Shown here: positions 1 through 64,000 of the stretch, in pieces
Position numbering within the stretch: position 1 is the first letter of the stretch
Layout: each line of letters starts with the position of its first letter
Virus record (IMG/VR): IMGVR_UViG_3300028800_000096
Location: 1-64,000 of that record
Source of the DNA: a virus
Direction: 5' to 3' (one strand)
DNA length: 64,000 nucleotides
Notes under the pieces: generated by a model
What the model was told of the DNA's origin: nothing
Databases searched by the model: none
Seen by the model: only the letters and a program-made list of their open reading frames with translations
Program-made: the position numbers and the translations under genes

Positions 1-1
1 C

Positions 2-73
2 GTCGCAATGAATAGCCCTGAGTCGCCCGACGTGTTTCTGGATGTCGGCGATGTTACGCCGGAGTCCCTTTAA
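2..73 (+). CDS. C-terminal end of a virion gene (cut by window start)
   Basis: An open frame runs in from the left edge and stops at TAA (71-73), giving a short acidic tail ending in TPESL. It sits 36 bases before the next virion gene and on the same strand, so it is probably the end of a head or head-tail gene whose body lies outside the window. Nothing more can be said about its function. Confidence 0.5.
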   Translation, partial: VAMNSPESPDVFLDVGDVTPESL

Positions 74-109
74 GTCTTCCTATAATTCGTCCAACGAGGA
101 CCGCGAGCG

Positions 110-544
110 ATGCCTACAGCGACGTTCACGCCATTCTATGATTTCTCTGAGCAATCGTGGAAAGGCGTCCATGATTTCAGTTCCGATACTTTCAAGGTCG
201 CGTTGACAAACTCAGCACCCGATAAGACAGCAAACGCGAACATATCAGACATCACCGAGATCGCTGCGGTGGGCGGATATTCGTTAGGCGGTTACACGCT
301 TGACGGCGTGACGCTCACACAAGCGTCCAACGTCTCAACGGTGACGATCGACGACGAGGTGATTACGGCGTCCGGAGCCAGCGTCGGGCCGTTCCGGTAT
401 GCGGTCATTCAGAATTCCTCCGCATCTGGGGCTTTGGTCGGATTCCTGGATTATGGGTCGGCTTCGACTTTGGCAGACACAGAATCTCTGACCCTCGATT
501 TCAATCCAACGTCAGGCGTGCTGACCAACACGGTGCCATTATGA
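110..544 (+). CDS. small phage structural protein, unknown
   Basis: 144 residues, Ser/Thr/Gly/Ala rich with alternating hydrophobic residues typical of an all-beta virion protein. It starts FTPFYDFSEQSWKGVHDF and keeps short strand-like segments throughout, with no membrane segment or Cys. Proteins of this type are common between the capsid and tail genes of phages of alphaproteobacteria, but I know no assigned function. The stop overlaps the ATG of the next gene (ATGA at 541), so the two are translationally coupled. A head-tail junction or decoration role is inferred from position only. Confidence 0.75.
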   Translation: MPTATFTPFYDFSEQSWKGVHDFSSDTFKVALTNSAPDKTANANISDITEIAAVGGYSLGGYTLDGVTLTQASNVSTVTIDDEVITASGASVGPFRYAVIQNSSASGALVGFLDYGSASTLADTESLTLDFNPTSGVLTNTVPL

Positions 545-783
545 GATTTGAAGACACACAGCGGGCGCAGTTCCAGGCCCTTAAGAAGCGGCGCGATTCA
601 ATCCGCGCACAATCGGCACCTCTGCGCCAGAAGCGCGATGCGGCGAAGGCCGCTTATCTCAAGGCCGTCGCCGATCTCGACACGCAGATTTCCGGCATTG
701 AGGCACCCTTGAAAGACATCAAGGCGCAGATGGCCTTCCTTTGCCGTGGGCTCAACGGGAAAACCGGAGCAGTGAAGTCCTAA
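541..783 (+). CDS. small coiled-coil virion-region protein
   Basis: 80 residues, almost entirely charged heptad-like helix (Arg/Lys/Gln/Ala rich) from about residue 5 to 65, ending in a short loop with one Cys. The ATG overlaps the previous stop and the tailspike gene starts 4 bases after this stop. Its position between a small structural gene and the tailspike suggests a fibre-assembly or attachment helper, but no family is recognised. Confidence 0.65.
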   Translation: MRFEDTQRAQFQALKKRRDSIRAQSAPLRQKRDAAKAAYLKAVADLDTQISGIEAPLKDIKAQMAFLCRGLNGKTGAVKS

Positions 784-786
784 GCC

Positions 787-3252
787 ATGCCAGCTCCTAA
801 AGATCTGATCCACGTCATCTCTGCGACGACGGGGACGGGAAACATGACTGTGTCTGGCGTCATTCGGAATTTTTCAGATTCCGATGCGTTCGGCACGGGG
901 TCGACGACAGACGTGTTCGATTACTTCGGGTGGAACGACGATGTTCCGGGCGAGTGGGAACGTGGCACAGGTCATATGTCTGATGCCGCGACACTCGTTC
1001 GCGACACGGTTCTCGCGAGTTCCAACAGTGGGGCAGCCGTAGATTGGTCTGCCGGCACAAAGCATCTGACCAACGACATCCCGGCTGCAAAACAGCTCTA
1101 TCTCGACGCATCCAATAATCTCACGGTGCCAGGAACAATTACGCAGGACGGGAATGCTGTTCTTGATGCTTCAGACATAGGGTCTAAAGTTCAATCCTAT
1201 GATGGAGCGGTCAACCTCAAGGACTGGGGTGCGAAGGGCGACGGCATCACAAAGACGGATGGCGCCATTACCTCAGGCGACAACACGCTGACCTCTGCAA
1301 GTTCGTCATTTTCATCAGCCGACGTTGGGAAGGCTATCCTCGTTACCGGAGCCGGGACAGCCGGTGCGCTGCTGGTGACGACGATTGCCAGCATCAATTC
1401 CGGAACATCTATAGAACTGACGGACGCCGCGTCAACAACGGTGTCATCATCGGGGAGATTCGTCTACGGGACTGATGATACCGCCTCGATCAACGATGCG
1501 TTCGCGGCCCTTGTGTCCGGGCGGGCCGTTCTGCCCTTCGGTGATTACGTCGTCACCGACACGATCCAGCTACTCCATAAGAACGACGCGAACAATCAAG
1601 GTATGCGCAATCTTGAGATTAGCGCTTATGGAGCGAAGATCACCACGTCCGTCGCAGCGGGAGAAACTGCATTCCTGCTCGACGATGTTAAGAACCTGAC
1701 GCTACGCGGATTAGAAATATTCGGTGAGAACTATCCTGATTTCAACATCGAGGGCGCATGGTGCTGCCGGTTTGTTGATCTTCGGGCGACGACGCTGCCG
1801 CTAAACTTCTCGAAGCTGAACCTCCCCGAGACGACGTTCGACATAAACCTGTGGCTCAAGTTCGATAATTGCGAATTCAGATGTCTGGGGATGTACACAG
1901 GCCCCACAGCAGGCGACTCGCTGGACTTAAACGCGACTTATTTTGATGCCTGCCGCATCGGAACGGCGCGCGCAAATATGACCGTGACGGCACCTGATTA
2001 CCTCATATCGGTTTACGGATCGCGCGGCCCTCGTGGCGTGCATTTTATGAACTGTGATTTGAGCTACTACGGCGTCGCAATGTTCTACATTGACGAGCAG
2101 GTGGATGCAGGCGCGGGCATCAACATCTACGGCGGGTATATGGATAGCGCCTTGATCGGAACGCCGGTCGATCTGAAAGGTTTGGTAATCAACTTCCGCG
2201 GCGGCGTCGTCGCACACAGTACTCCGAAATACTTCGACACAGCCGTTGCTGACGTGGGATCGCAGCAGGTTCTTGACTTCTCCTGGGGCGACAGAAACGG
2301 CTCCCGGTATCCCGTCTCGTCTTCGAACCTTTTTAAAAACGGCGACCTTCGTTACGGCCTGCGTGACATAACCTATAATTCCACAGTCGATCTTACCAAG
2401 ACCGTCGAAACTGGCGCGGGTGTCTACGGCAAATTCGCAAGGTTCGTGACATCTGCGAACCGTGGCATCAATTTCAGTTCGATCGATCTGCCGTTCGATG
2501 GTGTCTATTCCATCGTCCTAATGATCCGTAATCGTGGAGATGCTCTGACGGGTAGCCTTTACGATGGCGTCGGAACAGCCATAGCCTACAATGCACTCGA
2601 CATCCCAGGAGCCATTGACGAATGGGTTATTGCGTCGGTGATTACACCTGTAATATCTTCAGGAACGAGCATTCGGCTGCAACTCACTGGCGTGGACAGC
2701 TACAATCTCGACTTCGATATTGCTTATGTCGGGTTGACCTACGGTCGTATTGCTCCTCTGCTGTCGTTGCCGCCGCCCGATACAAACATGTGGAAGGTGC
2801 TCGCCCACGACGCGGCCGGGTGGAGTCATACCGGAGACACGTCGGAGACGGCGCTGGTCAATGTTAAAATCCCCGGCGGTTATCTTGGCGCCAACGGAAT
2901 GGTGCGCATTACGACACTTTGGACTGGAACCAGCAGCGCCAATAACAAGTCCATGAAAGTGAGACATGCTGCGTCTTCTGGCGTTACCGGTAACACGTAC
3001 ACCTCGGTATCGACGACCACGTCGGCGACATCAAAATATCAGACGGAATTTCACAACCGGAACTCTGTGTCGTCACAAGTCGGAGGATTGTCTGCGGGTA
3101 CCGGAGGATGGGGCACAACGAGCCTTGGGCTAATCTCTGGCACAGTAGATACGTCGGCGGATAGCTATATCAATATCACGGGCCAACTCGCAAACGGCGG
3201 CGAAACACTGACGCTCGAAGCCTACACGGTCGAAGTTCTTTACCAATCCTAA
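787..3252 (+). CDS. tailspike / tail fibre with pectate-lyase-type beta-helix
   Basis: 821 residues. The N-terminal 130 or so residues look like a virion-attachment and variable-loop region. Near residue 145 comes NLKDWGAKGDG, and near residue 230 DDTASINDAF; together these are the signature that opens pectate-lyase-superfamily beta-helix domains in phage tailspikes. The middle has the short repeating strands of a right-handed beta-helix, and the last 200 residues are Ser/Thr/Gly rich and probably form the trimer tip. Known members bind and often cleave surface polysaccharide, so this is a likely receptor-binding and depolymerase protein. No catalytic residue can be assigned from sequence alone. 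Confidence 0.85.
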   Translation: MPAPKDLIHVISATTGTGNMTVSGVIRNFSDSDAFGTGSTTDVFDYFGWNDDVPGEWERGTGHMSDAATLVRDTVLASSNSGAAVDWSAGTKHLTNDIPAAKQLYLDASNNLTVPGTITQDGNAVLDASDIGSKVQSYDGAVNLKDWGAKGDGITKTDGAITSGDNTLTSASSSFSSADVGKAILVTGAGTAGALLVTTIASINSGTSIELTDAASTTVSSSGRFVYGTDDTASINDAFAALVSGRAVLPFGDYVVTDTIQLLHKNDANNQGMRNLEISAYGAKITTSVAAGETAFLLDDVKNLTLRGLEIFGENYPDFNIEGAWCCRFVDLRATTLPLNFSKLNLPETTFDINLWLKFDNCEFRCLGMYTGPTAGDSLDLNATYFDACRIGTARANMTVTAPDYLISVYGSRGPRGVHFMNCDLSYYGVAMFYIDEQVDAGAGINIYGGYMDSALIGTPVDLKGLVINFRGGVVAHSTPKYFDTAVADVGSQQVLDFSWGDRNGSRYPVSSSNLFKNGDLRYGLRDITYNSTVDLTKTVETGAGVYGKFARFVTSANRGINFSSIDLPFDGVYSIVLMIRNRGDALTGSLYDGVGTAIAYNALDIPGAIDEWVIASVITPVISSGTSIRLQLTGVDSYNLDFDIAYVGLTYGRIAPLLSLPPPDTNMWKVLAHDAAGWSHTGDTSETALVNVKIPGGYLGANGMVRITTLWTGTSSANNKSMKVRHAASSGVTGNTYTSVSTTTSATSKYQTEFHNRNSVSSQVGGLSAGTGGWGTTSLGLISGTVDTSADSYINITGQLANGGETLTLEAYTVEVLYQS

Positions 3253-3304
3253 TTGGCAGATTGGAACCGTTCGCGCACGTAGCAGCGAAGCATAGGACAC
3301 AGCC

Positions 3305-4015
3305 ATGATCGGTAACTTCATTGGAGCACCGATTGGTGGTGTTGTCGTTCGGGAAGACAATTCTCTCGTTGTTATCCCGGCAAATGTCGCGATCTCCGGT
3401 CAGTCCGTGGCGCTCGTGGCAGACCGTAGGATGGCGGTTTCTGCTGCGGACGTTACAATTGGAGCGCAAAGCGCTGATCTCGCTCTCGACCGTCGCATAA
3501 CGATCAATGCGGCTGATGTGGAGATCGCCGGACAAAGCTTAGTCCTTCGCGCAACCCGCTATCTCTACGTTTCAGCCAGCAACGTTGCGATTGCAGGTGT
3601 TTCCGTTACGCTGAACCTTAATAGAATGCTGCATGCGCTTGTTGCAGGCATTTCTGTTGCGGGTCAGACTGTCTTTCTCAGAGCCCAACGCGCGGCACTG
3701 ACCGTTCTGCCAGCCAATGTGGCGATCTCTGGCTATGCCATCCGGATCGCCCGGACGTATGCCATTCTGGTCGAACGTGCGAGCGTTCTGATCCATGGCA
3801 TGACGGTCCGGTTGCTCCGGACGCGGGTTCTGAGCCCGGTCGATGCACCGCCTTCTGCAACGTTAGTTCCGATCTCGTCTCCAGATTCGGCGACCTTGAT
3901 TGATCTCACTCAACCGGCAAGCGCAGTCCTTATAGATCTTGCAGCGGCTTCGAACGCAACCCTGATACCTGTCGATGCCCCCACATCTGTCACGCTTTTT
4001 GAAGATGCGGCCTGA
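3305..4015 (+). CDS. tandem-repeat virion protein, unknown
   Basis: 236 residues built of two repeat series. Residues about 21-176 hold seven copies of a 22-23 residue unit of the form V-x-A-A-D-V-x-I-x-G-Q-S-V-x-L, closed by an Arg-containing turn. Residues about 182-233 hold five copies of an 11-12 residue unit like PxSATLIDL. Both patterns suggest regular beta-strand stacking (solenoid or fibre shaft). It lies between the tailspike and the gp4-like adaptor on the same strand. I do not recognise the family; a tail-associated fibre or spacer is the best inference. Confidence 0.75.
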   Translation: MIGNFIGAPIGGVVVREDNSLVVIPANVAISGQSVALVADRRMAVSAADVTIGAQSADLALDRRITINAADVEIAGQSLVLRATRYLYVSASNVAIAGVSVTLNLNRMLHALVAGISVAGQTVFLRAQRAALTVLPANVAISGYAIRIARTYAILVERASVLIHGMTVRLLRTRVLSPVDAPPSATLVPISSPDSATLIDLTQPASAVLIDLAAASNATLIPVDAPTSVTLFEDAA

Positions 4016-4035
4016 CACAACAAGGTTTTGAATTC

Positions 4036-4716
4036 ATGGCAACCAGCGGCAGCACTGATTTCTCGATCAACGCCCGCCAGCTTATCCAGTACGCTCTGGA
4101 GAAGATCAACATCGTCGCCGAAGGCCAGTCGATGAGCGATACGGCGGCGGAAAAAGGACGCATCGAACTCAACCTTCTCCTGCATTCCTGGCAGAAACAC
4201 CCGGCACTCTGGCGGACGAGCGAAGGTTACGTTGGCCTCATTGCGAATACACCCGCGATCGCACTGACGCCACGACCCTATCGCGTTCTCGATTGCCGCT
4301 TTCGTCAAACAACCGGCATCGATATTCCAATGGTCGAATTGACCAAGCAGGAATACATGGACCTGCCCAACAAGACGACGACCGGCATTCCAACGCAATG
4401 GTATTTCGAGCCGCAGAGGGACAGCAGCAACCTTTATGCCTGGCCGGTTCTTTCCTCAGTCACGACGGAAACGGTCCGCGTTACCTATCAGAGGCGATTT
4501 GAAGACATCGACGATCTTGCCAATGACATCGACATCACGCAGGAGCACCTCGATACGGTGCGAATGAATTTGGCGGCGCGATTGGCCGATAGCTATGGCC
4601 GGGCCGGCCCCCACATCGACCGCATTATCCAACGCTCTGAATCGTTGCGCGAGGAAATGGAGGACTGCGACCGCCCGGAAACTCTGAGGTTTGTCCCGGA
4701 GACACGGTATGGGTGA
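4036..4716 (+). CDS. P22 gp4-like head-tail adaptor (packaged DNA stabilisation protein)
   Basis: 226 residues. The N-terminal half (INARQLIQYALEKINI, then a helical segment ending HSWQKHPALWRTSE) and the following beta region (YRVLDCRFRQ, QEYMDLPNKTTTGIPTQWYFEP) match the pattern of P22 tail accessory factor gp4. That protein binds below the portal and closes the filled head. The last helix carries the usual Arg-rich RIIQRSESLREEMED. Its stop overlaps the ATG of the gp10-like gene by 8 bases, the order seen in P22-type neck modules. Confidence 0.85.
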   Translation: MATSGSTDFSINARQLIQYALEKINIVAEGQSMSDTAAEKGRIELNLLLHSWQKHPALWRTSEGYVGLIANTPAIALTPRPYRVLDCRFRQTTGIDIPMVELTKQEYMDLPNKTTTGIPTQWYFEPQRDSSNLYAWPVLSSVTTETVRVTYQRRFEDIDDLANDIDITQEHLDTVRMNLAARLADSYGRAGPHIDRIIQRSESLREEMEDCDRPETLRFVPETRYG

Positions 4717-6136
4717 GTCTCTGACGCTCGATTTCGGGCTCGGCTCCGAGCCTGGACGTTATGGCCAGGATACAGGTCCGAGGCACTGGAACGCCATCGT
4801 CGAAGCCAAGCAGAAGGGCAAGGTTCCGGCTCCGATCTATGTCGAAGACGGTTTCACTGTATTCTCGCCGGGACGAACGTTCGCCGCCAATCGAGGCATG
4901 GTCGTTCTCGACGATACGACGATGTACGCCCTGCTAGGGACGGTCTTCACGAAGATTGGAGCCGATGGTCAACGCACGGGTGTTGGTAATATCGCAGGCA
5001 CCGCACGCGCCATCATGGCGCGCAATGAAGCGTCCACGGTTCAAATCGCCATCGTCATCGATGGAAACAAGTTCATTTGCTCCAATGACACGGTTACGAC
5101 GTTGAGCGATGCCGATCTGCCGGCGGCAAATTCGTGCACGTTTCTCAACCGCAAGATTATTTTCGGAATTGATGACGGACGCTTTTTCTGGTCGGCTGTC
5201 GACGATTCCACAAGCATCTCGGCGCTCGATTTTGCCGAAGCCGAAGGCAATCCGGATGGGGGTGTCCGGGTCATAGCGCATCTGCAGGAACTCTGGATTT
5301 TCGGAACCGAGAGTATCGAAGTCTGGTACGATAATGGCGATGGGTTCACCCGCCGGACCGGCGTCGTCATCCCAAAAGGATGCCTCGGAAAACATAAACA
5401 TACCATTGCCGAACTTGATAAGGATCTGTTCTGGGTCGGAAACGATAACGTCGTCTATGCGGCGGCGGGCTATGGATTCGAACGCATCTCGACCGATTAC
5501 CTCGAAGAACTAATCCGACTAACGCAGGACAAGTCGACGCTCGTCGCCACGGCCTATTTCAAGAACGGGACGGGGTTTTATGTCCTGAGTTCAGACGAGT
5601 GGTCCTGGGCCTTCAACCGGACGCTTAGTCAGTCGTCGGGACAGGCGTGCTGGTCGGAGAGATTTTCCAAGGGCGGAACGCGCTGGAAGGGGAACGGCGC
5701 GGTTAACTTCGCCAACCGGGTCATCATCGGATCGAAAGACGACGACGCTCTGTATCAGATGAGCCAGGCGGCCTTTACCGAAGCGGGAGAGGAAATCATC
5801 TGGCGAGTTCGCTGCGCACCGATGCATGCGTTCCCAAATCAGATTTGCGTCGACCGTCTGCATCTCGATCTCTTTACCGGCTTTGGACTTAACTCCACGG
5901 ATGAGAAAAAATCCGATCCGAGAATTGGCCTCCGATGGTCCGACGACGGGGGAAGGACATGGAGCAACCAGTTGTTCCGGTCACTCGGCAAGATCGGGAA
6001 GGGTATGACGCGGGTGACGTTCGACGCCCTGGGCTTGACGGGTGTTTCGGGAAGGATTTGGGAGCTGGAAAGCTCAAGCCCAACGGTTAGGGGGTTGATG
6101 CAGGCCAAGATCGAAGGCGATCTAAACTCAACATGA
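4709..6136 (+). CDS. P22 gp10-like tail accessory / DNA stabilisation protein
   Basis: 475 residues from the ATG at 4709, chosen over an upstream TTG because it overlaps the gp4-like stop. It begins MGESLTLDFGLGSEPGRYG and then shows repeated four-strand blade patterns such as ELWIFGTESIEVWYDNGDGF and LFWVGNDNVVYAAAGYGFERIS, as in P22 gp10, which polymerises below gp4 in the neck. P22 gp10 has about this length. With the gp4-like gene it defines the virion as short-tailed. Confidence 0.85.
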   Translation: MGESLTLDFGLGSEPGRYGQDTGPRHWNAIVEAKQKGKVPAPIYVEDGFTVFSPGRTFAANRGMVVLDDTTMYALLGTVFTKIGADGQRTGVGNIAGTARAIMARNEASTVQIAIVIDGNKFICSNDTVTTLSDADLPAANSCTFLNRKIIFGIDDGRFFWSAVDDSTSISALDFAEAEGNPDGGVRVIAHLQELWIFGTESIEVWYDNGDGFTRRTGVVIPKGCLGKHKHTIAELDKDLFWVGNDNVVYAAAGYGFERISTDYLEELIRLTQDKSTLVATAYFKNGTGFYVLSSDEWSWAFNRTLSQSSGQACWSERFSKGGTRWKGNGAVNFANRVIIGSKDDDALYQMSQAAFTEAGEEIIWRVRCAPMHAFPNQICVDRLHLDLFTGFGLNSTDEKKSDPRIGLRWSDDGGRTWSNQLFRSLGKIGKGMTRVTFDALGLTGVSGRIWELESSSPTVRGLMQAKIEGDLNST

Positions 6137-6145
6137 GGAAACGAG

Positions 6146-6673
6146 ATGGCCAATAACGATCTTCGGGTCCCGCACATCAACGAAAACTTGAGCACGTCTC
6201 AGGGCCGAGCCAATGATAACTGGCATCGGTTTTTTGATGAGATGTCGGCAAAGGCCAACGGCACCGCAGCAGCGCTGTCTAATATCGCCGAAGCGACGGT
6301 TTCGGACTATCGGACAGATGCCGCCGGCTTTAAAGCGCTCACGCCTGAAACGGTCTGGGATTCGACGGCCTATGTGGCATTGACTGATGGCACGACCATC
6401 GCAGTAGATATGTCGGCGGGGTTTAACTTCTCGGTGTCGATTGCAGGTAATCGAACGCTAAGCAATCCGACCAACGTCAAAATGCAGGCCGGAAAATTCA
6501 AGGTCACGGCTTCGGGCGGAGATCGAACGATCGACGTCGGGACGAACTATAAGAAAACGGCCGATCTTTCGTTTCCGGTCACGATAGTCTCAGGTGAGAC
6601 GGCCTTCATCTATTACGACGTCGACGATTCGACGCACATTAACATCACAGCCGTTTTGAACAATCCCGCATGA
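6146..6673 (+). CDS. phage tail/neck-associated protein, unknown
   Basis: 175 residues. The first 50 residues are helical (NLSTSQGRANDNWHRFFDEM), and the rest forms a small beta domain with FSVSIAGNRTLSNPTN and a C-terminal ETAFIYYDVDDSTHINITAV. This beta unit recurs in many phage tail and fibre proteins, where it is thought to be a small trimeric or decoration domain. The stop overlaps the next ATG (6670). Function inferred only from its place directly behind gp10. Confidence 0.7.
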   Translation: MANNDLRVPHINENLSTSQGRANDNWHRFFDEMSAKANGTAAALSNIAEATVSDYRTDAAGFKALTPETVWDSTAYVALTDGTTIAVDMSAGFNFSVSIAGNRTLSNPTNVKMQAGKFKVTASGGDRTIDVGTNYKKTADLSFPVTIVSGETAFIYYDVDDSTHINITAVLNNPA

Positions 6674-7422
6674 TACCCGGAGCGTTTCCAATTGTTGCTG
6701 GCGCTTCGCGGTATCGGGCGAAAGGCATCTCCTTCGATGGGTCTAGCTACCTAGAACGTTCGTCGAATTTCAGCGGCATAGCAGATGGTCGAACTGGGAC
6801 GCTCTCGTTCTGGATCAGGTTTTCAAACGCCGCTGACGATGGAAAGTCTTTTGTAATTATGTTTTCAGGCAGTTCAAGGATCGTCTTTACTCGAAACTCA
6901 TCCAATCTAATAAGCTTAAATCTTCTCGCCTCTAACGATGTAACGCTGTTTTCCTTCAGGAATACGACACAAATATTGTCGGATAGTACCTGGCACCATA
7001 TTATCACATCTTGGGATGTCAATGCTTTCGGCAATCTCCGCCTCTATGTCGACGGGGTTGACGACCTTAATCCAGCCGTAAGCGGCTCAACATCACGTGA
7101 CATTGACTATACGGATGCGCCTTTCCGAATAGGAAAATTGACGCCGGGATGGTCCGGATCATCACCATTGAAGGGTGATCTGGCCGAATATTGGTTCGCG
7201 CCGACCTATATTGACGTGTCGGTTGCGGCAAATCTCGCGAAATTCCGCTCAACGTCTGGGCGGCCGGCGTTTCCAGGTGTTGACGGGTCTTTACCGACCG
7301 GAAGCCCACCAACAATTTACGTCACTGGTCCAGCATCGACTGTCACGACCAACAAGGGCGCGGGCGGTGATTTCACGATGAGCGGCGCACTGACGGACGC
7401 TTCGACTTCTCCCTCTGACTGA
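6670..7422 (+). CDS. LamG/concanavalin-like jelly-roll virion protein
   Basis: 250 residues, overlapping the previous stop. Residues about 20-190 form a LamG/concanavalin-type lectin fold: SFDGSSYLERSSNFSGI, TGTLSFWIRFS, then STWHHIITSWDV followed by LRLYVDGVDD and FRIGKL. In the family this domain binds glycans or serves as a structural decoration. The C-terminal 50 residues are Gly/Thr/Pro rich. A surface-exposed carbohydrate-binding virion part is likely. Confidence 0.8.
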   Translation: MIPGAFPIVAGASRYRAKGISFDGSSYLERSSNFSGIADGRTGTLSFWIRFSNAADDGKSFVIMFSGSSRIVFTRNSSNLISLNLLASNDVTLFSFRNTTQILSDSTWHHIITSWDVNAFGNLRLYVDGVDDLNPAVSGSTSRDIDYTDAPFRIGKLTPGWSGSSPLKGDLAEYWFAPTYIDVSVAANLAKFRSTSGRPAFPGVDGSLPTGSPPTIYVTGPASTVTTNKGAGGDFTMSGALTDASTSPSD

Positions 7423-7436
7423 ACAAGGCAAAACTT

Positions 7437-7910
7437 ATGGGCTTTCTTGCACCCGTCGAGAACCGGCGGCCTCGGACCATCATGCGCTTTGCCAAGGCGG
7501 GCGACGTTCCACGGCTCGTTGATATGGGCCTGAGGTTTATCGAGGAAAGCTCATACAACGGACGCTTAGCCAAGAACCGGCATGCGCTGGAAAAACTCAT
7601 GCTGCGCCTGATCGAACAGCCGGACGGATATCTCGCAGTCTCAGAACGTCTGGGGATCCTCACGGGCATGATCGGTTGTGCCGCCTACGTGCACCCCTGG
7701 TCCGGAGAATGGATTGCCGGAGAATTGTTCTGGTGGGTCGAACCTGAGCACCGGGGGTCTGGCGTGTCTCTGATGGGCGCCGCTGAGAGATGGGCGAACG
7801 ATAAAGATTGCGTGCGGTTTCAGATGATCGCCCCGAACGAGAGATTGGCGAACCTCTACGAAGCGCGCGGATACATGAAACTTGAAGAAGCCTGGCAGAA
7901 GGATCTTTAG
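7437..7910 (+). CDS. GNAT-fold acetyltransferase-like protein in virion module
   Basis: 157 residues with the GNAT order of elements: RFAKAGDVPRLVDMG (helix 1 after the first strand), GMIGCAAYV strand, then ELFWWVEPEHRGSGV, the acetyl-CoA pyrophosphate loop of the R-x-x-G-x-G/A type, and a final LANLYEARGYMKLEEAW typical of motif B. Many podoviruses carry such a gene at this exact place ahead of the ejection proteins, where its substrate is unknown. It could acetylate a virion protein or be a structural relic. Confidence 0.85.
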   Translation: MGFLAPVENRRPRTIMRFAKAGDVPRLVDMGLRFIEESSYNGRLAKNRHALEKLMLRLIEQPDGYLAVSERLGILTGMIGCAAYVHPWSGEWIAGELFWWVEPEHRGSGVSLMGAAERWANDKDCVRFQMIAPNERLANLYEARGYMKLEEAWQKDL

Positions 7911-7913
7911 ACG

Positions 7914-8594
7914 ATGGCTGGTTCATTACTTGCAGCCGCGATCGGAGCGGGTGCGTCACTGCTGGGCGGCAAGATGCAGTCCGATGCCGCCAAGGCCGCC
8001 GCGAAACAACAGCAGAAAGCCATTTCGCAGGGCATCACCGAATCTCAGCCCTATTTCGAGCAAGGTCAGAACTATCTGAAACCTTACATCGGTGCTGGAA
8101 CCGATAGCCTCGGGATCATCAACGACATTCAAGGTTTGAACGGTCCAGAGGCACAAGCCAAAGCCCTGGAGATGTACAAATCGAACCCGAGCGCCGCGCT
8201 TTTGACTGATGTCAACAACGAAGCGGTGCGGAAGACGATCGGCGCTCATGCCGCCGATGGCAGCGGGAATTCAGGCTCGGCAACAGTCGATCTTGCACAG
8301 CGTCTCTCGGCCAACACGCTCAATGATTATTACAACTGGCAGAACCTGTCGTCGGGTCTCGTCAACACGGGAGCCAATGCAGCCGGAGCTGGAGCGAACC
8401 TCTCGCAGAACTACGGCGACACAATTCTCAATGCACGGACAGGACAAGGGACGGCCGCGGCATCAGGAACGGTCGGGGCATCGAATGCGCAGGTCGGCGG
8501 CATGATGGGGGCCACGAACTGGCTGAGCTACCTGAGCGGCCAGAACGGCAACGATCTGACCAAGGCCATCAGTCCCGCATCGACGCCGAGATAG
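7914..8594 (+). CDS. DNA ejection / internal virion protein, Ala-Gly rich
   Basis: 226 residues. The N-terminal segment LLAAAIGAGASLLGGKMQSDAAKAAAKQQQKA is a glycine-zipper-like hydrophobic helix followed by an amphipathic helix. The rest is Ala/Asn/Gly-rich helical repeats with many small residues. This composition and its place before two long Ala-rich proteins match the small ejection proteins of P22 (gp7-like) and T7 (gp14-like) that enter the cell envelope with the DNA. Assignment rests on composition and order. Confidence 0.7.
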   Translation: MAGSLLAAAIGAGASLLGGKMQSDAAKAAAKQQQKAISQGITESQPYFEQGQNYLKPYIGAGTDSLGIINDIQGLNGPEAQAKALEMYKSNPSAALLTDVNNEAVRKTIGAHAADGSGNSGSATVDLAQRLSANTLNDYYNWQNLSSGLVNTGANAAGAGANLSQNYGDTILNARTGQGTAAASGTVGASNAQVGGMMGATNWLSYLSGQNGNDLTKAISPASTPR

Positions 8595-8603
8595 GACGAG
8601 ATC

Positions 8604-10199
8604 ATGGGATTCAATGGAATAGGCGCCTTGCCCGCGCTTCAAGTCGACACCGGCTATCTTTCGAGCCCGACGCCGATCAACGCATTCCGGCAGGGCATGC
8701 AGGATCGCCAGGTCCAGGACCAGACGAATCTTCTGAAGCAGGTCGGGCAAGTCGCGAGCACGGGCAACTATCTCGATGCGGCAAAAACCGCGATGGCCGG
8801 CGGCGACATCAAGACCGGAATGGACATATCGAATTGGGATACGGGCCGGCGAACGAAGGCGATTGATTTCCTGACGGAAGGCGCGCAGCGCGCCGATACG
8901 CCGGAGAAATGGAATGCGCTTGTGGACGTTGCTGAAAACGCGTTCGGCTCTGATCTTGTAGGGAAGTATCGAGACTTCAATTCGCGGCCTGCTGCCTTGA
9001 CGGCCCTGCAATCGGCACAGCTTAAAATCCAGCAGGCGAACGCAGATCGGGAAGCCCAGGAAAGCGCTGCACGTATTCCCTATCTCAATGCCCAGACGAA
9101 ATCTCTCGGTCAGAAAGATGCGTTGAACGAAGCCATCGCAGGTATGGTGACGAATGCGACGAAACCCGATGCGACGGGTGCAACTCCGGCACCAGACCAG
9201 ACGGCACCGACCGTTCAGCCGCAGAGCTTCAACGGTGCTCCAACAATGCCGGGTGTTACTTTGGCGTCAAACACGCAAAGCGTTCCAGGCCCTGTCCCTG
9301 CACCGTCCTCAACTCTGGCGGCGCCATCGCCTACACTTCCAAGGTTCGCCCCGACCGACCTCGCAGCGCGCGCGCCGATTGCTTCTCCCGTCTCATCTGC
9401 CGGACCACAAGGCGGAAATCTCATTTTTGCCGGGGATACCCCCGCGCCGGCCGCTAAGGCTGCTCCGGCTCAACCTGTTTTGATTGACACCCCTTTGGGG
9501 AAGATGACCGCTGCAAAGGCAAAACAACTTGGACTGGCTCTCGCTCTCTCTGGTAAAGGCGATGCCGGAAAGCTTCTGACAGACGCGGCCAATCAAGGAG
9601 AACTCAGCAAAGGCGCAACGACACAGAACGACAAGGAAGAACTCGCGGCGACGGGACAGCTTGCGACGCTCGATGCGGTGAAGGATGCTTTTGACACCAA
9701 GTTTTTGAATATTCCAAATCGGTTCAAGTTCTGGTCCTCGGCACTGGCAGAGAAATTCACAACGTTGTCCCCCAAGGATCAGGCAGATCTCGCGGCTTAT
9801 ACGCAGTTCCGGCAGGCCACCTTCCATAACGTCAACCGGGTTCTGAAAGACCTGTCAGGTACGGCGGTTACGGAAAACGAAATGCAACGGCAGTTGAAGG
9901 ATCAGCCCAACGCCGGCAACGGCATCGGAGACGGGGACTCCCCAACCGAGTTTGCCACTAAGCTCCGGGGTGAACTCGCTTTTGCACATTCCGCCATTGC
10001 CAGAGCGCGGTATCTCCGGGCGCACGGGTTCACCGGAAAACCTTGGGACAGCGGGATTTCAATCGACGACATGCCGGCGATCATCAATCAGCGAGCCAAA
10101 GAAGTCGAACAACAGATCAAGGAGTCCAACCCCAACGTCGATCCAATGAAATTGCAGGGTGCGGTGACGCGGCAGATCAAGCAGGAGTTCGGAATTTGA
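8604..10199 (+). CDS. DNA ejection / internal virion protein
   Basis: 531 residues, helical and Ala/Gln rich. Residues about 190-300 form a Pro/Ala/Thr-rich flexible stretch, and the C-terminal third (residues 350-531) is a helical domain ending MKLQGAVTRQIKQEFGI. No catalytic signature was seen. It is the second of three consecutive long proteins in the ejection block. Its stop overlaps the TTG start of the next gene (TTGA at 10196), which implies coupling. A role as an ejectosome component is inferred. Confidence 0.7.
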   Translation: MGFNGIGALPALQVDTGYLSSPTPINAFRQGMQDRQVQDQTNLLKQVGQVASTGNYLDAAKTAMAGGDIKTGMDISNWDTGRRTKAIDFLTEGAQRADTPEKWNALVDVAENAFGSDLVGKYRDFNSRPAALTALQSAQLKIQQANADREAQESAARIPYLNAQTKSLGQKDALNEAIAGMVTNATKPDATGATPAPDQTAPTVQPQSFNGAPTMPGVTLASNTQSVPGPVPAPSSTLAAPSPTLPRFAPTDLAARAPIASPVSSAGPQGGNLIFAGDTPAPAAKAAPAQPVLIDTPLGKMTAAKAKQLGLALALSGKGDAGKLLTDAANQGELSKGATTQNDKEELAATGQLATLDAVKDAFDTKFLNIPNRFKFWSSALAEKFTTLSPKDQADLAAYTQFRQATFHNVNRVLKDLSGTAVTENEMQRQLKDQPNAGNGIGDGDSPTEFATKLRGELAFAHSAIARARYLRAHGFTGKPWDSGISIDDMPAIINQRAKEVEQQIKESNPNVDPMKLQGAVTRQIKQEFGI

Positions 10200-12604
10200 C
10201 CGATTATTTCTCGCTTGCGACGGGTCTCGACAAGATTGGTGCGTCACAAACGTCGGCTTCAGCGTCGGCGTCGCCAGGATTAAAAGGTGGCATCGGTGAT
10301 CGCTATGACGACTTCGGGAATCTCCGAACGTCTGACGCAGCACCCGTTATCCAGCCCGTCGATTATTTCGCTAAGGCCACCGGTCTTGATAAGATCGGCG
10401 CGCCCTCGGAATCTCCGACCATCGATCCCAATGCGACCCCCGATGCGCCGACATGGCTTGGACGCCGGGTTCAGGATATCGAAGGCAAGCAAGACCCCCG
10501 TTTCAAGGATGTCGGAACCGTATTCGACCAGTTCAGGGGTGAACTTCGTGGTCCAACCGCAACGGCTGCAACCTTCGGTGCAGGCGACGAAGCTATGGCC
10601 GATATCGTCCAGAAAAATCTCGGAGACAAATTCATCCGCCGGGAGAAGGACGCCAACGGCTACGATATCTTTGTCACCAAAGGCCCGGACGGCAAAGAGC
10701 AGAAGGGCTACCTGAACAAGCCAGGCCTTGATCTCGAAGACGTCGCACGAGCCGGATATGGATCGTTGCCATATCTAGCCGTTGGCGGGGTTACGGGGAA
10801 GGTACTGCAGGGCGCAGGCATGGGCTTAAGAGCTGCGGGGCAGTTCATAGCCAATGGGGCCACAAGTCTTGCCGGCGACGTCGGCAATATGGTTCAGGGC
10901 TCGGAACAGGGCATCGACATTCCGAAAGCTGGCGTCGTTGGGACGTTTGGTGCCGCGGCAGAACCTGTCTCAAGCGTCGTCGGATCGATGTTCCGGAGGT
11001 TCTGGATCATCCCCGGCCTGATCGATAAGTCCTCGGGACAGTTGACGGCCAAGGGCATTGCCGCGGCCAAGGAAGCCGGAGTTGATCCGACGCAGATTAG
11101 CCCGGACTTTGCCAAGGCTTTTGCCCAATCGATGGCGACGACAGGGGACCCCGCCGCTGCCGCGACACAAGCCGGATTGGACCGATTTGGTATCCCCGCC
11201 ACGCGAGGTCAGATCACAAAAGATCCTTACCTGTTGACGCAAGAGGAAGGTATGCGCCGGCGTCTCTATGGCCAAGGCGCGCAAGATACCATGCTCGGCT
11301 TTGATAGAGGCCAGCAGGACGCCATTAAGCGCTCGGCTCTGGGCAGTGACGGGACGAGTGCGTCGCCTCCAATCCCGTCCGCGCCGTCGCAAGGCATTGG
11401 CGAGCAGTTGAACCCCGGTCGACAGCCCGGCGCCAACCCCAATGACATCCAACCGGCGACGCTGGGTAATTCCGTGCAGGATGCCATCCAGGGAGCAAGG
11501 CAGAACGCTGCTAGGCAGGAATCGCTACTGTGGGATGATAAGGTCAAGGACCTCTCGGCCACGCCAAAAGCCCTGAATAACCTCCGGCCGCATATCAGTT
11601 CGGCGCTTGCCGACGAGACGGCGTTCACACCCACTGGCCAGAAAATGGCCGAGGCGATCGGAGAATTCGCGGAAGGCACCGCACCGACTGTCGAAGCCGG
11701 CGGCGTCCAGTTAAAGCCGATCAAGAGCGTCGATCAGATGCGGCGGCATCTCGGAAAACTTGTCGGCAGCGCCGAAGACGGAAGCGACAAGCATCAGGCC
11801 GGAAAAATCTATGACGCCTTTAACGATTGGATTGGGGATTCCGCCTCGAAAGCCTTACTTGACGGCGATCCGGCCGCGGCGATGCAGATCGTCAAAGCCA
11901 GAGGATTTACAAAATCCGTCCGGGAACTATTTCAACCTCGCGCCAAGGATGGAACACTAACCCCATCCGGCAACCGCATCAGCAAGATCCTCGACAATGG
12001 CAAGGCCGACAGCGGCGAGGCTGTGATCGATACGATTCTCGGTTCGGGAGGATCGACGCGGATCACCGGCGGAACGGTCGGTGCGGTCACCAATATCAAA
12101 AAAGCACTCGATACCTTTGCCGATCCCGCCGCGGGAAAACAAGCGTGGGACGATATCCGCTTGGCTTATTGGAGTCGGTTGGTTCTCGACAAGAGCGGGA
12201 AACTCTACGGGCCAACGGCCATTCAGAGCAATTTGAACCGCGCTTTCCACGGTCAAAGCTCATTGATGCAGGCGCTTTATTCTCCCCTCGAAATGCGTTC
12301 GATGCGGGAGTTCGAGCTGGCGATTTCCGCCGTCGCCTATAAGCCCCCGAACGCGTCGGGATCAGGGTATACAGCCGCTTCATTCATCAAAGACGGGCTG
12401 ATGAAGATCGTCGACTCCTTCGGACTTGGAGGCCCGGCACGAGCTGCCTTGAAGGGCTTCGGGATTGAGGATGCGTTCGGTGCCGCAGCAGCAAAACAAG
12501 CGGTGCAGAAGATCGTTCGGCCAATCCGTCCCAACCTTGCGCCGATCACGACAAGCACAGGATCAGCACTTTACAACGGTCGGCCTCAGTCTCCGGGCGG
12601 GTGA
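10196..12604 (+). CDS. large internal virion / ejection protein with duplicated N-terminal motif
   Basis: 802 residues from a TTG start that overlaps the previous stop; this start is preferred because upstream codons lie inside the preceding gene. Residues 3-15 and 56-68 carry near-identical copies of DYFxxATGLDKIG. A hydrophobic Ala/Gly segment at roughly residues 190-240 may insert in the membrane. The rest is Ala/Asp-rich helix. Length and place fit the longest ejection protein of short-tailed phages (P22 gp16/gp20 or T7 gp16 position), but no lytic transglycosylase motif is visible. Confidence 0.7.
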   Translation: MTDYFSLATGLDKIGASQTSASASASPGLKGGIGDRYDDFGNLRTSDAAPVIQPVDYFAKATGLDKIGAPSESPTIDPNATPDAPTWLGRRVQDIEGKQDPRFKDVGTVFDQFRGELRGPTATAATFGAGDEAMADIVQKNLGDKFIRREKDANGYDIFVTKGPDGKEQKGYLNKPGLDLEDVARAGYGSLPYLAVGGVTGKVLQGAGMGLRAAGQFIANGATSLAGDVGNMVQGSEQGIDIPKAGVVGTFGAAAEPVSSVVGSMFRRFWIIPGLIDKSSGQLTAKGIAAAKEAGVDPTQISPDFAKAFAQSMATTGDPAAAATQAGLDRFGIPATRGQITKDPYLLTQEEGMRRRLYGQGAQDTMLGFDRGQQDAIKRSALGSDGTSASPPIPSAPSQGIGEQLNPGRQPGANPNDIQPATLGNSVQDAIQGARQNAARQESLLWDDKVKDLSATPKALNNLRPHISSALADETAFTPTGQKMAEAIGEFAEGTAPTVEAGGVQLKPIKSVDQMRRHLGKLVGSAEDGSDKHQAGKIYDAFNDWIGDSASKALLDGDPAAAMQIVKARGFTKSVRELFQPRAKDGTLTPSGNRISKILDNGKADSGEAVIDTILGSGGSTRITGGTVGAVTNIKKALDTFADPAAGKQAWDDIRLAYWSRLVLDKSGKLYGPTAIQSNLNRAFHGQSSLMQALYSPLEMRSMREFELAISAVAYKPPNASGSGYTAASFIKDGLMKIVDSFGLGGPARAALKGFGIEDAFGAAAAKQAVQKIVRPIRPNLAPITTSTGSALYNGRPQSPGG

Positions 12605-12807
12605 TAGTCCCAATACCGCCAGCAGTAGATCACGAGAACGACGATAACCCCGCAGAGGTAACCCCAGTGGTGGGTCTGGTGAACCCATGACAGCCACCAG
12701 CCGAGCGCGATCAGAATAATCGTCGTGACGACAAAAATTAGAACTTCGCGCCAGAAATATTGATTACACCAGAGGGCTTTCCAGGCGTTGGGATCGATCT
12801 TCAACAT
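12586..12807 (-). CDS. small two-helix membrane protein on the opposite strand
   Basis: 73 residues, Trp-rich, with two predicted membrane helices (about residues 21-42 and 48-66: FVVTTIILIALGWWLSWV and a GVIVVLVIYCWRYW segment). It overlaps the end of the ejection gene by 19 bases and is transcribed against it; only 38 bases separate its start from the next plus-strand gene. No strong ribosome-binding site is seen. It may be a moron-type gene or an envelope-active protein. Family not recognised. Confidence 0.55.
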   Translation of the reverse strand: MLKIDPNAWKALWCNQYFWREVLIFVVTTIILIALGWWLSWVHQTHHWGYLCGVIVVLVIYCWRYWDYHPPGD

Positions 12808-12845
12808 TCGATAGAATTAGCACAAAATCGTAAAAGGGAACAGAT

Positions 12846-13910
12846 ATGGCCGGACCATCCCCAGCTATACAACCCAACTATTTAGAGATTGCCCGCAAGG
12901 GCGTTCCGGTCGATGACGAAACCTTCAATGCATTGCAGGCCGCAACACGGCCATCTGTTCCAACCGGGGTTGAGGGTGATACGCGTTCCGAAATTCAAAG
13001 ATATTCTGACGCTTATGCCCAGCCTGATCCGAGGGACCGACTCGACCGGTCGCTCCTGAGATACGGAAACAACGTCCTGATTCCTCCGGTCGAGGAACTT
13101 CCCGGAGCGGCGCTTGATGCTCTGAACAGAGCCGGCGAGATAACCTTAGCCTATGGCCCTCCGAACCTTGGTCCAGCAGGCCCAGTGGCGGAAGCAGTCG
13201 GCATGGCGCTTAAAGCTCCGAGAGCCCTGTTTCCAGCAAGCCGAGTGGCAGAGATAGCGGCTTCTCCGGGTGAGACAGCCCTTGCTGCGGAAGGTGATCG
13301 GGCGGCGCGCTCTGTGGCAGCCAGAAACGCTGCTGGAGCGGCCCGGCGCGATGCAGCCTATGCTGAGGCCAACCCCGATCTCGGGCCGACAGTGCCCAAA
13401 ATTGACGCCTACACGCCCATGAAAGAGAGGAACGCCGTCCTCGATTTTCTGCAGAACAATCCGTATGTGCAACCCATAAAAGGACGGCAGGGAATGCCGA
13501 CCAAGCAAGAGCAGATCGGTCTTGCCAATCAGTTCTTTGAAAGAGGCGGGAGACTCCCCGAGGCTGGCCCGTGGGGCAGGGACGTGCCGGAAAGCGTCCG
13601 TTCCGTCCTTCGGGGTGAGAATTCCAAAGCGTCGGGATCGAGCGGCGTAAGACAGAACCGTCCTGGCTATCCCGATATGTTGAACGCCATCAAAAAATCA
13701 AATGAGGAAATCCAGGCTCTGACGGACCGGCTTCGGGCAGCCAACGCCGAGGACATTCCGGCGCTCCAGGAACAGTTGCGATTGGTCCGAGGCCGGGCGG
13801 ATCGGTACATGGATCAATGGCTGGCTTTGAAAAACGGGGCTGACGACATTGCCCCGGTCAATCCGCCGGCGAGACTGCCGCCACGGATTTATCGCAGTGG
13901 GACGGAGTAA
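12846..13910 (+). CDS. virion-region protein, unknown
   Basis: 354 residues, preceded by AAGGGAA. The N-terminus PAIQPNYLEIARKGVPVDDETFNAL resembles the targeting ends of other internal phage proteins. Residues 150-190 are Ala/Arg-rich helix, and residues 275-330 form a coiled coil (NEEIQALTDRLRAAN and following). It follows the three ejection proteins and may be a further internal protein or an assembly factor. No family recognised. Confidence 0.65.
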   Translation: MAGPSPAIQPNYLEIARKGVPVDDETFNALQAATRPSVPTGVEGDTRSEIQRYSDAYAQPDPRDRLDRSLLRYGNNVLIPPVEELPGAALDALNRAGEITLAYGPPNLGPAGPVAEAVGMALKAPRALFPASRVAEIAASPGETALAAEGDRAARSVAARNAAGAARRDAAYAEANPDLGPTVPKIDAYTPMKERNAVLDFLQNNPYVQPIKGRQGMPTKQEQIGLANQFFERGGRLPEAGPWGRDVPESVRSVLRGENSKASGSSGVRQNRPGYPDMLNAIKKSNEEIQALTDRLRAANAEDIPALQEQLRLVRGRADRYMDQWLALKNGADDIAPVNPPARLPPRIYRSGTE

Positions 13911-14158
13911 ATTCGTTCCGAAATCCGGTCGGCGCATTCCTCGCCCTGACGGTATGCAACCCAGTCATAATTGCGACGAGCAGTCTCTCTGAATTGAGAG
14001 GAAATTTCGCCACGCTTTTCCATCAGGCGATGCTCGGCACCCTTTAGCAGGGACTGGACCATGAATTCATGGTCCGGAAGACGGCTCCAGGCTTCGATCC
14101 ACGGCTTAACCGCCCGGTGGATGGCCTTCTTGAGTCGCGTCCTGTCACTACCCGCCAT
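13889..14158 (-). CDS. small basic helical protein, unknown, opposite strand
   Basis: 89 residues, Arg/Glu rich and fully helical, with an AAGG ribosome site about 10 bases before the ATG. It overlaps the end of the preceding plus-strand gene by 22 bases and stands convergent to it. No membrane segment or known motif. With the 12.6 kb minus gene it is one of two reversed small genes inside the virion block, so it may be an accessory gene expressed separately. Confidence 0.55.
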   Translation of the reverse strand: MAGSDRTRLKKAIHRAVKPWIEAWSRLPDHEFMVQSLLKGAEHRLMEKRGEISSQFRETARRNYDWVAYRQGEECADRISERIYSVPLR

Positions 14159-14200
14159 GACCCATAACCTTCAAATCGGCATCGGAAGGATAGAAAATAT

Positions 14201-14461
14201 ATGAAGCCCATCAATTACTTGGAATTGGCCCAGAGCAAAGCGAGCAATCCTTCCAAGCCGGCACCACCCGATGATCAGGATGAAGACGATAACCCCGAAG
14301 ACATGCCGGGTCAAATCGCTCTTTTATCCTCCATCCTGAAACGAATGGCGCATAAGCACGCGGCAGCGGACGCGAAGTCATCAAAGGGGAAAGCTGCCGA
14401 TACCGGCCTTCATCCTTCGATACCGATCATGATGGCGTCGAAGACGAGACCAACTCGATAA
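14201..14461 (+). CDS. small acidic protein, unknown
   Basis: 86 residues after GGAAGGA. The start MKPINYLELAQSKASNPSK resembles the N-terminus of the 12.8 kb protein (xxNYLEIA), so both may carry the same virion-targeting peptide. Residues 22-35 are very acidic. It is the last gene before an intrinsic terminator at 14488. Confidence 0.6.
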   Translation: MKPINYLELAQSKASNPSKPAPPDDQDEDDNPEDMPGQIALLSSILKRMAHKHAAADAKSSKGKAADTGLHPSIPIMMASKTRPTR

Positions 14462-14487
14462 CCACCTTAACCGTTCATCCACCCATA

Positions 14488-14520
14488 ACGCCCGGACCTT
14501 GGTTCCGGGCGTTTTTATTT
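14488..14520 (+). terminator. intrinsic terminator closing the tail/ejection operon
   Basis: ACGCCCGGA pairs with TCCGGGCGT around a short CCTTGGT loop, followed by TTTTTATTT. It lies between the small acidic gene and the second fibre gene, so the latter probably needs its own promoter or readthrough. Confidence 0.85.
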
Positions 14521-14531
14521 GAGGAGTCGTT

Positions 14532-15836
14532 ATGGCGGACTCAACGCTCGTCAAGTTCAGCGGCGACTGGATTTTCTATCAAGGTCTCGTCGCGGATGGA
14601 GCGACCCTGGCCGTTCTTAACGCCGGGGGCGCAGATAACGACTACGCGAGTATCTTCACCGATGCGAGCCTGACCGTTTCGAGCGCCAACCCAATCACCG
14701 CCGATAGCGGTGGGTTGATGCCGTTCGCCTACATCGGAACGGACGATTACAAGATCATTCTGAAAACCAAGACCGGCGTCGAGATCAAAACGCAAGACAA
14801 CATCCCGGGCGCAAGTTCGACGGCAATCTCAGCCAATGTGGCCATTCCCATCGAAACGGTCAACGAACTTACCGGAGACACGACGCTTGGAACGGCGAAT
14901 ATCGGGCAGACGCTGAACTGCACGCCAAGTTCAGACTTTACCGTGACGCTTGGCTCGGCCGTAACGATTGGCGACGGGAAGGGCTTTCGGATCGTCCACA
15001 CCGGAGCGTCACACTATGTCAAGATCGTTTCATCAAACGGCGAAACGATTGCCCGAAACGACAAGTCGGTTACGGCCTTTTCTCTTGTCAGGTTCGGCCA
15101 TGCCGTCAAACTGATTTCGGATGGGGCCAACTGGCTCGTCGTCAGTGAAACGCAGCCCGGTCCCGTGTCAAGCGGCAGGGTTCTGCCGATTGCAGATCGC
15201 GTCTCGGCGGCTCCAAGTTCGCCAAACCCCGGAACGCTCTATATCGTCTCGTCGTCGTTTTCGACGTATGCCACGGGGGATGTCCTTGAGGCGGATGGGC
15301 AGGGCGGATTTACGGCTCACACACCGCCAACCGATTGCGGGTGGCTCGCTTTCGTCCAGGACGAGAATCTGTTTTATAGGTTTATCGATTCCGCCTGGGT
15401 TGCGGAAAACGCCTCAACCTCGCGTGCTGGCACCGTCAAGACCGCAAGTCAATCGGTTCAAGAAACCTCGACGGCAACCGATACGGCGGTAACGCCGGCA
15501 ACGCAGCAGTTTCACCCGAGCGCGGCCAAGTGGTGGCTCAAGGCCGCCGTCTCGGGTGGAACGCCATCTGTCTCCGCGTCCTACAACAACACCTCGATCA
15601 CCGACACCGGGCAAGGCGATCTGACGGCCACGATCGCCACGGATTTTTCCAGCGCCAACTGGTCGTGTCTCGCAACGGTCATGGGTCCGGATACCACCCA
15701 GGGCCGCGCGGCGTTTCTGCTTGACGGGACGCAGGCGGCCGGCGCGGTGGAATTCCTCTGTTACACGCTCGGCAGCTCGTCGCCCTCGAAGACCGATCCG
15801 ACGACGTGGAATTTCGCGGGGTACGGCGATCAATGA
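14532..15836 (+). CDS. second tail fibre / receptor-binding-like protein (DUF2793-type)
   Basis: 434 residues after a GGAG site. The N-terminal 95 residues (a segment with PITADSGGLMPFAYIGTDDY) form a domain often found at the virion-binding end of phage fibres. Around residues 220-290 is a DUF2793-like unit (VSAAPSSPNPGTLYIV, CGWLAFVQDENLFYRF). The C-terminal 130 residues are a beta-rich tip. It is separated from the first tailspike by 11 kb and a terminator, giving the virion two candidate receptor-binding proteins. Its stop overlaps the next ATG (ATGA at 15833). Confidence 0.8.
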   Translation: MADSTLVKFSGDWIFYQGLVADGATLAVLNAGGADNDYASIFTDASLTVSSANPITADSGGLMPFAYIGTDDYKIILKTKTGVEIKTQDNIPGASSTAISANVAIPIETVNELTGDTTLGTANIGQTLNCTPSSDFTVTLGSAVTIGDGKGFRIVHTGASHYVKIVSSNGETIARNDKSVTAFSLVRFGHAVKLISDGANWLVVSETQPGPVSSGRVLPIADRVSAAPSSPNPGTLYIVSSSFSTYATGDVLEADGQGGFTAHTPPTDCGWLAFVQDENLFYRFIDSAWVAENASTSRAGTVKTASQSVQETSTATDTAVTPATQQFHPSAAKWWLKAAVSGGTPSVSASYNNTSITDTGQGDLTATIATDFSSANWSCLATVMGPDTTQGRAAFLLDGTQAAGAVEFLCYTLGSSSPSKTDPTTWNFAGYGDQ

Positions 15837-16300
15837 CGCGGGAGCGGATTCTTGACACCCGGCCTAACGGTCGGGTTGCGATCACCTGCCCGGCTGAATG
15901 CGGCATCATCTATTTGATGCGGGGGGCGTCCGATCCATTTCACCCCTGGCATGGACGGGAATGGTGGTTCTGGATCGTCCAGTTCAACCGCATGCTGGCC
16001 AGAGGCGTGAAGCCCGGGGCGGCCTATCGCTATGCCCGCATGATGGTGACGGGCGGCTGCTCACGTCGAGAAGCAATCGAGATCATTGCCGAGCGTGACT
16101 GCGGTCATTTGGGAACAGCCATCGAGATCGTCGACGTGTCTGAGATTCCGACCGACCGAACCTACAGGGATGCTTGGCGAAGGTCGACAAATGGCGGCGA
16201 AATCTGGCTGGACGAGAGCATCGTCCAGAAGATTGATGAGCGGCTGGCTTGGCAGTCTTATGAGGCTGAAGATGGGGAGCGTTTATATGCGAAAGCCTGA
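15833..16300 (+). CDS. hypothetical protein downstream of fibre gene
   Basis: 155 residues from the ATG overlapping the fibre stop. It begins TRERILDTRPNGRVAITCPA, then has a Trp/Arg-rich segment (FHPWHGREWWFWIVQFNRML) and a helical C-terminus. Coupling to the fibre gene suggests a chaperone or fibre-linked function, but no family is recognised. Confidence 0.65.
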   Translation: MTRERILDTRPNGRVAITCPAECGIIYLMRGASDPFHPWHGREWWFWIVQFNRMLARGVKPGAAYRYARMMVTGGCSRREAIEIIAERDCGHLGTAIEIVDVSEIPTDRTYRDAWRRSTNGGEIWLDESIVQKIDERLAWQSYEAEDGERLYAKA

Positions 16301-16460
16301 GGATATGGCGTGGTATGCGGTTCAGGGACCTGATGGCCAGCCAAGAGCCTGCCATTGCGTGAAGTCGACGCCACCTGAGAACGGAAAAGAGATCACGCAG
16401 CAAGAGGCTGCGCTGATTTCGAAAGATGTTCGAGACAGGGAAGAAGCAAAAACGTCCTGA
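16287..16460 (+). CDS. small hypothetical protein
   Basis: 57 residues from the ATG at 16287, inside the end of the preceding gene (14-base overlap). It begins MRKPEDMAWYAVQGPDGQPR, with two Trp/His/Cys-type positions and a charged end. A GGGGAG site lies 8 bases upstream. No known family. Confidence 0.55.
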   Translation: MRKPEDMAWYAVQGPDGQPRACHCVKSTPPENGKEITQQEAALISKDVRDREEAKTS

Positions 16461-16503
16461 TTTTGGCTATGGCGCGTGCGCGTTTTGCGAAAGAAACCAC
16501 GCA

Positions 16504-16701
16504 ATGATTGAAATTATCGTCGTTGCCTGCTTGGGAGCCCAATGCCGGGATTTCTCCCTGACCTTTGCAGAAGTGTCCTTGATGCAGTGTCAGATCGGGA
16601 TCGGGGCGCAGATGCAGATCGCAGATTGGAAAAAGGGCCATCCGAATTGGCGCGTGGAAAAATACCACTGCCAGATCCCGGGGACGTTCGCGAAACTCTA
16701 G
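16504..16701 (+). CDS. small conserved phage protein with paired Cys
   Basis: 65 residues from ATG 16504, preferred over an ATG at 16426 because the shorter form matches a small protein type seen in rhizobial phages and genomes: MIEIIVVACL, a C-x-D-x-S-L-x-F segment, a Cys-Gln pair, then KKGHPNWRVEKYHC. Its N-terminal hydrophobic stretch and conserved Cys residues suggest an exported or envelope-linked protein. Function unknown; it precedes the lysis genes. Confidence 0.6.
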   Translation: MIEIIVVACLGAQCRDFSLTFAEVSLMQCQIGIGAQMQIADWKKGHPNWRVEKYHCQIPGTFAKL

Positions 16702-16710
16702 GAGGCTTCC

Positions 16711-16902
16711 TTGATCAGATTGATTAGCTTGGCCTTCGCAGCTTTCTTTATGGTCCTGATGGCGTCCATTCTTGGGATGATGGTCACGCTCTTTGATGCC
16801 GTCGAGTGGCAGCCGTTCTTCGTTAAAAGCGCCATTGGGGCTTTTGCGATGCTTATCGTTCTCGGTGCTGTTGAAGCGATCGGCGCGAGAGAAAAGTCTT
16901 AA
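16711..16902 (+). CDS. small two-helix membrane protein, holin candidate
   Basis: 63 residues from a TTG start with an excellent site (AGGAGG) six bases before it. Two membrane helices are visible (about residues 4-27 and 38-56) with a short loop and a charged GAREKS tail, the layout of a small class II holin. It lies 16 bases before the endolysin gene. Confidence 0.65.
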   Translation: MIRLISLAFAAFFMVLMASILGMMVTLFDAVEWQPFFVKSAIGAFAMLIVLGAVEAIGAREKS

Positions 16903-16918
16903 AGCTAAGGAATATATT

Positions 16919-17863
16919 ATGGACTTGAGCTTCGACGCCCTGGCGCCGAAATACGAGAGCCTATGGGCGAGTTGCGTCATTCTTCCAAGCCGGAAGAGCG
17001 CCGCCGATCTTTCAGCCTCCCGCATCATCGCCAATAAAGCGCGATATGTCGAAGTCGAAAAGGCGACGACCGTTCCATGGTTTGTTGTCGGCATGATTCA
17101 CGCCATGGAGGGCGGCCTCAACTTCAACACGCATCTGCACAACGGCGATCCGCTCTCTCGCAGGACAACGCACGTCCCCAAGGGGCGTCCGCTGCACGGC
17201 AACCCTCCGTTCACGTGGGAAGAGAGTGCCATTGACGCACTGACGATGGACGGGCTCGATAAGATCAAAGACTGGACGCCGACGCGTCTTTGCTACGAAC
17301 TCGAACGCTACAATGGACTAGGCTACCTTAAGTACCGTCCGAGCGTGAACACGCCATACCTCTGGTCGGGAACGAACCAGTACACGAAAGGCAAGTACGT
17401 CGCCGATGGAAAATGGGACGGAAACGCAGTCTCAGGCCAATCGGGTGCGATCGCGATTCTCAAATGTTTGATGACGCGGGATACGCAGGTTGCGGAAAGC
17501 CTTGAGCCTAAAGAGCAGGACATTGCACTCGAAGATGTTCAGTCGGACTCGCTCGTACTTCCTCCGTCATCGGCAGACATTCTGAATGCGCACGACCTTG
17601 CCTCTCAAAGTCGAAAGGTCGCTCTGATCGTTCGCTTGCGTAATTGGGCAGCCGGACTCTTTGCGGGCGGATCGAGCCTGTCTCTGGCTGATTTTGAAGA
17701 CAAAGGGAGCCAACTGCATCAGATCGCGATGTTCTTCAAGGACAACGCTTTCCTGCTTCTGTTGGCCGGCTGCGTGGTTGGGTTCATTGCAGCGCAGGTC
17801 CTCATCAATTGGACGATGCAAGACCACGCAGCCGGCCGCTATCAGCCATCTAAGGAGGAATGA
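16919..17863 (+). CDS. endolysin, peptidoglycan hydrolase with C-terminal membrane anchor
   Basis: 314 residues from the ATG at 16919 (site AAGG). The catalytic domain (residues about 10-190) has the signature of a lysozyme-family hydrolase common in alphaproteobacterial phages and cyanobacteria: HAMEGGLNF with the probable catalytic Glu64, then THLHNGDPL, GNPPFTWEESA, YNGLGYLKYRPSVNTPYLWSG and YTKGKYVADG. A linker follows, and a membrane helix lies near residues 276-296 (FLLLLAGCVVGFIAAQVL), with a charged C-terminus. The C-terminal anchor is unusual for an endolysin and suggests membrane tethering before lysis. Confidence 0.85.
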   Translation: MDLSFDALAPKYESLWASCVILPSRKSAADLSASRIIANKARYVEVEKATTVPWFVVGMIHAMEGGLNFNTHLHNGDPLSRRTTHVPKGRPLHGNPPFTWEESAIDALTMDGLDKIKDWTPTRLCYELERYNGLGYLKYRPSVNTPYLWSGTNQYTKGKYVADGKWDGNAVSGQSGAIAILKCLMTRDTQVAESLEPKEQDIALEDVQSDSLVLPPSSADILNAHDLASQSRKVALIVRLRNWAAGLFAGGSSLSLADFEDKGSQLHQIAMFFKDNAFLLLLAGCVVGFIAAQVLINWTMQDHAAGRYQPSKEE

Positions 17864-18177
17864 TGTTTGGCTTCAATCTTCTTCAAACCGTTGTCGGCGG
17901 CATCGCGGCTGTTTCGGTCAGCTTTATCTCTGGATATGTGTACGGAAATAGTTACGGAAGCAACGCCTACAAGCTTGCATCCGCTCAGGCTCAGCTCAAT
18001 GCCACGAACAAGGCTCTCAAAACCCTGCAAGCGGAAGATGCCGTTGCGGCTGCGGAAGAATGGGAACGGGCTGTACGGAGAGACGCGGACTTCGCGAAGA
18101 CGGCACCCTCATTGAACAAATGCATCCTTGATAAAGATCAGGTCGAAGCTCTCAACAAACTGACGGATGGGGGCTGA
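17863..18177 (+). CDS. i-spanin (Rz-like)
   Basis: 104 residues. The ATG at 17863 is favoured over 17860 because it stands at proper distance from AAGGAGG. One N-terminal membrane helix (about residues 7-28) is followed by a long Ala/Gln/Lys periplasmic coiled coil, the form of an inner-membrane spanin. It follows the endolysin stop directly and is followed by a lipoprotein gene, completing the two-component spanin pair that fuses inner and outer membranes. Confidence 0.8.
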   Translation: MFGFNLLQTVVGGIAAVSVSFISGYVYGNSYGSNAYKLASAQAQLNATNKALKTLQAEDAVAAAEEWERAVRRDADFAKTAPSLNKCILDKDQVEALNKLTDGG

Positions 18178-18181
18178 CGAA

Positions 18182-18454
18182 ATGATACTCAAACTCTCTA
18201 TTGTGCGAAAAATGGTACTCATCCCGTGCATTTTGGTACTCAGCGGCGTTTCTGGCTGCGGTTCGGTTCCCTACGACACCGCCTCACTCGTCCCACCCGC
18301 CAAACGCTGCATGACCTCGCCGGCGGCCATTCCAAGGCTCAAGGCCGGGGATGATCTCGTTCAGTCCTATGCGTCTGTAACCCGGTCCTACGGGCGTGAA
18401 GCGTCGAAGACACGCTGTCTTCAAAAGTGGGTTCGCACCGTTCTCAGCAAATAG
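18182..18454 (+). CDS. o-spanin (Rz1-like outer-membrane lipoprotein)
   Basis: 90 residues from the ATG at 18182. The signal peptide ends in a lipobox-like LSGVSGC, so the mature protein would begin at Cys27 followed by GSVPYDTASLVPPAKRC. It is longer than lambda Rz1 and not nested in the i-spanin gene but sits 4 bases behind it. It has three further Cys, so disulfide-linked dimers are possible. Confidence 0.8.
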   Translation: MILKLSIVRKMVLIPCILVLSGVSGCGSVPYDTASLVPPAKRCMTSPAAIPRLKAGDDLVQSYASVTRSYGREASKTRCLQKWVRTVLSK

Positions 18455-18463
18455 GAGACTCGA

Positions 18464-18805
18464 ATGGAAGGTTTTACTTGGGCGTCTGTTGCCGCTGCCC
18501 TGCTTTCTGGGCTGAAAATCGTTTTCGACGGCATCGTGAGCACGCTGAAAGCATCATACGAAGCGTCCCATAAATGGTTTGCCGTTGGTTGCGTGATTTT
18601 CCTCGCGCTCGTCTGGTTCGGCTATGCGCATTTCCCGACGTTCTCCGCAAAAGACGAAGGCGTGTCGAAGCAGCTTACGATGATGTCGGTAAAGCTCGAT
18701 AGCATGGCCTCTGAGATCGATGGTCTAAGGATTTCCCTCGATACCCTCAAGGACATGGGACCTTCGAAAATCACGACCGGTTCGATCAAAAAGCGCCAGA
18801 AGTGA
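18464..18805 (+). CDS. membrane protein with coiled coil, lysis-module
   Basis: 113 residues after AGGAGACTCGA. A membrane helix at about residues 37-55 (FAVGCVIFLALVWFGYAHF) is preceded by an amphipathic N-terminus and followed by a coiled coil (residues 65-100). The layout resembles phage holin-associated or antiholin-like proteins. Position after the spanins supports a lysis-timing role, but no family is recognised. Confidence 0.6.
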   Translation: MEGFTWASVAAALLSGLKIVFDGIVSTLKASYEASHKWFAVGCVIFLALVWFGYAHFPTFSAKDEGVSKQLTMMSVKLDSMASEIDGLRISLDTLKDMGPSKITTGSIKKRQK

Positions 18806-18848
18806 GAGCGGGCCATGACCTTTGCAGAGCTTTCGGGGGAATTAGAAT

Positions 18849-19130
18849 ATGTCCTCTATCGATCTGATCTGGGAAACCCTGCCGGCCAAAGATCAGATCA
18901 CAATCATTCGCCACGAGCAGTTAGACCTCAGCCGCAGAGTTGGCGAGATGGAGAAAAAGTTCAGCAAGATTCGCCCGAGCCTGCTCTTAGAGGTGTTGGG
19001 GGTTTTAAAGGAAATCGGCAGCCTGAAGGAGTGGATCGTCGGGATCATATTGCTCGCCTTGCTGCTCAAGGGGACGATCTCTCCGGAGGACGTGAAGTCT
19101 ATCTTTCTCAGTGCGCACGGCGGCGGATAA
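18849..19130 (+). CDS. small membrane protein, possible holin/antiholin
   Basis: 93 residues after GGGGGAATTAGAAT. The N-terminal half is a charged amphipathic helix; residues 63-80 form one membrane helix (EWIVGIILLALLLKG); a short C-terminal tail follows. It is the last gene of the lysis block. A holin or antiholin role is plausible from size and context only. Confidence 0.55.
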   Translation: MSSIDLIWETLPAKDQITIIRHEQLDLSRRVGEMEKKFSKIRPSLLLEVLGVLKEIGSLKEWIVGIILLALLLKGTISPEDVKSIFLSAHGGG

Positions 19131-19287
19131 GAGTAGGGATCGCACTCATCGGCGCGGTCTGGTTCGGATTCGCTCTCGGACAAATTGTGATGGCGGATAC
19201 GTCGGTGACGGTGCATCTGCCAGAATTTAGGATCGGCGCAATGCGTTGATATGCGCAGAAACCCGGCTTTTGACGACATATGTCACT

Positions 19288-19923
19288 CTATATGTCGCTG
19301 TCGTGAGCATGTCGGGGTCGGCGCTGGCTTTTCCACTTCTTCCACTTTGAGGCTTTGGGCGTGTTTTCCGAAGCGGAGGAATGCAATATCCAGGGGTCTT
19401 TCAAGCCATCTCCAAGCGTTGCGCAGTAGCGAAGATCGAGCACGCTGAACGCGCATCCGGGCACACGTCCCATCGCGACCATCAGCGTGTCCTGATCATG
19501 TGAATAGGCTGGGGCCGAGGCGTTCAGATCGCGCCATGCTTCGACGAAAGCGCGCGCTTTGTCAGTCGGCTGAATGAGCAGTGTCCCTGACCGCACGCCC
19601 CACTTAACGCCACCAGCTCTCCGAAAGCGCGTGCGGATGTAAAATCCGACATCACATCGCCGGGACTTCAATTCCAATAACTTGCCCGGATTGCGCACCT
19701 CGCAATCGACGTCGATAAAAAAGATCGTCTTGTCGTGGTGGCGATTCATGGCCTTAAGAACCTGATCGGCTTTGGCTCTCGTCTTCTGTTCCCAGCTTCC
19801 CGTAAGCTGTTCAATTTTCACGACATCATGCGGAAGTCCATGGCTCTTGAGGTTGCTCAAGAGCTTATCCGCCCAAGGCTGATAGTCCGGCGTGTACCAG
19901 CCGCAGACAACGATGTCCTGCAT
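19288..19923 (-). CDS. putative glycosyltransferase (nucleotide-diphospho-sugar type)
   Basis: 211 residues from ATG 19923, after a GGGGGGGA site; upstream codons are not needed. It begins MQDIVVCGWYTPDYQPWADK, and near residue 75 has KTIFFIDVDCEVRNPGK, a DxD-type motif for sugar-nucleotide and metal binding at the end of a beta strand. Later GVRSGTLLIQ, then SHDQDTLMVAM and LHSSAS fit the acceptor half of GT-A enzymes. It stands apart from the lysis genes on the opposite strand, as do phage serotype-conversion or DNA-glucosylation genes. Substrate unknown. Confidence 0.65.
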   Translation of the reverse strand: MQDIVVCGWYTPDYQPWADKLLSNLKSHGLPHDVVKIEQLTGSWEQKTRAKADQVLKAMNRHHDKTIFFIDVDCEVRNPGKLLELKSRRCDVGFYIRTRFRRAGGVKWGVRSGTLLIQPTDKARAFVEAWRDLNASAPAYSHDQDTLMVAMGRVPGCAFSVLDLRYCATLGDGLKDPWILHSSASENTPKASKWKKWKSQRRPRHAHDSDI

Positions 19924-19999
19924 TGAAATCCCCCCCGCTGCGTACTCGCAGACATCGGCGATATGTCCGCAATCTGAACAATCCCTAAGAAACATTTAA

Positions 20000-20022
20000 C
20001 GTCAAGCGGCGATTATTGCCGC
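20000..20022. promoter_or_regulatory. palindrome abutting the RHH gene start, with TTGACG on the minus strand
   Basis: GCGGC-GATTATT-GCCGC (20006-20022) ends exactly at the ATG of the ribbon-helix-helix gene and adjoins a minus-strand TTGACG (20005-20000) that could be the -35 box of the glycosyltransferase gene; no good -10 is visible. This would suit autoregulation and control of the divergent gene by the small DNA-binding protein. It may instead be just an RNA hairpin. Confidence 0.35.
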
Positions 20023-20229
20023 ATGAGCGATGACGAACTGAAACCGTTCCAGATCCGCGTTTCCGACCCCTGGATAGCCGCGGTCGACGACTGGCGCCGG
20101 AAACAACCGCAAATTCCGTCCCGAGCCCATGCCATCCGTGAATTAGTCATCATAGGCTATGAGGCTGATAAAGCTGGATTTGTTCCTCCTGCATCTAAGC
20201 GAGGATCAAAGAGGGGTCCGTCTACTTAG
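20023..20229 (+). CDS. small ribbon-helix-helix-like DNA-binding protein
   Basis: 68 residues. The N-terminal FQIRVSDPWIAAVDDWRR and following SRAHAIRELVIIGYEAD match the beta-strand, helix, turn, helix layout of Arc/CopG-type repressors, with a basic C-terminal tail (SKRGSKRGPST). It is a lone plus-strand gene divergent from the glycosyltransferase gene and ended by a strong terminator at 20294. No separate ribosome site is seen. Confidence 0.7.
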   Translation: MSDDELKPFQIRVSDPWIAAVDDWRRKQPQIPSRAHAIRELVIIGYEADKAGFVPPASKRGSKRGPST

Positions 20230-20293
20230 TATTCCTCCAAGACGATTGATTTCCCGCTAGAGAGCGCGCCCCCGCCCTGCTCTAGTCGGGTTG

Positions 20294-20340
20294 CCCCGTC
20301 GCCGGTCTCCCTCCGCTGGGATCGGCGGCGGGGTTTTTTT
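20294..20340 (+). terminator. intrinsic terminator after the RHH gene
   Basis: CCCCGTCGCCG pairs with CGGCGGCGGGG (one G-U pair) and is followed by seven T. It closes the plus-strand RHH gene just before the convergent HNH gene. Confidence 0.85.
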
Positions 20341-20353
20341 CGTTACAGGTTTA

Positions 20354-20647
20354 TTATTCCGTCCTCATCGTGGACCAAACTGCGCCCACGCGCTCGGCTC
20401 GTGGATCGTTTGTAATCTGCAAGTCGTGCCACCAAGCCCAGATAGGACGTCGCCCCTTCTCCATATTGCAGGCCCGGCAGCAAACGACGCGATTAGCCAT
20501 GTTGAGACGGCCGCCGTTTGCTTTTGTCACCACAGCATGATCGCGACTGGCTTGTCGTGACTTGTCCCCTGCGTGTGTTGGCGCCTCCATAATCACGCCG
20601 CAGTAAGGGCACGGCTGACCTACATACCTCGCCAGCTTCAGCGTCAT
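20354..20647 (-). CDS. HNH endonuclease
   Basis: 97 residues after GGGGGAAGA. CPYC near residue 13, then SRDHAVV near residue 35 and CCRACNMEKG near residue 57 form the zinc-bound HNH (beta-beta-alpha metal) fold. The short length fits a stand-alone HNH nuclease. It lies at the end of the minus-strand group with RtcB and the endonuclease VII-like gene. Confidence 0.85.
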   Translation of the reverse strand: MTLKLARYVGQPCPYCGVIMEAPTHAGDKSRQASRDHAVVTKANGGRLNMANRVVCCRACNMEKGRRPIWAWWHDLQITNDPRAERVGAVWSTMRTE

Positions 20648-20676
20648 TCTTCCCCCTGTCTGTGTTCCCTTACCGT

Positions 20677-20718
20677 CCCCTCGCTGGTCTCCCTTTTAGC
20701 TGGGGAGGCTGGCGGGGG
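20677..20718. terminator. long GC-rich intercistronic hairpin, possible weak terminator
   Basis: A stem of about 17 positions with several G-U pairs (CCCCTCGCTGGTCTCCC against GGGGAGGCTGGCGGGGG) fills the gap between the endonuclease VII-like and HNH genes. On the plus strand it is followed by TGTTTTG, a poor T-run. It is related in sequence to the terminator at 20294 (shared GGTCTCCCT). Confidence 0.45.
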
Positions 20719-20729
20719 TGTTTTGCGTT

Positions 20730-21281
20730 CTAGTCTTTCCACGGGTCGACCGCTGCTCTTCGTCTTTCCTGCTTTCTTGCAAATGACCTGAATGTCGGCG
20801 AATCGGCACCTTCGCCTTCTGTAATGCCGTGCTCAGATAAGTATTGGACGGCTCTTAGGAGGATTTCTGGCCGGTCGGCTGCGCAGCCGAGCAATCGGTT
20901 GCACTGTCCGCAGAGAAGGCCTCTCACGGCGAGTGTCTCATGGTCATGATCGACGTAGAGATGAACATCACCTCCACACATTGCACAAACACCGCCCTGC
21001 GAACGCCACATGCGCGCATAATCCTCTGGCGTCAGGCCATACTGTTTTAAGCGACGTCGCATAACTTTTAGTTCGCTTACCGTTTTATCAGGCCATGCAG
21101 ATGACCTTTCAGCACAAGCAGGTGCGTGCCTTCCCATATTCCCAGCACCCATAGAGATACCGCACGTCGGGCAGGATCTCTTGATGTGAATTGCCAATGG
21201 CGCTTTGCCATGTAATTTTTCCGCAATGCGTGTCTTGGTCTTGATCGTGTGCCTAAAACCTTTTTTCTGTCCTCGTCCCAC
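20730..21281 (-). CDS. recombination endonuclease VII-like nuclease
   Basis: 183 residues from a GTG start whose ribosome site (GGAAGGA) lies in the last codons of RtcB. An N-terminal zinc-ribbon-like part (CPTCGISMGAGNMGRH) precedes the endonuclease VII core: LKQYGLTPEDYARMWRSQ, CAMCGGD, LYVDHDHETLAVRGLLCGQC and ILLRAVQYL. Family members resolve branched DNA or act as His-Me finger nucleases. The protein ends in DPWKD, as does RtcB directly upstream. Confidence 0.8.
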   Translation of the reverse strand: MGRGQKKGFRHTIKTKTRIAEKLHGKAPLAIHIKRSCPTCGISMGAGNMGRHAPACAERSSAWPDKTVSELKVMRRRLKQYGLTPEDYARMWRSQGGVCAMCGGDVHLYVDHDHETLAVRGLLCGQCNRLLGCAADRPEILLRAVQYLSEHGITEGEGADSPTFRSFARKQERRRAAVDPWKD

Positions 21282-21285
21282 AGTC

Positions 21286-22632
21286 CTAATCCTTCCATGG
21301 ATCTTCAGTTCTGCTTCCTGCCATCACAACAGCGAACGGGCGAAGCCTATAAAGCACTCGTGTTGATGTCGTGTGATAGGCCAGAACGTCGTCAAGACGG
21401 CGATAGGCCATCGGGCTCTCGTCTAGGTCGGCTCCAATCAAAGTCACTCCGCGCTTTTGCAGCCAATCGTTCATCTCTGACTTTGTGAAGCGACGCTTGG
21501 CTTCCTTGCGACCAAACAGGCGTCCCGCTCCGTGCACGGTTGAATATAGAGACGCCTTGGCCTCTGGGCTATCGACGCCTTCTAGGATCACTGCATCGTC
21601 GCCCATCGAGCCGCCGACAAATCCGCGCTGTCCGGGAAATGCGGGCGTCGCGCCCTTCCGAACAACCCACAAGTCGCGGCCGTCGTGCGTCTCGCGCCAC
21701 GCATAATTATGGTGGTTGTGCACCATATCCGTCACGTTGCCGCCAATGATCTTTCGGACGCGTTCGACAACCCATTCCCTGCCTGCGTAGGAATACCGGC
21801 CGGCAAGCTGCATGGCCGCGATATAGCGACGGCCGATCTCGCTATCTTCGTCGACTACCGCAGGCGGCACGTTGATCCCGTCCTGACCGCCAGCGGCCTT
21901 CAGGTAGCGCGTTGACGAAGTATGGCCGAAGCCGCGCGAGCCGAAGTGCACGCCAATCCAGACGAACCCATCTTCGTCGCGCATCAGATCAACGTAGTGG
22001 TTGCCGCCGCCGACCGTGCCAAGCTGCCCGACTGCCTTCTGCCGATATGACTCCATATCGGATTCCTTCCAAGCTTCGGCATCGTCGAACAGTTCATGCT
22101 CAACCCGTTCTTCGTTATTGCGGCCAATACCGAACGAAACGGCTTTTGAAACGTCTCGGATGATCTCGCCTACGCGGTCTTCGATTGCTGAGAATGGCGT
22201 ATCGAGGCGAACGGCCATGTTCCCGCAGCCGATGTCGAATCCGACACCGGAGATCGAGATTTGCTTCTCGTAAGCAATGACGCCGCCGACCGGCTGGGCA
22301 TAACCTAGGTGGCCGTCAGCACAAATCACCCCAGCGACGGCGTTTCCGACTGCCATGCAGTTTTTCATCTGGGCAATCGTTGCGTCATCGTGCTGCCCAA
22401 TGATCGTCAGAGGGCTATTCTGAAAGCGCGGCTCTTGCGGACGCAGGCTCGCAATCTCTTTGGCTGCTTCGGCAGCTTCGCGCGCCAAATGTTCCTGCCG
22501 CGCCGCGTCGCGGAACGTGCACCACACCGGCATAGGCCGCTGGCCGGGACGATCGATCTTCCCGTCCGGATCAAGTCCGGCCACAACGGCCAACTCTCGT
22601 GCACGCGCTTGGTAAGGATCTGATCGCTTCAT
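21286..22632 (-). CDS. rtcB: RtcB-type RNA ligase
   Basis: 448 residues from ATG 22632 (GGGGGA site), close to the usual RtcB length. All active-site landmarks are visible: GVGFDIGCGN with the metal-binding Asp133 and Cys136, GTVGGGNH (Asn211, His212), GVHFGSRGFGH (His229), a VHNHHN cluster, and STVHGAGRLFGRKEAKR with the His expected to carry guanylate. RtcB joins a 2',3'-cyclic phosphate end to a 5'-OH end with GTP and metal, which repairs or splices tRNA. In a phage this suggests repair of tRNAs cut by host anticodon nucleases. Cotranscribed with two nuclease genes. Confidence 0.92.
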   Translation of the reverse strand: MKRSDPYQARARELAVVAGLDPDGKIDRPGQRPMPVWCTFRDAARQEHLAREAAEAAKEIASLRPQEPRFQNSPLTIIGQHDDATIAQMKNCMAVGNAVAGVICADGHLGYAQPVGGVIAYEKQISISGVGFDIGCGNMAVRLDTPFSAIEDRVGEIIRDVSKAVSFGIGRNNEERVEHELFDDAEAWKESDMESYRQKAVGQLGTVGGGNHYVDLMRDEDGFVWIGVHFGSRGFGHTSSTRYLKAAGGQDGINVPPAVVDEDSEIGRRYIAAMQLAGRYSYAGREWVVERVRKIIGGNVTDMVHNHHNYAWRETHDGRDLWVVRKGATPAFPGQRGFVGGSMGDDAVILEGVDSPEAKASLYSTVHGAGRLFGRKEAKRRFTKSEMNDWLQKRGVTLIGADLDESPMAYRRLDDVLAYHTTSTRVLYRLRPFAVVMAGSRTEDPWKD

Positions 22633-22746
22633 AGATTCCCCCACTTATGCCCCGCTCTCATCAATTCGTTCACGTCAGTTTATGACTCGTTCCCGCGCGT
22701 GAAACATCGCGTGAAACAATAAAAACCAATGATTTCAATGAGAGTA

Positions 22747-22794
22747 TGGCGCACCCGACAGGATTCGAACCTGTGACCTTCGCCTTCGGAGGGC
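22747..22794 (-). other. attP core: 3' part of tRNA-Arg(CCG)
   Basis: On the minus strand this is the 3' end of a tRNA: part of the anticodon arm with CTCCGAAGG, then the T-arm AGGTTCGAATCCT and acceptor GGGTGCGCCA, including CCA. Sequence and anticodon fit alphaproteobacterial tRNA-Arg(CCG). The 5' half is missing, so this is not a functional gene but the identity block by which the phage integrates. It ends 7 bases from the integrase stop, the usual arrangement. Confidence 0.85.
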
Positions 22795-22800
22795 CGCGTC

Positions 22801-24042
22801 TCATTGATTTCTAGGCAGTGAGTTTTTAGCATGTTTTCCTAGCAAAAGCACGCGTTTTTTGAATTTTGCCCCACTCTGTTTCCCCCGCTTTTGCCCCATC
22901 GATCCGTCAATCTGTTCAATGAACGCATCAGCAACCTGATGCACCGCCGCGTTCGTTTCCGTCTTCGCCAAGTGACCGTAACGACGCGACAGCATTTCGA
23001 TGGTATCCCACCCGTACATCTTCTGAACGTGGAGCAGGCTGTAGCCTGCGAGCAGGGCGCGCGTCGCCGCCGAGTGCCGGCCAATGGCGTGCGTTCCGAA
23101 GTAGGGCACCGTTCCGTGCTCCCGGATGTAGTCGCGGGCTTTGGCTTCGTCGATCTGCGGCGGCCGTCCTTTGACCTTGCGTTGAAAGTCCTTCGGGTCG
23201 AAGCCGTTCGCCTTGAGCACGGCGATCAGAATATCTTTCCGCACGTTGTTGCCCGAGTTCGGACCATCCCGAAATAGCCATCGCCGTTTGCTCCAGTCCG
23301 GCATCAGCTTGATGGCTTCGACGACAGTCGGATGCAGGTCGATGAACAGTGGCTTCCCTGTTTTGGTTTTGCCGATCATCAGGGTTCCGGCCTTTGGGTC
23401 GAAGTCATCCGGAGAGCGACCAAGCGCATCGCCCAAGCGGCGTCCGTGGATGGTGAGAAAGTAGACCAGAGCCCGCGTGTCGATCCCCATATGCTGTCCG
23501 ACGATGCGAAACCATTCCTGGTCTGGGATCTGGATCTCGGGCGAATCCTTATGGCCTTCCGGCCGGGTCAACTGAGGCGTCGCTTCCTTGAGCGCCATCT
23601 TCAGGATCGCATGTACGGGCGTATAGAGGTGTCGATTAATATAGGACGGTTTTGCGTCTGGTTTGAAGATCGCTTGCTTCGCCGCGAGCATCACGCTGTC
23701 GTCAATCTCGATGCACTGGCGAACGCCGAGTTCGTGAAGGATCTGTTCACCGAGCATCGGCACTTCTTTGCCGACGCCGATATAATTGTTGTACGCCTTG
23801 GCGAACGTCAGGGAGACGTTCTGTGCGCTATCTTCAAAAGCTTGGTTGAGTTTATCGACTTCGGCTTGCCTTTCCTTAGCCGTGTGGCCTCCAAGGCTGC
23901 GCTCAATTCGTCTTCGGGCGAAAGTGCCGTCTCGTCTTCGAACTGGAATGAAGCCTCGCGCCACCCAGTACGTTTCGAAGGTGCCTTCCTTCGTTTTCTT
24001 GCGCCGCTTAATTGGTTTAAGCTTGGAACGGTAGCCTTGCAT
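22801..24042 (-). CDS. int: tyrosine-recombinase integrase
   Basis: 413 residues. The N-terminal arm-binding part (residues 1-60) has YWVARGFIPVRRRDGTF and is very basic. The catalytic domain has Arg201 in IHGRRLGDAL, Lys near 227 in GKTKTGK, His318 with Arg322 in the THAIGRHSAATR segment, Trp345 and the nucleophile Tyr355 in SRRYGHL. It lies beside a tRNA-Arg 3' end and should catalyse integration there. Its N-terminal 235 bases overlap the upstream excisionase-like frame. Confidence 0.92.
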   Translation of the reverse strand: MQGYRSKLKPIKRRKKTKEGTFETYWVARGFIPVRRRDGTFARRRIERSLGGHTAKERQAEVDKLNQAFEDSAQNVSLTFAKAYNNYIGVGKEVPMLGEQILHELGVRQCIEIDDSVMLAAKQAIFKPDAKPSYINRHLYTPVHAILKMALKEATPQLTRPEGHKDSPEIQIPDQEWFRIVGQHMGIDTRALVYFLTIHGRRLGDALGRSPDDFDPKAGTLMIGKTKTGKPLFIDLHPTVVEAIKLMPDWSKRRWLFRDGPNSGNNVRKDILIAVLKANGFDPKDFQRKVKGRPPQIDEAKARDYIREHGTVPYFGTHAIGRHSAATRALLAGYSLLHVQKMYGWDTIEMLSRRYGHLAKTETNAAVHQVADAFIEQIDGSMGQKRGKQSGAKFKKRVLLLGKHAKNSLPRNQ

Positions 24043-24212
24043 AGGTGCGCCTTGAATTTGTCGATCAGAGCATCAGTCGTGTAACACTCTCGGCCGTCAT
24101 AGACGACGCATTGAACGGCCGCCATTCTCTCACGCAGGGTACGCACACGCGGGCGGCGGTCTGGCGGATAGATCGCCTCCGCTGCTTCCTCGAATGTACG
24201 AAACAAGGCCAT
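23808..24212 (-). CDS. possible excisionase-like protein overlapping int
   Basis: 134 residues from ATG 24212 (GGAGAGGGATTG before it). Residues 1-60 (FRTFEEAAEAIYPPDRRPRV, then YTTDALIDKFKAHL) look like a small winged-helix DNA-binding protein as in phage excisionases. The rest overlaps the integrase N-terminus in another frame and may be translated but is not conserved-looking. Position directly upstream of int supports a directionality factor. Confidence 0.5.
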   Translation of the reverse strand: MALFRTFEEAAEAIYPPDRRPRVRTLRERMAAVQCVVYDGRECYTTDALIDKFKAHLCKATVPSLNQLSGARKRRKAPSKRTGWREASFQFEDETALSPEDELSAALEATRLRKGKPKSINSTKLLKIAHRTSP

Positions 24213-24223
24213 CAATCCCTCTC

Positions 24224-24673
24224 CTAGAGGCTGGGGTCGGAAGATTTAAGTGGTTGGGATTTCAAGCTCACAGCGTCGCTCCCGGCCTCGTTCGAGATAG
24301 TCAACTTGCCAGTCGGTAGCGCAGCGAGAGCTTCGTCGATTGCTCCATTCAACGCTTCAGCGCACGTCGCAGGCTGGCAAAGATCACAATGAAAGCCGCC
24401 ATCGAATAATTTGTCATCGAGCAGAATGGCATCCGGACCGGCACTGTCTGGACCAATAGAAGCGTGTGTCCATGGCCTATTGATCGGTCCGATGGAAGCG
24501 TCCGCAGAGACATGACAAGACCCAACGCTCCACCACCAGCCCGGCAGCTCTTTTTCCAGTCGCTGGATTGCATCCAACAGCGCCATTAAATTCTCAGACC
24601 CCTCTGGCTGCCACTCAGGAACAGAGTTGACTTTCTCGAACAGCGCAGGTCCGCTGGCGTCCGCTTGAACCAT
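24224..24673 (-). CDS. conserved phage protein with paired Cys, unknown
   Basis: 149 residues after AAGGAAG. The central part LLDAIQRLEKELPGWWWSVGSCHVSADASIGP resembles small proteins repeated in rhizobial phages. A CDLCQPATC cluster near residue 95 could bind metal. It is the last gene of the leftward operon before xis/int. Function unknown. Confidence 0.65.
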   Translation of the reverse strand: MVQADASGPALFEKVNSVPEWQPEGSENLMALLDAIQRLEKELPGWWWSVGSCHVSADASIGPINRPWTHASIGPDSAGPDAILLDDKLFDGGFHCDLCQPATCAEALNGAIDEALAALPTGKLTISNEAGSDAVSLKSQPLKSSDPSL

Positions 24674-24695
24674 CTACTTCACTTCCTTTCCCGCT

Positions 24696-24983
24696 TTAGC
24701 GACTGCTTCTGATAAAGAGCGGAGATCGCTTTTCGTCAGAGTATCGTCCGTCATCGGAAAGCATCCAATCGTCGGCAAGACCATCCATTAGACCGTTTGC
24801 TATCACGAACGGCTCTGCTTTATCTACCAGTAGAGCTAGGAGTTGTTTGAGGGTGGATATTTCAGCACGGCACAAGCGCAAATCATCAAGATCAATATTC
24901 GGCACAAAGACGCCCGCAATATCGCTGTCGCCGTTCTCTCCGTCTGCTATGGCGGCATCTAACTTTGCAATCACTTCGCTCAT
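24696..24983 (-). CDS. small acidic helical protein
   Basis: 95 residues from ATG 24983, chosen because it overlaps the stop of the upstream gene (ATGA) and has GGAGG nearby. Begins MSEVIAKLDAAIADGENGD; acidic, with a mid helix containing one Cys. Unknown function. Confidence 0.6.
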   Translation of the reverse strand: MSEVIAKLDAAIADGENGDSDIAGVFVPNIDLDDLRLCRAEISTLKQLLALLVDKAEPFVIANGLMDGLADDWMLSDDGRYSDEKRSPLFIRSSR

Positions 24984-25120
24984 GTCCGACCTCCAGTCGT
25001 CCGAAACCATCGTCGCTCCATCTGACGGCGCAGGATGCGTTGATAGGCGCGCGAAATGCGCTCCTCTTCGGTCATGTAACCGTTGGCTACACGCCAACTG
25101 TCGAGTTCATCGTCGCTCAT
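24980..25120 (-). CDS. small charged protein, unknown
   Basis: 46 residues (MSDDELDSWRVANGYMTEEE onward, then an Arg-rich helix). Both ends are ATGA overlaps with the neighbours (25117-25120 and 24980-24983), which supports a real coupled gene despite its size. No family recognised. Confidence 0.55.
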   Translation of the reverse strand: MSDDELDSWRVANGYMTEEERISRAYQRILRRQMERRWFRTTGGRT

Positions 25121-25539
25121 GTGCCGCTCCTATTAAGAAGGCCGCGTGCGAAATCGCTGATCTTTATCGGGACCGCCGTCCACTTATCAACAGACGGGGC
25201 GAAGGTTTCCGGGGTTGCCAAAATCTCCAAGCCTCGTTCGAGTTCAGCAATGCGCGCCCTCGCTTCTTCGAGTTGAGACGTAAGGCTGGCGATCTCATCG
25301 GCCATTGCGTCAGGCGTGTCGCATCCGGCGATTATTCCAACGCGAAGCCCTGCATCACGCAGCCGTTCGTCATCCGCACGAATTGCACCGCGCAACGTCT
25401 CTATCTCTCTCTGCTGGCTCTCGATGAGGTCGGCGGCTTCGTCAGAAACTTCCGATGCGTTCGGGCCTCCAAGCCGGAGACGCGAGACAAGTTCCTCGAT
25501 TGCCGATCGTTCTCTCTGCTCTATTGCTGTGTCAGACAT
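25117..25539 (-). CDS. coiled-coil protein, unknown
   Basis: 140 residues. Two coiled-coil stretches (about residues 8-60 and 80-105) with a short loop holding GLRVGIIAGCDTPDAMADE between. Such proteins are common in alphaproteobacterial phage early operons. Coupled to the next gene by ATGA. Confidence 0.65.
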   Translation of the reverse strand: MSDTAIEQRERSAIEELVSRLRLGGPNASEVSDEAADLIESQQREIETLRGAIRADDERLRDAGLRVGIIAGCDTPDAMADEIASLTSQLEEARARIAELERGLEILATPETFAPSVDKWTAVPIKISDFARGLLNRSGT

Positions 25540-25553
25540 GGCTGCGAAATTTC

Positions 25554-25718
25554 CTAGTTTGCTGGTCCATCGATATTCTCGACGGTTTCATGCGGTTGAC
25601 GCAGAGCGAAGGCACGGAGCTTGTCGCGCGCCATCATGCGGATGTCTGTCGGGAGTTTTTCGCCGCAAGCGATGGTCATGTAGAAATCAACGATCTTGTC
25701 TCCCGTGTCCGTCCTCAC
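25554..25718 (-). CDS. small protein, unknown
   Basis: 54 residues from a GTG at 25718 that overlaps the stop of the upstream gene (GTGA) and has AGGAGA seven bases before it. VDFYMTIACGEKLPTDIRMM is its core. No family recognised. Confidence 0.55.
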   Translation of the reverse strand: MRTDTGDKIVDFYMTIACGEKLPTDIRMMARDKLRAFALRQPHETVENIDGPAN

Positions 25719-25900
25719 GTTGGTTCTCCTGAAACTAGGGCTATGGTGATGTTTGCTGACGTAAAAAATTCTCCGACCACCCATTCGCCCGGAAGAGCTT
25801 CATCAAGAACATCACATGCGCTGTCGGCCTCGACGTCCGTTGATGAGACGTTCACCTGTTGACCCGGCCCGTACCACTGCGCTCGCACGCGGAATTTCAT
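25715..25900 (-). CDS. small protein, unknown
   Basis: 61 residues beginning MKFRVRAQWYGPGQQVNVSS; beta-rich small domain of about 50 residues. Coupled at both ends (ATGA at 25897, GTGA at 25715). Confidence 0.55.
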   Translation of the reverse strand: MKFRVRAQWYGPGQQVNVSSTDVEADSACDVLDEALPGEWVVGEFFTSANITIALVSGEPT

Positions 25901-26373
25901 CCCACAGCCTCCTTAGCTTCTAGCTGCACGATTGCAGCGGATATGATCGCGTCGATGAATGTCAGACAGTCGTTGGCGAGACGGTTGGCGCCGTCCACCA
26001 TGCTCCTGCCTTGGGCGCCTAATCGATTTCGTCCGCGCCAAATCCAAAAATCACCATGCCGATCACGGTTCCACTCGCACCCCGGCAGCACTTCACTGAG
26101 CAGAGATACGCAAGCATCAAGCGAGGCGGTGTAGCGAGGCACTCCGGGCTTGCTATCGGCTTCGCGGAATTTCCGGGGTGATCCAGGAGCCAGCAATCCA
26201 ACAACGTATTCGTCGTGTGGAGGTTTCGGGTTCCGCGCAAGAATGAAATCCTGATGCTCGCGGACCGCCCGCCCGTCCCGAACAACCGCGCGGAGCAAGC
26301 AATCAAGCTCTCTATCCGGTCCCGTTGCCTCACGGATGCGCTGCCGTAGAGATTTGAGAGTGGTGATGTTCAT
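25897..26373 (-). CDS. phage ABA-sandwich-domain-like protein
   Basis: 158 residues. The pattern of an N-terminal REATGPDRELDCLLRAVV, a central VPRYTASLDACVSLLSEVLPG and a following W-rich segment fits the 'phage ABA sandwich' type of small protein, common in phages of rhizobia and relatives. The biochemical role is unknown. Coupled to both neighbours by ATGA overlaps. Confidence 0.7.
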   Translation of the reverse strand: MNITTLKSLRQRIREATGPDRELDCLLRAVVRDGRAVREHQDFILARNPKPPHDEYVVGLLAPGSPRKFREADSKPGVPRYTASLDACVSLLSEVLPGCEWNRDRHGDFWIWRGRNRLGAQGRSMVDGANRLANDCLTFIDAIISAAIVQLEAKEAVG

Positions 26374-26717
26374 GTCCCGACCTTTTCGCCATCATCCCAG
26401 ACAAACTCACCGTCCTCGCCGATGGGGAAATGTGAGCCGCAGCCGCAACAGAACGTGCCGCTGTAGAAGTACGGGTCTCGGGCGTAAGTCTCAGCAAGCG
26501 CCTGCCCCATCGTTGTGGCAACGCCGCACTTCTGATGCACGTAGGTGCGTCGCACGGGCCGCACGAAGCCCTTGGCGCGTTCCTCGGCGGAGAGAACCAC
26601 GTAATCCTTTTGTTGGCCGTTCGGCTTCAATTCGGTGTGGCTATTATCAGCGGGCACAGGCGAGCCGCTTATCAGCACGCGGGCATTACGATCGACGGGA
26701 TGGGCTTCGTTCGTCAT
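26370..26717 (-). CDS. small zinc-binding-like phage protein
   Basis: 115 residues. The first half is a flexible segment with SAEERAKGFVRPVRRTYVH. The second half has HQKCGV and TFCCGCGSHFPIGEDGEFVW, suggesting a small zinc site. This type recurs in phage early operons; function unknown. Confidence 0.65.
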   Translation of the reverse strand: MTNEAHPVDRNARVLISGSPVPADNSHTELKPNGQQKDYVVLSAEERAKGFVRPVRRTYVHQKCGVATTMGQALAETYARDPYFYSGTFCCGCGSHFPIGEDGEFVWDDGEKVGT

Positions 26718-26929
26718 CTGCGTTTCTCCTGAACAACGAAGTGGAAAATTCGGGTGTCAGGATCGAGCGAAAACGCGAGATTAAATTTGCCGGTCCCATC
26801 GACTTCGGACACCGGAATATCGGCGGCGCCTCCGAGACGATTTAAGAGCACAATCAGCAATTGGCTTTTCATGGCCTCGATAGCCTGCTGGTGATCGTAT
26901 GAAAGATCGTTGAGGCTGAATGCTGTCAT
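26714..26929 (-). CDS. small protein, unknown
   Basis: 71 residues from ATG 26929, which overlaps the upstream stop (TGATG). Its ribosome site AGGAGGGG is supplied by the junction repeat at 26932-26962. Helix plus beta hairpin, ending FHFVVQEKRR. No family recognised. Confidence 0.6.
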   Translation of the reverse strand: MTAFSLNDLSYDHQQAIEAMKSQLLIVLLNRLGGAADIPVSEVDGTGKFNLAFSLDPDTRIFHFVVQEKRR

Positions 26930-27126
26930 CACCCCTCCTGCTGTGATTGGGATTTGGCGCGGCCAATGCAGTAGTGCTCGGCAAATTCTTCAAGTGTGTG
27001 CTCGCCGTTCACGAGGCCAACGATGTGATCGTGCAGTTCTTCGAGGCAAAACGCGTAGTATTTGCGCTCGCGTGAGTTCAGCGCCGCAGAGACGTTTGCC
27101 AATAAGCCGCTAAGGCTAACTTTCAT
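26929..27126 (-). CDS. small helical protein with junction-repeat tail
   Basis: 65 residues. The first 50 are helical (SREKYYAF-like core, HDHIVGLVNGEHTLEEFAEHY); the last 11, GRAKSQSQQEG, are encoded by a DNA repeat also present at 27404-27434 at the end of another gene. Unknown function. Confidence 0.6.
   Translation of the reverse strand: MKVSLSGLLANVSAALNSRERKYYAFCLEELHDHIVGLVNGEHTLEEFAEHYCIGRAKSQSQQEG
26932..26962 (-). repeat. gene-junction repeat A, copy 1
   Basis: 31 bases, one mismatch to copy 2 at 27404-27434. It encodes the tail RAKSQSQQEG of the upstream protein and contains AGGAGGGG, the ribosome site of the downstream gene. Confidence 0.85.
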
Positions 27127-27398
27127 CGCGTATCAGCCTTCTGTAAAGCGGCGCGGTCGCCAGTGATCTTATAAAGCGCCGAGAGACAGGCGGTGATGTC
27201 GTCCCTAACGCTTTGGTCCCATTCGGACCATGCGTTTTCCGCGCTCCATTCGATCTTCACGACGTCGATAATTTGGCAGACATTCGTCAGTGTGCGCTGG
27301 CAGGCAATAATGGCCGCAATCATCTTTGCGCGCTCTGCGAGGCTTTCGATAACGGCTTGATTGTAGCCTTCGTCTCGTTCTGATGGCGTCAGCGTCAT
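27123..27398 (-). CDS. small helical protein, unknown
   Basis: 91 residues from ATG 27398, overlapping the upstream stop (ATGA) with GGAGGGGGGA before it. Helical (MTLTPSERDEGYNQAVIESL, then WSAENAWSEWDQSVRDD). The C-terminal RAALQKADTR is encoded by junction repeat B. Confidence 0.6.
   Translation of the reverse strand: MTLTPSERDEGYNQAVIESLAERAKMIAAIIACQRTLTNVCQIIDVVKIEWSAENAWSEWDQSVRDDITACLSALYKITGDRAALQKADTR
27131..27156 (-). repeat. gene-junction repeat B, copy 1
   Basis: Nearly identical to 27651-27677 but with one base fewer, so the shared DNA is read in different frames at its end (ALQKADTR here, ALTEG there). It carries AGAAGG, a ribosome site for the following gene. Confidence 0.8.
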
Positions 27399-27646
27399 TG
27401 TCCCCCCTCCTGCTCTGATTGGGATTTGGCGCGGGACGTCAGGATGTAGTCGCCAGTCACATCCAATGTGACGTTCAATTTTTCTCGTTTGGCCATCGCT
27501 TCGACATCGACCCAGCAAAGGCATCCACGGTCGTCTCCCCTTGCGCCGTTTGGAGTGTCTGGCAGATAGATGATATCGCCGAGGCGAGCCTTAAGATCGC
27601 CCTGCCGTTCAAGACGTGAGGCACCAATTATGATCGACACGCACAT
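27395..27646 (-). CDS. small protein with junction-repeat tail
   Basis: 83 residues. Core LKARLGDIIYLPDTPNGARG, a CLCWVDVEAMA segment and a C-terminal GDYILTSRAKSQSEQEGGQ whose last part comes from repeat A. Coupled to the next gene by ATGA. Function unknown. Confidence 0.6.
   Translation of the reverse strand: MCVSIIIGASRLERQGDLKARLGDIIYLPDTPNGARGDDRGCLCWVDVEAMAKREKLNVTLDVTGDYILTSRAKSQSEQEGGQ
27404..27434 (-). repeat. gene-junction repeat A, copy 2
   Basis: Partner of 26932-26962. Encodes RAKSQSEQEG and the AGGAGGGG site before the ATG at 27398. Confidence 0.85.
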
Positions 27647-27650
27647 CGCC

Positions 27651-27677
27651 TATCAGCCTTCTGTAAGAGCGGCGCGG
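27651..27677 (-). repeat. gene-junction repeat B, copy 2
   Basis: Partner of 27131-27156 with one extra base. Encodes RAALTEG at the end of the ASCH protein and the AGAAGG site before the next gene. Confidence 0.8.
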
Positions 27678-28027
27678 AACTCGTTCCACATGATCCGGTA
27701 GCCTTTGAACGGCAGCGAGCCGTATTGATTCCGAAACCAGTCGCGCATGGCCGCGAGGCTTTCAAAGCCGTCGATTTTCGCGATGTGGGCAGCGTCGCCG
27801 GAAGGTAGCCGAAAACACCCGACAGCAATGTAATCCTCGGCAATTGTAATCGGCTCGCAGATCGCGCATGTCGCCGTTCCGATTAGCTCGCAAGCGTTGG
27901 TCCTCTGTCCGGTGTAAAGCTGCATCTCGTCGCCTGTCTTGCAGCGTTCTGTGGAGCGGATCGTCTGCGTCTTCCGGCCGGCGCGAATATCGGACGCGAA
28001 TTGCTTCTGAAAATTGATCGCGACCAT
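27653..28027 (-). CDS. ASCH-domain protein
   Basis: 124 residues. INFQKQFASDIRAGRKTQTIR followed by RCKTGDEMQLYTGQRT and a strand ending LIGTATC match the ASCH fold (PUA-like beta barrel), thought to bind RNA or modified nucleotides; some members cleave or bind N4-acetylcytidine. C-terminal FKGYRIMWNEF completes the domain. Several phages carry such a gene. Its stop adjoins the previous gene's stop region without overlap. Confidence 0.8.
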   Translation of the reverse strand: MVAINFQKQFASDIRAGRKTQTIRSTERCKTGDEMQLYTGQRTNACELIGTATCAICEPITIAEDYIAVGCFRLPSGDAAHIAKIDGFESLAAMRDWFRNQYGSLPFKGYRIMWNEFRAALTEG

Positions 28028-28420
28028 CTATCGTTCCTCCTGTGCATCTGATAGAGCGGCGCGGACTTGAAGGCTGATGAATTGCTGAACAGCCTCGGAG
28101 ATAATGCTCGAAATAACAGGTCCGAGTTCGGTGAGGCGCTCAAGATCGTCATGGTCGGCGGCCGACGTCGCAGCACAAGCGACGGCAAAACCCGCCGCGC
28201 GAGACATTTCCATGATCGTGTCAGCGTAGGCCGCGCCCGCCTCCGTCGATTGCCGCGCGCCCTCAATTGCCGCGACGGTGAAAAGCCGAATGAAGCGCGT
28301 CAGTTCGCGGTGATGTTCATTGGACGACTTGAGATACTGGCGTGTTGCGTCCTCAAGACCTTCCCAGCCGTCCCCGCGCTGCCCGTCTCCGATCAATTGT
28401 GCAAGCGTTGGAATTGTCAT
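28028..28420 (-). CDS. helical protein with SDAQ junction tail, unknown
   Basis: 130 residues, mostly helix, with an Ala-rich core (AGFAVACAATSAADHDD) that could bury in a bundle. Ends RAALSDAQEER, the tail encoded by repeat C. Unknown function. Confidence 0.6.
   Translation of the reverse strand: MTIPTLAQLIGDGQRGDGWEGLEDATRQYLKSSNEHHRELTRFIRLFTVAAIEGARQSTEAGAAYADTIMEMSRAAGFAVACAATSAADHDDLERLTELGPVISSIISEAVQQFISLQVRAALSDAQEER
28032..28064 (-). repeat. gene-junction repeat C, copy 1
   Basis: Shares TCAGATGCACAGG..GAAC with the junctions at 28421 and 28628, and GCCGCGCCGCTCT with repeat B. Encodes SDAQEER and AGGAGGAA, the ribosome site of the ASCH gene. Confidence 0.8.
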
Positions 28421-28620
28421 CGTTCCCCCTGTGCATCAGACCGGCGTTGTACTTCTCCGCGCCACAGCAACCCGACTAACTCGAATGGACCTACGAAGCG
28501 GGCATCGCCGAACATACAGTTACGCAGCATTGCGATAGCGAAAGCGATGAGCCAAATGCCGACGCCGATTTGCGCAATCGCCGTCAACAGGTCAAAGATG
28601 ATGAAAAGCCAATCTGTCAT
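28417..28620 (-). CDS. small membrane protein with SDAQ junction tail
   Basis: 67 residues: one or two membrane helices (about residues 3-33: LFIIFDLLTAIAQIGVGIWL), a loop, and a C-terminus RRSDAQGER encoded by repeat C. ATGA overlaps at both ends. Unknown function. Confidence 0.6.
   Translation of the reverse strand: MTDWLFIIFDLLTAIAQIGVGIWLIAFAIAMLRNCMFGDARFVGPFELVGLLWRGEVQRRSDAQGER
28421..28446 (-). repeat. gene-junction repeat C, copy 2
   Basis: Encodes SDAQGER with AGGGGGAA as ribosome site of the next gene at 28420. Confidence 0.75.
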
Positions 28621-29066
28621 CTGGTCGGGTTCCCCTGTGCATCTGATACGCGCGCCTCACCAAGAGAAGAACGGGCTTTTTGGACGAGATCAAACATAGG
28701 TCCGTAGTGCTCGCCGTACTCGCCGCCCATGATCGCCTCAGCTTCTTTAATTGCTGCCTCGTATAGATCCAGCGCATCCCGCATTGTATCGATAAGGGCC
28801 TGATGTTGGTTCAAGCTATCAGCGGAGCAAGGTTCTTCTGGTTTGCGTTCACCTTGCCTTGGGAGGAATTGCACGACCACATCGCCGGGACCGACGACAG
28901 TCGTTACCGGAACACGAATAGTGATGAATATTCCGTTCAGCCGATTGCCATCGTCATCTTCCGGATCGAAAACTGCGGAATACATCGTGCCGCGAACGAC
29001 CTGGTAGGGTGAACGCATTAGCTCATCCGAGAGTGACCCTGTTTGTTGAACCATTTCCTTTCCCAT
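28617..29066 (-). CDS. phage protein with SDAQ junction tail, unknown
   Basis: 149 residues from ATG 29066 (AGGAG nine bases before), preferred to ATG 29099, which lacks a site. The middle is a beta-rich domain (IFITIRVPVTTVVGPGDVVV), followed by an amphipathic helix and the C-terminal RVSDAQGNPTR encoded by repeat C. Unknown function. Confidence 0.6.
   Translation of the reverse strand: MGKEMVQQTGSLSDELMRSPYQVVRGTMYSAVFDPEDDDGNRLNGIFITIRVPVTTVVGPGDVVVQFLPRQGERKPEEPCSADSLNQHQALIDTMRDALDLYEAAIKEAEAIMGGEYGEHYGPMFDLVQKARSSLGEARVSDAQGNPTR
28628..28655 (-). repeat. gene-junction repeat C, copy 3
   Basis: Encodes SDAQGN and AGGGGAA, the ribosome site of the gene starting at 28620. Confidence 0.75.
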
Positions 29067-29127
29067 TCTTTTATTCTCCTGATCCTTTAGAGCGTTCATC
29101 CCGTCGTCATTCCCGTCCGTGATGAGG

Positions 29128-29592
29128 TCATGAGGTGGGGTCCTTCGCGCTCTTTGGCTTTCGGTGAGCTAGGATGATGCGCGTCATGGCAGAAGCATCC
29201 GGGCTTGCTGCCCAAAGTGCCGCTGCTAGTTCGATCGGTTCATCGATGCCATGATCGCGAAACCATCCCGGCTCTCGTTTGGCGTTCGGCGCATCGACTT
29301 CGACGCCCATCATGTGATGCGCGTGGCATAGCGGGACCAAGTAGCGATCGGTTGCTTTCCGCCCCATTGAGCGCTCTGCGGCAGCGGGTCCGTGCTTAAG
29401 GTGGTGCGGCTCGACTCCGACGACGTTGCAGCCCGGAATGCAGCATGGAAGTTTTTGGATCGCGAGCTTATGCGCCTCGCTATTGCCGGGGCGCTTCGCA
29501 CGCCTCTTTTTCGGAGCAAGACGTTTTGACTTCTCCCGTTCTGTGACGGTAGGACGGAAGTTCCCTATGACCTTCTCTCCGAGGTAAGCCAT
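29128..29592 (-). CDS. HNH-type nuclease of the DUF968 kind
   Basis: 154 residues from the ATG overlapping the upstream stop (TGATG). Basic N-terminus (EKSKRLAPKKRRAKR), then CCIPGC, VEPHHLKHG and LVPLCHAHHMMG, the Cys/His layout of DUF968/HNH proteins of phage recombination regions, with a C-terminal helix. Likely a structure-specific nuclease for recombination intermediates. Confidence 0.8.
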   Translation of the reverse strand: MAYLGEKVIGNFRPTVTEREKSKRLAPKKRRAKRPGNSEAHKLAIQKLPCCIPGCNVVGVEPHHLKHGPAAAERSMGRKATDRYLVPLCHAHHMMGVEVDAPNAKREPGWFRDHGIDEPIELAAALWAASPDASAMTRIILAHRKPKSAKDPTS

Positions 29593-29837
29593 CACGCAGC
29601 CTCCTTGATCGCGTCGAGTTTTGCTCCCATGCCGATCAACCTGCGGAGTGTTTCAAAGAGTTCAGGTTCTTCTTTTCTGAGACGCATGAGTTCCTTCAAA
29701 ACAAGTTCGCCCTTTGCCATCCATTCGAGAGTCTTGATGGCTTGCCCTAAGCCTGAGCGAATGTCCTCGTTGCGAGCCAAGGGGAGACAATCCCGGAGGC
29801 ACGAAGCTTGGAAGGCGAGGCTTCTGAGTTCGCTCAT
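29592..29837 (-). CDS. small helical protein, unknown
   Basis: 81 residues, all helix with three Cys/Leu-rich faces (CLRDCLPLARNEDIRSGL). Sits between the methyltransferase and HNH genes with overlaps at both ends. Unknown function. Confidence 0.55.
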   Translation of the reverse strand: MSELRSLAFQASCLRDCLPLARNEDIRSGLGQAIKTLEWMAKGELVLKELMRLRKEEPELFETLRRLIGMGAKLDAIKEAA

Positions 29838-30730
29838 GCTGCACCCATCAAGTCCAACAGAGTGCCGCCAGAGACTTCCTGCTCGATGCCTGCGAGGTTC
29901 CGCGCCGCTTGGCGCCAGTAGCTTTCCTTAAGCTCGCAGCCGATGAATTTCCGTCCCGCCTTGATCGACGCAAACCCTTCCGAGCCGATGCCCATAAATG
30001 GAGAGAGAACCACGTCCCCAGGGTTCGACCAGAGCCGTATAGCTCGCTCGATCAGATCAAGCTGTAATGGGCAGACGTGGCGTTCGTCGTCGCTCTCGCG
30101 CGCTGTACGCCCGTTCAGAACGTCTGTCTGGTCTATGTCCATCCAAACCGGAGACGCCCACTTCTGCCAAAGATCGACGGGGAATGAGCCCTTGTCTTTG
30201 CCGACCGGCTCCGGGTTATCTCCGGGCTTACGGAAGACGAGAACGTAATCCGCCAAGCCAACCCGGCTCATTGCACTGTCTTTGCAAAGCTGCTTGTAGA
30301 GAAGTCCGAGAGCCTTCGTGCGCTGCATTTCGACTACAGGGTCACGCCAGACGGTTATGCGGCAGTGATAAATCCAGCCCTCGGCCTCATGCGCATCACG
30401 GATTTGATCGGAGAACGCCTTGATGCCGATAAACCCGTCTCTGAATTTGCGCGTCGGCAGATCAGTACAATGGACGGCGGTCAGCCGCCCCGGCTTCGTC
30501 ACACGATGAACTTGCCGGATGATGTGCCGATACTGCTCGAAAAACTCGCTCTCATTCTTGCAGTTTCCAAGGTCAGCGGCGCTGTCCGAGTAAACAAACA
30601 AATCAACGAACGGCGGCGAGTAGACCGAAAAATGTACCGACGCTTCCGGCAATTCCGAAAGAGCGTGTGCGCTGTCGCCGTGAATGGCGGTCCAGTTCTG
30701 GCCCGTCTCTTGATTGAGAATGGTCGTCAT
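29834..30730 (-). CDS. site-specific DNA methyltransferase
   Basis: 298 residues. Motif IV is SPPF in VYSPPFVDLFVY, and motif I is the C-terminal VLSPFMGIGSEGFAS with KFIGCEL, the beta-group order (IV before I) of N4-cytosine or N6-adenine enzymes. VGLADYVLVFRKPG marks the strand before the target region. It could protect phage DNA against host restriction or replace CcrM-like marking. The recognition site cannot be read from sequence. Confidence 0.9.
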   Translation of the reverse strand: MTTILNQETGQNWTAIHGDSAHALSELPEASVHFSVYSPPFVDLFVYSDSAADLGNCKNESEFFEQYRHIIRQVHRVTKPGRLTAVHCTDLPTRKFRDGFIGIKAFSDQIRDAHEAEGWIYHCRITVWRDPVVEMQRTKALGLLYKQLCKDSAMSRVGLADYVLVFRKPGDNPEPVGKDKGSFPVDLWQKWASPVWMDIDQTDVLNGRTARESDDERHVCPLQLDLIERAIRLWSNPGDVVLSPFMGIGSEGFASIKAGRKFIGCELKESYWRQAARNLAGIEQEVSGGTLLDLMGAA

Positions 30731-32136
30731 GATGCCCCCAAGAATGCCGGAAGTTGAACGGTGCGGTTCGGCTTATATGGCGCGCGAGCCACCTGCTTGT
30801 TCGCGGCGCGGGTCATAGCGGCGCGCATCGCTTCGCCCATTTCATCGAAGCCGTCAGCCTTGCGCGATATTGCTTCGATGATCGATTGCTCCGTGTCCGC
30901 CATTGCCACATGGACATGCACGGGCCGTTTTTGCCCGAATCGCCAGCACCGCCGCACGGCTTGGTAATAGCTCTCAAACGAGAAGGACAAGCCGGTAAAG
31001 GCCATCCTGGCGCAGTGCTGTAAGTTTAGCCCCATGCCTGCGATCGACGGTTTCGTGACTAGGATGCGCGACTGCCCACGAATGAACGATAGAAGGCGTT
31101 CCTCTTTCTCATCCGGCTTCATGTTGCCGCGAACTTCGATGGCATCCGGCAACAGCGGCATGATGGCGTCGGCGTCATAGTCGGTATCGACCCATATCAA
31201 CCAAGGCTCATCGGGTTCGGCCGCAACGAGTTCAGCAACGACGTTGGCGCGTCTTTGAGCGGTCAGACGCTTCTCTTTATGGATGGACGTGGCAGACGTA
31301 TCCGGGATGCGGAAAATACGCCCCTGACCGTCCTTCTCGGCTCCTACGTCAATCGACCGATCGGCTTCAACGATGTGCGTCTTGGTGATCAGCTCCGGAA
31401 GGACATGCATTGCGTCATCAAAGCCAAGGTCGCTCGGCCGCGTCATGCACCGCGCCCAAGATGCGACCCAATTCCAGAAAGGTTCGACTGCGTGACCTTT
31501 GAGCCGCCAGACTTGGCTCGCCGTGCTCGTGTCGTTGATGAACCAGCGCGAGAGCATTTCCATTGAGCGCATTGCGCCGAGAAATTCAGCTTGCTGGCCA
31601 AGCTCCATATGATCGTTCGGCGCCGGCGTCGCGGTGGCGGAGAGCTTGAACGGCAGACCGGAGAACTTCTCAATCAAAGCGCGAGAGGTTCGGCCGTTAA
31701 ATCCCTTGAGGATCGAGCTTTCATCCAGAATGACGGCGCCGAAGTCCACATCGTCAAACAGGTGCAGGCGTTCGTAGTTGGTCACGTAAATGCGCTTTCC
31801 GGCGATCTCTGACGGATCACGAATGGCCTTGGCGTCGATGCCGAACTTCTCAGCTTCGCCTTGGTGCTGATTGGCGACCGCCAGAGGCGCGAGCATTAAG
31901 ACGGGCTTATTCGTTGCCCGAACCAGCACTCGGCCATAGTCGAGAGAGCAGAGCGATTTACCCAAGCCCGTTGCGAGAAAAAGTCCCGCGCATCCGGTGC
32001 GGAGTGCAAATTCGGTGCAGGCCGCTTGGTGCGGAAACATCTGAGAGTTGAGCGCCGGGATACGCTTCAAACCCTTGGGTTCGAACGTCACCGCTTTGCG
32101 GGCGATCAGATCGCGGTAGGCCGCTAAGTCTGTCAC
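30727..32136 (-). CDS. SNF2/DEAD-like helicase
   Basis: 469 residues from a GTG overlapping the upstream stop (GTGA). Walker A ATGLGKS, Walker B in VILDESSILK, motif III SATATP and motif VI AVRRCWRFGQKRPV fix it as a superfamily 2 DNA translocase, with the conserved LNLQHCARMAF between. This helicase with a methyltransferase gene is a common pair in phages of alphaproteobacteria and probably serves recombination or replication fork remodelling. Confidence 0.9.
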   Translation of the reverse strand: MTDLAAYRDLIARKAVTFEPKGLKRIPALNSQMFPHQAACTEFALRTGCAGLFLATGLGKSLCSLDYGRVLVRATNKPVLMLAPLAVANQHQGEAEKFGIDAKAIRDPSEIAGKRIYVTNYERLHLFDDVDFGAVILDESSILKGFNGRTSRALIEKFSGLPFKLSATATPAPNDHMELGQQAEFLGAMRSMEMLSRWFINDTSTASQVWRLKGHAVEPFWNWVASWARCMTRPSDLGFDDAMHVLPELITKTHIVEADRSIDVGAEKDGQGRIFRIPDTSATSIHKEKRLTAQRRANVVAELVAAEPDEPWLIWVDTDYDADAIMPLLPDAIEVRGNMKPDEKEERLLSFIRGQSRILVTKPSIAGMGLNLQHCARMAFTGLSFSFESYYQAVRRCWRFGQKRPVHVHVAMADTEQSIIEAISRKADGFDEMGEAMRAAMTRAANKQVARAPYKPNRTVQLPAFLGAS

Positions 32137-32303
32137 CGTATCGTCTCCACATCTTCCCCAGCGTCTTTCAAAAGACGAATGAAGAATTTAGATTCCGCAT
32201 AAAACTCATCTGCCTTGGCGTAGTCTCCACGGGCACGAGCCTTCAGATGCTTTTCCATAAGCTCCACGGCTTTTGCTCTGGCATCTGCAACAGGGTCGAT
32301 CAT
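32133..32303 (-). CDS. small helical protein, unknown
   Basis: 56 residues (MIDPVADARAKAVELMEKHL, a YAKADEFYAESKFFIRLLKD helix). ATGA overlap with the upstream gene and GTGA with the helicase start show it is a true link in the operon. Unknown function. Confidence 0.6.
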   Translation of the reverse strand: MIDPVADARAKAVELMEKHLKARARGDYAKADEFYAESKFFIRLLKDAGEDVETIR

Positions 32304-32947
32304 CGTCCGGCTCTTGCCATGCGTTTATGAACTGGTAAGCTGGTTGGCTCCGTGAGGGCGCGTTCGACACTCCAGCCGTAGTTTACAAGTCGAGCCTTCA
32401 GACAATCCTTGTGCAAGCCGACTTCGCGAGCCCACGCTGATAGATGTTGGGTGCGGCCATTCCAGGTGATGTAGTGGTTGTCGGTCCGATGCTCGCCCTG
32501 TTCTAAGGGAGTTGCCCAGCGACAATTCCCAGGCTCGTAGTGCCCGTTCACGTTCAGCCTATCCACGCTGTGTTTCAGGGAGGGTCTTGGGCCGAGTTCC
32601 GCAAAGAATGAGGCGAAGTCTCCGAAGTGACATTCGATGCCACGGCCCCCATAATATTTGTAAGCCTTGTTCTTCGGGTTTGAGCACCGAGATATGATAT
32701 GCCGCCAAGCTTGATGCTCTGGCGTGTTTGTCATGCCGTGCTGAAACTGATTCCTCGCGCCCATCTCTTTTCGCATGCAGCCACACGACTTAACGTGACC
32801 GCTCGATAATTCAGACGCTCGCGCGACGATGGTTCGGCCGCAGTCACAAACCGCAGTCCATTTGTTAAGCTTGAGGTCATTGCGTCTTTCAATGATCACA
32901 AGACGCTCGAAGCGCATCCCCGAGGCGAGTTTTATTGCAGCTGCCAT
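32300..32947 (-). CDS. HNH/AP2-like mobile nuclease-type protein
   Basis: 215 residues from the ATG in the TGATG overlap. CDCGRTIVARASELSSGHVKSCGC, then YGGRGIEC, SVDRLNVNGHYEPGNCRWAT and a C-terminal WNGRTQHLSAWAREVGL repeat form the well-known type of phage HNH-like/AP2-repeat protein that often moves as a stand-alone homing-type gene. The Asn-Cys motif fits a metal-bound nuclease core. Confidence 0.75.
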   Translation of the reverse strand: MAAAIKLASGMRFERLVIIERRNDLKLNKWTAVCDCGRTIVARASELSSGHVKSCGCMRKEMGARNQFQHGMTNTPEHQAWRHIISRCSNPKNKAYKYYGGRGIECHFGDFASFFAELGPRPSLKHSVDRLNVNGHYEPGNCRWATPLEQGEHRTDNHYITWNGRTQHLSAWAREVGLHKDCLKARLVNYGWSVERALTEPTSLPVHKRMARAGR

Positions 32948-33324
32948 CAACCCCTCGCTAAGCGCATCTGCATACGCTCAGACGCCTCATTTGATACGCT
33001 GCACCAGTAATCACGATCCAATGCTCGCCAGTCTGCGCGGGCCAAATTTGCGGCGTGGCGAGCCTCATGCATTTTCTTGACGTAGGACTTCCACTCGTCA
33101 GAACCGCGCACCATGTCTTCTGCTGCCGCCATGCTCTTGGCTATTTTGTTTTCGACCAACGCCAGCTTCATTTCCGCCATGACGATGGAGCGGCCTTCCT
33201 CGAAACGAGCAGCGCGATCCTCGCAATCAGCCCAAGCCCGTTCTGCAACCCGTACCTGCTCTGATAGGTGCAGCCGTTGCTCGTGGGCTGGCATGTCGGT
33301 GACGATGCGTTGGTGCGCGTTCAT
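32947..33324 (-). CDS. helical protein, unknown
   Basis: 125 residues from ATG 33324 (TGATG overlap). Long helices with a coiled-coil character (QVRVAERAWADCEDRAARFE and a following Lys-rich helix). No family recognised. Confidence 0.6.
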   Translation of the reverse strand: MNAHQRIVTDMPAHEQRLHLSEQVRVAERAWADCEDRAARFEEGRSIVMAEMKLALVENKIAKSMAAAEDMVRGSDEWKSYVKKMHEARHAANLARADWRALDRDYWCSVSNEASERMQMRLARG

Positions 33325-33815
33325 CAGGCCGCGTCCTCTTTGCGGATCTGGTTCTCTATCCATCGCCGCACTCGTAGGAACCGCGCTTCTGGCGTCTCTC
33401 TTCCGAGGCCGCCTTCGTCATTCACGTAGGCAATCTCGCGAACGAGAGGTTCGGCAACATCAAACAGTGCTGCCACCTGGGGCGGGTCGTCAGGATCGAC
33501 GTTGCTGGTATCGAGAGCATGATGCTTGGCGTAAGCGCCCATCGCACATACTGCGCCCATAGGTAGTTCGCGTCCGCATTCATCAACAAGCTCGTCGCCG
33601 CCGACAATGATCTCATCCAATCCGGGAAGGCCATCATTGACGAGCACGTTCGGGTAAAGCTTCTTTTCCGGCATCGCGTCCATTGCCGCGAGAATGCCTT
33701 TCAGAAATTTCTGACCCCGCTTGCCGCGCGTCGCGCTTTTAACTTGCGCGCGGTAGCGACCGCACCAGAGAACGTCGTCATCGTCATAATCGTCAATGTA
33801 TCCGCTTCGGCTCAT
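33324..33815 (-). CDS. conserved phage protein, unknown
   Basis: 163 residues of a widespread type in phages and prophages of proteobacteria: opens MSRSGYIDDYDDDDVLWCGR, has KSATRGKRGQKFLKGILAAM and MPEKKLYPN, then GAVCAMGAYAK and ETPEARFLRVRRWIENQI. No function is assigned to the family that I know of. Coupled on both sides by TGATG. Confidence 0.75.
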   Translation of the reverse strand: MSRSGYIDDYDDDDVLWCGRYRAQVKSATRGKRGQKFLKGILAAMDAMPEKKLYPNVLVNDGLPGLDEIIVGGDELVDECGRELPMGAVCAMGAYAKHHALDTSNVDPDDPPQVAALFDVAEPLVREIAYVNDEGGLGRETPEARFLRVRRWIENQIRKEDAA

Positions 33816-34018
33816 CAGTCGTCCTTCCGGTTCTTCTGCAATCCTGAAAAATCATCGAACGCAAACCGAACGCGGGAAACGGTACAATGGGCTGTAACGC
33901 GAGATAACTTTGTCTGCTCTATGATGGCGTCGAGGCTGTAGCCTTCTTTCGCCATCCATTCGGCGTCTGCTATGCGCTGCCAAAGCTGGCGGGTGTCATT
34001 AGTCTCCGGCATCCTCAT
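33815..34018 (-). CDS. small HTH-like protein
   Basis: 67 residues from ATG 34018, overlapping the upstream stop (ATGA). DAEWMAKEGYSLDAIIEQT and LSRVTAHCTVSRVRF look like a helix-turn-helix that could bind DNA. Low certainty on function. Confidence 0.55.
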   Translation of the reverse strand: MRMPETNDTRQLWQRIADAEWMAKEGYSLDAIIEQTKLSRVTAHCTVSRVRFAFDDFSGLQKNRKDD

Positions 34019-34806
34019 GCAACTTCCACTTCTGACTTCGCTCGGCATGTCGAACACAGGCGGTTTCCGGGTCCGTCAGAAACGAATTCGGCCGAGCATG
34101 TTAGGCATTTGCGGAGATGCTTCTTTTCCACGAATTCAAACAGACGTTCACATTCGCATATGGCCTCGTGCGCAAATCGAAGCTGGCTCAATGTGTCAGA
34201 CCAAAGTTCGCGTGCCTCCGCGTGCTCTTCCGCCCACTTTTTGAGATCGGCAAGGGAAGCCTCAGTTTGCTCGGCTATGTCGGAATCGGTTGCGATCTGC
34301 TCTTGCATCTCGTCAATCTGCGCAAACACTCCGACGAATGCCTTTCCAATGCGCTCCCACTCGTCTTGGTGCTGCTCGTAGCGGGCACGCCAATGGGATA
34401 GCTCTTTAAGCGCGTTACGCATCATGTGGACGGCGACAGCGCGATCTCCGTGAAGGACTGTGAATTCCTTGTAGCGGCGGCCGCCATCATTTTTGGCTTG
34501 GTCCTTGGTCACCAAGAACGCTCTGCCGCTCTTCGGTGTGCCATTCTCTGTGTATCGAACACGCACCGAACGGAGCATGTGGCGCGCCTGCTCAAGCCGA
34601 AAGAGGTCCGCGGCTCTGGCATCATTCCATTCAAAATAGCTATGCAACGGCGAATTGGACGACTTCGCCACGTCAACGATGTCACGAGGCTTCACTTCGC
34701 CCTTTGAGGCCAACTCGGAAAGCGCCGGACCAATCACCGCCGCGTCCTTGTCGGATAGGCGAGAGCCAACTACTGCATAGTATTCTTTGATCGAGATAAT
34801 GGTCAT
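34015..34806 (-). CDS. phage protein with C-terminal zinc finger
   Basis: 263 residues from ATG 34806. The N-terminal 110 residues (SIKEYYAVVG, then SPLHSYFEWNDARAADLFRL) recur in early-operon proteins of rhizobial phages. A central coiled coil (about residues 150-210) is followed by CLTCSAEFVSDGPGNRLCSTC, a CxxC...CxxC zinc ribbon. DNA binding is likely; no function is established. Confidence 0.7.
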   Translation of the reverse strand: MTIISIKEYYAVVGSRLSDKDAAVIGPALSELASKGEVKPRDIVDVAKSSNSPLHSYFEWNDARAADLFRLEQARHMLRSVRVRYTENGTPKSGRAFLVTKDQAKNDGGRRYKEFTVLHGDRAVAVHMMRNALKELSHWRARYEQHQDEWERIGKAFVGVFAQIDEMQEQIATDSDIAEQTEASLADLKKWAEEHAEARELWSDTLSQLRFAHEAICECERLFEFVEKKHLRKCLTCSAEFVSDGPGNRLCSTCRAKSEVEVA

Positions 34807-35079
34807 TGCTTTGTCTTTGCTATTGCGAGCCGGGCTGCGCTTAGGTTTGCAGGACTGGTCGCAGGTGTGCACGGCTCCAAACGAAAATCATAAATTGTCT
34901 AAGTATCTTTGCTTTGGCCTGGTTATCTGTGCGACGGTTTGCATAGCAAAACATTGCATGCTCGGCGGTGCGCAGCAGAGAACCTGAAAATGGAATAAGA
35001 AATCTTTGCATCGGTTTGTTCTTCGCTAATCAGGGCAACGCATATCAGGTCAAAGGTCGGCTCTACTACGCTCAGCCAT
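34807..35079. other. 273-base gap in the leftward operon
   Basis: No convincing gene. A minus-strand frame of 53 codons (ATG near 35013) has no ribosome site. The gap contains AAATTGTCTAAG at 34892-34903, repeated at 52320-52331 in the late regulatory gap. An internal promoter or processing site is possible; no clear -10/-35 pair was found. Confidence 0.4.
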
Positions 35080-35676
35080 TTATTCCGCAGCCTCAGCGGC
35101 GACAGAATTCTTCAATGTGAATTGTCCAAACACGCCGTTGCACTCTGGACGCCATGCCCCGAAGCCAACGGCAAAACCGGCGATCTGGAACAGGTTTAGA
35201 ATTTGCGCTTCGCCAATCAGGCCCGCATTGAAAACAACCGGTATATCCATCGACCACGGGTTAAACATTGGACGATAGGCGATGCTGGTGATGCCGCCCT
35301 GCAGGCGAACCGTATCGCGGCGCATCGTCGGTTTAGAGCCCTTGATCGGGATCAGATCTCCCATGATGTTTATGAGACCACGAAGGTGGGTCATCTTCTC
35401 ATCGGCAAACCGGCCGCCTGCCACGACGAGAGCTTTTTTGATGCCAACTGCCGGGAAGCCGTACACACCCTTGGAGATGACGTGCAGCGCGTCTTCAAAC
35501 TCTTGCTGGGGGATGCGCGCCTCTTTCGCACCCTTGGCTTTCTTCTGCTGCTTTGCCTCAATCATTTCTACGGCGCGATCACCGAAGCGATTTGTTAGAA
35601 GCGGTGTTTGTCCCTCGATGGAAACAAGCATGCTCTGAAGGCGTATTTGAGGGATTTCGATTATTCGTTCGGTCAT
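35080..35676 (-). CDS. conserved phage recombination-region protein, unknown
   Basis: 198 residues. Starts with an amphipathic IIEIPQIRLQSMLVSIEGQTPLLTN, then RIPQQEFEDALHVI and a beta-rich core ending GEAQILNLFQIAGFAVGFGAWRPE. Proteins of this appearance occur beside Bet/RecT genes in several phages of alphaproteobacteria. It could be a DNA-binding accessory of annealing recombination. No family name can be given safely. Confidence 0.6.
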   Translation of the reverse strand: MTERIIEIPQIRLQSMLVSIEGQTPLLTNRFGDRAVEMIEAKQQKKAKGAKEARIPQQEFEDALHVISKGVYGFPAVGIKKALVVAGGRFADEKMTHLRGLINIMGDLIPIKGSKPTMRRDTVRLQGGITSIAYRPMFNPWSMDIPVVFNAGLIGEAQILNLFQIAGFAVGFGAWRPECNGVFGQFTLKNSVAAEAAE

Positions 35677-35687
35677 CGGGATTGATC

Positions 35688-36389
35688 CTAAAAGTGATAA
35701 TTCATGCCGACGCGAACAGAATCCGCATCGAGGGTCGTATGATTTCCATAGCCGTGGCCGACAGGAGGATCGGTCAGAGAGGTCTGATCGCCGTTCTCAG
35801 TCCCGAAGTCGTAGTGGGCATATTCGAGCTTGAGGCTGATGTTCTCGGTCAGCTTTCTCTCAACGCCGCCACCGACAACAAATCCCGTGAACGTGTCCGT
35901 GCCGTGTGTCTGATAGCCTTTGGCTGTCGTCGTCTGCGTGGCTTCGCCCGTGTAGAGAGAAAAGCCGCCCTTTGCGAAGATCAGGGTCGCCGGATCAATC
36001 AGGAAGCCTACGCGGCCCGTGAAGGCGCCGAGGAAGCCACCATCAAGTGAAATGTCCTGATGGTTGCCAGACTGCGACGAAGGCGTCGCGATGCTGCCCG
36101 AAAGATCGGCATAATCGAGGTCCGCTTCAACGCCGAAGACGAAGCGATCCATCTGCAGATTGTAGCCGAGAGTGCCACCGCCAACGAAGCCGCCGACACT
36201 GTTATTAAAGGGTCCGACAAACTTGGGGTCCTTGCCCCAGTCCTTCACGTTGTCCGTGGTCGTGGCATCGCCCCAGACATAGCCAAGGTTTGCGCCAGCA
36301 TAAGCACCGGTCCATGTGTCACCGGCCTGTACCGGGCTCGCTGCAAGGATCGCAGCAATTGAAACAGCAGTTAGAGTAAGAGCTTTCAT
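35688..36389 (-). CDS. outer-membrane beta-barrel (Omp25/31-type porin-family)
   Basis: 233 residues from ATG 36389 after AAGGGGGATATA. A cleavable signal peptide (MKALTLTAVSIAAILAASPVQA, cut after Ala22 or so) is followed by WTGAYAGANLGYVWG, the hallmark start of Omp25/31-like barrels of rhizobiales, then eight amphipathic strands with turns, and the terminal DSVRVGMNYHF ends in Phe as required for outer-membrane assembly. It sits in the early operon, 20 bases behind Bet. Known phage barrels alter the host surface; superinfection exclusion is possible. Confidence 0.88.
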   Translation of the reverse strand: MKALTLTAVSIAAILAASPVQAGDTWTGAYAGANLGYVWGDATTTDNVKDWGKDPKFVGPFNNSVGGFVGGGTLGYNLQMDRFVFGVEADLDYADLSGSIATPSSQSGNHQDISLDGGFLGAFTGRVGFLIDPATLIFAKGGFSLYTGEATQTTTAKGYQTHGTDTFTGFVVGGGVERKLTENISLKLEYAHYDFGTENGDQTSLTDPPVGHGYGNHTTLDADSVRVGMNYHF

Positions 36390-36409
36390 TATATCCCCCT
36401 TGTTGGAAA

Positions 36410-37312
36410 TTATTGAACGGCTTCGAACGCCTTCTTGAGTTCGAGTGCCCCGGCCTTGTCCTTCGCCCAATACTCTTTCAGCGCCGCAGCATTGCGGTTG
36501 TGGAACATGCGAACACGGTCGGGATCTTCAGACTTGTGCTGAGCTATGAAGGCGAGAACCTTGTCGCCAAAGACGCCGACAGGTTCGCGAGCAAGCGGCT
36601 CGCCATCGCACCAGTCGATCGTGATGCAGTTCGCACCACCGATGAGTTCGAAGCGCCGCTTTTGTTCCTCGCCTTCGATGATCTCGGTTGCGGTTAGGTT
36701 CAGGACTTCCGCCTGATCCAGTTCGCCTTCGGAATAGGAACCGGCCGTCTCTTCTGGGAATGCCTTGCGGATGACGGCAGCTTCAACGCACTTCGCCATC
36801 ATCGTTTCTGGCATCGTCCACCAGTTCTTTTTCTTGCGATCGAGAGTGAACTTTCCGGTCGGTTTGTTGTTCTCCCAAACCTCTTTGATCGGCGCGCGTT
36901 CTTCCCAGCGGAGTTTTTCCGAAACCTCAAACCATTCGCCGTGTGAATGGACGAAAACAGACACCTCGCAATCGACCATGCCGGTCGGATTGCTGTCACT
37001 CTTGAGTTCTTCGTCGTAGGTGAAGCGGGCAGGGCGATTATCTGGTCGATAGTTCTTCGACCGTGCGGCGATCTTGCGATAAAGGCCAATGCCGAGAACG
37101 GGCACCACGTTGCGTGACGGCTCGTCAGGGTCGAAGCAGAAAAAATATATATCCCTTACAAAAGGGTTCGCCCCATAGATTTCGCACCATTCGATTGCTT
37201 CATCTATTTCGGCGCCTCGCAGTTCCTTACCGACCGTCGCTTTGAATAGCGACAGCTTGCGGGCATCTAGGCGGGTGAGAGCTTTGTTTGTGATTGGAAC
37301 AATATTAGACAT
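36410..37312 (-). CDS. bet: single-strand annealing recombinase, Bet/RecT type
   Basis: 300 residues from ATG 37312 (AAGGAG), not the upstream start. TRLDARKLSLFKATVGKEL and IEWCEIYGANPFVRDIYF open the Bet family core, VVPVLGIGLYRKIAARS continues it, and NWWTMPETMMAKCVEAAVIRKAFPEE is the typical C-terminal motif. Promotes annealing of complementary single strands in phage recombination. No lambda-exo or RecE-like exonuclease gene is visible beside it. Confidence 0.9.
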   Translation of the reverse strand: MSNIVPITNKALTRLDARKLSLFKATVGKELRGAEIDEAIEWCEIYGANPFVRDIYFFCFDPDEPSRNVVPVLGIGLYRKIAARSKNYRPDNRPARFTYDEELKSDSNPTGMVDCEVSVFVHSHGEWFEVSEKLRWEERAPIKEVWENNKPTGKFTLDRKKKNWWTMPETMMAKCVEAAVIRKAFPEETAGSYSEGELDQAEVLNLTATEIIEGEEQKRRFELIGGANCITIDWCDGEPLAREPVGVFGDKVLAFIAQHKSEDPDRVRMFHNRNAAALKEYWAKDKAGALELKKAFEAVQ

Positions 37313-37967
37313 TCGCGGACTCCTTATTGGCCCAATATCTCCGACGTTCGGCCGCTCTGAATTTCTCTGGATTGGCGGCGCGTCTGGCATTGGCTCTCTC
37401 TCGTGCGCAAGTCCGGCACGAACGCGCGTTGTCAGGTCGCCAATGCGTGTTTTCGTCGTCGTATGCATGACCATGCGGGCAATGCGTCTTCATCGCATTG
37501 AACCGTTGTGTTCGGCCTTTCGAGACACAATCTGCGACGTTGTCAGTTTGCGTTCCGACGAAGAGATGGTCTGGGTTCACGCAAAGCGGCTGGTCACACC
37601 CGTGGCAGACGACGTGACCTTTCGGGATGGACCCTTTGTGAAGAATGTAGCTGACGCGGTGCGCGGTGACTTCGCCCGAGAAATGGAATATGCCGTATCG
37701 AAATGCGCCACGTCCGCTTGTCCCGGCTGTCCAAAGCCAGCATCCGGTGTTTGGCTCCGGCGTATACTTACGGGCGAAGCGCTCTATGGCAGGTTTCGAT
37801 CGTTGCGTATTGGGTCGTAACTGATAGCCAGCGGCCCGCATCATCACGCTGATCGTTCCGATCGATGCGCCGCAGGCGGCTGAAATCTCGGCCAGAGTCA
37901 ATCCCGTCGCGTACAAATGTGCCCACTGGGAAACATCACCTGCGCCGTACAATTTCGTCGGTGCCAT
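37305..37967 (-). CDS. HNH endonuclease with N-terminal HTH
   Basis: 220 residues. Residues 1-55 form a helix-turn-helix (TLAEISAACGASIGTISVMM), residues 75-150 the HNH core (CWLWTAG, VTAHRVSYILHKGSIPKGHVV, CDQPLCVNPDHLFVGT), and a Cys-rich C-terminal HCPHGHAYD...CRTC zinc finger follows. This is the build of free-standing homing-type HNH genes. It overlaps the Bet start by 8 bases. Confidence 0.88.
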   Translation of the reverse strand: MAPTKLYGAGDVSQWAHLYATGLTLAEISAACGASIGTISVMMRAAGYQLRPNTQRSKPAIERFARKYTPEPNTGCWLWTAGTSGRGAFRYGIFHFSGEVTAHRVSYILHKGSIPKGHVVCHGCDQPLCVNPDHLFVGTQTDNVADCVSKGRTQRFNAMKTHCPHGHAYDDENTHWRPDNARSCRTCARERANARRAANPEKFRAAERRRYWANKESANV

Positions 37968-38476
37968 CAGCGCACCCGTAAACTGATGGTTTCGGACCCA
38001 TTGCTCAACGTCGCTCCAGGCACTTCCTCTTTCGCCTTGAGCGCGTCTAGGATGGCCTTCCGATCGAGCTTCGGGTCTTGCGGCTTGAAGAACTTCGAAG
38101 GGATCAGCGCTTCGTCGGTGATCTCGGCTTTCGGCGGCACGGCGCGCACGCCCAAGGTTGCCTGCGGGAGTTCGACCTTGCGAAGCTCCGCCTGCCCCAT
38201 AGCAACGTGGATTGCCGCTTTGATGCGCTCCGACTGATGCGAGAACCGTTCCTTGCGCTCTGAGAGGGCCTTGATCTGAGCCGCAATGGCTTCCTCATGC
38301 GCATCGAGTTCAAGGATACGATCGACCGCAGCCGAAATGGCCTCCTTGAGGTTTGTTTCGCCCTCTATCGCCGTCTCGATCATCTCGGCGTCATCTTCGA
38401 CAACGTCTTTGATGTTGAGCAGCAACGCTCTTGCGGCTTCGCCCTGAATGTGGAGTTCACGCGATACATCCGCCAT
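37967..38476 (-). CDS. Gp157-like phage protein
   Basis: 169 residues. The long helical first half (VEDDAEMIETAIEGETNLKEAISA, then AALSERKERFSHQSERI) and the second-half strand pair AELRKVELPQATLGVR...KFFKPQDPKLDRKAILDALK with ATLSNGSETISLRVR match the siphovirus Gp157 family. Such genes lie next to Bet or Erf in many phages. Thought to be linked to recombination; S. thermophilus Gp157 was linked to phage resistance. Confidence 0.85.
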   Translation of the reverse strand: MADVSRELHIQGEAARALLLNIKDVVEDDAEMIETAIEGETNLKEAISAAVDRILELDAHEEAIAAQIKALSERKERFSHQSERIKAAIHVAMGQAELRKVELPQATLGVRAVPPKAEITDEALIPSKFFKPQDPKLDRKAILDALKAKEEVPGATLSNGSETISLRVR

Positions 38477-38703
38477 TACACAGTCTCCTTCGTGAACATC
38501 TTCCGCGCTCTCGAACGCCAGTCGTGCGTGTTCGCAATGCTGTCTGCAATCTGATACCGACGAGCGATCACAATGGCAGTGACGCGTTCCCCGTATCGTT
38601 TTTCGCAGCGATCGATTGCTTTAAGCAGCGCTGTTGCAGGGTCTTCGCCTTGGTCGTAAGCCGTGGCGCGAGGCACAATGTCGAGATTAATGACGTTGCT
38701 CAT
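38476..38703 (-). CDS. small protein, unknown
   Basis: 75 residues from ATG 38703 (ATGA overlap). MSNVINLDIVPRATAYDQ, then a helix ending RYGERVTAIVIARRYQ. No known family. Confidence 0.55.
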   Translation of the reverse strand: MSNVINLDIVPRATAYDQGEDPATALLKAIDRCEKRYGERVTAIVIARRYQIADSIANTHDWRSRARKMFTKETV

Positions 38704-38975
38704 TGTCCGACAATCCCTCGCATCAGTGCCTCTAGAGCGTGCATTTCCATCGCGTTGATCTGCGCTCTCTCTGCGCATCGCTCTCGGTCGGCTAGGTCCC
38801 AGAGGGTCCCCGTGCGTTTGTCGAAGTCCGCTAGGAGCTGTTCGCAGCGTTTCATGTTGCGATCAAAGCGCTGGCGGGCGTTGCGGTACTGGCGTCGAAG
38901 GCGCTTGGCGGATTCCTCGCGGTCCTCTTTCGAGAACACGCGGTCAGCTTCGGCTTGCGACAATGGGTGAACCAT
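38700..38975 (-). CDS. small basic helical protein
   Basis: 91 residues, Arg-rich single long helix (SAKRLRRQYRNARQRFDRNM) with two Cys. Possibly nucleic-acid binding. Coupled by TGATG to the upstream gene. Confidence 0.55.
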   Translation of the reverse strand: MVHPLSQAEADRVFSKEDREESAKRLRRQYRNARQRFDRNMKRCEQLLADFDKRTGTLWDLADRERCAERAQINAMEMHALEALMRGIVGQ

Positions 38976-39181
38976 CAGGCCGCCACTCCCGTAAGAGCGC
39001 GCTTCATCCCCTCGGTGACGCCACGTTCAAACATGAGTTCGAGAGCATCCGCGAAAGAGCCGAGAAGTTGTTCCGATTGGCCCTGAACGAAGCCATCAAG
39101 CGAGTGCGTGTCGCTGAGGTAGATGAACAATCCGCGAGCACCGAGTTCAGCAAGTTCGCGAGATAGGTCAGTGGGTTTCAT
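38975..39181 (-). CDS. small protein, unknown
   Basis: 68 residues from ATG 39181: MKPTDLSRELAELGARGLFI, then FADALELMFERGVTEGMKRAL. The start is chosen because it follows the stop of the next upstream gene by 2 bases. Unknown function. Confidence 0.6.
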   Translation of the reverse strand: MKPTDLSRELAELGARGLFIYLSDTHSLDGFVQGQSEQLLGSFADALELMFERGVTEGMKRALTGVAA

Positions 39182-39183
39182 CG

Positions 39184-39282
39184 CTACTGCTCCATCTTCG
39201 CCACAAAGGCGAGGTATCCAATGATGAGGTTTGGAAGAAGAATGAGCGCTGTTCCAAGCGCGATGCTCAGAAGGTCTTCCAT
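39184..39282 (-). CDS. tiny membrane protein
   Basis: 32 residues (MEDLLSIALGTALILLPNLI onward): one membrane helix, Lys/Glu tail. Its ATG overlaps the stop of the upstream membrane-protein gene (TGATG). Below usual length limits but the coupled start supports it. Confidence 0.5.
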   Translation of the reverse strand: MEDLLSIALGTALILLPNLIIGYLAFVAKMEQ

Positions 39283-39413
39283 CACCGGTCCCCATATTTG
39301 CGTTCCATCCGTTCCGACAGATGCGCGAGAACACCGATGGTGATGATCGCGACAACGATGACGGAAAGGATCGGGTGCTCACCGATGAAGGAAAGGATTG
39401 AACAGGTGTTCAT
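39282..39413 (-). CDS. tiny membrane protein
   Basis: 43 residues with one membrane helix (residues 14-31, HPILSVIVVAIITIGVLAHL) and a charged tail. ATG 39413 lies 4 bases after the upstream stop. With its neighbour it forms a pair of tiny early membrane proteins. Confidence 0.5.
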   Translation of the reverse strand: MNTCSILSFIGEHPILSVIVVAIITIGVLAHLSERMERKYGDR

Positions 39414-39417
39414 GTGC

Positions 39418-39669
39418 TCACCGTCCCTTCGCATAAATTCTGTGATGGGTTCCGAAGTGGCTGCGAGGATTGAAGCCCTGAGCGGCGCCGTCGATAAAAT
39501 CGGGATCGGCAACGAAGCCCTGCCCATCGCAGCACGAGCAGACTTCATCCATGTCGAGGAAGTACTGACAGGGAGAGCCTTGGCACTCGCCGCAGAGGAT
39601 CAGTCCGCTGTCGAGATAGAGCGGGTTGATTTCCGGCTCTCGGTGTAAATCGCGTAACCCAGTTTCCAC
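39418..39669 (-). CDS. zinc-finger-like small protein, start uncertain
   Basis: About 83 residues if the GTG at 39669 is used. CGECQGSPCQYF and CSCCDGQGFVADP form two CxxCxG repeats like half of a DnaJ zinc-finger domain. The overlap with the next gene (70 bases) makes the start uncertain; a CTG overlapping its stop at 39601-39603 would give a shorter form that keeps both motifs. Unknown function. Confidence 0.5.
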   Translation of the reverse strand: METGLRDLHREPEINPLYLDSGLILCGECQGSPCQYFLDMDEVCSCCDGQGFVADPDFIDGAAQGFNPRSHFGTHHRIYAKGR

Positions 39670-39803
39670 TCGTCCATCGCGACCGGGTTCATCGGCTGCT
39701 TCGTCATCGCTGCGAAGTATCCAGCCTCGACGACTTGCTGCAGCCAGGTCGGCATCTCGCTCAAGTTCGGCCATGATCCGCTGTCCATCTTCGTCACGCT
39801 CAC
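39600..39803 (-). CDS. first gene of the leftward operon, unknown
   Basis: 67 residues from GTG 39803 or 62 from ATG 39788. NLSEMPTWLQQVVEAGYFAAM then TKQPMNPVAMDEWKLGYAI. It begins only 8 bases after the T-run of a strong leader terminator, so expression depends on readthrough. Confidence 0.55.
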   Translation of the reverse strand: MSVTKMDSGSWPNLSEMPTWLQQVVEAGYFAAMTKQPMNPVAMDEWKLGYAIYTESRKSTRSISTAD

Positions 39804-39810
39804 ACGGGGT

Positions 39811-39866
39811 TAAAAAAGGGAGCCGGAACTGACGGGTGCTGATCTAGAGGGTGTCAGTCCCGGCTC
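39811..39866 (-). terminator. intrinsic terminator in the PL leader (attenuator candidate)
   Basis: Minus strand: GAGCCGGGACTGAC pairs with GTCAGTTCCGGCTC (14 positions, one G-U) around a 19-base loop and is followed by CCTTTTTT. It stands between the leftward promoter at 39959-39987 and the first gene of the operon. Confidence 0.85.
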
Positions 39867-39870
39867 AACC

Positions 39871-39905
39871 GTTGGAGCCGCAGACGGGATGTCTCTGGCT
39901 CCAAC
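39871..39905 (-). other. leader hairpin upstream of the PL terminator
   Basis: GTTGGAGCC and GGCTCCAAC form a perfect 9-bp stem with a 17-base loop, 4 bases before the terminator stem. Its GGAGCC could also pair with the GGCTCC of the terminator's 3' arm, which would break the terminator. Confidence 0.7.
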
Positions 39906-39958
39906 CCCGCTGCGAACAAGAACGGCTAGGGAGGGTGTCGTTCGCTTCGGTGATTTGG

Positions 39959-39987
39959 AAGGTACAAAATGTACCCATCACCGTCAA
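39959..39987 (-). promoter_or_regulatory. leftward early promoter PL
   Basis: TTGACG (39987-39982), 17-base spacer, TACCTT (39964-39959) on the minus strand. One operator fills the spacer and -10 region, another abuts the -35 box. Predicted start near 39952, giving a leader of about 150 bases. PR has the same design (TTGACA, 17, TACCTT). Confidence 0.75.
39961..39975. promoter_or_regulatory. repressor operator OL1
   Basis: GGTACAAAATGTACC, a 15-base palindrome GGTAC-N5-GTACC lying over the PL spacer and -10 box. Same type at 39987, 41881 and 41910, so it is the probable binding site of the phage repressor and Cro-like protein. Confidence 0.85.
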
Positions 39988-40001
39988 GTACAAAATGTAC
40001 C
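39987..40001. promoter_or_regulatory. repressor operator OL2
   Basis: AGTACAAAATGTACC, one mismatch to the palindrome, 26 bases from OL1 (start to start), ending at the PL -35 box. Confidence 0.8.
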
Positions 40002-40047
40002 CAAACGCATTTTTAATTGCGAATTGTGCGTCGGCGGAAGCGCGCCA

Positions 40048-40076
40048 TTGACTTTGTTCCGTTTTGGACAAAGCTT
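40048..40076 (+). promoter_or_regulatory. weak rightward promoter candidate for the secreted-protein genes
   Basis: TTGACT, 17 bases, AAGCTT; the -35 box is good but the -10 is poor. It is the best candidate in front of the three plus-strand genes at 40.1-41.0 kb and lies outside the operators. Confidence 0.35.
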
Positions 40077-40102
40077 AACGCAGGGAAAATGGGGGTGAAT
40101 CT

Positions 40103-40354
40103 ATGCGGACTGTGCTGATACTAAGCGGATTGGCTCTGCTCTCATCATGGGGCAGCGCAGTAGCCGACAACTATGTGCGGGGCTATACCCGCGGCAACGG
40201 CACCTACGTTCAGCCGCATTACCAGACGGCACCGAACACCACTAAGTTCGACAACTACAGCACCAAAGGCAATTTCAATCCCTATACGGGTAAGGCCGGC
40301 ACGGTCGATCCTTACAAGGTGCCGTCCTATGGCAGCTATGGCCAGCGCCGATAA
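40103..40354 (+). CDS. small secreted protein of the immunity region
   Basis: 83 residues after GGGGGTGAATCT. A signal peptide (MRTVLILSGLALLSSWGSAVA) is followed by a mature domain DNYVRGYTRGNGTYVQPHY, TKGNFNPYTGKAGTVDP, a Tyr/Gly/Pro-rich repeat-like protein. Very similar short exported proteins are common in rhizobial genomes and prophages, without known function. First of three plus-strand genes lying between PL and the repressor. Confidence 0.8.
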   Translation: MRTVLILSGLALLSSWGSAVADNYVRGYTRGNGTYVQPHYQTAPNTTKFDNYSTKGNFNPYTGKAGTVDPYKVPSYGSYGQRR

Positions 40355-40371
40355 TCCGGTGATCTGATAAA

Positions 40372-40644
40372 ATGCCAGCCTTAATCGCGATCCTTCTGGC
40401 ACTCTGGTACTTCGGCTACATGCCGAGTTGCGATTTCTGGCGAAAACACTATGCGGCCGAAGTCGGCTACTACCAGGGGACGGAGGTCGCATGGGATCTT
40501 TGGGGCGACTACACGACTCTGGACGAGTGCCGTGACGCAGCGATAAGCCGGTACAACTTCTACTATGCACAAAACCGGCGCGAATACACTTGGTCTTGCC
40601 TGGAGAAAAACGGAAATGGCGGATACGCCAACCGGTCTAGGTAG
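40372..40644 (+). CDS. small membrane-anchored or exported protein
   Basis: 90 residues. An N-terminal hydrophobic helix (residues 2-17) is followed by Cys20 and an aromatic-rich exterior domain (DFWRKHYAAEVGYYQG, LDECRDAAISRYNFYYAQN, TWSCLEK) with Cys residues likely to form a disulfide. It lies 18 bases after the previous gene. Function unknown; expressed perhaps in lysogens. Confidence 0.65.
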   Translation: MPALIAILLALWYFGYMPSCDFWRKHYAAEVGYYQGTEVAWDLWGDYTTLDECRDAAISRYNFYYAQNRREYTWSCLEKNGNGGYANRSR

Positions 40645-40672
40645 GGTGAGGGGTAGGTTGGGAAATTATCGC

Positions 40673-41032
40673 ATGAATTGGCTGAATATCAGCCGGTCTC
40701 GGGCGCTAGTCCAGATGCTGGCGTGGACTTTTGTTGCCATAACGGGCTCTCATTCCGCTTTGGCTAAATGCAACCTATCCAAGATTATTGGATACACCGT
40801 TGTTGCTGAAAAAATAGTGTCGGGCTTCGTTCAAGGTGGGACAATAAAGGACGGGTTCGAGGGATGCGATTTTGATCGAACCATCATTTTTAGCGACAAT
40901 ACAGGCGTAAGGTGTGCAGGTTATTCATATACTTACGCCTTTTCTCCAACGGCTTACATCTTCGTCAACAAACTGGGCTCGGCGAAGATGTGCATCGACG
41001 ACGAGATGTATGAAATCGAATTACTGCATTGA
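40673..41032 (+). CDS. small secreted protein of the immunity region
   Basis: 119 residues from ATG 40673. A signal peptide (about residues 12-33, ending SHSALA) precedes a mature beta-rich domain with four Cys (CNLSKIIGYTVVAEK, GFEGCDFDRTIIFSDN, VRCAGYSYTYAF, KMCIDDEMYEIEL). Convergent with the repressor gene; only 49 bases lie between the stops. Confidence 0.65.
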   Translation: MNWLNISRSRALVQMLAWTFVAITGSHSALAKCNLSKIIGYTVVAEKIVSGFVQGGTIKDGFEGCDFDRTIIFSDNTGVRCAGYSYTYAFSPTAYIFVNKLGSAKMCIDDEMYEIELLH

Positions 41033-41081
41033 TTTTTGGGGAGGCGTCGCACAGAACGGATTGAGCGGCGCCAGCGATCGT

Positions 41082-41861
41082 CTATCGGCGGTAGCTGATG
41101 TGCTGGATCATACAGCCTATTACTCGCCCAGGGTTGGTCTTCGGGTTCACGGACTCCGTCCTGTAGCTGCCGTTTAAAGGCTTCAGAATGAAGTTCTTTT
41201 CAGGGTCCAGACGACTATCCGACTCCTGCCATTTCCTAAAGATTGCAGTGTCCTCAGACTTCACCTGAGCGCAAACGAAATCCCCTGGTTTTGGCCGCAC
41301 ATCTGGGTCGATCAGAACATCATCCCCTGGCAAGAAACGCCTCTCCTCATATGGAAAGCTCGGGACCATGCTGTCGTCTTCGATAGGCATGAGAAAGGAG
41401 TTCGGTCCGATCTCATGACCCGGTTTCGACGCCACGGGCTGAAGTCTATTTTCTTTTTTTGCCTGCTCTTTCACCGTCTCGAACGCTGATGGTATCATGA
41501 CAGCCTCTCTGGCAGTCAGTCGCGGCAGCATTAATAATCTCGGGCGTGCTGCTGTATGTTGCGGCCGACTTCCCCACTCTGGTTCCTCATCGCCCAAGAA
41601 CAGCCAGTCGAAAGAGCCCTCTGGAGATTCAAAAACTCCGAGCGCCAACCTGGCTTCGTCGGCAGGTATCTCTCGCGTGCCTTTTTCGTAGGCTCTGTAG
41701 GAATCCACCCCCCGCTGGAATCCCGCAGATCTCAACGCTTCGAACGCCAAATCGGTATTATTAAATTTGGCCTTCCTGAGCTGAAAAAGGCGCGCACCTA
41801 TTTTTTTCCTGCGCTCCGAATTCTTCTTGGTTCGCTCAACAACCAGCTTCTTGGTTGTCAT
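41082..41861 (-). CDS. CI-type repressor, HTH plus S24-like domain
   Basis: 259 residues. An N-terminal XRE-type helix-turn-helix (about residues 18-80) is joined by a linker to a LexA/CI-like S24 domain: nucleophile-type Ser164 in IEDDSMVPSF, FLPGDDVLIDPDVRPKPGDFV and a terminal FILKPLNGSYR...GRVIGCMIQ. At the place of the catalytic Lys stands IFRKW (Arg209), and no Ala-Gly or Cys-Gly cleavage pair is seen in the linker, so self-cleavage may be lost. ATG preceded by GAGAGGTG. Should hold lysogeny by binding GGTAC-N5-GTACC sites. Confidence 0.85.
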   Translation of the reverse strand: MTTKKLVVERTKKNSERRKKIGARLFQLRKAKFNNTDLAFEALRSAGFQRGVDSYRAYEKGTREIPADEARLALGVFESPEGSFDWLFLGDEEPEWGSRPQHTAARPRLLMLPRLTAREAVMIPSAFETVKEQAKKENRLQPVASKPGHEIGPNSFLMPIEDDSMVPSFPYEERRFLPGDDVLIDPDVRPKPGDFVCAQVKSEDTAIFRKWQESDSRLDPEKNFILKPLNGSYRTESVNPKTNPGRVIGCMIQHISYRR

Positions 41862-41880
41862 TTCTAACGCACCTCTCTAA

Positions 41881-41895
41881 GGTACGATACGTGCC
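41881..41895. promoter_or_regulatory. operator over PRM -10
   Basis: GGTACGATACGTGCC: palindromic arms GGTAC/GTGCC with one mismatch to the consensus GGTAC-N5-GTACC. Confidence 0.7.
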
Positions 41896-41909
41896 CCTTG
41901 ACAGCAATG

Positions 41910-41924
41910 GGTACTTTTTGTACC
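41910..41924. promoter_or_regulatory. operator over PR spacer and -10
   Basis: GGTACTTTTTGTACC, perfect GGTAC-N5-GTACC palindrome, 29 bases from the PRM operator (start to start). Confidence 0.85.
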
Positions 41925-41933
41925 TTTAGTAAC

Positions 41934-42182
41934 ATGTTCGAGACCCACCGACAGATCATAATGGCTTGGCCGCATCTCTCAGACTTCGCTGGCGACATCG
42001 GAGTCTCGGAGAATACTGCCAAAGGTATGCGACAAAGAAATTCAATCCCAGCTGACTATTGGCCTAACGTTGTGAAGGGTGCGCGAAAAAGAAAAATAGA
42101 AGGTGTTTCAACGGATTTGCTCGCCGCATTGAGAAACGCAGCGAGGATGCAGCGAAGGGTACAATCCGTACACGCGGCGTAA
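41934..42182 (+). CDS. Cro-like repressor, probably from a leaderless mRNA
   Basis: 82 residues. LSDFAGDIGVSENTAKGMRQR is a helix-turn-helix followed by SIPADYWPNVVKGARKRKIEG, the usual form of Cro/CI-type small repressors in alphaproteobacterial phages. The PR -10 ends at 41926, so the predicted start site is at or within a base of the ATG 41934; no ribosome site exists. The end of the gene contains a weak operator-like site (42158-42172). Confidence 0.8.
   Translation: MFETHRQIIMAWPHLSDFAGDIGVSENTAKGMRQRNSIPADYWPNVVKGARKRKIEGVSTDLLAALRNAARMQRRVQSVHAA
42158..42172. promoter_or_regulatory. weak operator-like site within the Cro-like gene
   Basis: GGTACAATCCGTACA matches GGTAC-N5-GTACC with one mismatch; it lies in the last codons of the Cro-like gene and may be a low-affinity or chance site. 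Confidence 0.4.
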
Positions 42183-42798
42183 CAAAACACTCTGTGACGT
42201 TTTTGTAAACGGGGTTTTCCTGAGTTCCAGTTTCCTTGCGTAACGAGCCCACTTCGCTGGGCGGCTACAGAGGGTTGTCAGGTCATGTCTCCAACACCTG
42301 ATGTCACTCGCGATCCAGTGTAGCCGCCTTGGGAATTGAGTTTCGTAGCAGGTGCCGTACTCATCACCGGCCCGGGTTCGGAAGGGGTCGGAACAGGCCT
42401 GATGCTTCTCGGGGGAGAAGTTAAAGCGGTGGCGCTGCGCAGATCCTCGACGGTCTGTATTGGAATGCCGCTAATCAGGCTCAAAACTTCCGGCGTTGAA
42501 GTTGTGTACACGCGTCTAAGCGTTGTCACCACAGAAGGGGTTCGGACCTCACCGAACCAACCCGGGATTAGTCGTTACCTCTGCGGACCGACGCGGAGTG
42601 ACGGTCTGAACGGGAAGCAAGGTGAGATTCGGGAAGCCGATCGCTGAGCCGGTTAAAGCCTCCGGGCGCCGCTGCGATCTTGATGGGGGAATTGATCACC
42701 TCCTGCTCCGGGCCCCTTCTGTTGTGCCAGCGTCAAGCTGCAACCGGGCCGCTTTTGTCAGCGTGCGGCCGAAATTTCGCACGCGAAGCAAAAGACAA
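42183..42798. other. 616-base region without a secure gene
   Basis: Between the Cro-like and GcrA genes. It holds short hairpins without T-runs: GCCCA..TGGGC near 42247-42262, GGTTCGG..CCGAACC at 42539-42558, and a GC stem near 42580-42600. A minus-strand frame (42278-42532, 84 codons) and an overlapping plus-strand frame (42336-42647) both look low in coding character; the minus frame has a Pro/Ser/Thr-rich end. It may be an untranslated leader or an antitermination (nut/rut-like) region for the PR operon. Confidence 0.4.
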
Positions 42799-43338
42799 AT
42801 GGCAAACCAATTTACGGGACGACACGGCTGGACCGATGAGCGGATAGCGCTTTTGAAGCAGCTCGTCCGCGAGGGATATTCCGGAGGCTTGATCGCCGCG
42901 AGGATGGGCGTCACCCGAAGTTCCGTGATCGGAAAAGTCGTGCGTCTCGGAATGCAGCTCGGCAACACCCGCAATTCTCAGCGGAACCTAGACCAGCATT
43001 TAAGGCTCAAGGCCAACTACACAAGACGAAAAAAGGCCGGTGACCGGCTTCGCCCGCCGCCTCCAAAGGTCAGGTTCACGGTCGAACCGCTGCCCGTTCA
43101 GAATATCGAGGACGTGGCGCGGAAATCTCTGCTCGATTTAAACCTCAATGATTGCCGTTATCCAGTTGGAGACCCCAAAACTCCGGGATTTGGTTTCTGC
43201 GCCTTAGAGCGCGTTCCGGGCTCCGCCTACTGCCATGCGCACAAAGAGCGGTGCTCCGGTGGTCTACCTCCAAAAACCCGTCAGAAGCCAGTTCTGGCCC
43301 GTGAAACAGCCCCCGTGAAGGAGACGGCCGATGCTTGA
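42799..43338 (+). CDS. gcrA: GcrA-type cell cycle regulator
   Basis: 179 residues from ATG 42799. The N-terminal domain GWTDERIALLKQLVREGYSG, GLIAARMGVTRSSVIGKVVRLG is the GcrA DNA-binding domain, and the C-terminal SLLDLNLNDCRYPVGDPKTP with FGFCALERVPGSAYCHAHKERC is the sigma-interacting domain with its conserved Cys/His residues. In Caulobacter GcrA binds sigma70 and favours promoters with CcrM-methylated GANTC. Only alphaproteobacteria and their phages are known to have it. It heads the PR operon. Confidence 0.9.
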   Translation: MANQFTGRHGWTDERIALLKQLVREGYSGGLIAARMGVTRSSVIGKVVRLGMQLGNTRNSQRNLDQHLRLKANYTRRKKAGDRLRPPPPKVRFTVEPLPVQNIEDVARKSLLDLNLNDCRYPVGDPKTPGFGFCALERVPGSAYCHAHKERCSGGLPPKTRQKPVLARETAPVKETADA

Positions 43339-43873
43339 TGGCTCCTACCTCCTTTCAACGGCGATGTCATTTGTAGGGTATTCGCCCAATACCGGATTTG
43401 TGCGGACCGATCCGCCGCCACTCCAATTCGATCTGGCATTAATCCCAGACGTTCCTGTCGGTCGTCCGACAACGACGGTATCCCCACGGCCGGAACTGGG
43501 ATTAATGCCAGTCAATGCGTCATTGAAATCCAATAAGAAAACGCGAACTGGCAGCAATCCGGAACAGAAACGAGCCGAAAAAACGGCTGCTGGTATTAAT
43601 GCCATTCGGTTCTTTATTTCCGATTGGCTGGATGCGGCCGGCGAAACCATCACGCGTCTTGATGAGCTTTTGTCCGCCTACAACGATCTGCGTTCGAGGC
43701 ATCCGGAACTACCGGAGTGTTCGAAGATCAAGTTCAGCAAATTGCTCGCCGCAGCCGGTTGCCGGCGCATGACGGAGTCCCTCCCGAGAGACGGCAAGGA
43801 CGAGCGCGGCAGGCGCTTTGTCGTCTTTGAAATGCGGGCACCGCGCAAATCTTCACATCGGAGGGCGGCATGA
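43331..43873 (+). CDS. phage protein with C-terminal winged-helix-like domain
   Basis: 180 residues, ATG inside the end of gcrA. Residues 1-90 are low-complexity Pro/Thr/Lys rich. Residues 95-175 (FISDWLDAAGETITRLDELL, SKIKFSKLLAAAGCRRM, ERGRRFVVFEMR) look like the winged-helix module found at the C-termini of phage primases and helicase loaders. Possibly a replication accessory protein. Confidence 0.65.
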   Translation: MLDGSYLLSTAMSFVGYSPNTGFVRTDPPPLQFDLALIPDVPVGRPTTTVSPRPELGLMPVNASLKSNKKTRTGSNPEQKRAEKTAAGINAIRFFISDWLDAAGETITRLDELLSAYNDLRSRHPELPECSKIKFSKLLAAAGCRRMTESLPRDGKDERGRRFVVFEMRAPRKSSHRRAA

Positions 43874-44040
43874 CTCCCCGATCTCCCCGATCTCACACCT
43901 TTTGGATGCTCTGGTTCGCGTTCTTAGCGCTCGGAAACGCCTATTACGACACGCCGCTGATCGCGTGTTTGATGATCGTTTTATCGACCTATTCGATGTT
44001 TCAGGTTTGGGCCGATCTTCGCAGGAGGGCAGCGCAATGA
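43870..44040 (+). CDS. small two-helix membrane protein
   Basis: 56 residues (HTFWMLWFAFLALGNAYY, then LIACLMIVLSTYSMFQVW). ATG overlaps the previous stop and its stop overlaps the next ATG (ATGA). Unknown function. Confidence 0.6.
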   Translation: MTPRSPRSHTFWMLWFAFLALGNAYYDTPLIACLMIVLSTYSMFQVWADLRRRAAQ

Positions 44041-44141
44041 CCCTCTACTTCATCTACCCCGCCCTGGTCTTCTGCGGCTTGGCTCTTGCCTGGTCGATGT
44101 ACGAGCTTGCGAAATTCATGGTCAGGAGCAAGCGCAAATGA
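44037..44141 (+). CDS. tiny membrane protein
   Basis: 34 residues with one membrane helix (YFIYPALVFCGLALAWSMYE) and a basic end. ATGA overlap with the neighbours on both sides. With the preceding gene it may form a small membrane complex. Confidence 0.5.
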   Translation: MTLYFIYPALVFCGLALAWSMYELAKFMVRSKRK

Positions 44142-44332
44142 CCCTCATCACGAAGGCTGTTTCACGGTTTGAATGCAGGGATTTTCAGCGAATTCAGGCT
44201 GAGGCTCGGGCTCAGATCGCGCTCCATCATTTTTATGGTTTCACGGGCGGGAAGACTACAATGGAACGTCTTTGCGAGGGTCTTGAACGCCGCAAACTCA
44301 TCGTCAGGAGGCAATATGGACGCCCTTCCTGA
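44138..44332 (+). CDS. small basic protein, unknown
   Basis: 64 residues beginning MTLITKAVSRFECRDFQRI, then ARAQIALHHFYGFTGGKTTM, basic. It overlaps the next gene by 17 bases. May bind nucleic acid. Confidence 0.55.
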   Translation: MTLITKAVSRFECRDFQRIQAEARAQIALHHFYGFTGGKTTMERLCEGLERRKLIVRRQYGRPS

Positions 44333-44498
44333 TGCCATTGAGCGCGCCAGCCGCAGGGCTCTGGCACACCGTGCCTATTTCTTTTTCGGTTCGGGCTGGA
44401 ACAGCTTCGAAATCGCTCGTGTACTTCACGTTTGCGAAGATTTTGCCGTGGATCTCATCCACGAGGGCCGCAAGCAGGCGCGTGAACCGGAGGACTAA
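44316..44498 (+). CDS. small HTH-like protein
   Basis: 60 residues from ATG 44316 after AGGAGG. RALAHRAYFFFGSGWNSFEI and ARVLHVCEDFAVDLIHEGRK resemble a helix-turn-helix (sigma-like region). Possible transcription regulator; uncertain. Confidence 0.6.
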   Translation: MDALPDAIERASRRALAHRAYFFFGSGWNSFEIARVLHVCEDFAVDLIHEGRKQAREPED

Positions 44499-44610
44499 AA
44501 GCAGGAAAGCCCCCAAGCCTGCCAGGGCTCAGAGGCTTTCGAATTTGTTGCTCGAAGACTGCCAGGTCAAGAGCGTTGTGATGAAGGACCTTGCCACGGT
44601 CGATCGATAG
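44482..44610 (+). CDS. possible tiny basic protein
   Basis: 42 residues from GTG 44482, overlapping the previous gene by 17 bases. Arg/Lys-rich start (NRRTKSRKAPKPARAQR) and a helical end. No good ribosome site; listed because it fills an otherwise empty 195-base gap. Confidence 0.3.
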   Translation: MNRRTKSRKAPKPARAQRLSNLLLEDCQVKSVVMKDLATVDR

Positions 44611-44694
44611 AAAGTTCGTAACGATGCTTCTACACGAAATGGCATCCCGGCGCAATGGCCGCCACTGGATAACCTGTGGATTGTGGAGGTGCAA

Positions 44695-45687
44695 ATGACC
44701 TCCATCGGACACAACGGACCTCCGACGTTCTCATCCGACAACGGTTGGGTTGCGATTGCTCGATCTATTCGGACGCATCCGCTTGTCGGCATTCACCTCT
44801 TTGCGAAACCGGCCGATCCGTTGCGCGGCGCCGTGCAGCCCATGCTGGCTTTCATCGATTTGATCATGGAATGCCGATACGAGGACGGCTTTGTCCAGAA
44901 CGGCGGCCGCAAGATGGAAGTCAAGCGCGGCCAGCTTGTTGGTGCCGTTTCATGGCTTGCCGCCCGTTGGAATTGGACGCCAATGGCGGTGCGTATTTGG
45001 CTCGATAAACTCGAGGCAGATATGATGATTTCGAGGTTCGTTCCGGGTGCTTCTGAAAGCAACAAACACCGTGGGCGCGTTGCAACCATCCTAAGTCTTT
45101 GTAATTACGATCAATATCAGCAATCGACAGCAAATGAACAACAAACAAAACAACAAATAAACAGCAAACAAGCAACAAACGAGCAACAACAATATAAGGA
45201 TAACAAGGGAACAAGGGAACAAGGGAACAATATCTCTCCGCCCTTACAGGGCGGAGAAGATATAAATATTAATCCTTCGCGCGCCGAAACCGCGCGTGTC
45301 GGAAAGGGAAGTCGGAAGTCTATTCGATCCGATTGGCTTCCTGCCGACCCGCCCGATGGTTCGCAAGGGCTCCTGTTCGAAAATGGCAAGCTCACTGCCT
45401 TGAACGGCTTCGCAGCCTCGCTGCGAGAGGAATTCGAGGGCATCGATCTCGCCGCGGTCTGCAACAAGGCTGCTGCGGATATCGCCAAGCTAAACAATCC
45501 GACGCATCTGCAATGCGTGACCGCGCTCCGGCGCCATTGCCAGTACGACCTGGACTACCGGAAGCGGTATGGCGTCGCCAGCGCATCGGGCGGCCGCGGA
45601 CCCAAAAGAGATTTGCTGGCGGGTCTATCCCCTGAGCAGCGGGCGGCTGCACAACATGCGCTAGCCAGCAAGCGGGGGCCGCACTGA
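44695..45687 (+). CDS. replication initiator-like protein containing the origin candidate
   Basis: 330 residues from ATG 44695 (GGAGGTGCAA). The N-terminal 125 residues hold a winged-helix domain of the phage replication type (WVAIARSIRTHPLVGI, LVGAVSWLAARWNWTPMAVR, WLDKLEADMMISR). A Gln/Asn-rich low-complexity linker follows (about residues 140-180), then a helical C-terminal domain. The order is like lambda O or DnaD-type initiators directly before a DnaB helicase. The linker-coding DNA is AT-rich with repeats. Confidence 0.75.
   Translation: MTSIGHNGPPTFSSDNGWVAIARSIRTHPLVGIHLFAKPADPLRGAVQPMLAFIDLIMECRYEDGFVQNGGRKMEVKRGQLVGAVSWLAARWNWTPMAVRIWLDKLEADMMISRFVPGASESNKHRGRVATILSLCNYDQYQQSTANEQQTKQQINSKQATNEQQQYKDNKGTREQGNNISPPLQGGEDININPSRAETARVGKGSRKSIRSDWLPADPPDGSQGLLFENGKLTALNGFAASLREEFEGIDLAAVCNKAAADIAKLNNPTHLQCVTALRRHCQYDLDYRKRYGVASASGGRGPKRDLLAGLSPEQRAAAQHALASKRGPH
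45107..45280 (+). other. candidate replication origin inside the initiator-like gene
   Basis: AT-rich stretch unlike its surroundings. It has a run of A/C-rich CAACAAACAAA-type repeats (45133-45195), three tandem copies of AAGGGAACA (45205-45231), a perfect CCGCCCT-TAC-AGGGCGG inverted repeat (45239-45255) and an AT tract ATATAAATATTAAT (45260-45273). An origin inside the initiator gene is the arrangement in lambda. Confidence 0.55.
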
Positions 45688-47069
45688 TGCTGGACCTCGC
45701 AGGAACGCCGTTTGCAGACGCCGAACTCGAGCGGGCGCTCATCGCGCTGGTTCTGAAGGACGGCCGCGCAATCGAGCGCATCGGCAATCTCGAGCCGGAC
45801 GATCTGACCGATCCGTCTCTCAGCGCCGTGCTCGAGGCGGCGCAAGCGATGGCGAAGGACGGTAAGCCGGTTAGTGCCGTGACGCTTCTGCCGCGGCTCC
45901 GGGGTATCGTGGCGCTGGACGGATCGACCGGACTCGATGTCGTCGGCAAGCTGACCGTTGTCGGCAATGAGCCCAAGGTCGAGGAGATCGCTCGCCGTCT
46001 GAAAGAGATCGCCCTTCGCCGCGGCATGAGCGATTATCTTGCGGCCATAGCTCAGCAGGCGACGGACGAGAAAATCAAACCGCGCGCGCTCGTCGAAGAG
46101 GTCGGCAAGCATCTAGAAACCTTCGTCAAAGTCGAAAATGACGCGATTGCGCCGGAGACGATTAGTTCCGTCTCGGAAAAGTTTCTCGAATATCTGAAAT
46201 CTGATGTGGCGGCCATCGAGATCACCACCGGGCTCGCGGACCTGGATGCTTCAACAGCCGGATGGCACCGCGGACAATTCGCCATCGTTGCCGGTCGCCC
46301 GTCGATGGGCAAGTCATGTTTCGCGCTGTCGTCGCTTCTTAAAACCGCTCAAGCGGGGCACGGCGTTATGTTTTTCTCGCTCGAGATGTCGGCGTTCCAG
46401 CTTGCCGCGCGCGCCTTGACGGATCTCGCCTATACCGAGCCTGTGATCCACTACAAGGATCTCCGACCTGGAAAAGCCGAAGCGCATATTCGGCGCCTCG
46501 AGAACGCCGCGGCGACATTCAAGGGTCTGCCGATCCAGATCGACACAACGCCTGGTCTAACGGCTGCGGATATCTTCGATCGCACGAAACGCGCCGTCGA
46601 AGCATTCAAGCGGGCAGGCAAACGCCTCGACTGCGTTTTTATCGATCACCTTCTGAAAGTCTCGCCCTCCGGCCGGTATGCGGGACAGCCGGTCAAGGAA
46701 CTCGATGAAATCAGCAGCGCCATGTGCGACCTCGCGAAAAAGCTCGATGTTGCCGTCATCGGATTGCACCAGCTCAATCGCCAGAACGAGGATCGCGACA
46801 ACCAGCGTGCGTTGCTCTCCGATCTCCGCGGATCTGGCTCGCTCGAGCAGGATGCTGATTTGGTTCTGTTCTGTTACCGCCCAGCCTATCGCCTCGAGCG
46901 GCTAAATCCTGAATCGGAAAGCGAACGCGAGGAACGTGACCTCGTTCTCAGCGCGCTCCGCTACACGCTCGAACTTCAAATCGCAAAACAGCGGCAGGGT
47001 CCGACCGACACCATAGAATTGTGGTGCGATATCGGCGCCAACGCCGTGCGCAACAAGTCATGGAGGTAG
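45687..47069 (+). CDS. dnaB: replicative DNA helicase, DnaB type
   Basis: 460 residues; TGATG overlap with the initiator-like gene. An N-terminal helical domain (PFADAELERALIALVLKDGR) is followed by the RecA-like domain: Walker A AGRPSMGKS (about residues 202-210), EMSAFQLAARAL, Walker B FIDHLLKVS, GLHQLNRQ, DLRGSGSLEQDADLVLF, and a C-terminal QIAKQRQGPTDTIELW loop. All DnaB landmarks are in place, so it should unwind at the phage fork. Confidence 0.95.
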   Translation: MLDLAGTPFADAELERALIALVLKDGRAIERIGNLEPDDLTDPSLSAVLEAAQAMAKDGKPVSAVTLLPRLRGIVALDGSTGLDVVGKLTVVGNEPKVEEIARRLKEIALRRGMSDYLAAIAQQATDEKIKPRALVEEVGKHLETFVKVENDAIAPETISSVSEKFLEYLKSDVAAIEITTGLADLDASTAGWHRGQFAIVAGRPSMGKSCFALSSLLKTAQAGHGVMFFSLEMSAFQLAARALTDLAYTEPVIHYKDLRPGKAEAHIRRLENAAATFKGLPIQIDTTPGLTAADIFDRTKRAVEAFKRAGKRLDCVFIDHLLKVSPSGRYAGQPVKELDEISSAMCDLAKKLDVAVIGLHQLNRQNEDRDNQRALLSDLRGSGSLEQDADLVLFCYRPAYRLERLNPESESEREERDLVLSALRYTLELQIAKQRQGPTDTIELWCDIGANAVRNKSWR

Positions 47070-47071
47070 GA

Positions 47072-47884
47072 ATGTTTATCGAAGCAGCCGACCTCTACGT
47101 GAGTCTTGGATTCAAGGTTTTTCCGCTCGGTCACGGGTCGAAACTTCCTGCGATCAAAGGCGGGAAGGGCTTCAAGGACGCAACCGACGATCCGACCCAG
47201 ATCGACGCTTGGGCTCGAGCTTATCCCAAGTGCAACATCGCAATTGCCACGGGCGAACCGTCCGGGATTGTCGTCATCGATGTTGATCCAAGGAATGACG
47301 GCTTTGCTAGTATTTCAAAGCTCGCCGGCGCCGGTAATCTGTTTCCGGCATGTCCGACCGCGAAGACGGGCAACAACGGTCGGCATATGTACTTCCGCCT
47401 TCCGGAAGGATTGAAATCGAGCAAGGACCGGCTCGGCCCCGGCATTGATGTGAAATCCACGGGTGGCTATGTCGTGGCGGCGCCGAGCTGGATTGCACCG
47501 ACTGAGGCCGGACCAGGCGGAACCTATCAGTGGCTCGTGTCGCCCGAAACGACACCGATCCAACCGCTGCCGCGTTGGTGCGTTGAAAAGCTCATGCCGA
47601 AAGCTCGCGCCCTTCCGCGGTTCGAGCCGATGCAGACTTCCGAAATGGCACATCGCAGCCTCGAGGGCATGGCACGAAAGCTGGCGACGGCCGGCGCCGG
47701 AACGAGGAACAGCCTCCTCAATTGGGCCGCATACACAGTCGGCGCGCTCATTCGGCAAGGCAAACTCTCGAGCACATTAGCGGACCAGCGTTTGACGCAG
47801 GCGGCACTCGCATCTGGACTGACGCTTCCCGAAATCAAGGCAACTATCGCAAGCGGCTTCCGTGCCGGGGCAGGTGCGGAATGA
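47072..47884 (+). CDS. bifunctional DNA primase/polymerase (PrimPol N-domain)
   Basis: 270 residues from ATG 47072 (GGAGGTAGGA). The prim-pol N-terminal fold is shown by LGFKVFPLGHGSKLPAIKGG, NIAIATGEPSGIVVIDVDP with the metal-binding Asp70-x-Asp72, and GNNGRHMYFR with His105. A helical C-terminal part (about residues 180-270) may contact the helicase. It supplies primers beside DnaB. Confidence 0.9.
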   Translation: MFIEAADLYVSLGFKVFPLGHGSKLPAIKGGKGFKDATDDPTQIDAWARAYPKCNIAIATGEPSGIVVIDVDPRNDGFASISKLAGAGNLFPACPTAKTGNNGRHMYFRLPEGLKSSKDRLGPGIDVKSTGGYVVAAPSWIAPTEAGPGGTYQWLVSPETTPIQPLPRWCVEKLMPKARALPRFEPMQTSEMAHRSLEGMARKLATAGAGTRNSLLNWAAYTVGALIRQGKLSSTLADQRLTQAALASGLTLPEIKATIASGFRAGAGAE

Positions 47885-48507
47885 ACAACTACGACGGACG
47901 CACGAATGGATTATTGCTGCTTGATCTGATGCGGACGCTAGGCGCAAGCGACGCTGGCAATGTTGGTGGTTTTTTTGACGTCCCAGCGGAGTGGAGGTGT
48001 CCATGCTGTTATCGCACCAAGCCCGAGATGGCACGTCTCGACAAGAATGGGAATCTTCTCTGTTCAGTTCACCTGCATCACGATCACTATTGCGAACGCT
48101 TCGACATAGACGTTCGCAAACTGTCGCCGGGTGATTTCCAATTCAGCCGCGTCGTTCAGGATAGTCTCATCCGGTTCCCCGACACGTTCATCTGCAACGA
48201 TTGCAACGTAACGGAACCAAGAGCCAAGAAAGTAGTCGGGGCGCCGTCGTACTTCACGTTCGCACCGGTTGAGATCGCCTACTTCATCACTGTTTCAAGT
48301 GACGGTGAGGTGAGTCTCGATCCGGACCGGGCGAAGCGCGCCTATGATGCCGCAATCCCGACGATGAAACTGCTGTTCGAGAGAATTCAATCCATCACGA
48401 AAGCCGTCGCCACTGGTTCGGACTTTGAACCGCTCGCCGCATCTGTCGGCCGGGTCATGTCTCGGCTCCACGCCAACATCATCAATCGCAAAGAGGCCGC
48501 TGAATGA
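47881..48507 (+). CDS. zinc/HNH-like nuclease-type protein
   Basis: 208 residues. After a leader come WRCPCCYRTKPEMARLDKNG, HLHHDHYCERF and FICNDCNVTE, the spacing of CxxC, HHDH and CxxC in HNH-type zinc proteins. The C-terminal half is helical. ATGA overlap at both ends. A nuclease acting in replication or recombination is likely, though the HNH core is divergent. Confidence 0.65.
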   Translation: MNNYDGRTNGLLLLDLMRTLGASDAGNVGGFFDVPAEWRCPCCYRTKPEMARLDKNGNLLCSVHLHHDHYCERFDIDVRKLSPGDFQFSRVVQDSLIRFPDTFICNDCNVTEPRAKKVVGAPSYFTFAPVEIAYFITVSSDGEVSLDPDRAKRAYDAAIPTMKLLFERIQSITKAVATGSDFEPLAASVGRVMSRLHANIINRKEAAE

Positions 48508-48689
48508 AATTCGGAACTCGCATCAAAGGCTTCAAGGTCAAGCAGGACGGACGCGGGAAGGTCACGCTTGAGCCGATTGCATTTTACAATCGCAAGGATG
48601 CGAGCGCGAAGCTTCGTGCATGGAAATCTAGCAAGGCAGTTCCAGTGCGTCAGGGTGTGCTCGGTTTACATTTCAAGGGGGGAAAATGA
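48504..48689 (+). CDS. small basic protein, unknown
   Basis: 61 residues, Lys-rich beta protein (FGTRIKGFKVKQDGRGKVTL). Overlaps both neighbours (ATGA). Possible nucleic-acid binder. Confidence 0.6.
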   Translation: MKFGTRIKGFKVKQDGRGKVTLEPIAFYNRKDASAKLRAWKSSKAVPVRQGVLGLHFKGGK

Positions 48690-49015
48690 GTTCTGAAATC
48701 GACCGCTTCAACCAAGGTCTGCAAGACCTGATCTTCATCCGGGAAAAGCTCAATGCTGAACTGAATGGAGAACTTGCACGATCAGATAAACTCGCAAAAG
48801 CTGTTGCCAATCTTCAGCACCTGAACGACGCGGCGCAGAATGTGATTGAAGATACTCTGTATCGGATTGGAGTTTGGCACGATCCGGATTCAGCGGGAGA
48901 GCCGCCGCCCCTTCCGGATATCAAGATGCCCAATATCGCGAGACCAAAACCCCTACCTTCGGAAAACTACGCCGATCATCTTTTGAAACAGGCAAACGGG
49001 AGCCGGGTGAATTGA
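48686..49015 (+). CDS. helical protein, unknown
   Basis: 109 residues: helical first 70 (RFNQGLQDLIFIREKLNAEL), then a Pro-rich end (PPPLPDIKMPNIARPKPLP). The stop overlaps the TTG of the next gene (TTGA). Confidence 0.55.
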   Translation: MSSEIDRFNQGLQDLIFIREKLNAELNGELARSDKLAKAVANLQHLNDAAQNVIEDTLYRIGVWHDPDSAGEPPPLPDIKMPNIARPKPLPSENYADHLLKQANGSRVN

Positions 49016-49791
49016 AAATCATCTCGTCTGCGGCCATGCTGAAGCAACGCCTATCCCTGAAACGGCAGGGACGATTGGGCGAGAATATGACCGTGCCACC
49101 TAGAAGCCCTGAGGATCGCGTCAGAGCGGCAAGAGCGCGTCTGGCTATCCAAGGAGCGCCTCACCTCTACAAAGCTCCACAGCGCGCTCCTGCTTACGAG
49201 AACGAGCCAACTGCGGAGTGGCTAGAGAAGAACAGCGGCAACATAGAAACGCGCCACGTCAAATATGGAAAGGGAGGCTCTCACAAAGGCTACCGTGTTC
49301 GCCCGATCACCGAAGCGCACGCTGAGTCATTCCCAGATGAAATGCACCTCGCTTTTGCGCGGTTTATGCAGGATAGCGAATATCACCTCCGCATAGGTGT
49401 CTCGGATATCAACCGATCTGGAGGGGGAAGTCCATCCGCGCGGCTCGGAGGTCTGGGGTTAGTTCCGCAGTATGTCCGTGAAGGTCACCACAGACACGTC
49501 TGGCTGGAGCAGCAGCTCGCCGGCAACGCAGTCTTCAACCAGGTGCTCCGGAAGCTGGTCTACCGCTCCGACGTTCACGCAGATGGGAAGTCCTTCGATC
49601 TCGTCGAATTCGGGAAAGTCCTTTGGCCAGCGCTCAAGGATCAAAGCGCGCTGAGATGGAGCACGAAGACAGCCTTCCTCGCCTTTGGAGCGGAATTGAT
49701 GCGGCTTTACAAGGATCCGAGGTGCCCAAGGGTTATTTGGATCAACGACGAAGAGCGGGAAGGGGTTCGGAGACTGGAGATGGCACGATGA
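49012..49791 (+). CDS. phage protein, unknown
   Basis: 259 residues from the TTG at 49012 (251 from ATG 49036). A basic N-terminus (KQRLSLKRQG), a mid region RHVKYGKGGSHKGYRVRPI, and a helical C-terminal domain with VEFGKVLWPALKDQSALRW. The stop overlaps the next ATG (ATGA). No family recognised; the position at the end of the replication genes could suit a late regulator, but nothing shows this. Confidence 0.6.
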   Translation: MKIISSAAMLKQRLSLKRQGRLGENMTVPPRSPEDRVRAARARLAIQGAPHLYKAPQRAPAYENEPTAEWLEKNSGNIETRHVKYGKGGSHKGYRVRPITEAHAESFPDEMHLAFARFMQDSEYHLRIGVSDINRSGGGSPSARLGGLGLVPQYVREGHHRHVWLEQQLAGNAVFNQVLRKLVYRSDVHADGKSFDLVEFGKVLWPALKDQSALRWSTKTAFLAFGAELMRLYKDPRCPRVIWINDEEREGVRRLEMAR

Positions 49792-50015
49792 GCGGCATCA
49801 TAGAACATTTGCCGACGTCGCGGCTGACGCCGGACGTGGTACTTCATAGGGCTCTGGGTGATATTGAAAACACCCAAGCAGTCGTATTGCTAGTTCAGGA
49901 CACCGATGGACTTTGGAGCATTGAGTGGTCGCAAATGTCCGCCAGCGATCTGTGCTTTGCGGAGAAATGGCTTTCTCTCGAAATTGCTGATGTTCTACTC
50001 GGAATAGAAGGCTGA
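49788..50015 (+). CDS. small phage protein, unknown
   Basis: 75 residues; SGIIEHLPTSRLTPDVVLHRAL and AVVLLVQDTDGLWSIEWSQM form a helix-strand unit frequent in small phage proteins. ATGA overlap at its start. Unknown function. Confidence 0.6.
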   Translation: MSGIIEHLPTSRLTPDVVLHRALGDIENTQAVVLLVQDTDGLWSIEWSQMSASDLCFAEKWLSLEIADVLLGIEG

Positions 50016-50152
50016 CATGACATTGTCTCGATGAATACGACTGATGCATTGACGCGAATAGCGGGGGTTTAGATGCCGAGATATTTTACGGTCGTCCGAG
50101 ACGAACGGCCCAAAAGCAGTCGGCGCGACGAATCTTCGGTCGATGGGGATGG

Positions 50153-51337
50153 GTGGGGAAGGCTCTCGCACTTCCGTGGCAGGCGTATCTCGCTTGGCAG
50201 TTTTTCGTTCTTGTGGCGGCTGGCCTCATGACGAGGTGGGCCGCAATGCAAACCTATGCCCCGAACCTATCCAGTGTGGGATGGCTGCTTGTTTATATTG
50301 CTCTGTCATTTCTCCTTGTCGTCATATTAGCCGCCTGCGCATGGCTCGCGGGCTGGGCGCGAAAACAATGGATGGCGACTCCGGAGGCGGGACACACAAA
50401 AGGCGAAAAAGCCAGCTCCAGCGGCGTTGCACACGTCCCTCCAACCAATCTTGCGACAAGGCTGTATGTTGGAGAAATGGGCGTTGACGCGAATAGGCTG
50501 GTCACAGAACAGATTATAGAAATTTGGGGTCGTTGTTTTAATGCTACCGGCCATTCCTTATGGCTGCATCGCGTAAAGGGTAAAATCGAGTTGGGGCTTC
50601 AGTCCGATGGCACTGTTCGCAAGTTGGGAATGCTCCCGCCACCACTTATTTTAGCAGAGAGATCGAAAACCGAGAATCTGGCTGATGCGACAGAGATATT
50701 CTTCGTCCTCGAACAACGCATCCCGCAAGAATTCACCGAAATATTGCAATCTGTGACAGATGCGAAATCGGTACAGCTACTTTTTGAAAACCTGACCTTC
50801 GTCTTGGCATCGCACGAGTCCGCAACGGTGCAGCTTGAGATGCCCTTATGGGGAGGCGTCAGGATATACCGAAATCCCGAGCGAATACAGTCATCTCGCA
50901 TCTTCATAATGCGGGTGGAAACGGCGACGCTTGGCGGGGTGAAAAACTCCAACGGCGGTGCCACGAAAATCCCACTCATCGAGGCTGCGACCCGGTGCTT
51001 GGAGCAGACCGAGCATACAATCATCCCTACATTTGATAAGATGTTCGATAATTCGCCAGACGGGCGTTTGAGGTGGCATTGCAATGCCCTTTGGGAACGC
51101 GCCCCGATCTACGGCGTTGCACCACCATCCCGGGACGTGAAACAATTTCAATGGGCAAAATGGCGTCACACATACGGCATGAAAGTCGAAAACGGCGTAG
51201 CCTTTCTGAATCACCGCTACGAAAAGACTCGAATTGAAAAGCTGGAAATCAGAGAAGAGGATTTGAAAAAAGCGATTGTTGCGCTGTTAGCAATCGCCGG
51301 AGACGGTCAAGGTCAACAGGAGGAGAGCAATGTCTAG
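50153..51337 (+). CDS. membrane protein with large cytoplasmic domain, unknown
   Basis: 394 residues from GTG 50153. Two membrane helices (about residues 13-27 and 43-66: WLLVYIALSFLLVVILAACAW) are followed by a soluble domain of 300 residues with mixed alpha/beta pattern (EQIIEIWGRCFNATGHSLW, then FVLEQRIPQEF and the end helix). No known family. An ATG-started frame at 50073 with a good N-terminal sequence enters this region one frame off, so the start may lie upstream with a frameshift. Confidence 0.6.
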   Translation: MGKALALPWQAYLAWQFFVLVAAGLMTRWAAMQTYAPNLSSVGWLLVYIALSFLLVVILAACAWLAGWARKQWMATPEAGHTKGEKASSSGVAHVPPTNLATRLYVGEMGVDANRLVTEQIIEIWGRCFNATGHSLWLHRVKGKIELGLQSDGTVRKLGMLPPPLILAERSKTENLADATEIFFVLEQRIPQEFTEILQSVTDAKSVQLLFENLTFVLASHESATVQLEMPLWGGVRIYRNPERIQSSRIFIMRVETATLGGVKNSNGGATKIPLIEAATRCLEQTEHTIIPTFDKMFDNSPDGRLRWHCNALWERAPIYGVAPPSRDVKQFQWAKWRHTYGMKVENGVAFLNHRYEKTRIEKLEIREEDLKKAIVALLAIAGDGQGQQEESNV

Positions 51338-51345
51338 AGAATGGC

Positions 51346-51561
51346 GTGCCTGTTGCCCGCGTGCTGTATCGGACAAAGGCTGGGGCAAGAGTTTGGACGA
51401 CCGCATGGTGGGCGTTCAACGAGCACCGGAACGAGTATTGCTGGCATCGTGCGTTTGACGACTACGGCCCATTGGGCAACGTGATCGATGTAGATCAAGC
51501 CTCAATGGATGAGGCGGCGGCGTTTGTTGAGCGGGAATGGAAGCGGAGGATAAAGCGGTGA
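51346..51561 (+). CDS. small protein, unknown
   Basis: 71 residues from GTG 51346: VWTTAWWAFNEHRNEYCWHR, DYGPLGNVIDVDQASMDEAA and a basic end. A strong AGGAGGAG site precedes an ATG at 51330 in a different frame (42 codons), so the true start is unsure. The stop overlaps the next start. Confidence 0.55.
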   Translation: MPVARVLYRTKAGARVWTTAWWAFNEHRNEYCWHRAFDDYGPLGNVIDVDQASMDEAAAFVEREWKRRIKR

Positions 51562-51761
51562 CGGTCTACGCTGTCGTAACGTCATACGACTATGAGGGCT
51601 ACGGGCGACCTGTCATCTTCTCATCTCTTGAGAAGGCGATGGCATATGCCAAATCAGACCGCTTCTCGAAAGCCGTCGATGATGTCGAAGTTCGCGAGAT
51701 CGCACTGGACGGCGAGGACGAGGGGAAAGAGGTTTGGTCAAGACGGCGTAACGCGGCATAA
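51558..51761 (+). CDS. small protein, unknown
   Basis: 67 residues from GTG 51558 (GTGA overlap, GGAGGATAAAGC before it); an in-frame ATG at 51537 is also possible. TVYAVVTSYDYEGYGRPVIF and EKAMAYAKSDRFSK form a small alpha/beta unit. Last gene of the rightward early operon. Unknown function. Confidence 0.6.
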   Translation: MTVYAVVTSYDYEGYGRPVIFSSLEKAMAYAKSDRFSKAVDDVEVREIALDGEDEGKEVWSRRRNAA

Positions 51762-51829
51762 AAAAGAGGATTGCCTGGATGACAAACCCAGCGTCGTTTT
51801 CAACTAGGGCGTGCGCTGTAATTCAGCGA

Positions 51830-52003
51830 TCAGCCTTTCGATTTTTCGGATTTCTTCGCCTTCCCGATGGGCGCTTTGGCCAGCGCTTTGAGGGCGCGGT
51901 CGAAAGCCTCTGGGCTCTCGTCTGTTTCGAGTTCGCGCGCCTTGTCGATGAACTTCTGGCGCTGCGTTCGCGTGTCGGGCTTTTCGACTTTGGTTTTCGT
52001 CAT
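51830..52003 (-). CDS. small basic protein on the opposite strand
   Basis: 57 residues: MTKTKVEKPDTRTQRQKFID, then ARELETDESPEAFDRALKAL and a Lys-rich end. Small proteins of this pattern occur widely in rhizobial genomes and phages. It is convergent with the early operon and divergent from the next plus-strand gene. The nearest leftward promoter-like sequence is TACCTT at 52549-52544. Confidence 0.65.
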   Translation of the reverse strand: MTKTKVEKPDTRTQRQKFIDKARELETDESPEAFDRALKALAKAPIGKAKKSEKSKG

Positions 52004-52046
52004 GGTCTCAGTCTAGCTGATTTGGCGGCGTGCCACGAGGTGCGCC

Positions 52047-52223
52047 ATGGATGAGGTAGTTGTAACGCCAGAGATGATAAGCGCCGGGCTTGCAGAAATC
52101 AGCGGCACTGAATTGATCGACGCATGGGAAGGTTGGCATAGTCGAGAAGAACTGCTTACGGCGATTTATCAAGCGATGGAGAAACAGCGACGCGCGTCTG
52201 AACGAGCACGTCCGAGGGCCTGA
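52047..52223 (+). CDS. small protein, unknown
   Basis: 58 residues: MDEVVVTPEMISAGLAEISG, a helix with WEGWHSREELLTAIYQAMEK, and an Arg-rich end. The VTPEMI start is also found in the 53.0 kb protein, so the two may be paralogues. Ribosome site weak. Confidence 0.55.
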   Translation: MDEVVVTPEMISAGLAEISGTELIDAWEGWHSREELLTAIYQAMEKQRRASERARPRA

Positions 52224-52380
52224 CTTTGAGACGGAGGTTCCGGGTTTGGGTTTCCGCCGACGAAATACCCGCGAGGCCAGGGAATTTTTCCAAGTAGAGC
52301 TTCGGGCAAAAATGATGTGAAATTGTCTAAGCCTAACTCGGTAACGGAAAAGGCATGGGCGATTAGAAACAATAAAGGGC

Positions 52381-52409
52381 TTGACATCGCGCCGAATCAC
52401 CTGCATATT
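52381..52409 (+). promoter_or_regulatory. sigma70-like promoter with GANTC in the spacer
   Basis: TTGACA 52381-52386, 17 bases, CATATT 52404-52409. The spacer contains GAATC (52394-52398), a CcrM/GcrA-type GANTC site. It reads toward the packaging genes but the terminator at 52426 lies immediately downstream. Confidence 0.65.
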
Positions 52410-52425
52410 GCGCGTACATCAGGCC

Positions 52426-52460
52426 ACGCCCGGAGCAATTCGCTTTCGGGCGTTTTCTAT
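52426..52460 (+). terminator. intrinsic terminator just behind the 52.38 kb promoter
   Basis: ACGCCCG pairs with CGGGCGT (up to two more pairs) around a 10-14 base loop, followed by TTTTCTATTT. From a start near 52416 the RNA would be only about 45 bases long unless antiterminated. It could also end transcripts from the early operon. Confidence 0.8.
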
Positions 52461-52628
52461 TTCAAATCAATATCTTAAGACCAAATGCCACTATATTCCG
52501 ACATGCGAATCAAACAGGGCAATAACGGTCTAAGGTGATTTGGAAGGTAATTGGATCTCAATCTGAGGTGCTGTCCTAACTAGGACAGTCGCCCGTCCAC
52601 AACCCACTTGACTTAGGGCACGTGCTTG
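52461..52628. promoter_or_regulatory. regulatory gap with palindrome before the packaging genes
   Basis: CTGTCCTA-AC-TAGGACAG (52571-52588) is a perfect 18-base inverted repeat. GGTGATTTGGAAGGTA (52534-52549) is identical to 39949-39964 at PL. No gene is seen. Likely binding sites for regulators of the late region or of the minus-strand gene at 51.8 kb. Confidence 0.55.
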
Positions 52629-52934
52629 ATGGGAACGATTGAAGTCGATGAGCTTGCTAGAGTTCTATTTGAGAAAATGGAGACTTTGGAGCCAACTGAA
52701 AAAGGAGATGAAGGCTGGGACGCGCTCTCGGAGCACGATAAGGATTTTTATCGAATCTCCATTTGGGCCATTATCGAGGCGCTAGGAATTCCGGTCGCCA
52801 CAAACAACCTCATCTGCAAGTTGACTATCTTACGTTCGCCACTTAGTGAGCACGACAGGGCGGCGATAATTACAACTGAGATGGTGTACGAGGGGCGATT
52901 GGCGATAAGTCGGGGGCTTTGTACGCTGTTATAA
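52629..52934 (+). CDS. small helical protein, unknown
   Basis: 101 residues from ATG 52629 (a TTG 3 bases earlier is possible). EVDELARVLFEKMETLEPTE, KDFYRISIWAIIEALGIPV and a C-terminal helix. First gene behind the late regulatory gap. Function unknown. Confidence 0.6.
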   Translation: MGTIEVDELARVLFEKMETLEPTEKGDEGWDALSEHDKDFYRISIWAIIEALGIPVATNNLICKLTILRSPLSEHDRAAIITTEMVYEGRLAISRGLCTLL

Positions 52935-53068
52935 TCGCGCTCGGAGTCATCGGCGTTTTAGGCTACGCGGTGTTTATTGTGAGGACTTTGGTAAGGTCAC
53001 GGAACAGATTTCGATGTGTAATGATTCTTCGCGACAGGGCGGCAATGAAAAGGGGGTCCCTCAGATAG
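52919..53068 (+). CDS. possible tiny membrane protein
   Basis: 49 residues from TTG 52919: a membrane helix AVIIALGVIGVLGYAVFIV followed by an Arg-rich tail. Overlaps both neighbouring genes. Start codon and lack of a clear site make this uncertain. Confidence 0.3.
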   Translation: MYAVIIALGVIGVLGYAVFIVRTLVRSRNRFRCVMILRDRAAMKRGSLR

Positions 53069-53226
53069 AGGTGACGCCTGAAATGATTGAGGCTGGTGTG
53101 AAGATTTACACCGATTGGTGGGAAGGGCGCGCAATATTGCCCGCACCTACCGAGGCGGCTTTTGTCGAGCATCTGTTTCGACATATGGCTGCCATCCAAC
53201 AGCGTGGCAGCCAGAGGTCGCCATAA
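53014..53226 (+). CDS. small protein, unknown
   Basis: 70 residues: VPQIEVTPEMIEAGVKIYTD, then WWEGRAILPAPTEAAFVEHL. Shares VTPEMI-(A)G with the 52.0 kb protein. Unknown function. Confidence 0.6.
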   Translation: MCNDSSRQGGNEKGVPQIEVTPEMIEAGVKIYTDWWEGRAILPAPTEAAFVEHLFRHMAAIQQRGSQRSP

Positions 53227-53354
53227 AACCACGGTTGCCACCACTTACCGGAAATCACGGATAGTTGCTCTATGCAACAGTCGAATTAGGCCAGCCATCC
53301 GGCCTATACGCTTGTCTCGCGTATCACATTTTCCAATGTGGAAAGGATGGCACC

Positions 53355-53447
53355 ATGGACAGCAGCAGTCTCGAAAAGGCCCGCAAAGACCCGTTCGGCG
53401 GAAACGCCGTCCCGTGGCTCATCTTGCCGGCTGAGCCGAGTAGCTAG
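53355..53447 (+). CDS. tiny protein, unknown
   Basis: 30 residues after AAAGGATGG: MDSSSLEKARKDPFGGNAVP, then WLILPAEPSS. The ribosome site and isolated position favour a real gene. Unknown. Confidence 0.45.
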   Translation: MDSSSLEKARKDPFGGNAVPWLILPAEPSS

Positions 53448-53519
53448 AGATTCACGCCGTCCTGAACAAGACAACGGCCTGGGGAAACCTGGGCCGTTTG
53501 GAATTTTGGAGGCACTACC

Positions 53520-55343
53520 ATGGCTGACGATTTCGGAGCATGGCTCGCAGGGCAGACCGCAAGTCTTGGCATTCCGAGATCCGCTCCGGTTCCGAAGAAT
53601 TTCCTGGATCAGGTTGCTACGCACCCATACGGGTATCTGAAGACCAATGCTGGCCATGAGACTAGTGAACCGACCTATCGCATGAGCATGGCCGATTATC
53701 GCGACGACAGCGCCGGAAACTACGGAACGTGGTCCAATCCTCAGGATCAGTCCTGGCCCGATTGGCTCAAGATGAAAGTTTCCGACGTTCAGGAAGGCGG
53801 CCGCAATGCTGAACTCAATGTGCTTTCGGCTCTGTCGCCCTATGGCAGCGAAGGGTGGCAAGTTCCCCCCGCCGTGCATGAGCCCGTCAATGCGTTGATG
53901 AGGCTGTTCGGCACGCCATCTAATCCAGGCACGTTCACCCAAGGACCGGATGCACCCGGCAACGCTGACGACATGCGGACGCTTCTGTTCTCGATGTACG
54001 GCGGCAACGCGCTGAACCCGGGAAGGATGTTTGAGGGCACGGCGGCGAAGGCGGCAGCAGCGCCAGATGCAGTGCGTGCCCTCCAAGACGCGGCACTAGC
54101 ATCAAAAGCAGATCGGCAGTTCCGCAAATCCATTGATACGGATTGGTATCACGCTGCGTGGCCAGATTTTCAACAGTTCAACGACCCAACCGACTATCTC
54201 GGTGTTCATGTTACGCGCCATCAGCCGACTGCGCTTGATTTCCAGGCGGAGCGCGGCGGTCCTCTCCTGAGAATGGATGCCCCGTTTCAGAAACCGTTCA
54301 CGATGCCGCCTGCTGACTCTCCTGCTTATGCGACGGCTCTCAGGGAGGCGCAGGATTTCCTACCGGGTTTCGATGGCACAAAGGAAAGCCTAGAACAGAA
54401 CGCAAAAGCCTTCCGGGACGCTCTGACGAGCCGGGGCTATGATTCGATCGTTTCTCAGGACGGTCGGTTACTCGACGACGCCTACGAGGCTATAGCACTC
54501 AATCCAAGATCGCTGAACGATGCAATTTACTCCGACACCGGTAAGCCCACGTTGATGGGTTCGGCTTTGGCGGGAGCAGAAAAAGCAAAAGCCCCAGACC
54601 GGAGCCTGGGGCTATCTTATGGCTCCCCATCCAAAGACGGAGCCTTGTCAACGGAGGCCGAAGCAACCGCGACACCCCTGCACTTTTCCGATGCAGCCTC
54701 CGCCCCACGCTCAAAGGTTCTAGCAGAGAACGGCGCGACGGAGGCCAACCTTGATAGCATTCGCAGCGAGGCGTTGCAAGCGTTCCGAAACGACATAGAC
54801 CGCAATGGATCAAGATATTTCGACGATTTCAGTCTTGCGGAAATACCCGGAAAGTTTGACGCATGGGGCGCTCCCGCTTGGGGCACCATCAGTCCTACGC
54901 AGCAAGAGCTTTTAACCACAAATTTCCTGTCCAACAATCATCCGGTATCGGCTCTAGGCGAAGCCCTGAACGCCGCGGCCCGTGCATCGGGTCGCGAACT
55001 TGATCTCATGCCCTACGGTAGTGCTCCTCTTTCTTCCAACTATGGCACGCTTCGAACACCTGCCGGAAACCAATATAAGGTCCGTGTCGCAGATCATGCA
55101 CGGACGTCAATGTTTCACGACGCGCCCGACTTCAACATCGCTCCGGGAGAAATGACGCCCGACGAATTCATCAACCTGCTGCCAACGCTTTATAGCGACA
55201 CAGGTAAGCCCTCCCTTATGGGAAGTGCGCTCTCACCCCAAGATCAAGACTTCGACCAAGAGCTAAAGGGAATTGCGAATAAGTACGGCATCCCGATTCA
55301 AGTCCAATCACCACAGCCACAGAACTACCTAGCCACACACTAG
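53520..55343 (+). CDS. large protein with ADP-ribosyltransferase-like region, upstream of terminase
   Basis: 607 residues after GGAGG. Residues about 206-336 show the order of ART-like domains of phage polyvalent proteins: DWYHAAWPDFQQF (WYHG-type NAD-binding start), YLGVHVTRHQPTALDF, then SRGYDSIVSQDG and DAYEAIALNPRSLNDA, which parallels the GYDGI...YVVFDPxxIKS end of that family. Residues 337-350 and 558-571 carry the duplicate YSDTGKP[TS]LMGSAL. It lies 21 bases before TerS, so it may be a virion-carried or early effector, compare T4 Alt. Catalysis unproven: His211 is present, the final Glu (Glu323) is probable. Confidence 0.6.
   Translation: MADDFGAWLAGQTASLGIPRSAPVPKNFLDQVATHPYGYLKTNAGHETSEPTYRMSMADYRDDSAGNYGTWSNPQDQSWPDWLKMKVSDVQEGGRNAELNVLSALSPYGSEGWQVPPAVHEPVNALMRLFGTPSNPGTFTQGPDAPGNADDMRTLLFSMYGGNALNPGRMFEGTAAKAAAAPDAVRALQDAALASKADRQFRKSIDTDWYHAAWPDFQQFNDPTDYLGVHVTRHQPTALDFQAERGGPLLRMDAPFQKPFTMPPADSPAYATALREAQDFLPGFDGTKESLEQNAKAFRDALTSRGYDSIVSQDGRLLDDAYEAIALNPRSLNDAIYSDTGKPTLMGSALAGAEKAKAPDRSLGLSYGSPSKDGALSTEAEATATPLHFSDAASAPRSKVLAENGATEANLDSIRSEALQAFRNDIDRNGSRYFDDFSLAEIPGKFDAWGAPAWGTISPTQQELLTTNFLSNNHPVSALGEALNAAARASGRELDLMPYGSAPLSSNYGTLRTPAGNQYKVRVADHARTSMFHDAPDFNIAPGEMTPDEFINLLPTLYSDTGKPSLMGSALSPQDQDFDQELKGIANKYGIPIQVQSPQPQNYLATH
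54579..54613 (-). terminator. leftward intrinsic terminator-like hairpin inside the ART-like gene
   Basis: AGCCCCAG (54590-54597) and CTGGGGCT (54606-54613) form a perfect 8-bp stem; on the minus strand it is followed by TTTTGCTTTTT. It is antisense to the gene and could stop leftward readthrough. Confidence 0.5.
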
Positions 55344-55364
55344 AGAGCCAAGAGAGGAAAAACG

Positions 55365-55880
55365 ATGGCACGGGCAAGAAAGGCCAAGCCAGCGGGTAAG
55401 GCAAAGAAATCAGCAAGCAGCAACCAGAAAGTAGGGCGTCCGTCTGAATTCAAGCCCGACTATTGCGAGCAAGTTGTGAAGCTTTGCCGCCTAGGAGCTA
55501 CGGATCAAGATATTGCCGAGTTTTTCAATGTATCAACTACAACAATAGATAATTGGAAGATCAGATATCCGGAATTTCTTGGGGCCGTTCGCGCAGGAAA
55601 GATCGAAGCGGACGTTCAGGTCGCCAATTCTCTGTTCAAAAAAGCCACTGGATACGTGGTCGAAGTTGAAAAAGTCGTTGGTCGCGCTGACGATCGCAAG
55701 ATCGTCAAGATGAACATCGCGATCGAGCCAGATACGCAAGCTTGTATGTTCTGGCTGAAGAACCGACGCAAAGATCAGTGGCGCGACAAGCAGGAAATCG
55801 ACGTCACCGTTATGAACCATGAGCAGGCTCTTGAGGCTCTGGAACAAGAGGCCAATGCAGACGTCACCCGCGTTCACTGA
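55365..55880 (+). CDS. terS: terminase small subunit
   Basis: 171 residues after AGAGAGG. A Lys/Ala-rich N-terminus (residues 1-25), then GRPSEFKPDYCEQVVKLCRL, GATDQDIAEFFNVSTTTIDNW, the helix-turn-helix of TerS, and a central helix (VQVANSLFKKATGYVVEVEK) for oligomerisation. It should recognise the packaging site. Overlaps the large subunit start. Confidence 0.88.
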   Translation: MARARKAKPAGKAKKSASSNQKVGRPSEFKPDYCEQVVKLCRLGATDQDIAEFFNVSTTTIDNWKIRYPEFLGAVRAGKIEADVQVANSLFKKATGYVVEVEKVVGRADDRKIVKMNIAIEPDTQACMFWLKNRRKDQWRDKQEIDVTVMNHEQALEALEQEANADVTRVH

Positions 55881-57462
55881 GCGCGAACTTAAACTGCGTC
55901 GGACCTTGCGAGATGATTTTGAGTCATACTCACGATCTTGCCTAAAGATCAGAACGAAGACCGGACAAACAACCCCACTGCTTTTAAATCGGTCGCAGCG
56001 TTATCTGCACGACAGGCTTGAGCAGCAGCGGCAGACCAAGGGGCGGGTTAGGGCTCTCGTCCTCAAGGGACGCCAGGTTGGGATATCCACCTACATCGGC
56101 GGGCGGTATTACTGGCGCACCACGCATGGCCGTGGTCTGAAGACGTTCATCTTGGCGCACCTTGATGATGCCTCGACGAATCTTTTCAACATGGCGAAGA
56201 GGTTTCACGATAACTGTCCGCCATTGTTAAAGCCTGAGACCGGCGCAGCGAATGCGAAGGAACTGAGCTTCCCGCGACTGGATAGTGGATATAAGGTTTC
56301 GACAGCCGGGAGCGCCGCAACGGGCCGCTCGGATACCCTGCAGCTTTTCCACGGAAGCGAGGTGGCCTTCTGGCCTGCGGCTGCTGACCATTTCGCGGGT
56401 GCTATGCAGGCCCTTGCCGACGCGCCGGGTACTGAATGCGTCCTGGAAAGTACTGCGAATGGAATCGGGAACACATTCCATTCTCTATGGAAATCTGCGG
56501 AGCGCGGCGACAGCGGTTTTGAGGCGATCTTCATTCCGTGGTTCTGGCATGAAGAATACATTCGGGAAGTGCCTGAGGATTGGCATCCGCCTGCGACGTT
56601 CGAGGATTACGCGGTCAATCATGGACTTACGAGAGAGCAAACGTACTGGGCTTTCGTTAAGAACCGAGACTTGGCGGTCAGCGCTGGCGGCAGCTTTGAC
56701 GAGATAAACTGGAAATTCATGCAGGAATATCCGGCGACCGCCGAAGAAGCCTTCCAGACATCAGGCGCTACGTCCTTTATCGCGCCGACGGTCGTTCTGA
56801 AAGCCCGCAAGACAACGACGGTCCAGCCATACGGGCCGATTGTTCTAGGAGTGGACCCGGCTCGAGGCGGTGGCGACAAGACGGCGATCATCGACCGGCA
56901 AGGGCGAGTCCTTGGCAAGAATGTCTGCGCGATCCTCGATCATAACGACCTGATGGCCACGGCCGGTGAAGTCGTTCGCTGTGTGCGCTGGTTCGGGAAG
57001 AAGGACCTGCGCAAGGTCATCATCGACACGACGGGCTTAGGGGCTGGGCTTTACGACCGGCTTCGAGAGCAGCTTGGCGACCTCATAATGGGCGTCAACT
57101 TCTCGTCTCGCGCTTTCAATCCGGATGGATACGTCAACCGCCGCGCTGAAATGTGGGACCTGATGCGCATGTGGTTCGATGATCCGGCCGGGGTTTTGGT
57201 TCCGGACAGCGATCAGTTTCAAGGCGACGTCTGCGCTCCGACACGCGGCAAGGGCGCGACACGTTTCGATAGCGCAGGTCGTTTGATCCTTGAGGACAAA
57301 GACCACATTCGGGATCGGCTAGGGTTTTCTCCTGATCTCGGAGACGCAGCAGCGCTGACGTTCGCGGTTGATATGGGAATGTTTCGAGACAATACCGCCA
57401 ATGACGACGAAGACAACGACATCAACTCACGTCACACACGCAGCGGCGTGACAGGATACTAA
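55855..57462 (+). CDS. terL: terminase large subunit
   Basis: 535 residues from ATG 55855. ATPase: LKGRQVGIST is the Walker A-like loop (GRQVGIS), with the following TFILAHLDDAST and ECVLESTANGIGN (motif III-type). The nuclease domain has GVDPARGGGDKTAII, VIIDTTGLGAGLYDRL and DLGDAAALTFAV with the three Asp of the RNase H fold. Together with TerS it packages DNA. Confidence 0.95.
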   Translation: MQTSPAFTERELKLRRTLRDDFESYSRSCLKIRTKTGQTTPLLLNRSQRYLHDRLEQQRQTKGRVRALVLKGRQVGISTYIGGRYYWRTTHGRGLKTFILAHLDDASTNLFNMAKRFHDNCPPLLKPETGAANAKELSFPRLDSGYKVSTAGSAATGRSDTLQLFHGSEVAFWPAAADHFAGAMQALADAPGTECVLESTANGIGNTFHSLWKSAERGDSGFEAIFIPWFWHEEYIREVPEDWHPPATFEDYAVNHGLTREQTYWAFVKNRDLAVSAGGSFDEINWKFMQEYPATAEEAFQTSGATSFIAPTVVLKARKTTTVQPYGPIVLGVDPARGGGDKTAIIDRQGRVLGKNVCAILDHNDLMATAGEVVRCVRWFGKKDLRKVIIDTTGLGAGLYDRLREQLGDLIMGVNFSSRAFNPDGYVNRRAEMWDLMRMWFDDPAGVLVPDSDQFQGDVCAPTRGKGATRFDSAGRLILEDKDHIRDRLGFSPDLGDAAALTFAVDMGMFRDNTANDDEDNDINSRHTRSGVTGY

Positions 57463-59448
57463 ATGGCATCAAAGCGCAGACCTAAATCGGCAAAGCCTGA
57501 AAAGCGGGTGAGTGCCGAGGTCGCCCTGCGTCAACTTCTGGACTGGGCCGACTCCATCAACGTGGCCGAAGACCTGGACGATGATATTATCTCGAACATC
57601 GGCGCCAAGGTCGTTTCGGAATTCAACATCGATTTAAGTTCCCGGTCGGAGTGGGAAGAAAAAGCCAAAAAGGCGCTTGACCGCGCTAAGATGAAGACCG
57701 TCGAAAAGACCTATCCGTTTCAGGGCGCTTCCAACGTCAAGTATCCATTATTGGCGACAGCAGCGCTTCAATTTGCCAGCAGGGCATATCCGGCCATCGT
57801 CGACGGTCAGAAGATCGTCAAGGGCCAGGTGATCGGGGATGACAGTGGAATACCGGTGCAAGGTCCGAACGGTCCCGCAGTAGACCCGCAGACCGGTCAG
57901 CCGCAATGGCAGGTTCCGCCGGGTGCCAAACGGGCTAAGGCCGAACGCATTTCAAAACACATGAGCTGGCAGCTCATTAACGAAATGCCGGAGTGGGAAG
58001 AAGACACAGATGCCCTGCTGCATCAGCTTCCGATCGTCGGCTGCGCGTTCCGCAAGGTCTGGTTTGATCCGACGCTCGGCCGAAACCGATCCGAGATGAT
58101 TTCCGGCATCGATTTTGTCGTCAATCAGAAAACCCGCTCCCTCGATACGGTTCCTCGGGGAACGCATTGCTACACCCTCTATCCCCACGAGATCGAGGAA
58201 CGTCAGGCCGATGGTGTGTTCCTTGATGTCGATGTTGGAGCTTCCGTTGGAACAGGGGATGACACCGACGCGCCGCATGAATTCCTCGAGCAGTTCCGCT
58301 ATCTCGATTTGAACGAAGATGGCCACCGCGAGCCTTGGATTGTCACGGTCCACAAACAAACTGGTAAGGTGCTGAGGATTGTTGCGAACTTCGATCCCGC
58401 AACCCTCGCGCTCAGGGATAACAAGCTCGCCCGCATTGCCCGTTACAACCTCTATGTCAAATATCCCTTCTTCCGCGATCCGGAAGGCGGGTTTTATGAC
58501 TTAGGGTTTGGCGAACTTCTCGAAACGCTTTCGGAAGTCATCGATTCTACCCTCAATCAAATGTTGGACGCCGGCCATCTGCAGAACGCCGGCGGCGGTT
58601 TCATCGGCTCGGGTCTGAGACTGAAGAAATCACAGCTTCGTTTTGCGCCGGGGCAATATCACGTCGTTGAAGCGCAAGGCGCGAAGATCCGCGAAGCCAT
58701 CTACAATATGGAGCACCCCGGCCCGAGTCCGGTTCTGTTCCAGTTGCTCGGAACGATGATAGAGTCCGGGAAAGAAATCGCCAACATCAAGGACATTCTG
58801 ACCGGCTCACAGAATTCCAACACGCCAGCAACGACAACTCTCGCGCTCGTTGAGCAGGGCATGAAGGTTTACACGTCGATTTACAAGCGCATCTATCGGT
58901 CGCTGAAAAAAGAATATGGGCTTCTGTTCGATCTCAACGCCAAGCACTTGGACGATAGGCAATATTTCACGGTGATGGACAGCCCTGAGGCGGTGGCGAA
59001 AGAAGATTACGACGCCAAGTCGTTCGATGTGTCGCCCGTGGCAGATCCGAATGTTGTGACGGACGCACAGAAGATGGCGCGGGCGCAGATTTACCTTCAA
59101 GTGGCTCAGGCTCCGCAGGTCAACGGCCACGAGGCCATGCGGCGGTTCTTTGAAGCAATGGGCGCCGAGGATATCGATGCGATCCTTCCGCCGCCTTCAG
59201 GTCCAAGCCCGGCAGATCAGTTGAAAATGCAGGAAGCAGCGGCGAGCACCGACGAGAAGAAAGCCAAGACCGAAAAGGCAACGCAGGAAGCCCGCAGGAC
59301 CGGCGCTGAAGCGACGATCATGGAAAACGCTGCCGCTAAAGATCAGCGCGTAACCGAAGCCTTGGATTTCTCGAAAGAATTGCAGAACGGCTTGCAAATG
59401 CTGATGAACCCGGGCCCGGCAGCCCCGACGCCTGAAAGAGTGCAATGA
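57463..59448 (+). CDS. portal protein, P22 type
   Basis: 661 residues, directly after TerL. The core has TYPFQGASNVKYPLLATAAL, AKAERISKHMSWQLINEM, HQLPIVGCAFRKVWFDPTLG and the later GSQNSNTPATTTLALVEQG, typical of P22 gp1-like portals, then an Ala/Glu-rich C-terminal coiled coil. The portal is the head gate through which DNA enters and leaves. Confidence 0.92.
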   Translation: MASKRRPKSAKPEKRVSAEVALRQLLDWADSINVAEDLDDDIISNIGAKVVSEFNIDLSSRSEWEEKAKKALDRAKMKTVEKTYPFQGASNVKYPLLATAALQFASRAYPAIVDGQKIVKGQVIGDDSGIPVQGPNGPAVDPQTGQPQWQVPPGAKRAKAERISKHMSWQLINEMPEWEEDTDALLHQLPIVGCAFRKVWFDPTLGRNRSEMISGIDFVVNQKTRSLDTVPRGTHCYTLYPHEIEERQADGVFLDVDVGASVGTGDDTDAPHEFLEQFRYLDLNEDGHREPWIVTVHKQTGKVLRIVANFDPATLALRDNKLARIARYNLYVKYPFFRDPEGGFYDLGFGELLETLSEVIDSTLNQMLDAGHLQNAGGGFIGSGLRLKKSQLRFAPGQYHVVEAQGAKIREAIYNMEHPGPSPVLFQLLGTMIESGKEIANIKDILTGSQNSNTPATTTLALVEQGMKVYTSIYKRIYRSLKKEYGLLFDLNAKHLDDRQYFTVMDSPEAVAKEDYDAKSFDVSPVADPNVVTDAQKMARAQIYLQVAQAPQVNGHEAMRRFFEAMGAEDIDAILPPPSGPSPADQLKMQEAAASTDEKKAKTEKATQEARRTGAEATIMENAAAKDQRVTEALDFSKELQNGLQMLMNPGPAAPTPERVQ

Positions 59449-59756
59449 ACAACCAGCCCCAGATTACCGAGGAAGACTTCTCGGCATGGAAGGATAACCC
59501 CATCACGCGGGCGGTGATTGATTATCTCGCGAGCCGCAAGGACATGGCCTACGGCATCTGGATGAGCCAGGTCCATGACACGCAGAGCACAAAAGATCAG
59601 GTCGAATTGTTGCGCGTCGAGTTACGAGCGAAGTTGGAGTTCATCGAGGACTTTATCGAGCTAAAGCTGGAGGACATTCAGGACAATGACACTGGAGCTA
59701 ACGTCGTTCCCATCGAGCCTGCCAAACGGACCGGCAAGCCCAATCGCACCCATTGA
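59445..59756 (+). CDS. small head-region protein, unknown
   Basis: 103 residues, overlapping the portal stop (ATGA). Acidic first half (QITEEDFSAWKDNPITRAVI, YLASRKDMAYGIW), coiled-coil second half. Found in this place in several P22-type phages. Its end overlaps the next gene by 71 bases. Confidence 0.6.
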   Translation: MNNQPQITEEDFSAWKDNPITRAVIDYLASRKDMAYGIWMSQVHDTQSTKDQVELLRVELRAKLEFIEDFIELKLEDIQDNDTGANVVPIEPAKRTGKPNRTH

Positions 59757-60138
59757 GGGGAAGAAGAAGCGCGGCCGTCCGGCCAAGGTCAAAACCGTTG
59801 ACCCCATGGAAAACGCATCAGGCATTCACCCGACAGAATTCAAGGTCGTGATCCTGCCGGATGAGGCGGAAGATTTCATCACGCTCGGTAATGGGCAGAA
59901 GCTCTACAAGCCGACCGATGTGGTTGATAAAGAAAAGCACGCATCACAGTCCGGGGTCATTATCGCGGTTTCGCCGCTGGCGTTCCGTTATGAGATTTGG
60001 CCGGAAGGATCGGAGCCGCCGAAGGTCGGGCAGAAAGCCCTCTACGCCAAATACGCGGGTATCGCGCGAAAAGGCAAGGACGGGAAAGAGTACCGCGTCA
60101 TGAATGACCGCGATGTCGTAGCGGTGCTGGAGGACTGA
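59686..60138 (+). CDS. GroES-like co-chaperonin in the head module
   Basis: 150 residues. A basic GKKKRGRPAKVKT-type N-terminal extension is followed by HPTEFKVVILPDEAEDFI, then the GroES-fold strands GQKLYKPTDVV, ASQSGVIIAVSPLAFRY, KVGQKALYAKYAGIARKG and NDRDVVAVLED, which parallels the end of Cpn10 proteins. It has about the size of T4 gp31 plus the extension. It should help fold the capsid protein with host GroEL. ATG preceded by CAGGACA. Confidence 0.78.
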   Translation: MTLELTSFPSSLPNGPASPIAPIEGKKKRGRPAKVKTVDPMENASGIHPTEFKVVILPDEAEDFITLGNGQKLYKPTDVVDKEKHASQSGVIIAVSPLAFRYEIWPEGSEPPKVGQKALYAKYAGIARKGKDGKEYRVMNDRDVVAVLED

Positions 60139-60168
60139 TCCGCGTTGATTATAAATTGAGTCAAACCG

Positions 60169-60195
60169 GCCCGCCAGCGAGCGGGCTTTTTTATT
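60169..60195 (+). terminator. intrinsic terminator after the co-chaperonin gene
   Basis: GCCCGC-CAGCGA-GCGGGC followed by TTTTTTATT. It separates portal-cochaperonin transcripts from scaffold and capsid genes, so the latter may depend on readthrough or a nearby start. Confidence 0.85.
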
Positions 60196-60212
60196 GAGCC
60201 AAGAGGCAAGCA

Positions 60213-61178
60213 ATGACAGTCGAAAACCAACTGGTCGTCGCACCGGATCCGGGCGGCGAAGGAAGCCCTGCGCCCGAAGCGATACAGACCGACAATGGCA
60301 CCGGTGCGGATGACGGTGCACCGCAAACCAAGGCCGTCAGCTATGAGACGGAATCGGAAGCCCGCGGCATGGGCTGGGTCCCGCAGGCTGAATGGCGCGG
60401 CGATCCCAAGGCATGGCGCCCCGCCGATGAATTCGTAACACGTGGCAAGGAAGTCCTGCCGATCGTGCGCTCTCAGTTGGACCGGGAACGCCGCAAGGTG
60501 CAGGATCTTGAAAGCAAGCTCAATGAGCTTCCGGGATCGATCGAGGCCAAATACGCCGATCGCTTCAAGCGCCTTGAAAAGATGAACACGGTGGCGCTGC
60601 AAAAGCAGGCCGATCAGATTTACCGACAGTTCGAAGAAAAGAAACGCGCCGCCGTCGAGGCCGCCGATCCTGCCGCCTACGATCGAGCATCAGAGGCGCA
60701 GCGCCAAGCCCTGGCCGATCTCTCGACCGATTACGAGTCACCGGCAGAAGTCGAAACAAAACCGGCGCCGCAGCCGCAGCAAAAGGCACCTCCGGAAGTG
60801 TCGGACTGGATCGACCGGAACAGCACGTGGTTTAACAAGGACCCGGTTTTGACCGCTGCGGCGTCGGCCTACCACGGCCAGCTTCTGAAAGACGTTCCAG
60901 GCATGGCCTTGGACCAGAACTTCCGCAAGGTCGATGAGTTCTTGCGCCAGAAGTTCCCCGAGAAATTCGGCATCGAACCGCAGACCCGAGCGCATGCTCC
61001 GCAGGTCGAGGGCGGCAGCGGACGTCAGGCTGCCGGCACAGGCAAGGCAAGAGGCTGGAACGAACTCCCTCCTGAGGCCGTGAAGGCGGGACAGAAATTC
61101 ATCGACCAGGGGCTTTACGGAACAGATCAGAAGAAAGCCCGCGACGAATACGCGAAAGATTATTGGAGCCAGGAATAG
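60213..61178 (+). CDS. scaffolding-like protein
   Basis: 321 residues, Glu/Ala/Lys rich. The first 60 residues are acidic and Gly-rich (EGSPAPEAIQTDNGTGAD), then ARGMGWVPQAEWRGDPKAWR, residues 100-190 a long coiled coil, and a basic C-terminal domain ending DEYAKDYWSQE. Composition and its place before the capsid gene fit a head scaffold. Confidence 0.75.
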   Translation: MTVENQLVVAPDPGGEGSPAPEAIQTDNGTGADDGAPQTKAVSYETESEARGMGWVPQAEWRGDPKAWRPADEFVTRGKEVLPIVRSQLDRERRKVQDLESKLNELPGSIEAKYADRFKRLEKMNTVALQKQADQIYRQFEEKKRAAVEAADPAAYDRASEAQRQALADLSTDYESPAEVETKPAPQPQQKAPPEVSDWIDRNSTWFNKDPVLTAAASAYHGQLLKDVPGMALDQNFRKVDEFLRQKFPEKFGIEPQTRAHAPQVEGGSGRQAAGTGKARGWNELPPEAVKAGQKFIDQGLYGTDQKKARDEYAKDYWSQE

Positions 61179-61182
61179 AGCC

Positions 61183-61701
61183 ATGAGCAAAGCACCCAAA
61201 GCAGCAGACATTATTGAGCAAGACAAGACCACCGATTCCGTTGGTAAGCGCATTGAAGAGATGCGCGCCAAGAGGAAAGAGCGCAGCGCCATGAGCGAGA
61301 CCGGCTTTCATCAGAAGCTATCGGTCCCGCAGAAGTTCCTCGACCCCCGGCTTCAGCATCGCTGGGTTGTCGATAGAGGAACGCGCGTCATCGAAATGGA
61401 GCAGAAGGGATATTTCCCTGTTTCCAGTGAATCTCTGGTCGACGATGACCGGAACTCAGGCATTGGGAGCGTGACACAGCGCGTAGCAAATTCGCGCACT
61501 ACAGAAGGTGGCCGCGTCGAGCACACGATCCTGATGGCAAAACCCAAGGAATTTTACGAGGAAGACAAAGCGAGAGAGATCGCAAAGATCAAGGCGGAAG
61601 AGTTGGCAATTACGCGCGGAGAGCGACGCGACGCTGATGGAAAGTCTGCCGAAGGCACATACGTTCCGTCAGGCGGGACGAGCATCAAGCACGGGGGCTG
61701 A
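61183..61701 (+). CDS. head-region protein, unknown
   Basis: 172 residues: SVGKRIEEMRAKRKERSAMS, then a WVVDRGTRVIEMEQKGYF region with a Gly-rich loop, and a helical KAREIAKIKAEELAITRGE end. Lies between scaffold and decoration gene; probably a head assembly protein. No family recognised. Confidence 0.6.
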   Translation: MSKAPKAADIIEQDKTTDSVGKRIEEMRAKRKERSAMSETGFHQKLSVPQKFLDPRLQHRWVVDRGTRVIEMEQKGYFPVSSESLVDDDRNSGIGSVTQRVANSRTTEGGRVEHTILMAKPKEFYEEDKAREIAKIKAEELAITRGERRDADGKSAEGTYVPSGGTSIKHGG

Positions 61702-61738
61702 TGTCCCTCGTAACTTCCATAATTATCGGAGAATTTAA

Positions 61739-62392
61739 ATGGCAAACGTTGATACGCCGATGGGGCTCCGGCCTCTTCGGCACAAGAGCGGTGCGCCTTA
61801 TAACGGCTCAGTGTCTCCCTACTACATTCCCTCAAGCTACAATACGGCCCTGTTTATCGGTGATCCCGTTGTCAAAACCGGAACATCGAATACCACAGGC
61901 ATTACCGTCCCTGGCGGAGGCTCTTTCAACGTCGGCACGCTGCCCGAGATCAACAAGACGGCAGCCGGTGACGTTGACGGTATGACCAAAGCGATTACCG
62001 GCGTCATCGTCGGCTTCTCGCCACTCCCGAGCAACTTGGACCTGAAGCACAACCCGGCCAGCACGGAACGCGTCGCGTACGTCTGTGATGACCCGGATGT
62101 CGTGTTCGAGATCCAGGCAGATGGCGCGGTCCCGGCAGCTTCGATGGGACTAAATGCCGTTCTGATCTACACGCACAGCGGTTCCGAAACGACCGGATTG
62201 TCGGGTGCAGAACTCGATACGACTTCTGACGCTCCAGCAGCCGACGCATCGAACCAGCTTCTTATCCTTCGTGCTGTGAATCGTGAAGACAACGACACGA
62301 CACTCACGCATGCGAAGGTTGAGGTCATGATCAACGCCCATACTGAGGGCTCAAGCTACACGACTGCCGGCAGCGGCACGCTCGGTATTTGA
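61739..62392 (+). CDS. capsid decoration / head structural protein
   Basis: 217 residues after GGAGAATTT. It opens MANVDTPMGLRPLRHKSGAP, a start shared by a common type of phage structural protein, followed by a beta-rich Ser/Thr/Gly body (GGSFNVGTLPEINKTAAGDV). Placed just before the major capsid gene, where decoration proteins lie. Role inferred. Confidence 0.75.
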   Translation: MANVDTPMGLRPLRHKSGAPYNGSVSPYYIPSSYNTALFIGDPVVKTGTSNTTGITVPGGGSFNVGTLPEINKTAAGDVDGMTKAITGVIVGFSPLPSNLDLKHNPASTERVAYVCDDPDVVFEIQADGAVPAASMGLNAVLIYTHSGSETTGLSGAELDTTSDAPAADASNQLLILRAVNREDNDTTLTHAKVEVMINAHTEGSSYTTAGSGTLGI

Positions 62393-62408
62393 TAGGAGGG
62401 CTTTCGAT

Positions 62409-63314
62409 ATGGGTGGTGTAATTACATCCGGTTCGCATCCAAAATCTCTTTGGCCGGGCGTCAAAGCATGGTTTGGACGCGAGTATTCAAAGTATCCCGA
62501 GGTCTGGAAAGAACTGTTTGACGAAGACAGCTCGGACAAGTCGTATGAAGAAGACGTCGAGCTTACTGGCTTCGGGCTTATTCCGGTAAAGCCTGAAGGT
62601 TCGGCGATCGAGTACGATTCGGAAACGCAGGGATACACCAAGCGCTATACCAACGTCACGTATGGTGGTGGCTATATCGTGACGCAGGAAGCGCTTGAAG
62701 ACGACCTCTATGAGAAAGTCTCCAAGCGCCGTTCTGCGGCTCTTGCGTTCTCGGCTCAGACGACCAAAGAGACGGTGCACGCCAACATCTTCAATCGCGC
62801 CTTTACCTCCGGATACAACGGCGGTGATGGCGTGTCGATGATTGACGCGAGCCATCCTACGGCATCTGGCGTGCAGTCGAACGAGTTAGCCGTCGCGGCC
62901 GACCTTTCGGAAGCCTCCCTTGAGGATGCTTGCATTCTGGTGATGAATGCGACGAACTCACGTGGCCTCCGCATCCAGCTCCGTCCCACGAAGCTGGTTG
63001 TTCCGACGAGCCTCCACTTTGATGCCCGTCGCATCATCGAGTCCGAACTGCAGAACGACACTGCGAACAATGCCAAGAACATCGTTGGCGGCATGTTCAA
63101 GGGTGGCCTCGTGTCATGGTCGTTCCTGTCGGACCCGAACGCTTGGTTTGTTCTGACGGATTGCCCTGAAGGTCTGAAGCACTATACGCGCCGGCCGGGC
63201 AAATTCGAGCAGGATAACGACTTCTCGACGTCAAACGCCCGTGCCAAGTTCACCGAGCGCTACAGCGCTGGCTGGACGGACTGGCGTCGTGTGTTTGGGT
63301 CGTCTGGCGCTTAA
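62409..63314 (+). CDS. major capsid protein
   Basis: 301 residues. KSLWPGVKAWFGREYSKYPE is the long N-arm, TYGGGYIVTQEALEDDLYEK the E-loop region, LEDACILVMNATNSRGLRIQ and LRPTKLVVPTSLHFDARRII the P-domain, and DPNAWFVLTDCPEGLKHYTR the A-domain. It follows the Mu gpT/HK97-fold pattern of major head subunits in P22- and Mu-like phages. Confidence 0.85.
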   Translation: MGGVITSGSHPKSLWPGVKAWFGREYSKYPEVWKELFDEDSSDKSYEEDVELTGFGLIPVKPEGSAIEYDSETQGYTKRYTNVTYGGGYIVTQEALEDDLYEKVSKRRSAALAFSAQTTKETVHANIFNRAFTSGYNGGDGVSMIDASHPTASGVQSNELAVAADLSEASLEDACILVMNATNSRGLRIQLRPTKLVVPTSLHFDARRIIESELQNDTANNAKNIVGGMFKGGLVSWSFLSDPNAWFVLTDCPEGLKHYTRRPGKFEQDNDFSTSNARAKFTERYSAGWTDWRRVFGSSGA

Positions 63315-63333
63315 CCTAGCTTCCAAATCAATG

Positions 63334-63365
63334 AACCCGGCTGCAGCAATGTGGCCGGGTTTTTC
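63334..63365 (+). terminator. intrinsic terminator after the capsid gene
   Basis: AACCCGGC pairs with GCCGGGTT around a 12-base loop and is followed by TTTT. A second, weaker hairpin (CGCCC..GGGCG, 63377-63391) follows it. Confidence 0.85.
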
Positions 63366-63428
63366 ATTCTGACAGCGCCCCTCGCGGGCGTTTAAACCTG
63401 AACGCTTTCAGATCAAAGGATCTTACAC

Positions 63429-64000
63429 ATGGCCGCCCCTTCACGCTTTCCTTCCGGCGTTACCAACGTCGTTAAGCAAAATCCGATGGGCATGCTCGGC
63501 ATGCCGGATCCGACGCAGTTTCACACCTTCTTCGATGACTTCGATCGCTATGTCGTCGGCGATTGGACCATCACGACCACCGAGGCTGGCGGAAGTTCGG
63601 CGTCGGAAGCCTTGGCCGATGTTGATGGTGGCGTTCTTCTGATCACCAACGACGCTGCGGACAATGATGCTGACTTCTTCCAGAAGATTGGCGCGAGCTT
63701 CTTGATGGAAGCTGGCAAGTCGGCTTGGTTCAAGGCCCGTTTCAAGGTCTCGGACGCGACGCAGTCGGATTTCGTGATCGGTCTGCAGATCACCGATACG
63801 TCACCACTCGATGCAACGGACGGCATCTATTTCCAGAAAGATGACGGCGACGCCAACCTGGACTTCTATGTCCGTAAGAACGCGACGACGGGATCGAACA
63901 GCGCCTCGGCGATTGCGACCGTGGCCGATGATACCTTCATGACGGTGGCCTGGTATTACGACGGCAAATCGAGCGTCGCATACTTCGTCAATGACGTGCA
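63429..64000 (+). CDS. virion protein with jelly-roll features (cut by window end)
   Basis: 190 residues seen, still open at the right edge. FPSGVTNVVKQNPMGMLGMP, then FHTFFDDFDRYVVGDWTIT and a jelly-roll pattern (FKARFKVSDATQSDFVIGLQ, GIYFQKDDGDANLDFYVRKN) of LamG-like folds. It is probably a further capsid or head-fibre protein and begins the genes that would join the left end of the window. Confidence 0.7.
   Translation, partial: MAAPSRFPSGVTNVVKQNPMGMLGMPDPTQFHTFFDDFDRYVVGDWTITTTEAGGSSASEALADVDGGVLLITNDAADNDADFFQKIGASFLMEAGKSAWFKARFKVSDATQSDFVIGLQITDTSPLDATDGIYFQKDDGDANLDFYVRKNATTGSNSASAIATVADDTFMTVAWYYDGKSSVAYFVNDV

Follow-up and report, generated by a model that had tools for sequence, protein, structure and literature searches.

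Why should neighbouring small genes with unrelated bodies end in the same short stretch of DNA? The question is raised by a leftward operon in the 64,000-nt stretch analysed here (the window), which comes from an IMG/VR virus record of 64.9 kb. An earlier note, made from the sequence alone, had described two repeats, B and A, alternating at four consecutive gene ends of this operon, and had proposed either that whole genes are exchanged at conserved boundaries or that a two-gene unit was duplicated and its gene bodies were then replaced.

Repeated gene junctions in the window

All four repeats are present, each at the end of a gene on the minus strand: an ASCH-like gene of 124 aa (27653..28027; PHROG 8581, E 9e-9; Pfam ASCH below cut-off) ends in junction B1 (27644..27677), a gene of 83 aa (27395..27646, no family match) in A1 (27395..27434), a gene of 91 aa (27123..27398, family matches no better than chance) in B2 (27123..27156) and a gene of 65 aa (26929..27126, no family match) in A2 (26929..26962). 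The alternation is, however, only the last part of a longer run; the earlier note had missed a third version, C (...TCAGATGCACAGGAGGAACGATGA), at 28028, 28417 and 28617. These are the next three junctions upstream, likewise on the minus strand, at the ends of genes of 130 aa (28028..28420; C1, 28028..28063), for which relatives were searched and none found, of 67 aa (28417..28620; C2, 28417..28446) and of 160 aa (28617..29099; C3, 28617..28655). The window thus contains seven consecutive repeated junctions in the order C-C-C-B-A-B-A, the gene ends of which read, in coding direction, GCGCGCGTATCAGATGCACAGGGGAACCCGACCAGATGA (C3), CGCCGGTCTGATGCACAGGGGGAACGATGA (C2), CGCGCCGCTCTATCAGATGCACAGGAGGAACGATAG (C1), CCGCGCCGCTCTTACAGAAGGCTGATAGGCGATG (B1), CGCGCCAAATCCCAATCAGAGCAGGAGGGGGGACAATGA (A1), CCGCGCCGCTTTACAGAAGGCTGATACGCGATGA (B2) and CGCGCCAAATCCCAATCACAGCAGGAGGGGTGATGA (A2).

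The two copies of repeat A (26932-26962 and 27404-27434) were recovered at the same coordinates as before and with the single mismatch reported over 31 nt (30/31 identity); their 28-nt core occurs twice within the 64 kb and in none of 100 shuffles. Repeat B is found at 27131-27156 (26 nt) and 27651-27677 (27 nt), with a common 15-nt core and a one-base indel (TGTAA-AGCGG vs TGTAAGAGCGG), and the likeness reaches the next start codon (27123-27156 and 27644-27677; 34 vs 33 nt, one indel). Because this indel shifts the reading frame, the same DNA is read in two frames and the protein ends differ (RAALTEG vs RAALQKADTR), again in agreement with what had been noticed before. Exact repeats within the operon reach 19 nt, whereas those of 200 codon-shuffled versions do not exceed 16 nt.

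Each junction holds the tail of one gene with a Shine-Dalgarno-like site inside the tail codons, and in most of them stop and start overlap as ATGA, so that the description of the repeats as gene tail plus ribosome site of the next gene is accurate. The tails, each running to the stop codon, are ...ARVSDAQGNPTR (C3) and ...RRSDAQGER (C2), both with ATGA overlap; ...RAALSDAQEER (C1), with the site AGGAGG and the start of the ASCH-like gene; ...RAALTEG (B1), with the Shine-Dalgarno site and start of gene 27395; ...RAKSQSEQEGGQ (A1), with ATGA overlap with gene 27123; ...RAALQKADTR (B2), with ATGA overlap with gene 26929; and ...RAKSQSQQEG (A2), with the site AGGAGG and the start of gene 26714.

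The bodies between the repeats are indeed unrelated: the eight proteins that end in or flank the window junctions have no pairwise body similarity (Smith-Waterman z -1.3 to 1.9), and the similarity of the slot DNA between the junctions lies within the shuffled range. Repeats A and B are confined to these borders, with no other occurrence in the window. Conserved linkers that were found inside some genes are sequences other than A and B and extend the pattern.

An ordered junction series in related phages

Contig L015 carries a relative (97% identical) of the window methyltransferase. Relatives of this enzyme in genomes (62%) belong to Aureimonas, Methylopila and a Xanthobacteraceae bacterium, which suggests alphaproteobacterial hosts; one further match (45%) is in an actinobacterium. 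One gene of L015 ends in RAALSAPSTDAKGRG, near the C tail of the window, and a pattern made from this tail led to G001 (648028034_000005), G003, G004 and G006 (all 3300048574) and G005 (3300003489), while a second pattern gave the additional contigs L166 and L167. Eight relatives were compared, seven of which are metagenome contigs, as is a further contig, L061; the IMG number of G001 we take to be of the isolate type.

In these eight contigs about ten junction sequences of ~25-45 nt recur in order, each made up of the last codons of one gene, a Shine-Dalgarno site and an overlapping stop/start. Their tails are EEAGL (J1), AHHASKKA (J2), LSTDEV (J3), RAALSAPSTDAKVRG (J4), APSTEKGRG (J5), LEAAE (J6), PSTNGAVK (J7, then VSET of the next gene), RALLSESKT (J8), TTLEASERGGGE (J9), EEAKEKADV (J10), AKHTEKAG (J11) and HTQSKEG (J12). 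Counting first occurrences, the order was concordant in 242 of 243 comparisons and discordant in one. The expectation that related phages would carry repeats at such borders is therefore borne out by the J series, but not by A and B themselves: exact repeat A had no match in viral_contigs, the six matches of the exact B core all lie in unrelated DNA, and neither exact search nor alignment against the related contigs revealed a relative with A and B. Junction C1 resembles J4 (C vs J4, score 15-18 of about 36), and A and B score at background against the relatives; that A and B are close kin of the J series is only a suggestion.

In searches outside these relatives, the J4/J5 pattern had no match in genome_contigs, the 48-nt J4 gave partial chance matches only against phage and plasmid records, and J8- and J4-like patterns were at chance level in 397 genomes of the order of Methylopila (1 match for one pattern; for the other, 3 matches in 2 genomes vs 6 control matches). 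As far as searched, then, only this phage group carries the junctions.

The edges of the conserved stretches are sharp. With six junctions aligned at the stop codon, identity rises from a background of ~25% to ~90-100% over ~25-35 nt and returns to background; at 40 nt or more upstream of the stop it is ~25%, near background, for most junctions, and its 3' edge falls at the next start codon or, for J7 and less so for J8, ~7-10 nt inside the next gene. Across phages, 114 gene pairs had alike tail DNA and unrelated bodies, against 2 in control windows 60 nt upstream. The 114 pairs are non-independent, as they come down to about ten junction types in related phages, and these genomes were also the source of the anchors, a choice that explains neither the junction order nor the sharp edges. 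A further 28 pairs were alike in tail and body, which indicates that some slots do not turn over, and 14 had alike tails and partly similar bodies. Among 229 short cross-phage homology islands of at most 50 nt, 108 crossed a gene end, where random placement predicts 24 crossings with a maximum of 38 in 500 trials. A within-contig test on called genes gave 5 junction pairs vs 1 control pair, an underestimate because the codon-usage gene caller missed several small genes.

One pair of J junctions often encloses unrelated genes in different phages. In G001, G003, G005, G006 (VSEK), L166 and L167 the J7-J8 slot is occupied by VSET...LLSESK genes that mostly differ from one another, and in G004 by another gene, also ending LLSESK. 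The slot genes have two inner constant stretches, EIASLRAQLDEA and (AA)DEARRKAIEE, that are near-identical as DNA, from which exchange seems to occur also at sub-gene scale. A gene like them lies in the window (25117..25539, minus strand; MSDT-variable-DEIASLxxQLEEA-variable-RGLLNRSGT), and in all of these genes constant blocks are split by mostly unrelated segments, i.e. they are mosaic within the gene. Elsewhere the content of a slot is nearly the same in two phages, as for J4-J5 (97% identical, G003 vs G006), J3-J4 (94%, G004 vs G005) and J10-J11 (93%, G003 vs the second J10-J11 of G005). The J4 copy of G003 has one extra base and no in-frame stop, so that it reads into the next gene and the tail becomes an internal linker. 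Together with repeat B, where the frame changed and the DNA was kept, this indicates that it is the DNA which is conserved and not the peptide. A separate observation is a junction-like tail, RAALSGSPAPSTD, at 9490-9540 of L061 within an open frame of 377 aa, as if two genes had been fused.

The ASCH-like gene occurs in two different slots. In the window C1 precedes it and B1 forms its end; in L061 a gene with 80% identity to its body sits in another slot and has another tail, the homology (window 27675-28028) running from the ATG through the codon preceding the tail. The neighbours of the L061 gene are homologues of window genes 29592 and 29128; ...GGGAGGCCGCATGATGG precedes and ...CGGAGGCTGCGTGATGG follows it, and near-identical copies of the 16-nt sequence GGAGGC[C/T]GC[A/G]TGATGG lie on each side. 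In the window, genes 29592 and 29128 are adjacent with a single ...GGAGGCTGCGTGATGG (29589..29604, minus strand) between them and no ASCH gene at that site, and in L015 another gene occupies this place. In this one case the boundary thus occurs once where the gene is missing and twice where it is present, as conserved-boundary mosaicism would have it.

Probable exchange at gene boundaries and its alternatives

Judged from sequence comparison, the best explanation, which we hold to be quite probable, is that genes are replaced, inserted and duplicated by homologous recombination at short boundary sequences. The first proposal of the earlier note, whole-gene exchange at conserved boundaries, gains weight from relatives that keep the junctions and their order around different genes and from the ASCH gene in its second slot. 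For A and B as exchange sites the support is by analogy, since no relative that carries them was found.

The operon would then be a row of gene slots set apart by short junction sequences, each encoding the C-terminal 5-15 residues of the preceding protein, with the Shine-Dalgarno site within those codons, and the stop/start of the next gene. An overlapping stop/start with a Shine-Dalgarno site is expected to couple translation, and an open reading frame put between two junctions would be terminated and followed by a working start signal; the tails probably serve mainly as translation adaptors, not as functional peptides. Since related phages share conserved junctions, one gene body could be replaced by another through homologous recombination at two adjacent ones, and recombination between copies of one junction could insert, delete or duplicate a gene together with its junction. 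The C-C-C-B-A-B-A run of the window would be such a row, with A and B each used twice, and the pattern of junction states points to homologous recombination as their origin.

Annealing proteins of the RecT/ERF kind act on short homologies, which makes junctions of ~30 nt plausible substrates, and the phages' own proteins of this type could plausibly be the agents of exchange. The window encodes a RecT-family single-strand annealing protein (36410..37312, minus strand), a candidate enzyme for short-homology exchange, as does G006, and G003 encodes an ERF-family protein and a YqaJ-type nuclease. The annealing protein upstream of the small-gene operon differs between G003 (ERF) and G006 (RecT), and both regions have EAAE tails. 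In the leftward operon of the window, the RecT gene is followed directly by a gene for an outer-membrane beta-barrel protein (35688-36389; PF13505, E 1e-18), and a frame is placed similarly in L061 (4043-4729). It is tempting, though doubtful, to go further and regard the junctions as an evolved addressing system, in which ordered slot addresses of ~30 bases would act both as translation adaptor and as homology arm for the annealing protein, and which might be kept so that accessory genes swap singly while the operon stays intact.

Alternatively, the window run might have arisen by tandem duplication of a B-A two-gene unit and fast divergence of the bodies, with no exchange between phages, as the B-A-B-A order, the A copies with 30 of 31 positions identical and the parallel J10-J11-J10-J11 run of G005 could indicate. 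But body lengths differ (124/91 and 83/65 aa), the bodies retain no protein or DNA similarity next to almost identical ends, and the ASCH-like body has another tail in another phage. As unlike bodies and one body with two tails still call for replacement, divergence alone is insufficient and we consider this explanation unlikely. The second proposal of the earlier note, in which a two-gene unit is duplicated and its bodies are replaced afterwards, may account for the B-A-B-A run.

Somewhat less likely again is that the junctions resemble each other as selected translation-coupling signals, and that genes, having entered by illegitimate recombination, gained or retained good start signals. A Shine-Dalgarno-like site in every junction and the ATGA overlap in most are what one would expect in this case, and the SAS repeats of Cluster K mycobacteriophages, of unknown function, are also linked to starts (PMC3203893). 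However, the identity over ~25-35 nt includes codons upstream of the Shine-Dalgarno site, and versions that differ from slot to slot hold their order (242 to 1); a generic start signal would need no slot-specific, ordered versions. An artefact of metagenome assembly, with contigs joined at short repeats, could be suspected for G003, G004 and G006, which come from one metagenome and have common stretches of 30-48 nt, yet it is highly improbable, as the series is found also in G001, presumably an isolate, and in contigs of four further metagenomes and, in diverged form, in L061, which comes from one more metagenome. Least probable of all is integron-like, site-specific capture of cassettes with the junction as recombination site: genes with a short 3' element in head-to-tail arrays recall it, but different slots have different junction sequences in a kept order, a search of the region against Rfam returned no match and thus no known structured RNA element, and the sole integrase examined, at the operon end, is of the ordinary phage type.

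Known systems and wider relevance

Boundary exchange at the homologous junctions proposed here has its closest published counterpart in genes 67 and 68 of the Cluster I mycobacteriophage Island3, which have a common 3' end of ~60 bp (18 C-terminal residues), one of the two genes being missing in Brujita, where one recombinant copy is left. Homologous recombination at the short stretch is proposed by the authors, who call it the first example in mycobacteriophages (PMC3029335). One gene was thus gained or lost between duplicated gene ends. That case, however, is one event at one junction, whereas here about ten junction types stand in series in at least eight phages and also carry the ribosome site of the next gene. 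Conserved boundary sequences have been proposed as homologous recombination sites for phage mosaicism, as cited in PMC3029335, a paper which states that they cannot be found at most mosaic borders. The likeness lies in short conserved sequences between exchanged modules, with unrelated modules at a common border (114 vs 2 pairs, identity falling to background on both sides) and, in the J slots of the relatives, different modules at one position; here the sequences occur at many consecutive single-gene borders and are slot-specific and ordered.

Other systems are more distant. The SAS/ESAS repeats of Cluster K also lie at the starts of small non-structural genes, often beside different genes, but they are uniform, one 13-bp sequence for all genes (PMC3203893), whereas the junctions described here differ per slot and include the tail codons of the preceding gene; the SAS sequence GGGATAGGAGCCC has no match in the window with up to 2 mismatches allowed. 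The Ea22 genes of lambda and Stx phages are mosaic within one gene (PMC10834534) and resemble the J7-J8 slot genes in their constant coiled-coil segments with replaced terminal parts, but window gene 25117 has no match to Pfam Ead_Ea22. Rad52-like phage recombinases, with relaxed homologous recombination and exchange between diverged phages, are described in PMC3945230, and RecT/ERF genes are likewise present here; to our knowledge that paper does not present gene junctions of ~30 nt as exchange sites. A limited literature search found no published description of an ordered set of tail-plus-start junctions. Gene exchange at boundaries is thus known in kind, and its scale here is unusual.

Whether phage mosaicism arises via short homologies or by random joining and selection is described as debated (PMC3945230). 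In this phage group, boundary sequences occur at border after border, ordered, with a sharp edge at the start codon and with annealing proteins in the same genomes, and such natural junctions make the question testable through exchange frequencies. As a practical rule, accessory genes can be sought as frames between two known junctions, and C-terminal tails should be treated with caution, since a tail may be a property of the slot rather than of the protein family.

Some further observations concern the contigs L015 and L061. A pentapeptide-repeat protein of L015 (8731-9483; PF00805, E 7e-37) has the J3 tail LSTDEVL at its end. In L061, a long run of near-identical short units (GACGCTGCT/GCCGCTGCT) at 8440-8890 encodes an Ala-rich repeat in a frame of 329 aa, and consecutive genes at 10040-11063 end in a repeated tail of their own (PSAGVTAP...GK at the stop), i.e. 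another junction family.

Follow-up and report, generated by a model that had tools for sequence, protein, structure and literature searches.

The window, which is the whole stretch of DNA analysed here, comprises positions 1 to 64,000 of an IMG/VR virus record of 64,906 bases, and no nucleotide relatives of it were found in the phages collection. The late-control gap (52224-52625; 402 bp) holds a promoter-terminator unit. On its upstream side, the replication genes (DnaD-like, DnaB and prim-pol) are succeeded by small genes, and the late genes lie on its downstream side, with the packaging genes TerS and TerL downstream of the promoter-terminator unit. A gene for an S24-type repressor is located on the minus strand (41082-41861), and gcrA is located on the plus strand. 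The phage also encodes an OmpA-like outer-membrane beta-barrel protein (35688-36470, minus strand; PF13505), and two small proteins with a common VTPEMI(S/E)AG motif are encoded on either side of the late control region (52047-52223 and 53014-53226). The main features are listed below, where L135 and L137 denote two relatives that carry the orthologous promoter.

29834-30730, minus strand: N6/N4 DNA methylase, kin to the methylases of many unrelated phages
42799-43338, plus strand: phage gcrA; the ORF that spans these coordinates matches PF07750 (E = 2e-27), and its product has both a DNA-binding and a sigma-interaction domain
49087-49791, plus strand: candidate late regulator/antiterminator of 234 aa, proposed from its position (L135 ortholog with 78% identity)
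52381-52386, plus strand: -35 box TTGACA of the putative late promoter; the nucleotide similarity to L135 starts exactly here
52391-52420, plus strand: 30-nt stretch GCCGAATCACCTGCATATTGCGCGTACATC, which shows no difference in L135 or L137, in surroundings that are 82.6% identical
52393-52400, plus strand: spacer element CGAATCAC, which corresponds to the late element CAAATCAC with G in place of A
52404-52409, plus strand: -10 box CATATT, invariant in L135 and L137
52426-52461, plus strand: intrinsic terminator from folding, with a stem-loop (52426-52453) and a T-rich tail TTTCTATT, partly kept in L135
52463-52469, plus strand: second element copy, CAAATCA, directly past the terminator
52506-52512, plus strand: third element copy, CGAATCA (the second TGATTCG site), which is GAATG in L135, so that GANTC is not conserved
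52536-52542, minus strand: fourth element copy, CAAATCA (TGATTTG on the plus strand), from the sequence
55365-57462, plus strand: terminase genes of the late operon, from a PHROG match and homology
55365-55880, plus strand: small terminase subunit (PHROG match)
55819-57462, plus strand: gene treated as the large terminase subunit, from homology to annotated terminases

The promoter TTGACA-17-CATATT (52381-52409) has a spacer of 17 nt and matches the consensus at 10 of 12 positions, with the -10 box contributing only four matches of six. The GANTC sequence GAATC occupies 52394-52398 inside the spacer element CGAATCAC, where the minus strand reads TGATTCG. Transcription would be predicted to start near 52416. 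The terminator stem begins 16 nt past the -10 hexamer, the segment 52416-52465 folds with an energy of -18.1 kcal/mol (z = -3.7), and this terminator would, unless antiterminated, yield an RNA of about 45 nt. A preliminary description of this DNA had placed here a promoter with GAATC between its -35 and -10 boxes and an intrinsic terminator just after it, and the present analysis found all three in place.

The identity between the window and the orthologous promoter of L135 and L137 is 82.6% over 52381-52545. The spacer GAATC is unchanged in both relatives, and conservation of GANTC is confined to these two. In L135, the lower stem of the terminator is retained and its loop is altered, and further copies of the element lie upstream of the -35 box. 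gcrA, the candidate regulator and the promoter-terminator are common to L135 and the window, but the packaging genes that follow in L135 are different ones. By analogy, this pattern suggests a lambdoid-like exchange, in which the control module would have been kept and the late genes swapped; lambdoid phages keep Q and pR' while exchanging their late genes. The TerL-like ORF of L135 (10252-11091) seems, as judged by eye, to run into an intein-like stretch.

Terminase relatives were taken from the genome and viral collections, and the 4 kb upstream of TerL was examined. Within this distance, terminators preceded by a promoter were found at 13 loci on the coding strand, some of them near-identical, and at one on the other strand; several relatives had no recognisable promoter-terminator module upstream of TerL. 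The layout in the relatives consists of TTGAC, 9-10 nt, CAAATCAC, a -10 box and a GCCCG-type terminator, just upstream of the terminase or portal genes. AAATCAC is the spacer word common to relatives just upstream of terminase, and AATCAC after TTGAC peaks at one offset when all loci are considered, a small number of the matches coming from duplicate loci. The spacer element of the window sits 1-2 nt nearer the -35 box than that of most relatives. In addition, the terminator of some relatives is preceded by another copy in inverted orientation, GTGATTTGC, and L107 has an extra GAATC in the spacer beside its A-form element.

A collection scan with TTGAC-AATCAC-CGCCCGGAG returned 11 contigs, including L135 and L137, and most of the others carry CAAATCAC. 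When A or G was allowed in the pattern, at least 101 non-redundant matches were obtained. Among the matches listed, 42 had a terminator, some of them in close kin; 39 of these were of the A-form CAAATCAC and three of the G-form (the window, L135 and a doubtful case, L170), while the matches listed without a terminator comprised 41 A and 18 G. The main ORF downstream of the module was TerL or portal in all 10 phages sampled, with several distinct families represented. A background control, in which 385 alphaproteobacterial genomes were scanned for AATCAC together with a shortened terminator word, gave no match, and a shuffled-element control pattern likewise gave none. A outnumbers G by 39 to 3 among the terminator-bearing matches listed, and the GAATCAC of the window is read as a G variant of CAAATCAC; most simply, it would be a variant of the spacer element of the relatives and not a conserved methylation site. 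The sequences themselves show how the promoter and terminator are arranged, that this arrangement recurs ahead of terminase or portal genes, and that the element is conserved.

The late-control gap contains four copies of C(A/G)AATCA, where about 0.1 would be expected; A and G are each found in two of the copies, and TGATTCG therefore occurs twice in the gap. The entire window has only three TGATTCG (52394, 52507 and 54441), compared with 17 expected from dinucleotides, and two of the three fall within the gap. The copy directly past the terminator overlaps a putative IHF-like match to WATCAANNNNTTR (52465-52477), which L135 has too. A second GANTC promoter around 52507 was considered and rejected, as the site is without good boxes and its GANTC is not conserved in L135. 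A near-perfect palindrome, CTGTCCTA-AC-TAGGACAG (52571-52588), also lies inside the late control region, outside the part aligned to L135.

The protein encoded at 49087-49791 is proposed as the antiterminator from the position of its gene. In L135, about 640 nt separate the end of the orthologous gene from the promoter and contain nothing larger than small ORFs, while in the window more genes, absent in L135, lie between the two. In about 27 of the 39 loci, the gene that immediately precedes the module falls in one group, which includes DUF6456 and phrog_15385 proteins and has soft edges because it was built by single linkage in a 60-sequence set. The candidate of the window is tied to this group by a weak pairwise link of 17 bits. 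It was not matched by the PF20057 (DUF6456) model or recognised by a family model built without it, and a profile comparison of it with the phrog_15385 or DUF6456 sets returned nothing; its predicted structure (pLDDT 36) was too poor for a fold search. DUF6456 matches were also found in Caulobacter. DUF6362 was rejected as the regulator of the window, from which it is absent.

The preliminary description had noted that GANTC falls in a 17-base spacer only rarely by chance and that one site is no proof. GANTC is present in 2.3% of all 17-nt windows of the genome, and it occurs in one of five promoter-like sites with at least 10 of 12 consensus matches and in two of 31 with at least 9 of 12; the single GANTC promoter site is weak evidence at these rates. 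In the window as a whole, GANTC is depleted about twofold (115 observed versus 227 expected under a maximal Markov model) and is the lowest of 16 comparable palindromes, while the depletion is milder in the relatives L135, L137 and L046. An enrichment of GANTC in promoters did not emerge. Across 1.66 Mb of related loci, 31 spacer sites were seen versus 21 expected at 9 of 12 matches or more, an excess no greater than that of other palindromes containing A/T, and no sharp GANTC peak after TTGACA was present in these loci; for these two reasons, GANTC in the spacer was rejected as a general rule. Two local clusters were observed elsewhere: four GANTC within about 80 nt before a 506-aa ORF in the gcrA-carrying phage G040 (L122:12907-13100), and four, including TGATTCG and GAATCACCTC, in a gap between genes of L046 (5584-5990), roughly 4 kb ahead of TerL, in a phage in which no gcrA was found.

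A full GcrA is encoded at 42799-43338, as had been described, and both of its domains align to the solved Caulobacter GcrA. Its score against the NCBIfam GcrA equivalog is 74 bits, where the cut-off is 280, indicating that it has diverged from the host equivalog. gcrA was found in eight of 45 virus records, that of the window included, and the gcrA-carrying relatives G033/L098 and G038/L108 have the A-form element. CcrM was not found in the phage; its methylase (29834-30730) was rejected as CcrM, with 38.5 bits compared with an equivalog cut-off of 830, and L135 has no PF01555 methylase.

We consider it likely that 52381-52461 is a phage late promoter with a promoter-proximal terminator, forming an antitermination module of the pR'-tR'/GafZ-like type, and that its GANTC is an A-to-G variant. 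In the mechanism that we infer from these sequences, the host sigma70 polymerase would start near 52416 and, unaided, would stop after about 45 nt at the leader terminator. A phage late regulator, putatively the protein encoded at 49087-49791, would dock on the C(A/G)AATCAC element in the promoter spacer and load onto the polymerase, which would then continue past the terminator and transcribe the packaging and structural genes. The A-to-G change in the element would create GANTC in this lineage and may add a host methylation/GcrA input, but would not provide general control. The preliminary description had proposed a methylation-dependent, antiterminated late promoter; its antiterminated, late part is well supported by the recurrence of the promoter-terminator pair upstream of terminase and portal genes, while it was probably wrong on methylation as the main control.

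An alternative hypothesis is that the late promoter is methylation-gated, with GcrA of the phage or the host, bound to sigma70, activating the promoter only once host CcrM has methylated the GAATC near -20, either alone or atop antitermination. The spacer has the sequence expected of a GcrA promoter, namely GANTC between the -10 and -35 boxes with the extended TGATTCG, which is given as the best GcrA-activation motif in the Caulobacter work as quoted in PMC7987155. Moreover, GANTC between the two boxes defines a Caulobacter promoter class activated at 40-60 min (PMC4287350), GcrA is needed for a Brevundimonas prophage operon that includes terminase and portal genes (PMC7987155), GAATC is unchanged in L135, a phage that likewise carries gcrA, and GANTC elsewhere in the window is depleted. 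However, GANTC is not conserved across the orthologous promoters, as the A-form is present in most other lineages at the same position, including the gcrA-carrying G033 and G038; the second TGATTCG is gone in L135, the phage methylase is not CcrM, and L135 lacks a PF01555 methylase. We therefore regard such gating as possible but rather unlikely, and the relatives do not support methylation or GcrA as a conserved control. As GAATC is invariant between two diverged phages that both have gcrA, a GcrA input is possible as a lineage-specific overlay. The more elaborate version, in which a methyl-GANTC/GcrA site has arisen from the late antiterminator element, so that one 8-bp sequence would serve as antiterminator dock and as epigenetic cell-cycle sensor and phage GcrA would time late transcription, is speculative and in our view unlikely.

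Two further readings give the unit a different role. The spacer element might be bound by a late activator or repressor of the usual kind, with the terminator merely insulating the late genes from upstream transcription; the inverted second copy in some relatives and the extra copies upstream of the -35 box in L135 have a dimer- or array-like arrangement that would suit such a protein. In nearly all cases, however, the terminator comes close after the start, and the promoter's own transcripts must therefore pass it, while the spacer position is the docking place of Q-type and GafZ proteins (PMC11150451); we judge this reading to be quite unlikely. Even less probable, to the point of being hardly credible, is a small-RNA gene whose product would be the terminated RNA of roughly 45 nt itself. 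The short promoter-terminator unit and its stable hairpin would fit, but the unit matched no known RNA family in Rfam, L135 keeps only the hairpin framework with a different loop, and the constant place upstream of late genes better suits a leader.

The preferred reading, a late promoter with an antitermination module, has several known counterparts. Caulobacter GafZ antiterminates from an element between the -10 and -35 boxes of the GTA promoter (PMC11150451), and the likeness to the GafZ/GafY system of the Caulobacter crescentus GTA lies in a spacer antiterminator element, putative in the present case, at a capsid/packaging promoter. The element there is GCGCCCG-CTGGCGC, whereas here it is CAAATCAC, and the GTA terminator consists of 150-bp repeats after the first gene, in contrast to the single intrinsic terminator in the leader here. 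Homologs of Rhodobacter capsulatus GafA carry the annotation DUF6456 (PMC9638019). In several relatives, the gene just before the module belongs to this family, although the window's own candidate is not detectably DUF6456. With lambda Q at pR'-tR' and Pseudomonas AlpA (PMC7969949), the module has in common a putative spacer docking element, a promoter-proximal terminator, a candidate regulator gene just upstream in many relatives, and the retention of the regulatory module while late genes are exchanged; however, the element sequence is unrelated, and none of the genes scanned was found to encode a member of the lambda Q or 21 Q families.

The GcrA/CcrM promoters (PMC3667746, PMC4287350, PMC7987155) resemble the present one in having TGATTCG at about -20 of a sigma70 promoter, here in a GcrA-encoding phage, but GANTC is confined here to one lineage, the element is otherwise CAAATCAC, and gcrA-carrying relatives lack GANTC. 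A phage-borne GcrA, with 32-33% identity, is also found in the phiCbK-like phages, which are large and of another kind; GcrA was proposed there to act on host replication genes, and no link to late promoters was made (PMC3556154). We found no description of the promoter-element-terminator module in the literature searched, in which subscription journals were thinly covered.

These results suggest that phages, most of them probably infecting Alphaproteobacteria, widely use a late-gene switch in which a defined DNA element is combined with a promoter-proximal terminator and often with an adjacent DUF6456-type gene. The question of GcrA narrows to a single base, GAATCAC versus AAATCAC. The module ties the GTA regulators GafA and GafZ to live phages, and it would allow late operons to be annotated from sequence.
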